Shown here piece after piece: positions 1 through 45,645 of a stretch of 45,645 nucleotides of DNA. The stretch lies in NCBI GenBank assembly GCA_018399745.1, contig JAGYNZ010000023.1, positions 1 through 45,645 of the forward strand. The letters run 5' to 3'. The position numbers and the translations under genes were made by a program. Source of the DNA: Deltaproteobacteria bacterium. GTDB taxonomy: Bacteria; Desulfobacterota; Dissulfuribacteria; Dissulfuribacterales; UBA3076. Below the pieces are notes generated by a model. The model ran no database searches and was not told the DNA's origin. It worked only from the letters and a program-made list of their open reading frames with translations. Position 1 is the stretch's first letter; the number at the start of each line of letters is the position of its first letter.

Positions 1-66
1 TCATTTTTTTACTGCGAAACTTCAGTTATTATAAAAATTAAATATATTTAAAAAGCATTGTGTAAA

Positions 67-1614
67 ATGGAAGCTGAACATTCTGCCCTGGAAAGAAAAA
101 TACGGGAATTGACCGTGCTTTACGAAATCAGCCAGCTGCTGGTCTCTATTCCTGATCCTAAAGAGGCATTAAGTCCTGTTTTGGATATTCTTCATTATAA
201 AATGGGTATGAAGAGAGGCACCATCACTTTATTGGATACTGTTACGCAAGAATTGGGTATACAAGCGGCTCACGGGCTGACCGATCAAGAAAGGCAGAGG
301 GGACATTATCAAATAGGCGAGGGTATTACTGGAAAGGTAGTAGAAACTGGAGAACCTGTCATCGTTCCGCATATAGGAAAAGAGCCTTTATTTTTAAACC
401 GCACAAAGGCTCGAGGGAATATCCAGAAGAGCAATATATCCTTTATTTGTGTACCGATAAAAATAGGTTCCTTTACTTACGGGACACTGAGTGCAGATCG
501 CCTATTCAGCGAGGAAATTTCTTTTGAGGAAGACCTGAGACTACTCACCATTATTGCCTCCAATGTCGCCCAGGCCATAAAAATCAGCCGTATGATGGAG
601 GAGGAAAAGGACCGCCTGTGGCACGAGAACATTACATTACGGGAGCAGCTCAAAGAACGATATAGCTTTTACAATATTGTGGGCAGAAGCAACAAGATGA
701 GAGAGGTCTTTGAAATGATCGACAAGGTCTCAGCAAGTGACGCTTCTGTGCTCATCAGAGGAGAGAGTGGAACAGGCAAAGAGCTTGTGGCTAACGCCAT
801 CCATTACAACAGCTTGAGGACAAAAGGACCCTTTATCAAGGTAAACTGTGCCGCGCTTCCGGAAACACTTATGGAAAGCGAGTTGTTCGGGCACGAAAAG
901 GGGGCCTTCACAGGGGCAACACAGAGAAGGACAGGCAAATTTGAACGTGCCCATGGAGGCACCCTGTTTCTGGACGAGATCGGGACACTTAATCTCTCTG
1001 CTCAGGCGAAAATTCTGAGGGTTCTCCAGGAAAAAGAACTGGAAAGGGTTGGAGGAGATGATACTATAAAAGTTGATGTGCGAATCATTACAGCGACCAA
1101 TAAGCCACTGGAAAAGGCCCTTGAGAAAGGAGACTTTAGAGAAGATCTTTATTACCGTCTAAACATATTTCCAATCTACTTACCGCCTCTACGGGAGAGG
1201 AAAACAGATATTCTGCTGTTAGCAGATTTTTTCCTTGAAAAGTACAGGGGAAAATACAAAAAAGACGTGAAAAGGATCTCCACCCCTGCCATTGATATAC
1301 TGATGCGCTATCACTGGCCCGGAAATGTCAGGGAACTTGAAAATTGCATAGAGCGGGCCATGCTTCTCTGTAATAATCACGTTATCCACAGCTACAATTT
1401 GCCTCCCAGCCTTCAGACAGCCGAGTCATCAAAGACAGTCCTTCCAGGCTCTCTTTCCTCTGCTCTGGCTATTTTCGAAAAAGACTTCATCGTTGATGCA
1501 TTAAAAAATACGCACGGCAATATTGCCCAGGCAGCAAGTGCCCTTGAAACATCTGAAAGGATTTTGGGTCTCAGGATAAAGAAATACGGTATTGAGACCA
1601 AACAATTCCGTTAG
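67..1614 (+). CDS. NifA-like sigma-54-dependent transcriptional activator (GAF-AAA+-HTH)
   Basis: This is an enhancer-binding protein that remodels sigma-54 RNA polymerase. An N-terminal GAF sensor (about residues 20-170) is followed by an AAA+ domain with Walker A GESGTGKE near residue 233 and the sigma-54 contact loop GAFTGA at about 279-284. A Fis-type helix-turn-helix closes the protein (about 470-515). There is no receiver domain, so control is by ligand or partner binding rather than phosphorylation; this GAF-AAA-HTH order is that of NifA. An upstream TTG at 58 is in frame, but ATG 67 is preferred; neither has a clear ribosome site. No nif structural genes are in the window. The genes that follow are for nitrogen assimilation and two carry sigma-54-like promoters, so it may regulate them (inference). 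The family is certain, NifA orthology likely. Confidence 0.85.
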
Positions 1615-1895
1615 GAGGCTTCGTCCCTCTTGATTAATTAAAACCGGATATATTTATGGGCAGGACACAGAAAAGTGCCTGTCTCACAAAGAGAGGTCAC
1701 CTTCTGTCGTTTACTGCAGATCAGAGATGCCCTGTTCCTGCTTAGATTTCCAGCGTTTTTTATTTTCGCCGGTAGTATGCATACATAATGCCCGATTATG
1801 CCCCGGCAGGGGAATTTGTAAAAGTAAGAATTATCAGCCGAGTAAAAAAAGACAGGCTGGACATAATCCCCGAAGTGATTTCATACAATAAGAAC
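1615..1895. other. Intergenic stretch after the activator gene
   Basis: No gene, strong hairpin or sigma-54 element was found here. The only visible structure is a weak GAGG/CCTC hairpin just after the stop codon at 1614 and a short palindrome TATGCATA near 1776. Confidence 0.4.
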
Positions 1896-1931
1896 TTGAC
1901 ACCCAGTTTCAACAGATAAAATATATATAAT
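1896..1931 (+). promoter_or_regulatory. Possible sigma-70 promoter before the TGA-interrupted frame
   Basis: A perfect -35 hexamer TTGACA lies at 1896-1901. The AT-rich stretch after it offers TAAAAT at 1917-1922 (15-bp spacing) or a perfect TATAAT at 1926-1931 (24-bp spacing); neither spacing is ideal. If used, the transcript would start almost at the ATG at 1933 and be leaderless or nearly so. Confidence 0.3.
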
Positions 1932-1932
1932 T

Positions 1933-2175
1933 ATGAAACTCTTTAATCCAGATGAACTTATCAACAGTAGAGGCGATTGCTGAAAGGCCCTTGCAGGCGT
2001 AGGGCTGCGCCTGAGAAACCCGTGCACTCCAAACGGCTATCAGATGGAAGTTCTTTTTGACGTGGATATAATGCCCAAAATGAACAAGCTTCTTGCAATA
2101 GTAGGCGGTAAGATCCTTCTTAAGGAAATACATGAGACCTATATAAGGCTTGTCGTGGAAAAAACTGCGGGTTAA
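1933..2175 (+). CDS. Candidate selenoprotein (80 codons with one in-frame TGA) or pseudogene
   Basis: A frame opens at ATG 1933, meets TGA at 1981-1983 (codon 17, directly after a Cys codon: Arg-Gly-Asp-Cys-TGA-Lys) and then stays open for 63 more codons to TAA 2173-2175. The part after the TGA reads like a real protein, with the segment GYQMEVLFDVDIMPKMNKL followed by an amphipathic, Lys-rich end. Its beta-alpha-beta character loosely recalls the C-terminal half of TusA/SirA-like domains, which is a weak impression only. Right after the TGA a 6-bp GC stem (CAGGCG/CGCCTG, 1994-2013) holds an 8-nt loop with a GGG, at about the distance a bacterial SECIS would need. No Shine-Dalgarno site is visible. 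A plain nonsense mutation is the alternative. Confidence 0.45.
1994..2013 (+). promoter_or_regulatory. SECIS-like hairpin after the in-frame TGA
   Basis: CAGGCG at 1994-1999 pairs perfectly with CGCCTG at 2008-2013 around the loop TAGGGCTG. A U-G closing pair would leave a G at the second loop position. Bacterial SECIS elements lie within the coding sequence, with the loop roughly 16-37 nt from the UGA and a G among the first loop bases; this hairpin meets those loose criteria. A competing stem (GGCCCT/AGGGCT) is also possible. Confidence 0.35.
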
Positions 2176-2269
2176 CGCCTTTCTCTTTATGACTTGATTA
2201 TCTATGCACTATAGGCACCTTAAACAGAAATTAAAAAACCATCAAATAATAAATAAGGAGGAGACGAAC

Positions 2270-2491
2270 ATGCCACGAGGAGATGGAACAGGCCCTGGAG
2301 GTCGGGGTCGGGGAACTGGCAAAGGCATGGGACCAGGTGGCAGCGGACGTGGCAGATCAGGCGGATCTGCTTCAGGTCCTGGGGGAAACTGCATTTGCCC
2401 CAACTGTGGTGAACGCCTGTCACATCAAACTGCAACCCCTTGTTTTGAGCGAAAATGTCCCAAGTGCGGGGCTATGATGATGCGAGAGTAA
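2270..2491 (+). CDS. Small Gly-rich zinc-ribbon protein (DUF5320-like)
   Basis: A 73-residue protein. The first half is nearly all Gly, Arg, Pro and Ser, opening MPRGDGTGPGGRGRG. The second half carries CPNCGER and CPKCGA pairs with another Cys between them, a likely zinc ribbon. An upstream in-frame ATG at 2204 exists, but AAGGAGG at 2255-2261 lies 8 nt before ATG 2270 and fixes the start. Small proteins beginning MPRGDGTGP are common in anaerobes next to iron-molybdenum-cofactor-type (NifX/NifB-like) and Mrp proteins; their function is not established. No such neighbours are visible here, only the NifA-like gene. Confidence 0.7.
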   Translation: MPRGDGTGPGGRGRGTGKGMGPGGSGRGRSGGSASGPGGNCICPNCGERLSHQTATPCFERKCPKCGAMMMRE

Positions 2492-2676
2492 ACATTCCGG
2501 TCTAGTGCCGCACGCTGTTGACCGTGCGATCGCTTTGGCTGAATTTGGTGGCTTCGACATCGACTACATTATGGTAGTCATAGAATGCCGTTCAGGGTTT
2601 CGCGGTCTCAGGTGACTCATTTTCGTTGACCTTGCAAGTCGGCTCTTGCATCAACAGCCATACCTCAAAATACATG
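2492..2676 (+). other. Intergenic stretch with a possible small frame before a terminator
   Basis: A 36-codon frame starting at GTG 2505 and ending at TGA 2613-2615 reads VPHAVDRAIALAEFGGF and onward, in protein-like composition. It has no convincing ribosome site and no recognised family. It could be a gene fragment, a tiny gene or chance. The strong terminator that follows suggests this stretch is transcribed. Confidence 0.2.
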
Positions 2677-2714
2677 AATGGAGGCTGGACGCAAGTCCTC
2701 TCCATTCTGTTTTT
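2677..2714 (+). terminator. Intrinsic terminator
   Basis: AATGGAG (2677-2683) pairs with CTCCATT (2700-2706), and an inner GGAC/GTCC stem closes on a GCAA tetraloop. A run of five T starts at 2710. It probably ends the transcript of the small zinc-ribbon gene about 185 nt downstream of its stop codon. A second, weaker hairpin (CAGAACC/GGTTCTG, 2729-2753, then ATTTT) follows. Confidence 0.75.
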
Positions 2715-2811
2715 ATACCCTCTCAATTCAGAACCCGGAAATCAACGGTTCTGATTTTCGCTGAACCATGAACTGTTGAACCCCAAAACCTTAAACGCTT
2801 ACATAAGTATC

Positions 2812-2855
2812 TTACAAATTTGTAACAACACACATCCTATCTTACAAAAATGTAA
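2812..2855. promoter_or_regulatory. Paired 14-bp dyads upstream of the porin gene (likely activator sites)
   Basis: TTACAAATTTGTAA at 2812-2825 is a perfect 14-bp palindrome. TTACAAAAATGTAA at 2842-2855 is a near-perfect copy. They start exactly 30 bp apart, about three helical turns. The same arrangement recurs at 4011-4054 upstream of the asparagine synthetase gene. The layout fits an upstream activating sequence for a dimeric regulator; the regulator is not identified. Confidence 0.7.
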
Positions 2856-2943
2856 TGATACATCAAAGAGCTTCTCTTATTTTTCTCATCATTTTTGTTT
2901 CTAAGCTATTATTTTAACAGCAAAAAATTATAAATATGTTTTG

Positions 2944-2959
2944 TGGCATCAATATTGAG
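2944..2959 (+). promoter_or_regulatory. Degenerate sigma-54-like promoter for the porin gene
   Basis: TGGCAT at 2944-2949 lies within the 9-mer GTGGCATCA that is identical to the one in the asparagine synthetase promoter. Ten bases after the GG the sequence is TTGAG rather than TTGCW, so the -12 element is imperfect. It sits 88 bp after the paired dyads, against 78 bp at the other promoter; the 10-bp difference keeps the same helical face. If used, the 5' leader is about 175 nt. Confidence 0.35.
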
Positions 2960-3146
2960 TATAGATCAGGAATATCGCGCATACAGCGTGATTGCTGAAG
3001 GCATTTTGTAACTGCAATTGCATAATCAACAATGAGTAGGAAAAAAAGCTTATCTAACTTGCTCATTTCTGAATGAGAAAAATACTTTAATATACTGATT
3101 CTACTTCTATTTATGTAAAATTCACTAAGAAAAAGGAGATAATTTG

Positions 3147-3947
3147 ATGAAGAGAGAAAGGGTTTTGAGTTGGACAAAGACAGTTTTAGTTGTGCTGGTC
3201 TGTTGCATGGTTACTGCGGGTTTTGCCAGGGCCGAAGAAGAGGAAAAGCCTACGGCCGACCTTACTGTGAGCTTGCTGAGTCAGTATATCTGGCGGGGAT
3301 TCGCATTTAGTGAAGATAGTGCTGTGATTCAACCCTCCATGACCATGGGCTACAAAGGATTTTCTTTTAACCTCTGGGGCAATCTCGATACTGACCCCGT
3401 TGGTGACCTCGATAAATGGAACGAGACAGACATGACTCTGTCCTATGACTGGGCTGCGGGCCCTATGGGATTCTCGGCCGGCTATATCTTCTATGCCCTG
3501 GATGGCGTTGAGGACTCTCAGGAAATCTATTTCAGTTTAGGTCTGGATACTCTGCTGAGTCCTGCCGTGACTGTCTATCGCGAGATCTATCATGCCCCTC
3601 ACTGGTTTATAACCGGGGACATATCCCATTCATTTGCTCTAACTGGCAAAATGAGCCTGGATCTTGGCGCACAGGTAAGCTATCTCATATCGAATGATAA
3701 AAGCGCCTACCCGGAGGTGGATGACGATGGAGTCGTTGAAGGCGAATATGATAATTTTCATCATGGTCTATTGTCGGCGGCCTTAAATATTCCTGTAAGT
3801 GAATACGTCACCGTCACACCAGAGATTTACTGGTCCTTCCCCTTGTGTGATGACTCTGAGTCCTTGACTCGTGATTCCGGAATCAGCGTAACGGATGACA
3901 AGGACAACTTTGTTTATGGCGGCGTTTCGGTGAGCTTTGCCTTTTAA
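3147..3947 (+). CDS. TorF-family putative outer-membrane porin
   Basis: A 266-residue exported protein. The signal peptide occupies roughly residues 1-29 (Lys/Arg-rich start, hydrophobic Val/Leu/Cys core, ending in FARA). The mature part opens with the family's typical SQYIWRG segment, followed by alternating amphipathic strands and a C-terminal Phe (SVSFAF), as in beta-barrel outer-membrane proteins. The family is described as a putative porin of unknown substrate. AAAGGAG at 3132-3138 favours ATG 3147 over TTG 3144. Paired dyads and a sigma-54-like element like those of the asparagine synthetase gene suggest co-regulation, so it may admit a nitrogen compound (inference). Confidence 0.75.
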   Translation: MKRERVLSWTKTVLVVLVCCMVTAGFARAEEEEKPTADLTVSLLSQYIWRGFAFSEDSAVIQPSMTMGYKGFSFNLWGNLDTDPVGDLDKWNETDMTLSYDWAAGPMGFSAGYIFYALDGVEDSQEIYFSLGLDTLLSPAVTVYREIYHAPHWFITGDISHSFALTGKMSLDLGAQVSYLISNDKSAYPEVDDDGVVEGEYDNFHHGLLSAALNIPVSEYVTVTPEIYWSFPLCDDSESLTRDSGISVTDDKDNFVYGGVSVSFAF

Positions 3948-3962
3948 ATCCTCCTATCCTCA

Positions 3963-4002
3963 GTGACAACCCACCGGGGGAAGTACACCGGTTGGTTGTC
4001 AC
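3963..4002. terminator. Long hairpin after the porin gene
   Basis: Arms of 15 bp (3963-3977 and 3988-4002) match at 14 of 15 positions around a 10-nt loop. No T run follows, so it may act as a transcript-end or stability hairpin rather than a classical intrinsic terminator. It ends 8 bp before the next dyad pair. Confidence 0.55.
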
Positions 4003-4010
4003 GCTATATG

Positions 4011-4054
4011 CTACAAAAATGTAGTATTTTAAACGAGAAGCTACAAAAATGTAG
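4011..4054. promoter_or_regulatory. Paired 14-bp dyads upstream of the asparagine synthetase gene (likely activator sites)
   Basis: CTACAAAAATGTAG occurs twice, at 4011-4024 and 4041-4054, 30 bp apart, and each copy is followed by TATTT. Together with the pair at 2812-2855 they give a consensus YTACAAAWWTGTAR. They lie 78 bp upstream of a good sigma-54 promoter, the usual place for enhancer-binding-protein sites. They do not match the classical NifA site (TGT-N10-ACA). Confidence 0.75.
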
Positions 4055-4132
4055 TATTTCCTGATCGCAAAGGAAGTATCAAAAAGTCAAAAAAGTATAG
4101 GAAAACAGTAGGTTGGATAAAAACTCCAGCCG

Positions 4133-4148
4133 TGGCATCAGACTTGCT
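4133..4148 (+). promoter_or_regulatory. Sigma-54 promoter of the asparagine synthetase gene
   Basis: TGGCAT (4133-4138), five bases, then TTGCT (4144-4148) match the -24/-12 consensus TGGCAC-N5-TTGCW, with the invariant GG and GC ten bases apart. Transcription would start near 4159, giving a leader of about 40 nt. With the dyads upstream, this predicts activator-dependent expression, as expected for nitrogen control. Confidence 0.7.
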
Positions 4149-4199
4149 GACTAAGTTTTTTAATTATAACTGTCCGGCAACATAGGGAAAGGAAACAAA

Positions 4200-5708
4200 A
4201 TGTGTGGAATTACAGCCATCTGGGGAGAGAATGATACAGCACTGACTCGTCAGATTATGGAAAGCCTCATTCATCGTGGTCCAGATGCCAGCGGGATTGC
4301 TTTCTGGGAGCGGGCGACGCTGGGGCATCGCCGTCTCTCGATCATGGATCCTGAAGGTGGTTGCCAGCCCATCTTCAACGAAAATAAGACCATCGCCATA
4401 GTCGCTAATGGAGAAATCTACAACTTCGCATCTCTCAAAGAAACGATCTCTGCAAGCCACCAGTTCACTACCTCAAGCGACAGCGAGGTGCCCTTGCACT
4501 TGTATGAGGAAGCGGGATGCAACACTGTAAAGCGTCTTGATGGAATGTTTGCATTCATCCTGACGAATGGCCAGGAACTGTTCGCTGCACGAGATCCTGT
4601 TGGCATCAAACCTCTGTACTACGGTAACTCTGGCCATAGCAAGGTTTTTGCATCTGAACTGAAGGCGCTCTCCGGTCGTGCTACAGACGTTAAGGAATTC
4701 CCGCCCGGCAGTTTCTTTCACACAAAAATCGGATTTCACAAATACCGAAGTCTTCCTCGCGCCATACCTGAAGAGGGTCCTGTCGATCAATGGTGTGTGT
4801 TGATACGCAAAACCCTGGAGCGTGCCATCAAAAAGCGGCTAATGAGTGACGTCCCGCTAGGAGCATTCCTATCTGGCGGACTGGACAGCAGCATTGTAGC
4901 CGCTGTCGCCAGAGCCCACATGGAAGAACTGCACACCTTCTCAGTTGGCCTCGAAGGTAGCCGGGATTTGGGGGCAGCCCGCGTGGTTGCTCAACATATA
5001 GACAGCATCCACCACGAATATGTCTTGACTCCAGATGACATCCAGCGACGTCTGCCGGAAATCGTTTTCTATCTTGAGTCTTTCGACCAGGATCTGGTCA
5101 GAAGCGCGGTACCATGCTACTTCGTGTCACGGCTTGCATCGGAATACGTCAAAGTTATCCTGACAGGCGAAGGAGCGGACGAACTCTTCGCCGGCTATTC
5201 ATACTACAGAAGGTTTGACAGTAGTATGCCGTTGCATGAGGAACTGTATCGAAGCGTATCTTCGCTTCACAACATCAACCTCCAGCGTGTCGATCGTCTT
5301 ACAATGGCCCATTCGATTGAAGGCAGGGTGCCGTTCCTTGACCTAGAGATGATCGAACTGGGACAACGCATACCTTCCTCTTTGAAGATCCGACAATTGC
5401 GGAATGGGAAGCAAGTTGAGAAATGGATACTGAGGAAAGCATTTGAAGACTTGCTTCCTGCCGAAATCTTATGGAGAACGAAAGAGCAGTTCGACGAAGG
5501 CAGCGGAACCGCCGATGTACTTGCCTGTATGGGAGATTATTTCATGCCGCAAAACGCGGCCGAGGAGTATGCGGCGGCTCAAAAAGATGACCGCATCAGA
5601 AGCCATGAAGAAGGCGTCTATCACAAGCTTCTGTGTGAAGCATATATAGATCCATCCACAATCCTTGCAAACATAGCGCGATGGAAAGATAACCGAATTT
5701 ATGAATAG
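4200..5708 (+). CDS. asnB: Asparagine synthetase, glutamine-hydrolysing (AsnB type)
   Basis: It makes asparagine from aspartate, ATP and glutamine-derived ammonia in the cytoplasm. The protein begins MCGITAIWG, giving the class II amidotransferase nucleophile Cys2 after Met removal; Asn and Gly of the glutaminase pocket are in VANGEIYNF. The synthetase half has the ATP pyrophosphatase loop SGGLDSS at 225-231 and the later GEGADELFAGY motif. At 502 residues it is shorter than E. coli AsnB (about 554). The purine-like AAAGGAAAC lies before ATG 4200. A sigma-54 promoter and paired activator sites lie upstream, and amtB starts 82 bp downstream on the same strand, so the two may be cotranscribed. 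Confidence 0.9.
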   Translation: MCGITAIWGENDTALTRQIMESLIHRGPDASGIAFWERATLGHRRLSIMDPEGGCQPIFNENKTIAIVANGEIYNFASLKETISASHQFTTSSDSEVPLHLYEEAGCNTVKRLDGMFAFILTNGQELFAARDPVGIKPLYYGNSGHSKVFASELKALSGRATDVKEFPPGSFFHTKIGFHKYRSLPRAIPEEGPVDQWCVLIRKTLERAIKKRLMSDVPLGAFLSGGLDSSIVAAVARAHMEELHTFSVGLEGSRDLGAARVVAQHIDSIHHEYVLTPDDIQRRLPEIVFYLESFDQDLVRSAVPCYFVSRLASEYVKVILTGEGADELFAGYSYYRRFDSSMPLHEELYRSVSSLHNINLQRVDRLTMAHSIEGRVPFLDLEMIELGQRIPSSLKIRQLRNGKQVEKWILRKAFEDLLPAEILWRTKEQFDEGSGTADVLACMGDYFMPQNAAEEYAAAQKDDRIRSHEEGVYHKLLCEAYIDPSTILANIARWKDNRIYE

Positions 5709-5790
5709 CCGACCAAGCCGGACTCAGGCAATGGCAAATAGCCGCGCCTGATCCGTGGCAGAACAAAAATGAAATAAAAGGAATAAGATA

Positions 5791-7005
5791 ATGAACACGG
5801 GTGATACAGCCTTTATGTTAATAGCCAGTGCCCTTGTCATGCTCATGACACCGGGGCTGGCGCTATTTTATGGTGGACTTGTCCGTTCTAAGAACGTCCT
5901 TGGCACCATTATGCACAGTTTCATTTGTCTGGGAATTGTCTCTGTTATTTGGGTTGCCTATGGTTACTCCATGGCATTTGGCCCTGATATCGGTGGACTC
6001 ACAGGAAACCTTGACTGGATGTGGCTAAAGGGAGTGGGCACAAAAGCAGGCCCATACTCCGATACTATCCCGGATCTGCTCTTCTGCGCATTCCAACTGA
6101 TGTTTGCCATCTTGACTCCGGCCCTCATAACTGGTGGCTTTGCCGAGAGAATGAAATTCTCTGCCTTTTTGATATTCACCGCGCTGTGGAGCTCTCTGAT
6201 CTACATGCCGATCTGTCACTGGGTCTGGGGCGGCGGATGGCTTGGAAGCATGGGGGCACTGGACTTTGCCGGGGGGACAGTAATCCATATCAATTGCGGT
6301 TTTGCAGCCTTGGCGGCTGCCATGATAATTGGCAAGAGAAAGGGATGGGGTCGAGAGTCATTTCATCCCCACAACCTGTCAATGACTATTTTCGGGGCCG
6401 GAATATTGTGGTTTGGCTGGTTTGGATTTAACGCAGGCAGTGCCCTTGCAGCCGACGGAACTGCTGCATTGGCCTTCTTTACTACACAGGTGGCAACTGG
6501 AGCGGCCGCTCTCTCATGGATTATTGCTGAATGGCTATTCCGGGGAAAGCCCACAACCCTTGGGGCCGCCTCCGGTGCAGTGGCAGGATTGGTTGCCATT
6601 ACCCCTGCTGCAGGATTTGTGGGTCCGGTATCGGCCGTAATTATCGGCCTTGTAGCCGGCGTGCTGTGTTATCTGGCTGTGCTGGTCAAATTCAGGCTTG
6701 GCTACGACGATGCCCTTGACGTGGTGGGAATACATGGTGTTGGAGGAATATGGGGTGCGTTGGCCACAGGACTCTTTGCTTCAATTGCTGTGAATCCAGG
6801 TGGAGCGAACGGTCTATTCTTTGGAAATCCTCATCAGTTTGTGATTCAGGCAACAGGGGTTGGGGCGACCATAGCATACTCATTTATTGGTAGTGCTATT
6901 ATTCTTAAAATTATTGATGTTACAGTAGGACTTAGGGTTACCACAGAAGAGGAGATCCAGGGCCTGGATATCACTCAGCACAGTGAAATTGGGTATTCTT
7001 TATAA
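5791..7005 (+). CDS. amtB: Ammonium transporter AmtB
   Basis: A trimeric inner-membrane ammonium channel of 404 residues with about eleven hydrophobic segments. The pore twin-histidines appear as His166 (GGTVIHINCG) and His315 (GIHGVGGIWG), and the family pattern AFQLMFAILTPALITGGFAER is present. Hydrophobic sequence begins within the first ten residues, with no separate cleaved signal apparent. The glnK gene follows 76 bp downstream, the standard partner, whose product blocks the channel when nitrogen is plentiful. AAGGAATAAGATA before ATG 5791 serves as the ribosome site. No sigma-54 site was found directly upstream, which favours read-through from asnB. Confidence 0.95.
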   Translation: MNTGDTAFMLIASALVMLMTPGLALFYGGLVRSKNVLGTIMHSFICLGIVSVIWVAYGYSMAFGPDIGGLTGNLDWMWLKGVGTKAGPYSDTIPDLLFCAFQLMFAILTPALITGGFAERMKFSAFLIFTALWSSLIYMPICHWVWGGGWLGSMGALDFAGGTVIHINCGFAALAAAMIIGKRKGWGRESFHPHNLSMTIFGAGILWFGWFGFNAGSALAADGTAALAFFTTQVATGAAALSWIIAEWLFRGKPTTLGAASGAVAGLVAITPAAGFVGPVSAVIIGLVAGVLCYLAVLVKFRLGYDDALDVVGIHGVGGIWGALATGLFASIAVNPGGANGLFFGNPHQFVIQATGVGATIAYSFIGSAIILKIIDVTVGLRVTTEEEIQGLDITQHSEIGYSL

Positions 7006-7020
7006 ATGATCCCCCAGGAC

Positions 7021-7420
<400 letters not shown>

Positions 7421-7467
7421 TGTTGCGCACAGAGGGCCTGTTCATATAGAACCTTCAATTCTAAATT

Positions 7468-7497
7468 TTGAGTTAATAAAGTATATGTGAATAGATT
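7468..7497 (+). promoter_or_regulatory. Possible sigma-70 promoter for glnA
   Basis: TTGAGT at 7468-7473 is followed after 18 bp by TAGATT at 7492-7497. The match is moderate. A nearby TGGAATTTTTTAGC looks like a sigma-54 site but has GG and GC nine, not ten, bases apart. Confidence 0.25.
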
Positions 7498-7561
7498 ATT
7501 GGTTAAATAATAAAAATGGAATTTTTTAGCAAAACCAACTATTAAAAAGGAGAGGTATATT

Positions 7562-8974
7562 ATGACACCGAAACAAGTATTGGATATGGCCAGCGAGAAG
7601 GGCCTCAAGGTAGTCGACCTTCGCTTCCTTGACTTTCTTGGAATATGGCAGCACTTCACAGTGCCTTTAAGCGAGCTGGATGAGACAAGCTTTGAAGACG
7701 GCTTTGGCTTTGACGGCTCAAGCATCCGCGGATGGCAGCCGATACATGCCAGTGACATGCTCGTTGTTCCTGATTCAACTACGGCCCAAATTGATCCGTT
7801 TTTTGCAGAAAAAACCCTCGTTTTGATCGGAGACATAGTAGATCCTATAACGAGGGAGCCATATTCAAGAGACCCCAGGAACATAGCCAAAAAGGCCGAG
7901 GCTTATTTGAAGGGGACGGGCATTGGTGACACTGCATACTTCGGTCCCGAGGCCGAATTCTTCATCTTTGATGATGTTCGCTATGACAACTCAAGTAATG
8001 CCTGCTTCTATGAACTGGACTCCGTGGAGGGCATCTGGAACAGTGGCAGGGACGAATGCCCTAACCTGGGATATAAACCCCGCCACAAAGAAGGCTACTT
8101 TCCTGTTCCCCCTACGGACAAATTTCAGGACTTAAGGACTGAGATGTTGCTCACCCTGGCGCAGGTTGGTATTGAAGTCGAGTGCCAACACCACGAGGTG
8201 GCCACTGCAGGCCAGGCGGAAATCGATATGCGTTTCAAGCCTTTGGTCCAAATGGGTGATCAGCTCATGTGGTTCAAATATGTGCTTAAAAATGTTGCCC
8301 ACCGCCATGGCCATACTGTCACATTCATGCCCAAGCCGCTCTTTGGCGATAACGGCACAGGCATGCATACACATATCAGTATATGGAAAGATGACCAGCC
8401 TACTTTTGCAGGCGACAAGTATGCCGGACTTTCTGAGAGTGGCATGTATGCTATGGGCGGCATTCTCAAGCACTGCCGTGCCCTGTGTGCTTTCTCTAAT
8501 CCATCTACCAATTCCTATAAGCGCCTCGTACCAGGTTTTGAGGCCCCGGTAAATCTGGCCTATTCAAGTCGCAACAGGAGTGCTGCAGTCCGTATTCCCA
8601 TGTATTCCGATTCTCCCAAGGCTAAGAGGATTGAGTTCAGGACACCTGATCCATCCTGCAACGGCTACCTGGCCTTTTCCGCAATGCTTATGGCCGTACT
8701 TGATGGCATAGAAAACAAGATCGATCCTGGTGAGCCCCTGGACAAAAATATCTACAATCTACCCCCTGAAGAGCTGGCCATTATTCCCTCAGCCCCGGGC
8801 TCTCTGGATGAGGCACTGGCAGCACTAAGGGAAGATCAGGAATTTCTGCTGAAGGGCAATGTCTTTACTCAGGATGTCATTGACAAGTGGATAGACTATA
8901 AGACGGAAAAAGAGGTCAACATGGTCAAGCTGCGTCCTCATCCATATGAGTTCTTCTTGTATTTTGATGTTTAG
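7562..8974 (+). CDS. glnA: Glutamine synthetase type I (GSI-beta)
   Basis: It makes glutamine from glutamate, ammonia and ATP as a cytoplasmic dodecamer; 470 residues is the usual length. Visible motifs are DGSSIRGWQ in the N-terminal domain, the metal/ATP patterns [10 protein letters not shown] and [10 protein letters not shown], and NRSAAVRIP. The adenylylation loop [10 protein letters not shown] carries Tyr398, so activity is probably tuned by a GlnE adenylyltransferase, which marks the beta subtype. AAGGAGAGG lies upstream of ATG 7562. It sits 141 bp after glnK and before glutamate synthase, completing a GS-GOGAT ammonium-assimilation set. Confidence 0.97.
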
Positions 8975-9061
8975 TTTAATTAGTTCATTGGATGAAGATA
9001 TATAACTTGAGGCCATGGTCCTTGAGGGGATTAAGTTGCATCACAAATAAAAGGATGAAAC

Positions 9062-10177
9062 ATGTGTCGACTTAGCGCCATTACTTCCAGTACATATTTT
9101 TCTCCTATGGAAAACATTCTGGCGCTTGAGACTATGAAAGAAGGCCATGACGGCTCTGGCCTGGGCCTGGTCATGAAAGATCTGGGTGGACCATTTGAGG
9201 ACCTCAAGAGTTATCCCATCCTTTCCGGTACCTGCAGTAACAAAGGCCTTGATATGCTGGATGACTATATGCAACAAGCGGGCTTTCGTATCAAATACAA
9301 CTGGGAGCCGAAGATCAAGCGCACAGCAGGTATGGAGATAGAACCCCGTGACCACTATTTTGCCAGAGCCTATCAGTATCCCTCGCCATATGAACCAAAG
9401 GCGCAGGTTGAGTGGGAACGGCTGCTGCTTGAGACCAGAATGGACCTGAGGCGTATGGGAGAAAAAGATAATTCTCTTTTTGTGTTTTCTTTTTATCCTG
9501 ATTGCCTCACATTGAAAGAAGTGGGAGATCCATTGCAGTTGTCAGAATTCTTCGGCCTGGATGATTTGTCTCTGCAGGCCAAGGTAATCCTGGCCCAGGG
9601 TCGTCAAAACACAAACTATGCAATCTACCTCTATGCCTGTCATCCCTTCTTTATACAGGGTTACTGTACCATGACTAATGGCGAGAACACGGCATTTGTA
9701 CCTATTCGGGAGTACTTGACCAGCCGGGAATTCTCCGGTTACACAGGCTACAACAGCGACAGCGAGGTATTCGCTCACATCCTGCATTTCGCCCACCGGC
9801 AACTCAAATACCCCCTGACCTATTATAAAGATATCATCACCCCATTAAAGGACGAAGAGATCCTTGATCGTCCAGACGGCAAGGCCTTGAGTCTGCTTAA
9901 AAAGAGTCTTCGACCACTGTGCATAGATGGTCCCAACATGGTCATTGGTTTTGTACCTGATGGAACAATCTTCATGTTACAGGATTCCAAAAAGCTCAGG
10001 CCGGGTGTTGTTGGCGGGGCTGCTGGAAAATATGCCCTTATGAGCGAAATGTGTGGCCTGGACAGGGCAGTCCCTCAACGTGACCGCCCTGCCGACATTT
10101 TCCCTTCAAAATATGATATGGTAATGGTGACACCCAATGCCCAGGAGGTCCATGTATGGAACCAGCTTCACGGCTAG
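9062..10177 (+). CDS. Glutamate synthase, glutamine amidotransferase subunit (GltB1 type)
   Basis: This 371-residue protein is the class II glutaminase domain of glutamate synthase as a separate polypeptide. It begins MCRLSAI, so Cys2 would be the nucleophile. Later features typical of the family are REYLTSREFSGYTGYNSDSE and a C-terminal part like that of GltB N-termini in organisms with split enzymes. It would feed ammonia to the FMN subunit encoded by the next gene, whose start codon lies inside this gene (22-nt overlap), indicating coupled translation. AAAGGATGAAAC precedes ATG 9062. In most proteobacteria this domain is fused within a GltB of about 1500 residues. Confidence 0.85.
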   Translation: MCRLSAITSSTYFSPMENILALETMKEGHDGSGLGLVMKDLGGPFEDLKSYPILSGTCSNKGLDMLDDYMQQAGFRIKYNWEPKIKRTAGMEIEPRDHYFARAYQYPSPYEPKAQVEWERLLLETRMDLRRMGEKDNSLFVFSFYPDCLTLKEVGDPLQLSEFFGLDDLSLQAKVILAQGRQNTNYAIYLYACHPFFIQGYCTMTNGENTAFVPIREYLTSREFSGYTGYNSDSEVFAHILHFAHRQLKYPLTYYKDIITPLKDEEILDRPDGKALSLLKKSLRPLCIDGPNMVIGFVPDGTIFMLQDSKKLRPGVVGGAAGKYALMSEMCGLDRAVPQRDRPADIFPSKYDMVMVTPNAQEVHVWNQLHG

Positions 10178-11811
10178 ACCACAACGGACAACTGACGCTG
10201 CAGGAATTCCCCTATATCATTCAATGGAGGGAGGACCGTTGTACCCGCTGTGGTCGTTGTACCGCAGTGTGCCCTCAGCAGGCTATCGAGCCCGCTGTTT
10301 TTGCCCAGCGCCTCGTGCATTCTGATTCCGTCACACCGATGCCCAGCACTGTAAGAAAGGTGTCCCACGGAATCCGCCAGGTTAATGACATTGATCGCTA
10401 CTGCACTGGTTGCGGAATGTGCAGTCTGGTATGTCCGAATATGGCAATTGCCCCTCATTACAATCCACATCACAAGTTCCTGTTCCACAAGAACCTTGGG
10501 GGAACTCCGTATAAACGCGGTGGAAGACGTAATGATCCCAGCCCCAGCACGCTGGATAAGCTCAAATTTACCCGCATTTCAATGTTGACAGACCCCGCCC
10601 TGGATGCAGGCAGACACGAGTTCTATATCAGGACCCTTCTGGGTAGAATTCCTTCACCTGACAAGCTACCCCTGAAGGCGACCGGCAAACGATTGATCGT
10701 TAAAGACGGCCACTTTGTCCCTCCTGTGAGAGAGATATTTCCCATCCGTATCGGAAGCATGTCCATAGGCGCACTTTCTCCACACATGTGGGAAGGCCTG
10801 GCCATGGGCATCACGTATCTCAATGAAGTGGAGGGAATTCCGGTGGTTATGTGCAGCGGGGAAGGTGGAATGCCTCTTAGACTCCTGCGCTCTCGCTTTC
10901 TCAAATATTTCATACCTCAAATCGCATCCGGCTATTTCGGATGGGATGAGATTATCCACGCTCTGCCGGACATGGTCGAAGACCCTTGTGCCATTGAGAT
11001 CAAATACGGGCAGGGTGCAAAGCCTGGAGACGGCGGCCTGTTGATGTCCTACAAGGTACTGAAGCTTATTGCCGGTATACGCGGTGTCCCTATGCACATC
11101 GACCTTGCCTCACCCCCCACACACCAGACCAAATACTCCATCGAGGAGGCAGTGGCCAAAATGATTCAGTCCATGTCCATGGCCTGGGGTTTTCGGGTCC
11201 CGGTGTATCCCAAGATCTCCGGCACCAAAACCGCCCAGGCGGTTCTAAACAACCTGGCCAGAAACCCTTATGCCGCTGCCCTGTGCATTGACGGTGAGGA
11301 CGGCGGGACCGGAGCGGCCTATAATGTCTCGATGGACAAAATGGGTCATCCCATAGCTTCTAATATCCGGGACTGCTATCTGGATCTGGTCAAACAGGGA
11401 AAACAGAATGAACTTCCCCTCATTGCTGCCGGTGGAATGGGCAAGGCGGGAAATCTGGCGGCAAATGCCGCTGCTATGATAATGCTGGGAGCCAGTGCCG
11501 TGGATATTGGAAAATATATCATGCAGACGGCAGCTGGATGTCTGGGGGACGAGTATAACCGGTGCAATCTTTGTAACACCGGCAAATGCCCCAGGGGCAT
11601 AACCACTCAAAACCCCAGGCTTTATCGCCGGTTGGACCCTGATAAAGTTGCCGAGCGAGTAGTGGAGGTTTTCAAGAGCGCTGAGATAGAACTGAAAAAG
11701 ATCTTTGCCCCTATGGGTCGTAGTACACAGTTGCCAATCGGTATGTCAGACGGTCTCAGTGTTGGAGACAAGGCTATGGCGGAGAGACTGAAAATTGATT
11801 ATGCCTGCTGA
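10156..11811 (+). CDS. Glutamate synthase, FMN/ferredoxin-domain subunit (GltB2 type)
   Basis: This is the synthase core that joins ammonia to 2-oxoglutarate and reduces the imine. Two ferredoxin-type clusters stand at the N-terminus (Cys29/32/35/39 and Cys83/86/89/93). The TIM-barrel FMN domain follows, with KPGDGGLL, DGEDGGTGAA and a GGMGK phosphate-binding segment; the Cys470/473/478 cluster motif (CNLCNTGKCP) matches the Fe-S site of GltB. Length is 551 residues. AGGAGG at 10143-10148 supports ATG 10156, inside the preceding gene. The extra ferredoxin domain is typical of the archaeal-type split enzyme and suggests electrons arrive through Fe-S clusters. Confidence 0.92.
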   Translation: MEPASRLDHNGQLTLQEFPYIIQWREDRCTRCGRCTAVCPQQAIEPAVFAQRLVHSDSVTPMPSTVRKVSHGIRQVNDIDRYCTGCGMCSLVCPNMAIAPHYNPHHKFLFHKNLGGTPYKRGGRRNDPSPSTLDKLKFTRISMLTDPALDAGRHEFYIRTLLGRIPSPDKLPLKATGKRLIVKDGHFVPPVREIFPIRIGSMSIGALSPHMWEGLAMGITYLNEVEGIPVVMCSGEGGMPLRLLRSRFLKYFIPQIASGYFGWDEIIHALPDMVEDPCAIEIKYGQGAKPGDGGLLMSYKVLKLIAGIRGVPMHIDLASPPTHQTKYSIEEAVAKMIQSMSMAWGFRVPVYPKISGTKTAQAVLNNLARNPYAAALCIDGEDGGTGAAYNVSMDKMGHPIASNIRDCYLDLVKQGKQNELPLIAAGGMGKAGNLAANAAAMIMLGASAVDIGKYIMQTAAGCLGDEYNRCNLCNTGKCPRGITTQNPRLYRRLDPDKVAERVVEVFKSAEIELKKIFAPMGRSTQLPIGMSDGLSVGDKAMAERLKIDYAC

Positions 11812-11954
11812 AGAGCCACTTGCAAAACCCGTCTTTTGTCCTATGGCTGCGTTGCCCGTCGGTAAAAAATGCTCATGTACACTCAGTACACTGCGCTTTT
11901 TCACCTCCGCGCGCCTTGCCCTCGAACAAAATCTTGGGTTTTGTAAGCGGCTCT
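11812..11954. repeat. Dispersed imperfect palindrome, copy A
   Basis: Outer arms 11812-11830 and 11936-11954 match at 17 of 19 positions. The fold continues inward with partial pairing to a centre TGTAC-N5-GTACA (11876-11890). Internal words GCTGCGTTGC and GCGCGCCTTGC recur in copy B at 14384. It lies between two glutamate synthase genes of one apparent operon, one base after the stop codon. Short open frames across it are spurious. Confidence 0.7.
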
Positions 11955-12049
11955 CTTGCGAAAAACTCCTGGTTTTTGGATCAGAAATTCAAGAAAGATA
12001 AACCTGAACGGCGAATCCTGAACGTCTAAAACACTTATAATTAGTAAAT

Positions 12050-14383
12050 ATGACATTTGAAATACTGACAATTAATGGCAACCCGAACGGCCTGCGTATC
12101 TCTTCCAAGGCACTGGAAGAGCAGATACAGCAAGCTGTTGCTGACGGAGTGCGGCAACTGTTTATTCAGGCCCAGGGACAACATGGTATTGGAGGCCGGA
12201 TCTGGTCCAGAAATGAGAAGGTCTTCATAACTGTTCGCGGGCCGGTGGGCCAGCGCCTGGGGAGCATGGGCATGTCCGGGACGGAGATCGTAGTTGAAGG
12301 CAGCAGTTCGGACGACATAGGCTGGCTCAACTGCGGTGCCAAAATCACGGTGCTGGGGGATGTGACCAATGGTGCCCACAATGCGGGTGCCCAGGGAATT
12401 CTTTATGTACGGGGCGGCGGCGGCGCCCGCTGTGAAACAATGACCAAACGGAATCCCCGCTTTGAACCCCTCCAGTCCTGGTATTTCAGAGATGTAGGGG
12501 ATTCCTTTGCCGAGTTCAAAGCCGGGGGCATCGCAGTGGTCTGCGGCGTTAATCCTCGAAACCCTGAAAATATTCTGGGCTACCGGCCCTGCGTGGGCAT
12601 GGTGGGTGGCACCATATACTTCAGGGGCCCTGTAAAGGGATACAGCTCCAAAGATGTCAAACTTGTGAAACTGACCGCCAAAGACTGGGAGTGGCTTACT
12701 GAAAACATAAAGCCGTACCTGGAGGCAATAGACCGGACTGAATACTACGATCCTTTGACCAAAGACCCGTCGCACTGGAAAAAACTAATTGCCCATACCC
12801 CTGCAGAACGCATGGCGCGGCTAGAACCCAAGAGGACTCTCAGTGAATTTCGCAGCCAGATCTGGGAAAAGGATGTGGGTATTGGAGGTATCTTTGGAGA
12901 ATATCTGGATCACCCGCAGACGATATTGCCCTATATCACAACTGGTGCAGACCGCCGGCTCAAAACTGTCTGGAACAACGAGAAATATCTGCCCCCCTGC
13001 GTAGCAGCATGTCCTTCAGGTATCCCATCAAATAAACGAGCGGCTCTTATCAGGGAGGGACGACTTGAAGAAGCCCTTGCACTCGTCTTGAATTATAGCC
13101 CGTTTCCGGCAACAGTCTGCGGTCAGGTCTGTCCAAATCTCTGCATGCAGGCCTGTACACGCGGCCAATTTGACAAGCCTATTGATATTGCCGCTATGGC
13201 CCGAATGAGTATGGATGTTCCTGCACCTAAACCCGCTCCCCCTACCGGCCGCAAAGCGGGAGTCATCGGCGGAGGGCCTGGAGGCATGTCAGCGGCCTGG
13301 CAATTGGCCCTCAAGGGGCATGAAGTAGATCTATACGAGGCGGCAGAACGTCTCGGAGGCAAAATGGAACTCTGTATCCCCAGAGGGCGTCTGCCTCATG
13401 ATGTCTTGGAAAAAGAGATATCCCGTTTCAATGAGATCGGAATCCATGTACATCTTGGGCAGCGCATTGATCTTAACGCATTTCATAAAATATACCAGGA
13501 TCATGAAATCGTCATCATTGCCTGCGGTGCTCATCAGCCTCGCATTATACCCTTCCCTGGAAACGAAGATGTCATAGCAGGTATTGATTTTTTAAAGGCT
13601 GTTAACGCGGGCAAAAGGCCGAATCTCAAGGATCAGAATGTAGTTATTATCGGTGCTGGTAATGTGGGCATGGACATCGCCTGTGATGCCTATGACTGCG
13701 GAGCGGCCTCAGTTACAGCAGTAGATATCCAGCCTCCCGCCAGCTTCGGTAAGGAGCAGAAGGCGGCAGAAGCAAAGGGAACCCGAATCATCTATCCCAA
13801 AATAACAGAGCGTTATGACAAGTCGGAACGGACGATCTATTTCAAAGATGGTACATCTCTTGATGCCGATACGGTCATCATATCCATCGGCGAGGTTCCC
13901 GTCCTGAACTTCCTCCCTCCTGAAATCCACACCGAGCAAGGCTTCATCGTGGTGGACGAGCGGGGCCAGACCTCTGATGTGAAGGTCTTTGCCGTGGGTG
14001 ATGCCACACGGCCCGGCCTTATAACTCATGCCATTGGCGCAGGACGAAGGGTAGCCGAAACAATCCATGCCCTGATGATGCATACAGATTATCAGCCTGA
14101 AAAGCGACTTGCTATCCCCTACGACCGGATTAATCTCGTGTATTACGAGGTCTATAAAGGGGAAGGATTTGCCCTGGATCAGGAGGCGGAACGCTGTGCC
14201 TCCTGCGGGGCCTGCAGGGATTGCCATATGTGTGAAAATACATGCTACCAGGGGGCAATCAAGAGGACAATTGGGCCAAAAGGAGAATTTGAATATAAGG
14301 TCATAGAAGATAAGTGCATAGGATGCGGCTTCTGCGTAGCCGTTTGCCCCTGTGGGGTGTGGGAAATGGAGGAAAATATTTGA
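12050..14383 (+). CDS. Glutamate synthase fusion: GXGXG subunit plus NAD(P)H oxidoreductase with ferredoxin tail
   Basis: One 777-residue chain carries parts that are usually separate. Residues 1-245 form the GXGXG beta-helix of glutamate synthase (repeats such as GAKITVLGDVTNGAHNAGAQG). Next comes the GltD-like part: an Fe-S region opening at Cys317/Cys321, an FAD fold at about 405-417 (VIGGGPGGMSAAW) and an NAD(P)H fold near 532 (VIIGAGNVGMD). Two ferredoxin clusters start at Cys716 and Cys756. It would pass NAD(P)H electrons to the FMN subunit. ATG 12050 lacks a clear ribosome site. The stop is followed within one base by repeat copy B. Confidence 0.9.
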   Translation: MTFEILTINGNPNGLRISSKALEEQIQQAVADGVRQLFIQAQGQHGIGGRIWSRNEKVFITVRGPVGQRLGSMGMSGTEIVVEGSSSDDIGWLNCGAKITVLGDVTNGAHNAGAQGILYVRGGGGARCETMTKRNPRFEPLQSWYFRDVGDSFAEFKAGGIAVVCGVNPRNPENILGYRPCVGMVGGTIYFRGPVKGYSSKDVKLVKLTAKDWEWLTENIKPYLEAIDRTEYYDPLTKDPSHWKKLIAHTPAERMARLEPKRTLSEFRSQIWEKDVGIGGIFGEYLDHPQTILPYITTGADRRLKTVWNNEKYLPPCVAACPSGIPSNKRAALIREGRLEEALALVLNYSPFPATVCGQVCPNLCMQACTRGQFDKPIDIAAMARMSMDVPAPKPAPPTGRKAGVIGGGPGGMSAAWQLALKGHEVDLYEAAERLGGKMELCIPRGRLPHDVLEKEISRFNEIGIHVHLGQRIDLNAFHKIYQDHEIVIIACGAHQPRIIPFPGNEDVIAGIDFLKAVNAGKRPNLKDQNVVIIGAGNVGMDIACDAYDCGAASVTAVDIQPPASFGKEQKAAEAKGTRIIYPKITERYDKSERTIYFKDGTSLDADTVIISIGEVPVLNFLPPEIHTEQGFIVVDERGQTSDVKVFAVGDATRPGLITHAIGAGRRVAETIHALMMHTDYQPEKRLAIPYDRINLVYYEVYKGEGFALDQEAERCASCGACRDCHMCENTCYQGAIKRTIGPKGEFEYKVIEDKCIGCGFCVAVCPCGVWEMEENI

Positions 14384-14513
14384 TGATTCCGCTGAAAATA
14401 CTCCATCTGCTGCGTTGCTTCGATTTCCTCGTCATTGCGACGTACGCTAACTAAGCACGCCTCATTCTGCGGAAATCTCGCGCCTTGCATTTGAAGCATT
14501 TTGAGCAGAATCA
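14384..14513. repeat. Dispersed imperfect palindrome, copy B, with a stray end fragment
   Basis: The left arm starts TGATTCCGCTGAAAAT (14384-14399). The right arm ends ATTTTGAGCAGAATCA (14498-14513), its near reverse complement. Inside are CTGCGTTGC, the central CGACGTACG and CGCGCCTTGC, matching copy A. A lone end fragment TTTTGAGCGGAATCA follows at 14565-14579. The element may act as a transcript-end hairpin between the glutamate synthase genes and hisH. Confidence 0.75.
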
Positions 14514-14597
14514 TATTTCATTACTTTTTGCGGTGTAATCATTTGATTTCTTGCATCGGGGGCTTTTTGAGCGGAATCAATAAGGTATAGTAAATAA

Positions 14598-15236
14598 ATG
14601 ATTTCGATCATTGATTACAAAGCCGGAAATCTGAAGAGTGTGGAACGTGCATTAAAGAAGCTGGGGTTTCCCTGTTGCATAACTCATAAGAATGAAGAAA
14701 TACTCAGCTCTCAAAGAATCATCTTCCCAGGAGTGGGGGCAGCCGGGCAGGCAATCGAGGACCTGAGACATTTTGGTCTGGACAAAGTATTAAGGCAGGC
14801 CTTTGAGACCGGCAAACCTATCCTGGGAATATGTCTGGGTGCGCAGATTATTTTGGATAAAAGCAAAGAGAACGGTGCGCAGTGTTTGGGATTGATCAGC
14901 GGAGAGGTTAAGTTGTTTCCCTCCCCTCTTTTTTCAGAGGACAACGAGCGTCTTAAAATTCCGCATATGGGATGGAACAGCGTTCATTTGATCAGGGAGC
15001 ATCCAGTAATGGAAGGGATTAATCCGGCTGACGAATTCTATTTTGTCCATTCCTATTATCCAGTGCCTGCTTCTGATAAATGTGTCATCGGGACTACTGG
15101 TTACGGAATAGAGTTTCCGTCAATTATTGGCCATAAAAATCTTATAGCCATGCAGTTTCATCCTGAAAAGAGCGGGACCCCCGGACTGAAAATCCTCAAG
15201 AACTTCTGTACGTGGAACGGCCATTATGTTGAGTAA
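14598..15236 (+). CDS. hisH: Imidazole glycerol phosphate synthase, glutamine amidotransferase subunit HisH
   Basis: A class I glutaminase of 212 residues that supplies ammonia to HisF in histidine and AICAR synthesis. The nucleophile is Cys79 in GICLGAQ, and the His-Glu pair lies in MQFHPEKSG near the C-terminus. It starts [19 protein letters not shown], the normal HisH opening. hisF overlaps its end by 11 nt, a sign of coupled synthesis of the heterodimer. No other his genes are nearby, so the pair is separate from a his operon. No strong ribosome site is seen before ATG 14598. Confidence 0.93.
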
Positions 15237-16005
15237 AAGGATCATACCCTGTCTCGATGTCAGAGATGGAAAGACAACAAAAGGCATAAAGTTTAAAGAA
15301 AATGTTGATATCGGCGATCCTGTGGAAATGGCCGGATTCTATTATAAAGAGGGGGCGGATGAGATCGTTTTTTATGATATAACTGCTTCCAGTGAAAAGC
15401 GAAATATTATGATAAACGTTGTTCGTCGTGTAGCTGAGGAAATTTTCATACCTTTTTCCGTGGGAGGGGGAATCAGGAACATTGAGGATATGCGCGCTGT
15501 GCTTTTGGCCGGTGCGGAAAAAGTGAGTGTCAACACAGCCGCAGTAGATTACCCTGAGCTCATTTCCGAGGGGGCCAAAGCCTTTGGAAGTCAGTGCATT
15601 GTCCTCGGAATGGATGTTAAAAAGGTTGCGCCTACACAAAGCACTCCATCGGGTTATGAAGTCGTCACCCATGGCGGCAGGACGTTTACAGGCATTGATG
15701 CGCTTGCATGGGCCAAAAAGGCAGAGGACTCAGGGGCAGGGGAAATATGTCTGAACTCTATCGATGCCGATGGAGCACAACAGGGTTATGAAATCGCACT
15801 GACCTCACTTATTTCAGGAAATGTGAATATTCCAGTAATTGCCTCTGGTGGTGCGGGAAACATAAATCATATATATGATGTATTGAAGTATGCCGAGGCA
15901 GATGCCGCACTGATAGCATCAATTATCCACTATGGGACCTATACCATCAGACAGATCAAGTATGAACTGCATTCCCGCGGAATAAAAGTCCGCAATACCT
16001 GGTAG
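15226..16005 (+). CDS. hisF: Imidazole glycerol phosphate synthase, cyclase subunit HisF
   Basis: A beta-alpha barrel cyclase of 259 residues. It opens [16 protein letters not shown], with catalytic Asp11 in CLDV; the second Asp lies in VLGMDVKK. Phosphate-binding motifs SVGGGIR and IASGGAGN are present, as is [10 protein letters not shown]. It uses HisH-derived ammonia to convert PRFAR into imidazole glycerol phosphate and AICAR, the latter a purine precursor, which fits purF downstream. It overlaps hisH, and carA starts two bases after its stop, so hisH-hisF-carA read as one operon. Confidence 0.95.
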
Positions 16006-16007
16006 AA

Positions 16008-17159
16008 ATGAAAGCCTTATTGGCCTTGGCAGATGGAACGATATTCGCAGGTCGTTCCTTTACCGGCAGTTGCGAGACATCAGGCGAGGTGGTTTTTAAT
16101 ACCAGCATGTCCGGTTACCAGGAGATACTGACTGATCCCTCGTATTGCGGCCAGATGGTAACTATGACCTATCCCCTTATCGGTAATTATGGAGTAAATA
16201 AAGAAGATGTGGAATCAGACAGGATCCACGTAAAGGCCCTTCTGGTAAAAGAATATCAGGAATATCCCAGCAACTGGAGATCTCAGGGAAAACTTGCTGA
16301 TTATCTCAAGGCAAGTAACATTCCAGGCATTGAGGGTGTCGACACACGTGCCCTTACCAGACATATCAGACTTCAGGGTGTCATGAAGGCCGCCCTTTCA
16401 ACAGAGGACATGGAGCCGCATTCCCTCGTTGAAAAGGCAAGGCAGTCCCCTGACATGGCCGGCAGTGATCTTGTCAGGAAAGTAACATGTAAGAAACCCA
16501 TGTTGTGGCAAGACGGGCGGTTTCAGAATTCGGACATGAATCTTGATAAATTTCAGTGGCCCGAAAGACCTGACTCATGGCGTGTTGTAGCTATGGATTT
16601 CGGGATAAAGCTTAATATACTTCGATGTCTGGAAAAGAAGGGATGCACAATCCTGCTTGTGCCTGCATATCTGGACAGTAAGACCATAAACAGACTTGGG
16701 CCTGACGGGCTTTTCCTGAGCAACGGACCGGGAGATCCAGCTGCTGTTTCATATGCAGTAGATACTATCAGGGATCAAATAGGCAAACGGCCGATTTTCG
16801 GCATCTGTCTTGGTCATCAGTTGGTTGCATTGGCGCTTGGAGGCAAGACCTTCAAACTAAAGTTCGGGCACCGCGGGGCCAATCAACCTGTAAATGCCCT
16901 GGCTAACGGCAAGATAGAAATCACTTCCCAAAATCATGGCTTTTGTGTGGACATGGAATCTCTTAAAGATCCTGCAGTTGAAGTCAGCCATGTCAATTTG
17001 AATGACATGACCGTGGAAGGTCTAATACATAAAAAAATACCCCTGTTCTCAGTTCAGTTTCATCCCGAGGCATCTCCCGGCCCTCACGACGCAACCTACC
17101 TGTTTGACAGATTTATAGAGATGATGAAAGGATATAAGAAACCTGAAATTAGAAAGTAG
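16008..17159 (+). CDS. carA: Carbamoyl-phosphate synthase small subunit
   Basis: The glutaminase subunit of carbamoyl-phosphate synthase, 383 residues, the usual length. The N-terminal half has SFTGSCETSGEVVFNTSMSG, typical of CarA. The class I amidotransferase part has Cys267 in GICLGHQ and the His-Glu pair in VQFHPEASPGPHD. It passes ammonia to CarB for arginine and pyrimidine synthesis. It follows hisF with a two-base gap, while carB lies 2.2 kb away behind a phosphate transporter pair on the same strand. Confidence 0.96.
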   Translation: MKALLALADGTIFAGRSFTGSCETSGEVVFNTSMSGYQEILTDPSYCGQMVTMTYPLIGNYGVNKEDVESDRIHVKALLVKEYQEYPSNWRSQGKLADYLKASNIPGIEGVDTRALTRHIRLQGVMKAALSTEDMEPHSLVEKARQSPDMAGSDLVRKVTCKKPMLWQDGRFQNSDMNLDKFQWPERPDSWRVVAMDFGIKLNILRCLEKKGCTILLVPAYLDSKTINRLGPDGLFLSNGPGDPAAVSYAVDTIRDQIGKRPIFGICLGHQLVALALGGKTFKLKFGHRGANQPVNALANGKIEITSQNHGFCVDMESLKDPAVEVSHVNLNDMTVEGLIHKKIPLFSVQFHPEASPGPHDATYLFDRFIEMMKGYKKPEIRK

Positions 17160-17289
17160 AAATTCGAGATAGGTGAAACGAGTTTACGAATTGGACGTAT
17201 GTCAATTACAGAAGAGCTATCAGATATGACCGGATTTCCAATTTCTATTTTTCAATTTCAGCGCTCCGTGAACTGTTACAAGCCAAGAT

Positions 17290-18546
17290 ATGAACATTGA
17301 TGTCATTATTTTATCAATTGCTACGCTGATCGGTCTTTACATGGCAGCTAATATCGGCGCCAATGATCTTGCCAATGCCATGGGGACCGCAGTCGGCTCC
17401 AGGGCGCTGAATCTGAGGCAAGCGGTAATGATATCGATTATCGCCAATGTACTCGGGGCCTCACTTGCAGGCGGGTATGTAACCGGCACTATCAGTAAGG
17501 GAATCATCGACCCGGTTTTTCTAGTAGACGCACCCGACAAATTGATGATCGGAATGTTCGTGGCACTCATCGTAGCCGGTCTCTGCGTACATCTGGCTAC
17601 GTTCTTCGGCCTGCCAGTCTCCACTACCCATGCCATTGTTGGCGCTGTAGTCGGCTTTGGTATAATAAGCGTGGGAGCAGGGGCCATCAGTTGGCACAAG
17701 ATCACAGGAATTGCCGCCAGCTGGGTCATTTCTCCGGTCGCAGGTGCCCTCTTTTCAGGAGGCATTTATTATTTTCTTGAAAAAAAGGTCATGGCTGCCG
17801 GGGATCCATACGCGGCAGCGGTCCATTATGCACCGTTCCTGATCTTCCTGGTAGTCCTGGTGCTTATTCTTTCCTTTATATTTAAGGGCCTGAAAAACCT
17901 TCATCTTGAGGTAGGTTTTTTCTCTACAGTATTACTCACTATTCCCTGTGCGGCCATCGTGGCCTTATTTGGCCGCAAGTGGATACGCTGGCAAATACAT
18001 TTGAAATGCGAACTGGGACCCAATCCACAGGGGTTTTCGCCTGCCGAATGCCTTTTCGCTCAGCTTCAAATAATTACCGCATGCTACATTGCCTTTGCCC
18101 ATGGAGCCAATGATGTGGCTAACGCCGTCGGTCCGCTTGCAGCTATCTTTTCAGTGGTCAAGACAAAGTCCGTAGCCTTACAGGTGGAAGTTCCATTCTG
18201 GATGCTTTTTATTGGCGGTATAGCTGTAGGCGGAGGTCTTTATGTATTTGGTACCCGCGTTCTTGAAACCATTGGTAAAAACATTACGGAGATCACCCCG
18301 ATCCGTGGATTTTGTGCCCAATTCGGAGCGGCCACTACCATTCTTATATGCTCGCGTCTTGGTTTGCCGGTTTCAACCACCCATGTACTTGTAGGATCAG
18401 TTGTGGGTGTAGGCCTTATGAGAGGTATGGGAGCACTTGATCTGCGTATTCTCAAGAACATCGCCTTTTCATGGATCATAACCCTGCCTCTTACCATGTT
18501 CATGGCCATGATTATATACAAGTTGCTCATACTAATTTTATTATGA
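17290..18546 (+). CDS. pit: Inorganic phosphate transporter, PiT family
   Basis: A multi-pass inner-membrane protein of 418 residues. Both signature repeats of the family are visible: GANDLANAMGTAVGSRAL near the N-terminus and GANDVANAVGPLAAI in the second half. Each is followed by a LPVSTTHA/VLVGSVVG-type segment. PiT proteins carry metal-phosphate with protons or sodium. The DUF47 gene begins 41 bp downstream, the usual partner. The gene pair interrupts carA and carB. Confidence 0.93.
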   Translation: MNIDVIILSIATLIGLYMAANIGANDLANAMGTAVGSRALNLRQAVMISIIANVLGASLAGGYVTGTISKGIIDPVFLVDAPDKLMIGMFVALIVAGLCVHLATFFGLPVSTTHAIVGAVVGFGIISVGAGAISWHKITGIAASWVISPVAGALFSGGIYYFLEKKVMAAGDPYAAAVHYAPFLIFLVVLVLILSFIFKGLKNLHLEVGFFSTVLLTIPCAAIVALFGRKWIRWQIHLKCELGPNPQGFSPAECLFAQLQIITACYIAFAHGANDVANAVGPLAAIFSVVKTKSVALQVEVPFWMLFIGGIAVGGGLYVFGTRVLETIGKNITEITPIRGFCAQFGAATTILICSRLGLPVSTTHVLVGSVVGVGLMRGMGALDLRILKNIAFSWIITLPLTMFMAMIIYKLLILILL

Positions 18547-18587
18547 TTTTATTATTGTAAAACGGGTACGGGGAGGAGGATCATTTT

Positions 18588-19253
18588 ATGCGCCTATTAA
18601 TAAGCTCCTTGTTTTATAGATCTCCTTTTGAAGATCTGCAGAAGCACGCAGATAAGGTCAAGGAGTGTGCTCACCTTTTCAGGGAGGCCGTTATCTGCAA
18701 CGTGGGCCAGGAGTGCAAACGCTTTGATCTCATAACAGAAGAGGTGGCCCACTTGGAAAGTGAGGCCGATGATATCAAGCGCAATATCCGCAACCATTTG
18801 CCCAGGGGTATCCTCATGCCTGTGGATAAGTTTCAGTTTTTTCAATATCTCAGAGAGCAGGACAAGGTCCTGGATGAAGTGGAAGAGGCCTTGTTCTGGT
18901 TGTCTTTTCGGCCCAAGGGCATTCCATCAGAGCTGGCTGTCGAGATCCATCACTTAGTCGAAGCCGTGACTCAACCTATCGAAAAGTTGCCCGAACTGGT
19001 AACCTTAGCTACCGATTATTTTAAGAGCAGGTCTGAAGAGCAAAGGAAAAAGATGAAAAGCCTTATAAGGGACATCCGTCAACACGAAAGAGAGGCCGAC
19101 CATCTGGAGAGGGAGCTGAAACTCAAGATATTCGCCGACATAAAAGATGCGCTGGTAGTATATCACCTGGTCAGACTGGTGGAGCATATAGGCGATATCG
19201 CTGATCACGCGCAGAATGCCTCTGACCGCATGCGGGCCATGATTGCGACATAA
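18588..19253 (+). CDS. DUF47 (PhoU-like) protein, partner of PiT
   Basis: A 221-residue, all-alpha, charged protein resembling PhoU-type coiled-coil bundles, with E/DxxxD metal-binding-like repeats such as VAHLESEADDIKR and DIRQHEREADHLER. Members are found beside PiT transporters and are thought to modulate them. A strong ribosome site GGAGGAGG (18572-18579) precedes ATG 18588. Confidence 0.88.
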   Translation: MRLLISSLFYRSPFEDLQKHADKVKECAHLFREAVICNVGQECKRFDLITEEVAHLESEADDIKRNIRNHLPRGILMPVDKFQFFQYLREQDKVLDEVEEALFWLSFRPKGIPSELAVEIHHLVEAVTQPIEKLPELVTLATDYFKSRSEEQRKKMKSLIRDIRQHEREADHLERELKLKIFADIKDALVVYHLVRLVEHIGDIADHAQNASDRMRAMIAT

Positions 19254-19372
19254 TAGTTGATTGGCTATGTAACAGTGATTATCTTTTGGCCAAAATTTCT
19301 CCATCCCTGTTGTTAATTCCTGCTTCATGCCGGCCATTCCCATAGTCACAAGGTGTAACACCACATATTATT

Positions 19373-22300
19373 ATGCCAAAACGTACGGACATAAATAAGA
19401 TTCTGATTATCGGCTCGGGTCCCATCATAATAGGGCAGGCCTGTGAGTTTGATTATTCCGGGACACAGGCATGTAAGGCCCTGATGGAAGAAGGCTACAA
19501 GGTCGTGCTCGTAAACAGTAACCCCGCCACGATCATGACGGATCCTGAAACGGCCAGTCGCACCTATATTGAACCTATTACACCGGAGATTGTGACAAAA
19601 ATAATTGAAAGGGAGCGCCCCCATGCCCTTCTCCCGACCCTTGGTGGTCAAACAGGGCTTAACACGGCGGTGAAAGTTGCAGAGACAGGACTCCTGGAAA
19701 AATTGGGCGTGGAAATGATCGGCGCTTCAATCCCGGTTATTCGAAAGGCGGAGGAGCGGGAACAGTTCCGTGACGCCATGAGGCATATCGGTTTGCGTGT
19801 GCCTGAAAACGGCATTGCAAAAGATATGGATCAGGCAAAGGATGTGGCCAAAAGGATCGGTTATCCCCTGATAATCAGGGCAAGTTTTACCTTGGGAGGG
19901 GCCGGCAGCGGTGTGGCCTACAATCGGGTGGAGATGGAAGGGCTTGCCAGGGCAGGCCTTGATGCCAGCATGATTTCAGAGATCATTATGGAGGAATCCC
20001 TTATAGGATGGAAGGAATATGAACTGGAGGTCATGAGGGACTTTAAGGACAATGTGGTTATTATCTGCTCCATTGAAAATTTTGATCCTATGGGTATTCA
20101 TACTGGTGACAGCATTACCGTGGCACCGGCACAAACCCTTACAGACAGAGAATATCAGAGCATGCGCAATGCAGCCATTGCCATTATCAGAGAAATAGGT
20201 GTTGAAACAGGGGGTTCCAATATCCAGTTTGCAATTCATCCTGAAAACGGCGAGATGGTTGTAATCGAGATGAATCCGAGGGTATCCAGAAGTTCTGCCC
20301 TTGCATCCAAGGCTACCGGCTTTCCCATTGCCAAAATAGCTGCTAAACTCGCTGTTGGATTCAGCCTCGATGAAATCAGAAATGATATAACCCGTGAAAC
20401 CTTTGCATCATTTGAGCCTACTCTTGATTACTGCGTAGTCAAAATTCCTCGCTGGGCCTTTGAAAAATTCCCTGGCGCTGAAGACATGCTGACGACATCA
20501 ATGAAGTCTGTAGGCGAAACCATGGCCATAGGGAGGACCTTTAAGGAGGCCCTTCAAAAGGCCATCAGATCCCTGGAGATCGGGAAATTTGGTCTTGGCC
20601 CTCATACAGCCCGTGGCCAGAAGTCAGGTCTTAAAATCCATGAAATAGAAAAGCGGCTCATTAATCCCAACTCTGAACGCATCTTTAATATATACACGGC
20701 CCTGGGTCAGGGGATGACACTGGAAAGGATTTATAAGCTGACCGGTATCGATCCATGGTTTCTTTTTCATATCAGGCAAATACACGACATGGAAAAACAA
20801 TTGGATAATATGGCCCAAAAGGGGCTTGGGCCGGATAAATGGGATATTGAGTTCTTAAAAAAGGTGAAGGAATATGGTTTTTCCGATATTCTACTCGCGA
20901 GTATCTTTAATGTGAATGAGCATGCTATAAGGGAGATACGCGGATCAAATGGGATAAAACCCGTCTACAAACTGGTAGATACATGTGCCGCGGAGTTTGA
21001 GGCCTATACGCCTTATTACTACTCAACCTATGAGCAGGAAAATGAGATCTGTTTTTCCAAGAAAAGAAAGGTGGTGATTCTTGGCGGTGGCCCTAATCGT
21101 ATCGGGCAAGGGATTGAATTTGATTATTGCTGTGTTCATGCATCATTTGCGCTCAGGGAAATGGGCATAGAAAGCATCATGATAAACAGTAACCCTGAAA
21201 CGGTCAGTACAGATTATGACACATCTGATAAATTATATTTTGAGCCACTTACCAGGGAGGATGTCCTGAACATTGTCGAACAGGAGAAGCCTGAAGGTGT
21301 TATTGTCCAGTTTGGAGGTCAGACACCACTCAATATATCAGCTTCTCTTGCGGAAGCGGGAGTCACCGTTCTTGGGACCAGCCCGGACAGTATAAACAGG
21401 GCTGAGGACAGGGACCATTTTCAGTGCCTGCTAAAAAAATTGGACATAAAACAGCCTGAAAACGGGATCGCTGTTGATAAAAAAGAGGCAATACGGATAG
21501 CTGACAAGATCGGCTATCCAGTGTTGGTCAGGCCGTCCTTTGTCTTGGGTGGCAGGGCCATGGAGATCGTTTATGATCAGAAAGATCTGGACTTTTATAT
21601 GGAGACCGCTGTCAGTGTATCTCCCGGTAAGCCCATACTGATTGACAGATTTCTTGAAGATGCCACGGAAATTGACGTGGATGCCATCTCTGACGGAGAG
21701 GACACGATAATCGGCGGAATTATGGAACATATCGAAGAGGCAGGTATACACAGCGGTGATAGTGCCTGCGTGCTGCCCTCAATTTCTCTAAGCCGGAAAA
21801 TTTTGGAACAGATCAAAGGGCATACCAGGGAAATTGCCAGGGAACTTGATGTAAGGGGGCTGATGAACATCCAATATGCAGTCAAGGAGGATATTGTCTA
21901 TGTGCTGGAGGTAAATCCAAGGGCCTCAAGGACCGTCCCCTTTGTCAGCAAGGCTACCGGTGTCCCTTTAGCCAAACTTGCCACAAAGGTCATTATGGGA
22001 AAACGCCTGAAGGATCTTGGCCTGGTCCAGGATGTCAAGCATTCACACATCTGTTGCAAGGAGTCGGCCTTTCCTTTTGCCCGATTCCCCAATGTGGATA
22101 CCATACTTGGACCCGAGATGAGATCCACTGGCGAGGTGATGGGTATAGACAGCTCTTTTGGCCTGGCCTTTGCCAAGTCACAAATAGCTGTGGGACAGAA
22201 ATTGCCTCTTTCCGGTACGGTGTTCATCAGTGTCAAGGACAAGGACAAAAAAGCCACACTGAATATTGCAGCCATGCTCCATGACTCCGGGTTCAAGATC

Positions 22301-22606
22301 GTGGCTACCGGTGGTACCTCCGCCTTTCTTGCAGAACATCGGATTCCAAGCAGACAGATCAACAAGGTAAGGCAAGGAAGACCACACATCCTGGACATGA
22401 TCAAGAACAGGGAGATTGATTTAATAATAAACACCACTGGCAACAAGAGGACAGTTTCTGAGTCCTGTTCTATTCGACGAGCGGCCGTGGCATTCGATAT
22501 TCCATATAGTACAACCATTGCCGGTGCCAGGGCCATGGCGATGGCTGTTAAATCAATGATTGAAGGCGAATTCCGTGTGAAAACGATTCAGGAATATCAT
22601 GGTTAG
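19373..22606 (+). CDS. carB: Carbamoyl-phosphate synthase large subunit
   Basis: A full-length 1077-residue CarB. It has two homologous ATP-grasp halves, each starting with a nucleotide-fold motif ([21 protein letters not shown] and [21 protein letters not shown]), and the C-terminal allosteric domain ([14 protein letters not shown]). It makes carbamoyl phosphate from bicarbonate, two ATP and ammonia from CarA. The start ATG 19373 lacks a strong ribosome site. It is separated from carA by the phosphate transporter genes. purF follows after 112 bp. Confidence 0.97.
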
Positions 22607-22607
22607 T

Positions 22608-22633
22608 ATCTGAAAGTAAAGTTATTTTCAGAT
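22608..22633 (+). terminator. Hairpin just after carB
   Basis: ATCTGAAA (22608-22615) pairs perfectly with TTTCAGAT (22626-22633), one base after the carB stop codon. It is AT-rich and no T run follows, so termination would be weak or partial. Confidence 0.4.
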
Positions 22634-22718
22634 AAATTTCAGGATTTTGACTAAAAAAACAGGGATTTTCAGCTCGGCATTCATTGTTCATTTATAAGAA
22701 GCATAAAGGGTTAACGTT

Positions 22719-24152
22719 ATGATAATTTTGCCATCAAGGTCACTGCGTGAAGAATGCGGAGTGTTCGGGGTATTTGGGCATCCAGAAGCAGCTAAGCTCA
22801 CTTATTTCGGCCTCTACGCCTTACAACACAGGGGGCAGGAAAGCGCCGGCATATTCAGCTCGGACGGCAAGGTCGTTCAAGAGCACAAATCTATGGGTCT
22901 TGTAAGCGAGGTATTCAACGAGGCCAGGCTAAAGGAGCTTATAGGGCATATAGCCATAGGACATGTGCGCTATTCCACTTCCGGTTCTTCAGTTTTGCAG
23001 AATGCGCAGCCCTTTTCTGTACACCATTCAGGACGCACCCTCGCCGTGGCCCACAACGGAAACCTTGTGAATGCCCATTATATCAGGAAGGAGCTTGAAA
23101 GACACGGCTCTATTTTCCAAACCACCATGGACAGCGAGATAATCATCCACCTTTTGGCAAAGGCCTGGGGCAGAGGGCTGGATGATGCCATAGCAACTAC
23201 CATGAGGCTTATTAAGGGGGCCTACTCAGTTGTTATGGCTACTGAGGAAAAATTAATTGGCTTCAGGGACCCTCTTGGTTTTCGTCCTTTGTGTATTGGT
23301 AAACTGAATAATGCTTACGTTCTGGCCTCTGAAACCTGTGCACTGGACCTCATCCAGGCTGAATACGTCCGAGATGTGGCGCCCGGTGAAGTGGTAATAA
23401 TAGATGCTAACGGGCTGAGATCATTCCAGGGAGTTGAGGCAGGGAGAAGCGCAAATTGCATCTTTGAATTTATCTACTTTGCCCGTCCTGACAGTAATAT
23501 TTTTGGACAGAATGTCTATAAATTCCGCAAGACCCTTGGGGCCGCTCTTAAAAATGAAACCACGATAGATGCGGACCTGGTAATGCCCTTTCCGGATTCC
23601 GGAAATTATGCCGCAGTAGGTTATGCCCAGGCAGCCAAACTGCCTCTTGAGCTTGCTGTAATAAGAAATCACTATGTCGGCCGCACATTTATTCAACCCA
23701 GCCAGTCCATGAGGGATTTTGGGGTAAGAATAAAGCTGAATCCCGCAAAAGAGGCTATAAAGGGCAAAAAGGTTGTAATAATTGAGGATTCGGTCATAAG
23801 GGGCACCACCACCAGGACGAGGATTAATGCAATAAGGGAGGCTGGGGCAAAAGAGATAATCCTGCTCGTAAGCTGCCCGCCCACACGTTTCCCTTGTTAC
23901 TACGGCATAGATTTTCCTACCACAAACGAGCTGATAGCCTCCAAGCAATCCGTGGAGGAAATCCGCAAATTCCTGAAGTTGGACGGACTGCACTACCTGG
24001 ACATTAAATCAATGCTGAAGGCTGCAGGAGGCGACTCTCGACGTTTTTGCCTTGCATGTTTCAACGGCGAATACCCCCTTCCCATAGATGAAGGTACTGA
24101 AAAACAGAGACCGGATAGGCCGAACGCCCCTTCCGGCTTTTCCATTTTATAA
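22719..24152 (+). CDS. purF: Amidophosphoribosyltransferase
   Basis: The first enzyme of purine synthesis, moving glutamine nitrogen onto PRPP; 477 residues. A short propeptide precedes Cys13 (EECGVFGVFG), so self-cleavage would expose the catalytic Cys as in the B. subtilis type. Four Cys fit the structural Fe-S cluster of that type (SANCIF, RFPCYYG and the FCLACFNGEYP pair). The PRPP loop VVIIEDSVIRGTTT is clear. AAGGG precedes ATG 22719. This is the last gene of the rightward nitrogen block. Confidence 0.96.
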   Translation: MIILPSRSLREECGVFGVFGHPEAAKLTYFGLYALQHRGQESAGIFSSDGKVVQEHKSMGLVSEVFNEARLKELIGHIAIGHVRYSTSGSSVLQNAQPFSVHHSGRTLAVAHNGNLVNAHYIRKELERHGSIFQTTMDSEIIIHLLAKAWGRGLDDAIATTMRLIKGAYSVVMATEEKLIGFRDPLGFRPLCIGKLNNAYVLASETCALDLIQAEYVRDVAPGEVVIIDANGLRSFQGVEAGRSANCIFEFIYFARPDSNIFGQNVYKFRKTLGAALKNETTIDADLVMPFPDSGNYAAVGYAQAAKLPLELAVIRNHYVGRTFIQPSQSMRDFGVRIKLNPAKEAIKGKKVVIIEDSVIRGTTTRTRINAIREAGAKEIILLVSCPPTRFPCYYGIDFPTTNELIASKQSVEEIRKFLKLDGLHYLDIKSMLKAAGGDSRRFCLACFNGEYPLPIDEGTEKQRPDRPNAPSGFSIL

Positions 24153-24220
24153 AACCATACTACACGACACCTGATTTGCGGCAACATACTGATTTTATAT
24201 GGTGTCTTGTAGTACGGTTT
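24152..24220. terminator. Bidirectional terminator between purF and the leftward flavoprotein gene
   Basis: Arms 24152-24171 and 24201-24220 match at 18 of 20 positions around a 29-nt loop. Flanking A and T runs (TTTT before the left arm, TTTAAAAAA at the right) suit termination from both sides. Its place between convergent genes supports this. Confidence 0.8.
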
Positions 24221-24247
24221 AAAAAATTGCCAGGCCTCTCAGGGATG

Positions 24248-25810
24248 CTAGCCCAAAATCCTGTCTACTTCCTCTGCATCGGCATCCATGACATGGGAAA
24301 TTCCCGAAACTTCTGCAGCCTCTTTTGTCAGGGCCATGAGGTCATTACGGTCAATATACCTGAGAGCAAACTTCCTTGCACCTGCCATAAACTGCTGAAG
24401 ACCTTGTTTTAGCCTATCGATGTAAGAATACATGCCTATGGCACCTGCCGGGAGCTTGCCGAAATCGTTTCCGTATTTTTCCATAAGCTGGGCACTGACT
24501 GCGAAGAGACCCATATATTTGTCTTCTATCTTTTCCCCTACCAGCATTTTTTCCCGTACTATTTTTCCATGGGTCTTTCCCACCATCGAAGCGGTAAAAA
24601 TTGCCCTTCCCAGACATATGGCCTTTACATGGGGCGCTCCCAGGGCAAGGGCCTTAAAGATATGGTCTTCCAAAGACAGGCCGCCGGCAACAGCAACCGG
24701 TGGAATATACGCTCCCTTAGCCGCCAGACGTTGGCACATCTGATAAGACAGGCATTCCAACTGCACTGTCGGAATCCCCCATTCATTCATCATACGCCAG
24801 GGGCTCATGCCGGTCCCACCCCCTGCTCCATCTATTGTGAGGAGATCGATTTTTGCATCGGAAGAATATTTTATGGCCCGGGCAAGATCGGCCGGCCGAT
24901 ATGCGCCGGTCTTGAGTGTTACATATTTGGCACCCACAGAGCGTAAATGATTGACAGAATTGTGAAAAGACTCTTCTTCCACCATTCCGAGGCGTGAATG
25001 ACGCTCAAACGCCTTGAAGCCACCGGCCTTAAATGTCAGCTGGTTTGCCTCCTTGGCGGGATCAGGCAGCACTATATAGCCTCTCTTTTTGAGTTCTAAA
25101 GCCTTTTCAAGAGAATGCACGTTGACTTCGCCACCGATGTCCTTGGCACCCTGGCCCCATTTCAGTTCAAAAATCCTGATCCCCAGTTTCTCTATAACGT
25201 ATTCAGGTACACCCAGTCTGGTATCTTCAACATTCGCCTGAATAATGACACCCCCGGTGCCATCATACCAATGATTAAAGGCATTTATACGACGCTCCAT
25301 CTCTGGAGACCTGGAAATCTTCCCATGTTTGAATTCAGCGTCATTATCCATCCCGCAGATGTTCTCGCCCGCAACAACCAGCACACCTGATATAGCAGCC
25401 CCTATAGCTACGTCTTCCCAGTTAATGCGGGCGATATCCGTTGAACCCACCGCACCGGTGAAAACAGGGAAATTCATCTTGATGCTGCCATCGGCACCGA
25501 CAGCAGTCGTAGTATCTACAGCCGGGAATGTGGCTTTATCGGAATCGGCCTCAATACCAACCGCGCCGACAGCTGTACCCTGAATATTGAAATGGGAAAA
25601 ATCAACAGGGTAATCCTTTTCAGAACCGGCTGTGATTCTACCAAAAGGCGTTGGATAAATGACTTGTTTCCCCTTAATGGCAGATCTGCCCACCTCGCAA
25701 GGTCCTTTACAACCATCAAGGCAGGTTACACACAGCCCTGATCCAGGCGATGGCGCTACCCTTGTCGATGTAAGCGTGGCAGCGCTGCGATTCGGTTTAC
25801 TAAATGACAT
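24248..25810 (-). CDS. Standalone glutamate-synthase-like FMN protein
   Basis: A 520-residue protein built on the FMN/alpha-ketoglutarate barrel of glutamate synthase (LKWGQGAKDIGG, TIDGAGGGTGMSP, VAVAGGLS). It has no amidotransferase or GXGXG domain. An N-terminal cluster of Cys27, Cys30, Cys34 and Cys38 (CVTCLDGCKGPC) may bind an Fe-S centre. Similar proteins are widespread in anaerobes with no proven reaction. It is unlikely to be the housekeeping enzyme, since a complete split glutamate synthase is encoded upstream. AGGAGG (25815-25822 region) lies 7 nt before the ATG. The leader carries two terminator-like hairpins. Confidence 0.85.
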   Translation of the reverse strand: MSFSKPNRSAATLTSTRVAPSPGSGLCVTCLDGCKGPCEVGRSAIKGKQVIYPTPFGRITAGSEKDYPVDFSHFNIQGTAVGAVGIEADSDKATFPAVDTTTAVGADGSIKMNFPVFTGAVGSTDIARINWEDVAIGAAISGVLVVAGENICGMDNDAEFKHGKISRSPEMERRINAFNHWYDGTGGVIIQANVEDTRLGVPEYVIEKLGIRIFELKWGQGAKDIGGEVNVHSLEKALELKKRGYIVLPDPAKEANQLTFKAGGFKAFERHSRLGMVEEESFHNSVNHLRSVGAKYVTLKTGAYRPADLARAIKYSSDAKIDLLTIDGAGGGTGMSPWRMMNEWGIPTVQLECLSYQMCQRLAAKGAYIPPVAVAGGLSLEDHIFKALALGAPHVKAICLGRAIFTASMVGKTHGKIVREKMLVGEKIEDKYMGLFAVSAQLMEKYGNDFGKLPAGAIGMYSYIDRLKQGLQQFMAGARKFALRYIDRNDLMALTKEAAEVSGISHVMDADAEEVDRILG

Positions 25811-25825
25811 AAAAAATCCTCCTAT

Positions 25826-25921
25826 CTATAAACTGGTAAAGAGTTTCAGCGTAATTGTAATCACCACCGCAAAAAAGGCGCCCAGCACCCATAAGGGAGG
25901 CCGGACGCCTTTGTCAGCCAT
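25826..25921 (-). CDS. Possible 31-aa single-span membrane peptide in the leader of the flavoprotein gene
   Basis: The frame reads MADKGVRPPLWVLGAFFAV followed by a hydrophobic stretch and ends LKLFTSL. That gives a charged start and one likely membrane helix of about 20 residues. It stops 15 bp before the flavoprotein start codon, with the AGGAGG between. Its own ribosome site is poor (AGGAAG about 13 nt upstream). A strong hairpin overlaps codons 5-15. It could be a real micro-protein, a leader peptide or chance. Confidence 0.35.
   Translation of the reverse strand: MADKGVRPPLWVLGAFFAVVITITLKLFTSL
25871..25909 (-). terminator. Terminator or attenuator hairpin 2 in the flavoprotein leader
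   Basis: Read on the minus strand, GGCGTCCGGC pairs with GCTGGGCGCC (ten pairs, two of them G-U) and an inner CCC/GGG closes on TTAT. Six T follow (25871-25876). This is a textbook intrinsic terminator shape, yet it lies about 60 nt inside the leader of the flavoprotein gene. Confidence 0.65.
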
Positions 25922-25926
25922 AACAT

Positions 25927-25957
25927 AAAAAAAGCTTCCTACGCCTTTGTACGAAGC
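25927..25957 (-). terminator. Terminator-like hairpin 1 in the flavoprotein leader
   Basis: On the minus strand GCTTC-x-TAC pairs with GTA-x-GAAGC (one mismatch) and is followed by seven T. The word ACAAAGGCGT in its loop and 3' arm is repeated at the start of hairpin 2. It is weaker than hairpin 2. Confidence 0.5.
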
Positions 25958-25989
25958 AATAATACAACGATTAAAAAAACAAGGGTACT

Positions 25990-26017
25990 TTTATGATATG
26001 CCAAGCCCTCTTGTCAA
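25990..26017 (-). promoter_or_regulatory. Sigma-70-like promoter before the flavoprotein leader
   Basis: On the minus strand a perfect TTGACA (26012-26017) is followed after 16 bp by CATAAA (25990-25995). Transcription would start about 25 nt before hairpin 1, giving a leader of about 170 nt containing both hairpins. Confidence 0.45.
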
Positions 26018-26204
26018 GGTCTTTCTTTGCAACAAGGGCCTTAACCCTGTATGGCACTGGAGAGGTACCTTTTTGAGTTGAATTGTTTGGCTCCGGGACC
26101 TATTCTGACAACCAGTTTTCCAGCTTGAGGTCCGAGGTCCGGTGAACGTACCTCATATTGCCGCCGACAAGACAAAGAGGGATGGTCATGCAACGGCAGC
26201 GATC

Positions 26205-26519
26205 TCAATAATGCACTGCGAGCCAAATCGTTTCGCACATAGAATCAGTCCACTCAACACGATGCTTCACGTGCGCTCCAATATTGAAATAATCGCCTGG
26301 CTTCAAGACCACAATATCATCTTTATTCTCAATCTTCAGACCGGCACTCCCTTTCACCACCAAAACAAACTCGTTTTTGTCCTGATCATGCCAGAACCCT
26401 TTGGGTGAAGCATGTCCCTGAGATACAATTCGCTCTATCACTATGTTGCCCGTTGAACATATTGTATCGAAGAGTTCTTCTGAAAATTCGGTTGGTATAT
26501 CTTCCAGTAACGATCCCAT
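26205..26519 (-). CDS. Small cupin-domain protein
   Basis: A 104-residue single cupin barrel. The two conserved motifs are recognisable, around FWHDQDKNEFVLVVKGSAGL and LKPGDYFNIGAHVKHRV, with possible metal ligands His, Glu and His. The substrate cannot be told from sequence. Similar stand-alone cupins are found widely in anaerobes. It lies 49 bp downstream of the Hsp70-family gene on the same strand and is probably cotranscribed with it. No ribosome site is obvious before the ATG. Confidence 0.75.
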   Translation of the reverse strand: MGSLLEDIPTEFSEELFDTICSTGNIVIERIVSQGHASPKGFWHDQDKNEFVLVVKGSAGLKIENKDDIVVLKPGDYFNIGAHVKHRVEWTDSMCETIWLAVHY

Positions 26520-26568
26520 AAATATGTACCCGATTGGTATTGAGAGTTTTAGTTTTACAACTGCTCAC

Positions 26569-29379
26569 TCACTTGTCATCTATCCGATCCAGGATAAGAC
26601 CCTCTGGCAAACTCTCTCCGAAGGCAAGGTCTTTCTCCTTTCCTTCAAGAGGAACCACTTTCCGCAGTGCTTCCAGTTTTTTCTCACCGGCCCCCAGTAA
26701 CTGGAGCCAGGTAATTATCTCTTGACGGAAAGGGGTCTGCAGATCCCTGGTTCTGTCTCCGGTAAGCCTTGCCATGGATATCGCGGTATTAATCAGCTTT
26801 CGAGGTTGCTTCAATTCTAATTTTTTCAGGGCCTTCAGCCAGGACAATGCCTCGCCAGGAGGCACTACTTTGTTAAGCGGCCCATAAAGCGGTTGTCTTG
26901 ATCCTATGCGAGAAAGTGCCCACAAGGCGCCCTGCCACGACCGGTCTTTAACGAGATCTGCGACAATTTCCCTCCCAAGCTCTATCTTACCGGATATTTC
27001 CAGCCGTTCGAGATTGGCGGCAAAAAGCCACATCTCACACCTCTCCTGCGGAGATACTTTAACCGGCTTCACTTTGGCCCGCTTACGCCTTTTAGACTGA
27101 ACAGGCAATAAAGCACTCGACATGGCAGAAAATATCTGTGTCTGCTGCCCGGGGCCCAGACCCGCCGCAACACGCCGCCAAAAGATCCACCACTGAAGCC
27201 TCGGCTCCATCTCTTTAGAAAAGACCAGGCCATCAAAGCAAAAAGGCCATATCTTCTTGATTCGCCACGGGTCCATGAATTCGCCGATCCCTGGACGGAG
27301 GCAAAAACCTGTCAGGTTAAACCATCTGGCCTCATGTTGCGGGGATATTGAACGTCCGCGCCTGATTTCCAATAATGCATCAGCCAGGGCACGCAACAGA
27401 GGAAGGGACCACAGGTCCTTCTCCATGCCCATGCACTCAGTCAAACGCCCCGGGAGTTCTGATGGCACGGTGCCACGATCTCCATTATCCGGCACAAAGC
27501 ACTTACGGATCTCTTCCCTGGCATTGTTTAAGGCCTTAAGGTCTTCTTCGGACAGCCCCTTGGGCCCTTCCTCATGTTTATGAGATGGGGCCACCCGCAC
27601 TCCCTCAACCCGGGAGCTCGAATCCGCAACATTTGTTTTCGAATCTCTGAGCTGAAATTGCAGGCGCCACCTATGCGGGCTCTCCTGGGACTCGCAATAG
27701 AGTTCCATTGTCCCTATGGCAGTGACCTTTGCACCCAATCTGATGGGAATCTTTACATCACGTCCCTTTTTGCCGTAACTTAAAACTGTCTGAAGCGGTG
27801 GAAGCTCGACAAGGTCTTGAGAATCCAGCGGCACGAGGTCTCCCACCTTATCTCCCTTACGGGTGGTTGAACTGTAGAGCGAAAACTTAACCGGTCTGTT
27901 TGTCCTGACCCGAAAGGTCTTTAGAACCTCTATCTCTTTTCCTTCCTCTGTTCCCCTCTCCACCAGACAGACTCCCACAGGGCCTCGGTCTGCCCCGTTC
28001 TGAGATGCACCAACGAAATAGGATCTTGCCATGCCCCCACCTACCCGAAGCCCGAGGCCCTGTGTAACCAGCCCGTAATATGTCGCTCCCCAGGATATAG
28101 CCAGATCAAGGGACCTGCTGTCTAAAGCCCGGACAGCGTCTCCAGACCAGGATGTCAATATTCCCTTTAAGCGACTTCGTATTAAACCTGGCTTGAGTGC
28201 ACCCCCGTTAAAGAGAACCACCGTGGGCATCTGACCTCCGCCCTGCCTTAAGAGAAAACGTGCCAGATGCCTGGTAACAGACGGATCACTTACATAGGGA
28301 AGCCCCATCTCTCTGAGACCCGTATCATCCCTTTTCAGAGAATCATCAGCTTTCAGACCCATCTCCGGGAAAAAGCCTTCAACGAGGACTTCATTCACCT
28401 GATTCCGGCTGAGTTCTGTCATCAAAGTGGAGCCAATCAGTGAACTACCACGGCCTGTCAGCCTGATTGTTGCTTTTTCCGGCCCCCCGTCTTCTAAAAG
28501 GATTTCCTTTGCCTGCCTGCATTGATGATACAGTGCATTCCAGCGGACAGTGTCCAACTCCTGGCCAAGCGCCTTTTCTGTCAAAGCCGCCAGAGAAAGA
28601 TCCATATTGTCCCCGCCTAAAAGAAGATGATCCCCGACCGCCACCCTTTCGAACTTTGGGGTATCGAGGTCTCCCTCACAGGAAATCAGGGTAAAGTCAG
28701 TCGTACCTCCGCCAACATCACATACCAGCAGGAGATCGCCTGGATGCAGAGAAACATGCCATTGTCTTTCATGGAAGGAAAGCCATGCATAAAAGGCAGC
28801 CAGAGGCTCCTCTAATAAAGTTACGGCGGGTAGACCCGCCTCCTCTGCTGCCAGTAAAGTAAGTTCCTTCGCCACCTCATCAAAGGAAGCCGGCACAGTC
28901 AATACCACCATTTGCGCCTCCAGAGGCTCGGGCATGCTATGATCCCAGGCCTCTCTGATATGCTGAAGGTATCGGGATGAAGCGGTAACAGGTGAGATCT
29001 TATCCACCTCATCCCCTGCGCCCCATGGAAGAATAGGGGTCTCTCTGTCCACACCTCCGTGACATAACCAGCTCTTGGCGGAAGAGACCAGCCTTTCAGG
29101 CACAAGCCCTCCCTGATCCCTGGCAAAGGAGCCAACGACATAGGTCCTGTCAGGATCCCAGGGAAGAGATGTCGCTCCGGCCTGGAGCTCATATTTCCCT
29201 GACAGGTAAAGAAATGACGGCAAAGCAGGCCTTTCAGCCATTCGCCCATGGCTTACAACCTGCGGTATGTTAAAGGAGAGTATATTGATGGATCCTGGAC
29301 TTGCATCATGGAGATCCACATAGCCCACGGCAGAATTGGTTGTTCCGAGATCGATTCCGACTATATATCTTGCTTTCAT
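26569..29379 (-). CDS. Large Hsp70-family protein
   Basis: A 936-residue protein whose first 450 or so residues form a DnaK-type actin-fold ATPase: phosphate-1 loop GIDLGTTNSAVG at about 8-19, VCDVGGGTTDFTL, and NGGALKP in the later subdomain. The remainder is not the normal DnaK substrate domain; it is a long Arg/Lys-rich helical region resembling the C-terminal part of large Hsp70 relatives (DUF3731 type). No DnaJ or GrpE partner is nearby. Client and role are unknown. A downstream cupin and an upstream HDOD gene share its strand. Confidence 0.82.
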   Translation of the reverse strand: MKARYIVGIDLGTTNSAVGYVDLHDASPGSINILSFNIPQVVSHGRMAERPALPSFLYLSGKYELQAGATSLPWDPDRTYVVGSFARDQGGLVPERLVSSAKSWLCHGGVDRETPILPWGAGDEVDKISPVTASSRYLQHIREAWDHSMPEPLEAQMVVLTVPASFDEVAKELTLLAAEEAGLPAVTLLEEPLAAFYAWLSFHERQWHVSLHPGDLLLVCDVGGGTTDFTLISCEGDLDTPKFERVAVGDHLLLGGDNMDLSLAALTEKALGQELDTVRWNALYHQCRQAKEILLEDGGPEKATIRLTGRGSSLIGSTLMTELSRNQVNEVLVEGFFPEMGLKADDSLKRDDTGLREMGLPYVSDPSVTRHLARFLLRQGGGQMPTVVLFNGGALKPGLIRSRLKGILTSWSGDAVRALDSRSLDLAISWGATYYGLVTQGLGLRVGGGMARSYFVGASQNGADRGPVGVCLVERGTEEGKEIEVLKTFRVRTNRPVKFSLYSSTTRKGDKVGDLVPLDSQDLVELPPLQTVLSYGKKGRDVKIPIRLGAKVTAIGTMELYCESQESPHRWRLQFQLRDSKTNVADSSSRVEGVRVAPSHKHEEGPKGLSEEDLKALNNAREEIRKCFVPDNGDRGTVPSELPGRLTECMGMEKDLWSLPLLRALADALLEIRRGRSISPQHEARWFNLTGFCLRPGIGEFMDPWRIKKIWPFCFDGLVFSKEMEPRLQWWIFWRRVAAGLGPGQQTQIFSAMSSALLPVQSKRRKRAKVKPVKVSPQERCEMWLFAANLERLEISGKIELGREIVADLVKDRSWQGALWALSRIGSRQPLYGPLNKVVPPGEALSWLKALKKLELKQPRKLINTAISMARLTGDRTRDLQTPFRQEIITWLQLLGAGEKKLEALRKVVPLEGKEKDLAFGESLPEGLILDRIDDK

Positions 29380-29419
29380 AACTCTGTATTCAGTTCAGTT
29401 AAGGAGAAAATATATTATA

Positions 29420-29477
29420 TAAATGACGCAAAAAATTGAAGCAACGTCTGCAGATTAGATTTTTTGAGCAGAATTAG
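29420..29477 (-). repeat. Dispersed repeat, half copy C, overlapping the Hsp70 promoter region
   Basis: Read on the minus strand it begins TAATTCTGCTCAAAAAAT and continues with GACGTTGCTTCAATTTTTT. It aligns along most of its length with the left half of copy B (14384-14440). The right half is absent. Its tail supplies TTGCTT, followed after 17-19 bp by TATATA/TATAAT, a possible -35/-10 for the Hsp70-family gene. Confidence 0.6.
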
Positions 29478-29493
29478 GGCTTAAGCTCCCAAA

Positions 29494-30693
29494 TCACTGA
29501 GATGTCGATTTTCTTTCAGTATCAGTCATCTCCGCAAGAACCATCTCAAGTCTGGATGCCTCACGCAGTATCATCTGGACATACTTTCCACCCCTGGAAG
29601 ATGGATCCAGGGAATCAGACAGTCTCTTGGCAAAACCACCAACCGCCAGGAGGGGATTACGAATCTCGTGGGCAACGGCATATAATACATGTCTGACATC
29701 TCCCCCTCTCTCTTCCAGTGATGCAAACGATGGTGGGTCACGTCTCTCTGGAGATATTTCCTGTGTTGTCATCCTTTCCGAAATTCTGACCAGGGCATGA
29801 TTCGCCTTTTCCATTATCGCCAAAAGATCCTTTTCTTTATCTACCTCCACACTGAGGCTGACCGCAATTTCTTCAACTTTTTCAAAGGTATATATCAGTA
29901 TATCATTTATCATCTCCCTGGTCAGCCCTGTGAAATTTTCCACTTCATTATAAACTGAATCAAAATCAAGGGATTTCACAAACATAAATTTAGAGAGTGT
30001 TTCTGCCTGTTCGCATATTTGTACCAGAGCCGCCTGTTCCCTGTTTCTTGCAGAAGTCCTGTCAGCCTGCTGACACAACACAATGTTTTCCGGAAAATTC
30101 CAGTAGGTTAAGGCAATCCCTCCAATTTGACGATGATCTAACGAATATTTGTCTTTTTCCCAGGCCAGGAGGTCTTCAGTTGATTCAAGATCAAGGCTGA
30201 TCTCTTCGTTCTTCCCCTTGATAAATATATCAAAAAAGATAAGAAGGCCGATTTCATGAAGAAGGCCCGCGACAAAAGCCTCATCAGGATTGCTGTTTTT
30301 AAAGATATCCGCGAGTGATTTTGAGATAAGGGCACGATACAGTGAAACAGTCCAGAACTTTTCATAATTGAGAGGACCTATTTTGCCCATTGGAAAGGTG
30401 TCCCTTAACGAAATTGACAGGGCCATGACTCGTAAACGGTTGAAACCGATCCTGACAACTGCCTGATTCAGTGTGGATACCGGCTCCCTGAAGCTGAAGA
30501 ATGCGCTGTTTGCCAGTCTTAAAAGCCGTGCAGCCAGAGGAGGATCCTTTTCGATTTGACTTACCAGATCCATAGACGAAGATTTTTCATCTGATGCCAG
30601 CTCGACCAGCTTCATGACCACTGGTGACAGAGCCGGGAGTAAGTACCCGGATTTAAGCTGTTTCAGCAGTTTTGATATTTGACTGTTTTCCAT
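29494..30693 (-). CDS. HDOD-domain protein with C-terminal HisKA (no ATPase domain)
   Basis: Residues about 10-215 form an HDOD signalling domain (LPALSPVVMKLVELA, LLRLANSAFF, AGLLHEIGLL). After a helical linker comes a histidine-kinase dimerisation segment with the H-box VAHEIRNPLLAVGGFAKRL; the phospho-acceptor would be His342. The protein ends 58 residues from that His with no HATPase domain, so it cannot autophosphorylate alone. Another kinase could act on it, or the gene may be truncated: repeat fragment C begins 17 bp after its stop. GGAGGG lies about 14 nt before the ATG. Confidence 0.8.
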   Translation of the reverse strand: MENSQISKLLKQLKSGYLLPALSPVVMKLVELASDEKSSSMDLVSQIEKDPPLAARLLRLANSAFFSFREPVSTLNQAVVRIGFNRLRVMALSISLRDTFPMGKIGPLNYEKFWTVSLYRALISKSLADIFKNSNPDEAFVAGLLHEIGLLIFFDIFIKGKNEEISLDLESTEDLLAWEKDKYSLDHRQIGGIALTYWNFPENIVLCQQADRTSARNREQAALVQICEQAETLSKFMFVKSLDFDSVYNEVENFTGLTREMINDILIYTFEKVEEIAVSLSVEVDKEKDLLAIMEKANHALVRISERMTTQEISPERRDPPSFASLEERGGDVRHVLYAVAHEIRNPLLAVGGFAKRLSDSLDPSSRGGKYVQMILREASRLEMVLAEMTDTERKSTSQ

Positions 30694-31429
30694 TGTTGCT
30701 TATAAAAGCCCTCCGCCTCAAAATGTCTTTTTTAAATCACCTTCTGCATCAGGCCCGAATATAACATCCATCTTTTAAGCGTTACATTTGTATATTTAAT
30801 CTGTGCCATCCCTCTGTCACTCTTTTTGCCCTCCCCAATTTCTGGAATCAGGATTAAAGATTAAATAACTTCCCCTTATTATTAAATAATTTTACTGCAA
30901 AAGGTCAGGCACATAATTACTCTCGCAATGCAAAACGCAAAGTTTTCCGGGAATGGGCGTCATTCTTGTACGCCGCAGTGACTGAAAAATTGAAGTAATG
31001 CCGCTGACTGGGTCTTTGCAACGAAATCATTAAATGTATTGTCTGATCAAGAGAGTGCTTCATGACAGTTTCACTCAAAAATGATTGAAAGTCTAGTCAT
31101 TTCTCTGTTTTCGTGGCCTGTAAATACTCAGGTACTTAATACCCGGGTTATAAATCAATGCTTTTATGGCAGAAAATTGCCAGGTTTATTCGAGACAGGT
31201 CAAAGGGGCAATCTGTTTCAACGCCCTGAAGAATAACCTTAAAAAGTTGTATAAGTTTTATGGGGTAACCGTAGAATTACAAAAGAACCATTCTATCAAA
31301 AATGTTACATTCTTGATTTTCCTCCTTTATTCATGTATGGATTTCTTGATTCTGGACGCTGTTTAAAAAATCAAAAAACAGATTTTGTTTAATATATTTA
31401 TCGATCGCTTGTGTAAAAAGGAAGCTGGA
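30694..31429. other. Long intergenic region between divergent genes
   Basis: About 735 bp with no convincing gene. A 66-codon frame at 31166-31366 has no ribosome site or recognisable domain. It holds a decayed copy of the dispersed repeat (30924-31005) and TGGCAGAAAATTGCCA near 31166, which resembles a sigma-54 site but has nine rather than ten bases between GG and GC. Confidence 0.5.
30924..31005 (-). repeat. Dispersed repeat, decayed copy D
   Basis: On the minus strand it reads CGGCATTACTTCAATTTTTC, then TGCGGCGTAC, GCCCATTCCCGGAAAA and TTTGCGTTTTGCATTGCG. These align in order with CTGCGTTGCTTCGATTTCC, TGCGACGTAC, GCCTCATTCTGCGGAAA and CGCGCCTTGCATT of copy B. The outer ends are lost. Confidence 0.5.
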
Positions 31430-32242
31430 ATGGACGATGCCGTTCATAAATATGTGCATGGATATTCACAAAGAGAAATCAAACGGCTTGTTGATCAATC
31501 CGAAACATTGGCCGAACTCCTGCACAGTGACACAAAATATTCGGCCGGGGTATCGGTTTTGGAAATTGGATGCGGGGTTGGTGCTCAAACAGTCACTTTG
31601 GTAAAAAACAGCCCTGAAACACACTTTACCTGTGTAGATATATCCGGCGAGTATCTCCAAATAGCAAAAGCACGTATAGAAGCAGCAGGTTATTATAATG
31701 CCACCTTCCAGAAGGCTGACATCTTTAATTTACCCTTTCCTGACCGTCATTTTGATCACATATTTGTCTGTTTTGTGCTGGAGCATCTGAAAAACCCCAT
31801 GGAAGCATTATTCTATCTAAAATCAAAGATAAAACCCGGGGGATCAATCACAGTCATTGAAGGGGACCATGGATCTACGTATTTTCATCCGGACAGTAAG
31901 GAGGCATGGCAAACAATTCAATGTCTGATTGATCTTCAATCTCAGATTGGCGGCAATTCTCTGATCGGCAGACAACTGTTTCCTCTTTTGACTCAAGCAG
32001 CCTTTAATGCCCCGTCTGTCTCTCCAAGGATGGTTTACGTTGACTCCAGCAGACCCGAATATGTTGAAGGTTTTACAAAAAATACTTTTATTTCCATGGT
32101 TGAAGGAATTAGAAGCCAGGCAATTAATTCTGGAATTATTGACAAATCAACATGGGAAAAAGGGATAAAAGACCTTTTCAGAACAACAGAAAAGGATGGC
32201 ACTTTTTGTTATACCTTTTTCAAGGGAGTCGCGTATAAATAG
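31430..32242 (+). CDS. Class I SAM-dependent methyltransferase
   Basis: A 270-residue Rossmann-fold methyltransferase. SAM-binding motif I is VLEIGCGVG (residues 43-51), the acidic end of strand 2 is CVDISGEYL, and a motif like FDHIFVCFVLEHL follows. AAGGA at 31417-31421 before ATG 31430 is a better start than TTG 31385. The substrate is unknown; the family includes small-molecule methylases of the UbiE/COQ5 type. It stands alone between leftward genes. Confidence 0.85.
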   Translation: MDDAVHKYVHGYSQREIKRLVDQSETLAELLHSDTKYSAGVSVLEIGCGVGAQTVTLVKNSPETHFTCVDISGEYLQIAKARIEAAGYYNATFQKADIFNLPFPDRHFDHIFVCFVLEHLKNPMEALFYLKSKIKPGGSITVIEGDHGSTYFHPDSKEAWQTIQCLIDLQSQIGGNSLIGRQLFPLLTQAAFNAPSVSPRMVYVDSSRPEYVEGFTKNTFISMVEGIRSQAINSGIIDKSTWEKGIKDLFRTTEKDGTFCYTFFKGVAYK

Positions 32243-32303
32243 ACACCGCGACTCCCCCTGCTCAACTAAAAAACAAATACCGAATCCGATTTTTTTACCT
32301 GCT

Positions 32304-33269
32304 TTAAAAATGATGGACCCAGCGCAGATTAAGCCGGGTTCCATCAGGGCGATTTTCAGCATGGGATTCAAAATAGGTATTGAAAAAAAGATGGTCATTT
32401 TGAGAAAAATGATAAAGCAATCCAGGACCGATTCCCAGAACCCGTTCTCTGGAATCGGAAACATCATGACCATCCATCTCTGTATCAGTAATCTGTTTAA
32501 GGTAATAACCGTTGACTCCCAGTCTGAGACGTTTTTCTATGATTTCATAGGCCATGGTAAAATTTGCATGAACAGCTTGACCAGCCTGGGTATCATGGGC
32601 TCCCATGGCTCTGTATTTTCTTCCCGGCTCGTTATTTCTTCTGTTCCAGAGGTAATGAATCCGTGTACTTGCTGTCAATTTCGGGCTGATGAACAGGGTA
32701 CCTGCCCAGTAAGGATTGAATGAAAAGAAATTGCTGCCGGGATTGAGTTCTTTGTTCTGACTATACTCCCCTGTAGGAAAGATCATCTGAAACTCTATTC
32801 TGTGCATGAAAATTGGTCCGTTTTTCCCCATAACAGGATCCCATTGTAAATAGGGACCAATAAGAATATCTCCTAAACCGGAGCCATTGTCCTGAGGAAA
32901 GGCGGAAAGAGAAGTACCATAATCCAAATCAAGGGCAACCACAGGAATAATAACATCAAGTCCCCACTTTCCCCCTAGAAATATATCCCTGTTGGACTGA
33001 TAGATGAACTGCGAAAGGCTTATCCAGGCATTTAAATCCTCATCTGCAAATGATGGCAGGATACTGTCACCATCCGGGTCTTTAAAACGTTCTGAAGTCC
33101 AGTACTGAACGTACTGTGTAAAATAAAGTCCGGGTCCGGCAGGAGGACCTCCGTCCAGAAAACTTGTAAATCCCAGGTTAACTGCGGGCAGATCATAGGC
33201 ATGGACAGTTGTGCCCGGCATTATCATGATTACCACAAAAGACAAAAAAGACATCATGCTGCGTTTCAT
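32304..33269 (-). CDS. Outer-membrane protein of the phenol MetA degradation (COG4313) family
   Basis: A 321-residue exported protein. The signal peptide is [19 protein letters not shown] ending THA. The mature part has [13 protein letters not shown] near its start and many amphipathic strands, ending NLRWVHHF, typical of a beta-barrel with terminal Phe. The family is named from a phenol-degradation neighbour and is thought to form a channel for hydrophobic compounds. The chosen start has AAGGAGA about 11 nt upstream; a longer frame to 33359 would add a non-exported N-terminus. No aromatic-degradation genes are nearby. Confidence 0.75.
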
Positions 33270-33487
33270 AATGTTCAAATCTCCTTTATAAAAATTTACA
33301 GATAGTAATCCAGGGACCCGGAGTAATATCATTACTCCAAGTAGAATTCCGGCTTTCACCAGAATGACACCGACCGTCTTTTTATTTTTTATAAATTCAA
33401 ACTATTAAACTATTAAAGGAGTTTTAGACCATTCAGCTGACAGGTCCAACGTAAGTTGAAAAAAGTGTGTCCAAACCTCCTTCAGTA

Positions 33488-33754
33488 TCAAGATGTCTTA
33501 TTCTTCCTCTGTTTCGCCTTTTCAATCAAATTCACCAGGCTTTCGACTTTGGGTCTTGGAAGCGCAAATATTCTGTCAAGCTCTTCAGTTGAGTAATGTC
33601 CTTCCAGAAACTCATGAATATCTATCCGCTTGTGCCAGCAACCAATTATCCAGCCACAGGGAAACATATTGTTCTCGCACCGGCAGAACCTGAAATTGAC
33701 TTCTCCCCCTATTCTGGGACATCGTATTATTCTATCATCGTACTGGTCGATCAA
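33488..33754 (-). CDS. Small Cys-rich protein of unknown function
   Basis: An 88-residue protein with six Cys in its first half: Cys12, Cys24, Cys26, Cys33 and Cys39 form the pattern RCPRIGGEVNFRFCRC...PCGWIIGCW, followed by a helical Lys-rich end. The spacing suggests a metal (zinc or iron) site. Proteins with the pattern CPxxG-x-FxxC-PC-CW recur in deltaproteobacteria without known function. The start is TTG, with AGGA about 9 nt upstream; no in-frame ATG lies before the Cys motif. Confidence 0.55.
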   Translation of the reverse strand: MIDQYDDRIIRCPRIGGEVNFRFCRCENNMFPCGWIIGCWHKRIDIHEFLEGHYSTEELDRIFALPRPKVESLVNLIEKAKQRKNKTS

Positions 33755-33847
33755 TTTTTATCCTGTATAAAAAGGCGCACTCACCGTTCTTAATAAAAAA
33801 CAGTAAGTACGCCTTAAAAATATTAAACCGTTTTAAAAACATCGTTT

Positions 33848-35212
33848 TCAGGTCGGTATCCTGGGCAGATCGGCCTGGGCCTTTTTTACATCTTCCTCGG
33901 GATAGGCATAATTAACAAGCTCACCCGACAGATACCTGTCATAGGAGGAAAGGTCAAAGTGCCCATGTCCGCTGTGGGCTATCAGGATTGTCTTTTCCTC
34001 GCCGGATTCTTTGCATTTAAGGGCTTCATCAATGGCTACCCTGATATTGTGACATGGCTCAGGTCCCGAAATAATTCCCTCTGTGCGGGCAAACTGTACT
34101 CCCGCCTCAAAGGTGGGGACCTGGGGTGTGGATACAGCTTCAACCAGGCCAAGTTGACGAAGGTGACATATGATGGGCGCCATCCCGTGATAGCGCAATC
34201 CGCCGGCATGAACCGGGGGTGGAATAAAACCATGACCCAGGGTGTGCATCTTCAGCAGAGGAGTCATACCCACAGCGTCACCAAAGTCATATGCATATAA
34301 TCCCCTGGTCACTGTGGGGCAGCTTTCAGGCTCAACACAGATAATGCGCAGATCCGGCCTTTCTCCGCTGATCTTGTCCCGGACCCAGGGCAGGAACTGG
34401 CCGGCGTAATTGGAGCCACCGCCGATGTTGCCCACGATGATATCGGGATAGGCATCCGCCATCTCCATCTGTCTCCTTGTTTCTTCCCCTATGATTGTCT
34501 GGTGGAGCAGGACATGGTTGAGCACACTCCCGAGAGAGTAGTGGGTGTCATCACGACTCACTGCCTCCTCTATCGCTTCACTGATGGCTAGTCCCAGGCT
34601 GCCGGGGCAATCGGGCCATCTCTCCAGCATATCCCTTCCTGCCTGGGTTTCCGAGCTGGGACTGGGTATACACCTGGCCCCCCAGACCTCCATTGCTATG
34701 CGGCGATATGGCTTCTGGTCATAGCTGATCCTGACCATATAGACCTTGATCTCCACATCGAAAAACGCGCCGGACATACTCAGGGCACTTCCCCACTGCC
34801 CGGCACCGGTCTCAGTGGTTATACGTTTAATGCCTTCCTTCATATTATAATAGCACTGAGCTGTAGCGCTGTTGGGCTTATGGCTTCCGGCCTGGTTTGT
34901 CCCTTCATATTTGTAAAAAATCTTTGCAGGCGTATCCAGGGCCTTCTCCAGACGATATGCCCGATGTAACACCGTCGGTCTCCAGGTATGATATATCTCC
35001 TGCAGTTCCTCAGGTATCTCGATCCAGCGTTCAGTACTTACCTCCTGCTTAATACACTCCATGGGAAACAGCGGGGCCAGATCATCAGGGGTTATCGGCT
35101 GACCGGTTCCCGGGTGTAAAACCGGCGGCAAGGGTTTCGGCAGATCAGCCTGAATATTATACCAGTGAGTCGGCATGTCCTTTTGGTCAAGAAAAAACAT
35201 TGCTCTCTTCAT
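33848..35212 (-). CDS. Tryptophan synthase beta chain-like protein, TrpB2 type
   Basis: A PLP enzyme of 454 residues, longer than TrpB1 (about 400) and with the TrpB2 features: an extended N-terminus, [14 protein letters not shown] with the PLP Lys112, [12 protein letters not shown] and the glycine loop [11 protein letters not shown]. It would join indole and serine to make tryptophan. TrpB2 proteins often act without TrpA and scavenge indole. No trpA or other trp gene is adjacent. AAGGAG lies 5-6 nt before the ATG. The upstream leader of about 300 nt carries a CTATAG-N6-CTATAG dyad. Confidence 0.92.
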
Positions 35213-35509
35213 TTTTTCTCCTTGTCTCTTTTCATTTTATTAAAACAAGTATCTCATTACAGCAATTTTAAAATTAAGCAGATCCAAGTTTGGCGTGTCG
35301 GATTATAATAATTTTAAACAGCTTAATAGGATTATATTCATTCCGGTATAGAATCACTGTAACCTGTAAAGGTATTCAGTATAGATATCTTAGACATTTC
35401 TTGAAGTTTAATACTCTATAGTTAACGCTATAGACATTTAGTCATCAAAATTGACCCCAAATCGTCGAAAACCTAATTTTTTTTCGTTTTAAAGTCAATT
35501 AGTATTTTC
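35213..35509 (-). other. AT-rich leader between the AAA ATPase and TrpB2 genes
   Basis: No gene is visible. A dyad CTATAG-N6-CTATAG at 35416-35433 has GTTAAC in its centre, recalling the TAGTTAACTA core of enterobacterial TrpR operators. It lies about 205 bp before the TrpB2 start. No clear promoter could be assigned. Confidence 0.3.
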
Positions 35510-36229
35510 TCATATGACGTCCAGGTATTTATTTCTGTCTTCCATAAAGCCCCTGTATATTCGGAACGGTTCTGTCTCTTCGTAGGCAACCTGCTTAACC
35601 GGCACATGGTCAAAACTGTAAATCCTTGCCCCCGGACATGCCAGGAGGATTGGAGAATGGGTGGCGACAATAAACTGTGCATGCCCAGCCTGCCCCATGT
35701 CCTTGATCAGGGCCAGCAACTCCAGTTGGCTCCTTGCTGAAAGTGCCGTCTCCGGTTCGTCCATAAAATAAATCCCTTTGATTTTGTAGCGAGCCTTGAA
35801 AAACGACATGAGGGACTGGCCATGAGATTGGGTCACCAGAGATTTACCCCCAAAATACTCAAGCGATCCAGGATCTGATACTGCCCATTCGTCCAATATC
35901 TGGGCAAAATTACGGAATACCTGGGACGCAAAAAATGATCCATGTACAGGACCATCAGTCCATTCGACGTCAATGGCTTCATACAGCCTTTGCTCATACA
36001 AGTTGACTTTCAGGCGTTTTCTCTCAATGCATCCCCATATATATATGCCGCATTTATGAGTTATGGCCTCAAGCAAAGTCGATTTTCCGGTTCCATTTTC
36101 TCCTGCGAAGAATGTCACCGGCGAATCGAAGGAAAGGCCTTTTGTCTCATGAAAGATCTTGAGGTTAAAGGGATAGTGTTCTGTTGTAGGGAATTTTTCA
36201 GGATAAAGATTAACTCTCTTAATATGCAT
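35510..36229 (-). CDS. Small AAA (ABC/SMC-like) ATPase
   Basis: A 239-residue soluble ATPase. Walker A is GENGTGKS (43-50), the signature-like region is near SHGQSL, Walker B with catalytic Glu is IYFMDEPETALS, and the switch His is in VATHSPILL. This is the AAA_21-type fold found in predicted ATPases of unknown role. ATG 36229 with GGAG about 10 nt upstream is preferred over the frame's longer extension to 36349. No nuclease or other defence gene sits beside it, so no defence role is claimed. Confidence 0.78.
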   Translation of the reverse strand: MHIKRVNLYPEKFPTTEHYPFNLKIFHETKGLSFDSPVTFFAGENGTGKSTLLEAITHKCGIYIWGCIERKRLKVNLYEQRLYEAIDVEWTDGPVHGSFFASQVFRNFAQILDEWAVSDPGSLEYFGGKSLVTQSHGQSLMSFFKARYKIKGIYFMDEPETALSARSQLELLALIKDMGQAGHAQFIVATHSPILLACPGARIYSFDHVPVKQVAYEETEPFRIYRGFMEDRNKYLDVI

Positions 36230-36672
36230 ATACAATATCTCCAAACCTTCCAACCAGCAGTCCGTCCCGGTGCACAGGAATGAATTGCCATTTGAACAAA
36301 ACACACCCAAGAATATCATTTGATCTCTTGACACCCCGATCCCAATCATGATACACGATTTTTATATCATTGGAATTGGGAGAGACAGAATCTGAGAAGT
36401 TTTGGACCCACAATTCAGCGTTCAGTGGTCAACCGGCTCCCCAATCTATGGAAAGCGATTTCCTGTCACCCAAATTAACCTGTGAGTTGTCAAAAACAAA
36501 TTTCAACGTTTCTCCACAGTATTCTGTTTCTGCCCTTTATTCCAAATGTGGAGTCCCGTAATCACACGGGAGTGTGTTTCTGTTTTCTCTTTAATATGGA
36601 ACTTCCGTTTAACCCCCAAGGGCAAAGGATTCAGGTCCCCACTATTCTTCAAAGTTATGAGTTGATAATGGT
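36230..36672. other. Intergenic region before the ectoine operon
   Basis: It contains a hairpin TCCCGT (36554-36559) / ACGGGA (36566-36571) about 100 bp before the first gene, which could be an operator or the end of a transcript. No convincing promoter hexamers, gene or repeat copy was found. A regulatory gene for the operon is not present here. Confidence 0.35.
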
Positions 36673-37842
36673 ATGACAAAATCCTGGAAACAAATAATTG
36701 ACGCTGCCGTTGGTTTACGGCAGGAACTTCATCGCATCCCGGAATTGAACTGGTCGGAGGTGCAAACGTCAGCACGAATTCGCAGGGAATTGACCCGGGC
36801 GGGAATCTCCTGGAGGACCAGTGCCCGGACGGGAACGGTTGCGGTGCTTGCAAAAGGTGCTTCGGGCCGTTCTGTTGCGCTCCGCGCCGATATTGATGCT
36901 TTGCCCATCGAAGAGGAGACGGGTGTGGTCTGGGCATCGGAAACGCACGGATGCATGCACGCCTGCGGACATGACGGCCATACAGCCACTCTGATCGCGG
37001 TCGCCTTCTGGCTTAAACAGCAGGAGAAGCATTTGCCGGGGCCAGTGACCCTGATTTTTCAGCCCGCGGAAGAAGGCGGTCACGGGGCTCGTTGCATGAT
37101 TGAAGACGGGGCCATTGACGGCGTGGAGGCTATCTACGGCTGGCATAACTGGCCCGCATTGCCGTTCGGTCAGGCTGTTTGCCCGAATGGCTCGGTGATG
37201 GCTGCCAACGGCACGTTCTGTTTCACAATAACCGGAAAAGGCGGTCATGCCAGCCAGCCGGAAATGTGCAGAGACCCCATAGCCGCAGCTTCAGCCATTG
37301 TTCTGGCATTGCAGCAGATTGTCAGCCGCCGCCTTCCGCCCCAGCAGGCGGCGGTGGTCAGCGTTACCAGTTTTGTTGCTCCCAGCGCTGAAACCGTAAC
37401 GCCTTCGCGGGCCGTTCTGGCGGGCAATATTCGGATCGCGGACAATGAGCTGAGAGATATCGTCAACAACCTTATTACACGAATTGCAACAGACACTGCC
37501 CGGGCATGGGGAGTTAAGGTTGATGTGGAGATATTTCCCCGCTACGGGGCAACTGTTAACGATCCCGGTGAAGCGAAGCTGTTTCGACAAATCTTGTGCC
37601 GTGTGTTCGGCAAAGAATGGGAAAACCAATCCGTATCCGTTCCGGTCATGGCTTCCGAGGACTTTCATTACTATTTAAATGAAATTCCCGGTGCCTTCGC
37701 ATTGATCGGAGCAGGTGGTGACGCGGCATTGCACAGCCCTTGCTATGATTTTAATGATGTCTTGATTGCACCGGTAGCACGCCTGTTGATCGAACTTGTC
37801 GGCGGAACAGTTCCGGAAAAAGAGAGGATAATCTCTGTATGA
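36673..37842 (+). CDS. doeB2: M20D amidohydrolase, probable N-acetyl-diaminobutyrate deacetylase (DoeB2 type)
   Basis: A 389-residue zinc amidohydrolase with the M20D metal motifs MHACGHDGH (around 95-103), PAEEGGHGA and GWHNWP, and a dimerisation domain opening TITGKGGHAS. In general the family removes acyl groups from amino acids (hippurate, indole-acetyl-amino acids). The following three genes match ectoine breakdown, which needs a deacetylase for N-acetyl-2,4-diaminobutyrate, and M20D enzymes named DoeB2 fill that role in other bacteria. The function is therefore inferred from context. ATG 36673 lacks a strong ribosome site. The base composition is GC-richer than the genes on either side. 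Confidence 0.75.
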   Translation: MTKSWKQIIDAAVGLRQELHRIPELNWSEVQTSARIRRELTRAGISWRTSARTGTVAVLAKGASGRSVALRADIDALPIEEETGVVWASETHGCMHACGHDGHTATLIAVAFWLKQQEKHLPGPVTLIFQPAEEGGHGARCMIEDGAIDGVEAIYGWHNWPALPFGQAVCPNGSVMAANGTFCFTITGKGGHASQPEMCRDPIAAASAIVLALQQIVSRRLPPQQAAVVSVTSFVAPSAETVTPSRAVLAGNIRIADNELRDIVNNLITRIATDTARAWGVKVDVEIFPRYGATVNDPGEAKLFRQILCRVFGKEWENQSVSVPVMASEDFHYYLNEIPGAFALIGAGGDAALHSPCYDFNDVLIAPVARLLIELVGGTVPEKERIISV

Positions 37843-37924
37843 CGACTTATTTGATAACTTCTTGAGATGTATTTATTTTTTTATAAAGCAAGCAAACCAG
37901 AAAAGCAACGGTGCGGGGGATGTA

Positions 37925-39181
37925 ATGAAGCTATTTGAAACGTGGGAATCAGAAATTCGGGCGTATTGTCGAAAGTATCCTACGGTGTTTGCCAGCGCCT
38001 CTAACGCACGGCAGACGGATGAAAACGGGAAATCATACATTGATTTTTTTGCCGGCGCCGGGGTGCTGAATTTCGGACACAACAACGAGCGGATGAAGCG
38101 GGCCATGATTGAGTTTCTTGAATCAGACGGCGTGGCTCACAGTCTGGATATGTACACGACGGTCAAGCGCCGTTTTATTGAGCGCTTTGCCGAAACCATT
38201 CTGGTTCCAAGAAAAATGAATTATAAAATGCAGTTTATGGGACCCACCGGAACCAATGCCGTGGAGGCAGCGCTGAAACTGGCCCGGAAGGTGACCGGGC
38301 GCCCCGGTATCTATGCGTTCAGCCACGGTTTTCATGGCATGACCCTGGGCGCTCTGGCCTGCACGGCAAATGCTTATTTTCGCGAGGCTGCGGGGGTACC
38401 TATGGAATATGTCACCCATCTGCCCTTTGAAAACGGACCGGGCGGCGGCATCGACCACATTCGGGAGCTGCAGTACGCCCTTGCCGATTCATCCAGCGGA
38501 CTTGAGAAGCCAGCGGCCGTCATTGTAGAGCCTATCCAGGCGGAGGGCGGGGTGAATGTGGCCAGTCGGGAGTGGCTCCGCGCGGTTCAGGAGCTTGCGC
38601 ATGAAAACAGGGCCCTGCTGATTTTTGATGATATTCAGGCCGGATGTGGGCGCACCGGTTCTTATTTCAGTTTTGACGGCATGGATCTCTCCCCGGACAT
38701 TATCTGTCTCGCCAAGGGCATTGGAGGCTATGGCACGCCGCTTGCCATGAATCTGGTGAATCCTGAATATGACAGGCACTGGCAGCCCGGCGAACATACG
38801 GGGACGTTTCGCGGTCAGGGGCTTTCCTTTGTCGCCGGTGCGGAGGCTATGAGTTATATTGAAGATGAAGGCTTTATGCAGGGCGTTAAGGAAAAAGGTG
38901 CCGTCATGCAAGATCGCCTTAACTCCCTGGTCCCAACAGACGCAAAGCCTGACATCGCGGTGCGGGGAAAAGGCATGATCCAGGGGCTTGATGTAGCAGA
39001 CGGGGAAAAGGCCTCCATCATTACCAGCGAGTGTTTTGACCGTGGACTGCTGATCGGTCCCTGCGGAACCGGCGGCCGTGTACTGAAACTGATTCCTCCG
39101 CTGACAATTCCGGAGCCGGATCTTGTGGAGGGCCTGGACATTTTTGCAGACGTGGTGAGACGGCACTTACAGAAGGGTTGA
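37925..39181 (+). CDS. doeD: Diaminobutyrate-2-oxoglutarate transaminase (DoeD/EctB type)
   Basis: A class III PLP aminotransferase of 418 residues, close to the 420 usual for EctB/DoeD. Lys264 in LAKGIGGYG is the PLP lysine; FMGPTGTNAVEAALKLAR and FDDIQAGCGRTG are typical of the family. In ectoine catabolism it converts 2,4-diaminobutyrate and 2-oxoglutarate into aspartate semialdehyde and glutamate. ectA and ectC are absent, so a degradative role is favoured over synthesis. GGGGGA about 8 nt before ATG 37925 supports this start; the frame continues upstream to 37862. The next gene follows with one base between. Confidence 0.85.
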   Translation: MKLFETWESEIRAYCRKYPTVFASASNARQTDENGKSYIDFFAGAGVLNFGHNNERMKRAMIEFLESDGVAHSLDMYTTVKRRFIERFAETILVPRKMNYKMQFMGPTGTNAVEAALKLARKVTGRPGIYAFSHGFHGMTLGALACTANAYFREAAGVPMEYVTHLPFENGPGGGIDHIRELQYALADSSSGLEKPAAVIVEPIQAEGGVNVASREWLRAVQELAHENRALLIFDDIQAGCGRTGSYFSFDGMDLSPDIICLAKGIGGYGTPLAMNLVNPEYDRHWQPGEHTGTFRGQGLSFVAGAEAMSYIEDEGFMQGVKEKGAVMQDRLNSLVPTDAKPDIAVRGKGMIQGLDVADGEKASIITSECFDRGLLIGPCGTGGRVLKLIPPLTIPEPDLVEGLDIFADVVRRHLQKG

Positions 39182-39182
39182 C

Positions 39183-40511
39183 ATGAGACAGCGTGACGAC
39201 ATGACGTTTCCCTTTGAAGAATATGAGCGGCGATTGCGCGAACTGCGCGAGCGGATGGAATATCGCCGCCTGGATGCCGCAGTGATAACAGATCCGGAGA
39301 ATCTGATGTACCTGACGGACTACCAGACAACCGGCTACTCCTTTTTTCAGGCCCTGGTGGTGCCCATTGACAGCGAGCCGTTTATGATCACACGCCGCCT
39401 GGAAGAATCCAATGTTCACAAACGGACGTGGGTGGAAAATACCCGCCCTTATCCGGACACCGGCGACGCGATTCAGATGCTGGTGGAGAGCCTTCGCGAA
39501 TTCGGTCTGGCAAAAAAGAGCGTCGGATATGAGCGGAACAGCTATTTTTTCCCCGCTTATCACCAGGATTCCATACACACCACGTTTACCCGGGGACAAT
39601 TGCTGGATTGCTTTGGCATTGTCGAACAGGGACGGATTCGCAAATCAGCCTTTGAGATTGATATTATGCGCAAAGCCGCCCGGGCCACGGAGGCCGGCAT
39701 GCAAGCAGGCTTTAAGGCATGTGCGCCGGGGGTTACAGAAAATGAAATCGGTGCGGCGATCAGCAATGCCATGTTTTTTGCCGGGGGAGAACCCCCTGCG
39801 GTTATGCCATATGTCACCTCCGGTCCGCGGAGCATGATCGGTCATGCCACCTGGGAAGGCCGGACGGTTCGGCCCGGGGAACACGTATTCCTGGAGGTGG
39901 GCGGATGCTTCCGTCGCTATCACACCGCCATGATGCGCACGGTACTGCTGTCAGAGATGACCGAGTCCATGGAAAAGGCACAGGACCGGATGAAAATCGC
40001 GCTGAACGAAGTAAAGAAGCTGATCCGTCCGGGCCTGACGGTTTCCGATGCCGACAACCTGGTTCGTAAAATCATTATGGAAAACGACGTGGGCGCCACA
40101 CTGATTACCCGATCGGGTTACTCAATCGGTATTGCGTTTCCGCCCAGCTGGGACGAGGGGTACATTCTCAGTCTGAAACAGGCGGATTCTTCGATTCTGG
40201 AAGAAGGCATGACCATCCATCTCATTCCCTGGATGTGGGGGGTTGACGGGGACAAAACAGTCGGTATCTCGGATACGATTTACATTACCGAAACCGGCTG
40301 TGAATCATTTTTTACCCTGGAAGAGGATTTTGTCTGCAAACCGTATGCAGAAGCCGCCGAAACTGAAAAAGATCCACCCCCGGAATTGCATCAGGAGAAG
40401 ACGCCCGGGGTAAAAAAACCCACAGAAATCAAACCGGAATCACTGGTCAAAAACATAAAAGAAAAACTGAGAAAAACTGACGAAAAGGAGTTATATGCTG
40501 ACAGTCATTGA
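39183..40511 (+). CDS. doeA: Ectoine hydrolase (DoeA, M24 family)
   Basis: A pita-bread-fold protein of 442 residues. Typical DoeA features are NLMYLTDYQTTGYSFFQ in the N-terminal domain and PYVTSGPRSMIGHATWEGR, VFLEVGGCFRRYH and HLIPWMWGVDGDKTVGISDT in the M24 domain. It opens the ectoine ring, giving mainly N-alpha-acetyl-2,4-diaminobutyrate. The family is near 400 residues; here about 45 extra residues rich in Lys, Pro and Glu follow the domain. The gene overlaps the next by 17 nt and starts one base after the transaminase, so translation is tightly coupled. Confidence 0.85.
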   Translation: MRQRDDMTFPFEEYERRLRELRERMEYRRLDAAVITDPENLMYLTDYQTTGYSFFQALVVPIDSEPFMITRRLEESNVHKRTWVENTRPYPDTGDAIQMLVESLREFGLAKKSVGYERNSYFFPAYHQDSIHTTFTRGQLLDCFGIVEQGRIRKSAFEIDIMRKAARATEAGMQAGFKACAPGVTENEIGAAISNAMFFAGGEPPAVMPYVTSGPRSMIGHATWEGRTVRPGEHVFLEVGGCFRRYHTAMMRTVLLSEMTESMEKAQDRMKIALNEVKKLIRPGLTVSDADNLVRKIIMENDVGATLITRSGYSIGIAFPPSWDEGYILSLKQADSSILEEGMTIHLIPWMWGVDGDKTVGISDTIYITETGCESFFTLEEDFVCKPYAEAAETEKDPPPELHQEKTPGVKKPTEIKPESLVKNIKEKLRKTDEKELYADSH

Positions 40512-41865
40512 TCCCAGCAAGGGTACCCTTCTCCATGAATATCCCACGAACGATGCCGCATCAGTGGAACAGATTCTGAAAACCGCCGCTGAAACATTTA
40601 AAAGCTGGCGCGAAACCTCTTTTGCCGCACGGGCGGGCGTTTTAAAGAACGTTGTCCGCTATATGCGGGACAATATCGAGACTCTGGCGCCGCTGATGAC
40701 CGAAGAAATGGGTAAGCCCATAAAAGAGGCCCGCGGCGAGGTCAAAAAGGCGGCATGGTGTGCCGAACATTATGCCGAGCATGCCGAAGCATATCTGGCC
40801 ACGGAAACCCTGACCTCGGATGCGTCCAGCAGCTATGTGCAATATCTGCCGCTGGGCACGGTTCTGGGGATTCTGCCCTGGAATGCCCCTTTCTGGCTGG
40901 CTTTCCGTTTTTTAGCGCCTGCCCTGATGGCAGGCAATACCTGTGTTATGAAGCATGATTCCCATGTCCCCGCCTGCTCCCTGGCCATTGCCGAAATTTT
41001 TGAAAAAGTCAATGGGCCGGCTGGAATATTTCAGAGTCTCTTGCTGAAATCATCGAATATCGAGGCGGTTATACGTGATTCGCGGATTCAGGCGGTTTCT
41101 TTTACCGGGTCTGACAAGGGCGGGAGTTCGGTGGCATCCATTGCAGCCTCGGAGATAAAACCCGCTGTCCTGGAGCTCGGCGGTTCGGACCCCTGTGTCG
41201 TGCTGGCGGATGCGGATCTTGAAAAAGCAGCGGATATCATCACCCTTTCCCGAATCATCAACGCCGGCCAGTCATGCATTGCCGTCAAACGGATCATCGC
41301 GGAAGAATCTGTCTGTGAACACCTGGTGTTGCTTCTGAAGGAGCGGCTTGCTGCCTTAAAGGTAGGGGACCCGCGTAAAGAGGGTACGGATATCGGGCCC
41401 ATTGCCAGAAAAGACCTGCGGGATCATCTGCATCGCCAGGTCCAGGAAACCATTGCCGCCGAAGCGACCTGCGTTCTGGGCGGGGAACTGCCGAAAGGCG
41501 ACGGTTTCTTTTATCCCGTTACATTGCTTACGAATGTGGAGCCCGGCATGGCTGCTTTTCGTGAGGAAACATTCGGGCCGGTAGCAGCTGTAACCCGGGC
41601 CCGGGATGAACAGCACGCCATGGAACTGGCCAATGACACCCCCTATGGTCTGGCGGCCAGCATCTGGACCGAAGCATCGCGCGGAGAAGCTCTGGCCGGA
41701 CAATTTGCGGCCGGCCAGGTGGCGGTCAACGGCATTGTCAAGACTGATCCGCGCCTGCCCAGCGGCGGCATCAAACGCTCGGGGTACGGACGCGAACTCG
41801 GTCCCCACGGCATTCATGAATTCGTCAATGCCCAGCAGGTATGGGTCGGTCCGGCAACCGGATGA
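40495..41865 (+). CDS. NAD(P)-dependent semialdehyde dehydrogenase (DoeC-like)
   Basis: An aldehyde dehydrogenase of 456 residues, the length of the succinate-semialdehyde dehydrogenase (Sad/GabD) branch. Catalytic residues are Glu227 (VLELGG) and Cys261 (NAGQSC); Lys153 and the FTGSDKGG nucleotide loop are present. As the last gene of the ectoine operon it most likely oxidises aspartate semialdehyde to aspartate, the DoeC step. Substrate choice is inferred from context only. AAGGAG lies just before ATG 40495. Confidence 0.8.
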   Translation: MLTVIDPSKGTLLHEYPTNDAASVEQILKTAAETFKSWRETSFAARAGVLKNVVRYMRDNIETLAPLMTEEMGKPIKEARGEVKKAAWCAEHYAEHAEAYLATETLTSDASSSYVQYLPLGTVLGILPWNAPFWLAFRFLAPALMAGNTCVMKHDSHVPACSLAIAEIFEKVNGPAGIFQSLLLKSSNIEAVIRDSRIQAVSFTGSDKGGSSVASIAASEIKPAVLELGGSDPCVVLADADLEKAADIITLSRIINAGQSCIAVKRIIAEESVCEHLVLLLKERLAALKVGDPRKEGTDIGPIARKDLRDHLHRQVQETIAAEATCVLGGELPKGDGFFYPVTLLTNVEPGMAAFREETFGPVAAVTRARDEQHAMELANDTPYGLAASIWTEASRGEALAGQFAAGQVAVNGIVKTDPRLPSGGIKRSGYGRELGPHGIHEFVNAQQVWVGPATG

Positions 41866-41908
41866 TAGTTTTAAAAAATCGCAATCCGAACTAAATATTT
41901 ACGCTGTT

Positions 41909-43909
41909 TTATTTTTCCAGACTGACTTCTTCGACTTTTTCAACCGATCCGATGATATCAATAACTTCTTCCCTGGAAAGTGTCTCTTTTTCAAACAAGG
42001 CCTCAGTCAAGTCCTCCAGCTTGGCTCTGTTTCGGGAAAGAGCATCGACGGCGACCTGTTCCATCTGAGTAATAATCCTTCGGATTTCATCATCGATAAT
42101 CCGGGCCGTATGCTCACTGAAGTCTTTTGCCTCTGCCATTTCCTTTCCAAGAAACGGATGTTCTTCACCCCTTTTATATGTAGCAGGCCCCAGTTTTTCA
42201 CTCATTCCCCATTGACAAACCATCTGACCCGCCAGCTGAGTAGCTTTTTTCAGGTCGTCAGCAGCACCGGTAGTAATATCGTTGAAAATCAGTTTTTCAG
42301 CTGCTCGTCCACCCAGCATGACTGCAATTCGATTGAGAAGATACTGCCTGCTCATATTATATTTTTCTTTCACAGGAATTTGCTCGGTTGCCCCCATAGC
42401 CCTTCCCCTGGGAATAATAGTTATCTTTTCCAATGGATCAGCTTCGGGAAGCAGAAGCGCCATCAAGGCATGACCAGCCTCATGGTAGGCAATCGTCTTT
42501 TTCTCATCTTCCTCGACAACCTCATCCCGTTTGATTCCCATTATGATTTTATCTCTGGACTGGAGCAAATCCTTGTTATCTACTTTTCCTTTTTTCTTTC
42601 GTGCGGCAAGAAGCGACGCTTCATTGACCAGATTTTTCAGGTCAGCTCCTGAAAAACCGATTGTTATCCTGGCAATACTTTCCAAATCAACATCTTCCGC
42701 CAGAGGAACATCACGGGCATGTATTTGCAGAATCTCTTGCCTCGCCTTTTTCCGGGGCAGATTAAGAGAAATCTGCCGATCGAAACGTCCCGGTCTAATC
42801 AAAGCCGGATCCAGAACATCAGGACGATTTGTGGCCGCCATAACAACAACCGATTCCCTCGGAGAAAACCCATCCATTTCAGCCAGAATCTGGTTCAGAG
42901 TCTGCTCTCTTTCATCATGTCCACCCCCTACTCCGGTCCCGCGAACCCGTCCGATAGAATCCAGTTCATCAATAAATATAATAGAAGGGGCGTCATCCTT
43001 TGCCTTTTTGAACATATCCCTGACCCTTGATGCCCCTACACCAACGAACATTTCAATAAATTCGCTGCCGCTGATGCTGTAAAAGGGGACATCTGCTTCA
43101 CCGGCAGTAGCTCTTGCCAGTAAAGTTTTACCCACCCCTGGATTTCCAACCAGCAAGAGCCCCTTGGGAAGTTCCCCCCCCAGTTCCTGAAAACGCGAGG
43201 GATCTTTTAAAAATTCCACCACCTCCAGCAGTTCCTTCTTGGCATTATTCAGACCAGCAACATCATTGTAGGAAACATTCACGGATTCCTTTGTAAACAG
43301 CCTGGCCTTTGATTTTCCGAAACCGAATATACCACCCCCTCTAGCTCCGCCCATGCGTTCCTGAAACTTCTTGCTGCTCCATATAATGAAACCGATAATT
43401 AGAACCCATGGCAAAATATTGACTAATATCAGCCATAATTGCGATTCCTGCTGAGATTCCGCGTAAACAGCGACGTTGTTTTTCTCCAGCAGGTTCATCA
43501 GCTCGGTATCCTCAAATGGCGGCTTTACGGTTCTGAATCGCTCGTAAGTTACTTTTTCCGGTTCTGATTCCTCTGTTTTTTCTCCCTTTTTTCCTTTTTC
43601 CTCCTGGCCTTTTGGTTGTTTTAATTTTTCATCCGCCCCGGGAGGATATGCCTTGATTGGATTTTCATATTTACCGTTTATCTGATCTCCTCTGACTGTA
43701 ATTTCAGCCACATTTTTATCTTTAACACTTTCCTTGAATTGACTGTATGATATGTTACGAATTCCTGCAGATTCCGGCCTGTAAAATTTCTGAAAAAATA
43801 ATGCTGCGGACCAGAAAAGCAGAATCCAGACAAGTATACGCCAGACTGGAATCCCGTCATTACCGGGTTTTTTAAAATAATTCCCGGGTTTTTTAAATTT
43901 AACATCCAC
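41909..43909 (-). CDS. ftsH: ATP-dependent zinc metalloprotease FtsH
   Basis: A membrane-bound AAA+ protease of 666 residues that removes misassembled membrane proteins and regulatory factors. Two membrane spans lie at about 22-41 and 158-177. Between them is a periplasmic part with a charged Lys/Glu insert (about 93-120) that most relatives lack. Walker A GNPGVGKT is at 255-262, Walker B IIFIDELDSIGR near 310-321, and the zinc site HEAGH at 476-480. The first 17 residues contain a tandem FKKPGN repeat, matched by a DNA repeat at 43858-43900. The gene faces the ectoine operon tail to tail. Confidence 0.96.
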   Translation of the reverse strand: MDVKFKKPGNYFKKPGNDGIPVWRILVWILLFWSAALFFQKFYRPESAGIRNISYSQFKESVKDKNVAEITVRGDQINGKYENPIKAYPPGADEKLKQPKGQEEKGKKGEKTEESEPEKVTYERFRTVKPPFEDTELMNLLEKNNVAVYAESQQESQLWLILVNILPWVLIIGFIIWSSKKFQERMGGARGGGIFGFGKSKARLFTKESVNVSYNDVAGLNNAKKELLEVVEFLKDPSRFQELGGELPKGLLLVGNPGVGKTLLARATAGEADVPFYSISGSEFIEMFVGVGASRVRDMFKKAKDDAPSIIFIDELDSIGRVRGTGVGGGHDEREQTLNQILAEMDGFSPRESVVVMAATNRPDVLDPALIRPGRFDRQISLNLPRKKARQEILQIHARDVPLAEDVDLESIARITIGFSGADLKNLVNEASLLAARKKKGKVDNKDLLQSRDKIIMGIKRDEVVEEDEKKTIAYHEAGHALMALLLPEADPLEKITIIPRGRAMGATEQIPVKEKYNMSRQYLLNRIAVMLGGRAAEKLIFNDITTGAADDLKKATQLAGQMVCQWGMSEKLGPATYKRGEEHPFLGKEMAEAKDFSEHTARIIDDEIRRIITQMEQVAVDALSRNRAKLEDLTEALFEKETLSREEVIDIIGSVEKVEEVSLEK

Positions 43910-44319
43910 TTTTTAAATACCTGACAGTATACAAGTTATGAATTGAATTAAGGGACAGCTTTCAATAAAAAGACAGAAACTTTTGAAACTCTTCAAGTTC
44001 TTCGGTCTTGCCGGCTCATAACATTATAACAGTAAAAGTAGTAATTCCAGGGGAAAGCGCAACGTTTCCTTCGAAACAACCTATCCTGCCAGAAAGATAC
44101 CGTATCTCGAACGGAAAGCGCCCCCCTCTATTCTCCAACATTATCGAATGGCACTCCAGGATAAAAGAGATCCGTCCATTGAAACTTCCTTGACCTGCAG
44201 CTTCCAACAGTGCTATAGAAATTGGTGTGTGGTGCCCGGAAGTGTTGTTTCAGTCCAAATTGCAAAAATCGCTTTCCTGTCAGCCACAGACAGGACAACG
44301 ACCCCATAAGGAGTTTCAG
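43910..44319. other. Intergenic region between divergent ftsH and the rhodanese-MBL gene
   Basis: About 410 bp with no supported gene; the two opposed frames near 44008-44207 have no ribosome site or recognisable domain. It contains the promoter at 44190-44219 and a leader of about 90 nt. Confidence 0.5.
44190..44219 (+). promoter_or_regulatory. Sigma-70-like promoter for the rhodanese-MBL gene
   Basis: TTGACC (44190-44195), 18 bp, TATAGA (44214-44219). It lies about 100 bp before the start codon. Confidence 0.45.
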
Positions 44320-45483
44320 ATGGCATTGTTTTCCTATCAGGCGAGCGACCTGTTCCGCTGGATAACGCAGAAGGACGACTTTGTTCTGCTTGACGTGCGT
44401 AACCGTACAGATTTCAATCGTTTTAAGGTCGAGGGGCCGTATTCGATCAAAACGATAAACGTTTCCTATTTCGATTTCATGGAAATCGAAGATGAATGTA
44501 TCGGCCGACTGCCGGATAAAAAAACCAGGATCCGCATCGTCTGCGCCAGGGAAGGTTCTGCGAAGTATGTCGCCGAAATTCTAGAGAAGCACGGCTTTGT
44601 CGATGTCGGCTTCCTCGCGGGCGGCATCAAATCATGGGGCAACCTGCTCGTGCCGAAATTGCTCAATCCCGGCGCGCCTTTTGAATTGTATCAATTCATT
44701 CGGCCGGGCAAGGGTTCCTGCAGCTACGGTCTGCTCGCAAACGAACAGATGATGCTCTTCGACCCTTCGCGAAACATTGACTTTTACCAGGACTTTGCCG
44801 ACGATCGGAATTGCCGCATCGTGCAGACCGCGGAGACTCATCTGCAGGCCGATTACATCGCCGGCAGCCGTATGCTGAGCGAACGCACGGGAGCCCGCTT
44901 CTTCGCCAATGAAAACGACTTCAAGGGAGCGAAGCTCACCTATACGCCACTGCAGGACGGCGCAGATATCGGCTTTGATGGCCAGGGACCTCCTGTCCGG
45001 GTATTGTTCGCACCCGGCCACACACCGGGCAGCACCATGTTTATCATTGATGACGCCTGCATCATCTCTGGCGACACCGTTTTTATCAAATCGATAGGCC
45101 GCCCCGATCTTGGGGGCAAGGTGAACGAATGGTCCGATTATCTGTTTGCCACGATAAGAAAGGTGGCGGCCATGGATGGCGGCATGACCGTCCTGCCGGC
45201 CCATTTCATCGATTGGAGCGAGGCGAACAGCAGGCTTAACTTTGCTGAATCGCTGAAGAAGGTGCGGTCCTTCAACAAGGCGATCTACGCGATCGACAAC
45301 AGCAGGGATTTCCTCGCATTTATCCAGGAAAACATGCGCGACCAGCCGGAAGAATACGCCACCATTCGTCTGGTGAACGCCAATCTGAAACAAGTTGACG
45401 ACGAGCAGGCCGAGATCCTCGATCTCGGCAAGAACGAATGCGCCGCTTCCGCCTATGCGGCGAAACAACAGCAACAGGTTTGA
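44320..45483 (+). CDS. Rhodanese plus metallo-beta-lactamase-fold protein (persulfide dioxygenase-like)
   Basis: A 387-residue protein. Residues 1-110 form a rhodanese domain with active Cys75 (VCAREGS). Residues 120-300 form a metallo-beta-lactamase fold similar to ETHE1-type persulfide dioxygenases. The usual HxHxDH metal motif is altered to HLQADY (174-179), but the residues that would hold a single iron (His174, His234, Asp252) remain. A C-terminal tail of about 85 residues is helical. It may handle sulfane sulfur, or may have lost activity. AAGGAG at 44308-44313 fixes ATG 44320; the frame extends upstream to 44227. Confidence 0.75.
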   Translation: MALFSYQASDLFRWITQKDDFVLLDVRNRTDFNRFKVEGPYSIKTINVSYFDFMEIEDECIGRLPDKKTRIRIVCAREGSAKYVAEILEKHGFVDVGFLAGGIKSWGNLLVPKLLNPGAPFELYQFIRPGKGSCSYGLLANEQMMLFDPSRNIDFYQDFADDRNCRIVQTAETHLQADYIAGSRMLSERTGARFFANENDFKGAKLTYTPLQDGADIGFDGQGPPVRVLFAPGHTPGSTMFIIDDACIISGDTVFIKSIGRPDLGGKVNEWSDYLFATIRKVAAMDGGMTVLPAHFIDWSEANSRLNFAESLKKVRSFNKAIYAIDNSRDFLAFIQENMRDQPEEYATIRLVNANLKQVDDEQAEILDLGKNECAASAYAAKQQQQV

Positions 45484-45645
45484 GAAACTGATTTCCTTTC
45501 AGCTATCTGTCAATTCTATCGTCATCTCTTACGCTCATGAATGGAATAATTGAAAATGGTGTAGCGAAAGCGGTTCATTTTTTCAGTCTGTCCTTTCAAT
45601 TCTGTGGCACATTCTGGTGATAAGAGCGCTGCCGGGCTCTATCAC
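45484..45645. other. Window end after the rhodanese-MBL gene
   Basis: No gene start, hairpin terminator, repeat copy or sigma-54 site was recognised in these 162 bp. Confidence 0.4.

Follow-up and report, generated by a model that had tools for sequence, protein, structure and literature searches.

Introduction

TusA and SirA proteins (PF01206), including YeeD (TsuB), are small sulfur carriers of about 80 residues with the order beta-alpha-beta-alpha-beta-beta. Helix 1 begins at a CPxP motif whose reactive Cys bears a persulfide, and TusA obtains its sulfur through persulfide transfer from a cysteine desulfurase. A TusA/SirA-type protein, YedF, has long been tied to selenium metabolism (PMC5322559, PMC2432076) and carries a C-terminal DsrE-like domain (PMC5322559). 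Adjacent Cys and Sec residues are found in the CU-motif selenoproteins, namely KCU-star/DUF466, SaoL, SaoC, HgcA, CopZ-like form 2 and MbdU (PMC13188914 Table 1). An inventory from 2026 that covers 119 prokaryotic selenoprotein families and subfamilies holds no TusA-type entry, and the same work calls the delivery of selenium to SelD incompletely elucidated (PMC13188914). Within the open-access literature, neither a 2022 review nor the deep-Sep paper names a selenoprotein SirA or TusA.

An initial annotation of the 45,645-nucleotide stretch of DNA analysed here (the window) proposed a possible new small selenoprotein with a Cys-Sec pair. This proposal is supported by the homologs, the covarying hairpin and the Sec genes described below, and comparison of sequences makes it very nearly certain that the gene at 1933-2175 belongs to a new selenoprotein family. 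We consider it highly likely that the product is a selenoprotein with a TusA fold, a statement that covers its identity and not its function.

An in-frame TGA directly follows a Cys codon

The gene and its elements are listed in Table 1. As first described, a single TGA interrupts an otherwise intact 80-codon frame immediately after a Cys codon, and the coordinates are confirmed; a search of the host genome also read this frame with exactly one TGA. Elsewhere TGA is a normal terminator, and 12 of the 28 long open reading frames of the window end in it. A mechanical scan of the whole window for TGA-interrupted frames clear of long open reading frames found two such frames, and only in the frame at 1933-2175 is the TGA preceded by Cys. 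Three pairwise comparisons among the window gene and the two homologs closest to it yield pN/pS values of 0.17-0.24 for the region 3' of the TGA, and 0.16-0.27 when the hairpin codons are excluded. By these sequence ratios, the codons 3' of the TGA are under purifying selection.

Table 1. Positions, in window coordinates, of the putative selenoprotein gene and its elements.
Feature	Position	Strand	Description
Putative selenoprotein gene	1933..2175	+	80 residues, from ATG at 1933 to TAA stop at 2173-2175; homologs extend across the TGA; pN/pS points to purifying selection 3' of the TGA
Predicted product	1933..2175		MKLFNPDELINSRGDCUKALAGVGLRLRNPCTPNGYQMEVLFDVDIMPKMNKLLAIVGGKILLKEIHETYIRLVVEKTAG
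Invariant Cys codon (TGC) immediately 5' of the TGA	1978..1980	+	Cys in all homologs inspected
In-frame TGA, almost certainly read as selenocysteine	1981..1983	+	Single TGA in 45/45 genomes (unbiased protein/profile search); position checked in 44
SECIS-like hairpin, conserved core	1996..2011	+	6 bp stem, 1996-2001 with 2006-2011; loop GGGC, 2002-2005

Homologs retain the Cys-TGA pair

Protein searches of the 60 nearest genomes yielded matches in 24, each with exactly one in-frame TGA located directly 3' of the Cys codon. Six further, more distant homologs came from a profile search across 395 genomes of the phylum. A broader profile, built from 45 rows, recovered 32 strong matches with E of 2e-19 or better, again with exactly one TGA each. 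After a gap came weak matches at E above 5e-5, and the ones inspected among these are TusA-like proteins. Homologs with one in-frame TGA each were thereby found in 45 Desulfobacterota genomes by methods that make no use of the TGA or the hairpin, and the TGA follows Cys in all 44 genomes in which its position was verified.

Sequence conservation extends without a break across the TGA in all homologs, and the residue after the Cys-Sec pair is variable (K, R, A, S, W and others). Among the homologs found in the Desulfobacterota genomes searched, none has Cys or another residue in place of Sec at codon 17, and those found by protein similarity show no TAA, TAG or sense codon at this site. The initial annotation had left the decision to homologs at codon 17, and had named a lack of homologs or random substitutions at this codon as outcomes that would speak against Sec; homologs exist, and all those found carry the TGA. 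Homology-based selenoprotein surveys often begin with Cys-containing homologs (PMC12013277). Because no Cys form was found in the genomes searched, this family would be hard for such surveys to see, which points to a blind spot.

A DNA pattern comprising the TGA and hairpin was also scanned over a collection of 84,980 species and matched 81 stretches. Four of these (L064, L067, L084 and L089) are chance matches, and one match on a viral contig (L213) is also due to chance. This set demands a TGA by construction and therefore does not constitute independent evidence for it. The true members come from deltaproteobacterial lineages (Desulfobulbaceae, Candidatus Electrothrix, Desulfobacteraceae, Desulfacinum and Desulforhabdus) or from metagenome-assembled genomes without a precise name. 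Plasmids searched for the family gave no match, and an alignment-based search of genome contigs returned nothing, presumably since Sec was back-translated as Cys.

The searches and the pattern scan combine to a set of 83 distinct near-full-length sequences, which includes cultured Desulfacinum and cable bacteria. In a tree of this set, tips group by lineage and the Dissulfuribacterales branch is strongly separated, with the deeper forks unsettled because the alignment has few columns. The order Dissulfuribacterales also contains Seep-SRB2 strain FWG174, a partner of methane-oxidising archaea (PMC10553843). Since two cultured Desulfacinum species, D. infernum DSM 9756 and D. hydrothermale DSM 13146, carry the gene, it is accessible to experiment.

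The host encodes the Sec machinery

The host belongs to Desulfobacterota, in agreement with the deltaproteobacterial origin that had been supposed. Its genome encodes tRNA-Sec (selC), SelB, SelA and SelD, all above their cut-offs, and so contains all four genes for which a check had been suggested; its own selD is interrupted by a TGA. Among the 60 nearest genomes, selB is present in 24 of the 24 carriers, and the gene occurs in none of the six genomes that lack selB. Numerous genomes with selB are without the selenoprotein gene, which indicates that it is not essential for Sec synthesis. The host's own TGA-containing selD lies in locus L237 (G000:C2:56000-70000), where, by inspection, it is near a 72-residue TusA that adjoins a YedE-like transporter and a DUF3343-like gene.

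A SECIS-like hairpin covaries downstream of the TGA

In bacterial SECIS elements (bSECIS), a hairpin lies at the usual distance from the UGA and carries a G among the first two bases of its loop. Members of the family have a downstream hairpin with these features, located about 18 nucleotides 3' of the TGA. The initial annotation had noted a GC-rich hairpin where a bacterial SECIS would be expected and recommended folding 1981-2020. The hairpin is indeed present, with a stem that in the window sequence extends to 1994-2013, but when folded alone it is no better than its shuffles (z 0.30). A single sequence therefore cannot decide the matter, and the significance of the hairpin is comparative.

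Covariation was assessed on 40 distinct sequences recovered through protein similarity. In the six-pair stem, 99.2% of cells are paired; shifting the partner strand by 1-3 columns lowers this to 25-68%. Compensatory changes are found at five of the six pairs (for example, the second pair changes from G-C to A-U in 19 of the 40 sequences). The loop consists of four bases with G second in all, beginning with RG or, rarely, CG. On this comparative evidence, the hairpin is a covarying SECIS-like element. By eye, a short GC stem whose loop is G-rich follows the TGA of selD in the host genome, at a comparable distance.

These findings bear on two other readings of the TGA. It might be a genuine stop, with the 3' conservation reflecting a separate small protein or a gene in decay, and both the ordinary use of TGA as a terminator in this genome and the fact that the hairpin alone is not unusual would be consistent with this. 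However, such a stop is highly improbable given that conservation is unbroken through the TGA, that no other stop or sense codon takes its place in homologs found by protein similarity, that purifying selection persists beyond it and that the hairpin covaries. Alternatively, a residue other than Sec (Trp, Cys or that of a changed code) might be inserted at the UGA without SelB. Although the frame is open on both sides, this explanation is scarcely credible when 12 of the 28 long open reading frames of the window terminate at TGA, the SECIS-like hairpin is conserved and every carrier among the 60 nearest genomes has selB. The TGA is thus almost certainly decoded as selenocysteine, as judged from the comparisons above. 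At codon 17, SelB and tRNA-Sec would decode the UGA, aided by the downstream hairpin.

The predicted fold resembles TusA

Searches of Pfam, NCBIfam, Rfam and PDB sequences assigned the selenoprotein to no family. The matches to insulin-degrading enzyme in the PDB sequence search (E 0.12) are weak and look like chance. The initial annotation found no match to a known selenoprotein family and could name no relative. The first part agrees with the absence of any Pfam or NCBIfam model match and of any entry in the 2026 inventory (PMC13188914), and the selenoprotein family is previously uncatalogued; the second part stands at the level of family models but not of structure, where the predicted fold is that of TusA.

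An AlphaFold2 model was made of the window protein. The model has a pLDDT of 90 and the element order E-H-E-H-E-E, with helix 1 beginning at the Cys-Sec pair. Its best matches among PDB structures are TusA, YeeD (TsuB) and a SirA-like protein, with Z of 9.2-11.6 over 71-77 residues, and the rows after these three are at Z 8 and below. An hhalign comparison to TusA proteins of related genomes returns E 1.5e-6 and a probability of 90%, whereas the Pfam TusA model (PF01206) is not matched by the window protein. Based on this model, the window protein very probably has a TusA/SirA fold, which would add the TusA fold to those known to carry Sec.

Family members thus resemble TusA and SirA in their predicted secondary structure and length, in a reactive Cys where helix 1 begins, in two C-terminal strands and in weak profile similarity. 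They differ in having Cys-Sec rather than CPxP (the Cys is kept and both prolines are missing), in a one-residue length difference around this site, in the lack of a Pfam model match and in their Sec-dependent synthesis. The residue that corresponds to the TusA Cys varies with the method: HMMER places Cys on Cys, and hhalign places Sec on Cys. The model supports the view that the Cys-Sec pair, with which helix 1 begins, occupies the site of the TusA CPxP motif, with an exact residue equivalence that is ambiguous by one position.

YedF (TIGR03527) shares with the family a TusA-type domain and a tie to SelD and YedE, and it is encoded near the gene in L128 and L129. Unlike YedF, the family consists of a single domain of 80 residues with no DsrE-like domain and no NCBIfam match. 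To our knowledge, YedF is not a selenoprotein. The CU-motif selenoproteins have the adjacent Cys and Sec but are other families, and their NCBIfam models, where these exist, do not match the window protein.

Gene neighbourhoods and possible function

At 13 distinct loci of the Desulfobacterales type, a LysR regulator is encoded directly 5' on the same strand, and in most of these only 29-63 nucleotides separate the end of the LysR gene from the selenoprotein Cys codon. Ten LysR proteins, nine of them directly 5' and one in L136 adjacent on the other strand, score above the curated cut-off of NF040786, the model for selenium metabolism-associated LysR; the truncated LysR copy of L087 has no match at the threshold used, and the scan left out L128, L132 and L188. 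Three Desulfobulbaceae loci have a SelB gene 5' (one representative scanned, above cut-off). Genes for SelD and YedF lie 3' in L128 and L129, and YedE and a 72-residue TusA are present in L128 and L132, with one representative per cluster scanned. How SelD receives selenium is a question on which these ties to SelB, SelD, YedE, YedF and the selenium LysR have a bearing.

Other clades have as neighbours either leuA/creA or, in other Dissulfuribacterales, speH-speB and dusB (creA by model scan, the remainder by inspection), and the window itself has nifA and nitrogen-metabolism genes. The selenium link is therefore clade-specific. In the window, a NifA-type activator (58-1614, above the TIGR01817 cut-off) is encoded 5' of the selenoprotein gene, and a small Gly-rich zinc-ribbon protein (2270-2488, sub-threshold Pfam matches only) directly 3'; open reading frames resembling asparagine synthase, an ammonium transporter, PII and glutamine synthetase follow further 3', by inspection. 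A CreA-family protein is encoded directly 5' in L065, L073, L100, L105, L107, L113 and others, from Desulfobulbaceae and cable bacteria.

As the most likely function, we tentatively infer a role in selenium supply, in which the protein would be a selenium/sulfur carrier resembling TusA. Selenium or sulfur would be bound at the Cys-Sec pair as a perselenide or selenenylsulfide and handed between selenium-supply proteins (YedE/YedF, SelD) in selenium-using anaerobes. Such a carrier is made only with Sec, so its own level would reflect selenium status. A more specific version, which we regard as somewhat unlikely, is a dedicated selenium carrier from YedE uptake to SelD via the Cys-Sec pair, whose level, as that of a selenoprotein, would serve with the adjacent LysR as a feedback sensor of selenium supply; if true, the protein would be an in vivo selenium donor for selenoprotein synthesis. 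Against a role in selenium supply, selenium genes are neighbours in part of the family only. The missing CPxP motif, the lack of a Pfam TusA match and the many selB-bearing genomes without the gene also count against the carrier reading.

Many members from family f9 of the Dissulfuribacterales carry a hydrophobic leader, in some cases with a lipobox, which would fit poorly with delivery to cytosolic SelD unless the internal start is used. Such forms would suit periplasmic redox chemistry, and the same selenoprotein could be a thiol/selenol redox enzyme (a disulfide, peroxide or polysulfide reductase) with Cys-Sec as its redox couple. A redox role is assumed for most known selenoproteins (PMC13188914), and the pair is invariant; nonetheless, the predicted fold is that of TusA and not thioredoxin, and selenium-supply genes adjoin in part of the family, so that we view this reading as possible yet doubtful.

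The carrier we propose might instead handle sulfur, as a TusA upgraded with Sec, moving sulfane sulfur in the dissimilatory sulfur metabolism of disproportionators and sulfate reducers. The TusA fold would accommodate this, as would hosts that are sulfur-cycling Desulfobacterota, including cable bacteria and Dissulfuribacterales, the order that holds sulfur disproportionators. We judge it unlikely, since the neighbours are the selenium regulator, SelB, SelD, YedE and YedF, and no dissimilatory sulfur gene cluster recurs beside the gene at the loci examined, whose neighbours were annotated in part.

Two variations in domain context were observed. In L006-L024 (Dissulfuribacterales, mainly family f9), the Sec domain of many members follows a hydrophobic leader, which in several includes a lipobox Cys. 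Most of them also contain an internal ATG, often with a Shine-Dalgarno-like stretch, about 16 codons 5' of the Cys of the Cys-Sec pair. These sequences possibly specify two isoforms, one membrane-anchored and one cytosolic. In L020 / L183 (G016:C154), a nicotinamidase/isochorismatase-like protein, as assigned by eye, apparently continues in frame from its C-terminus into the Sec domain.
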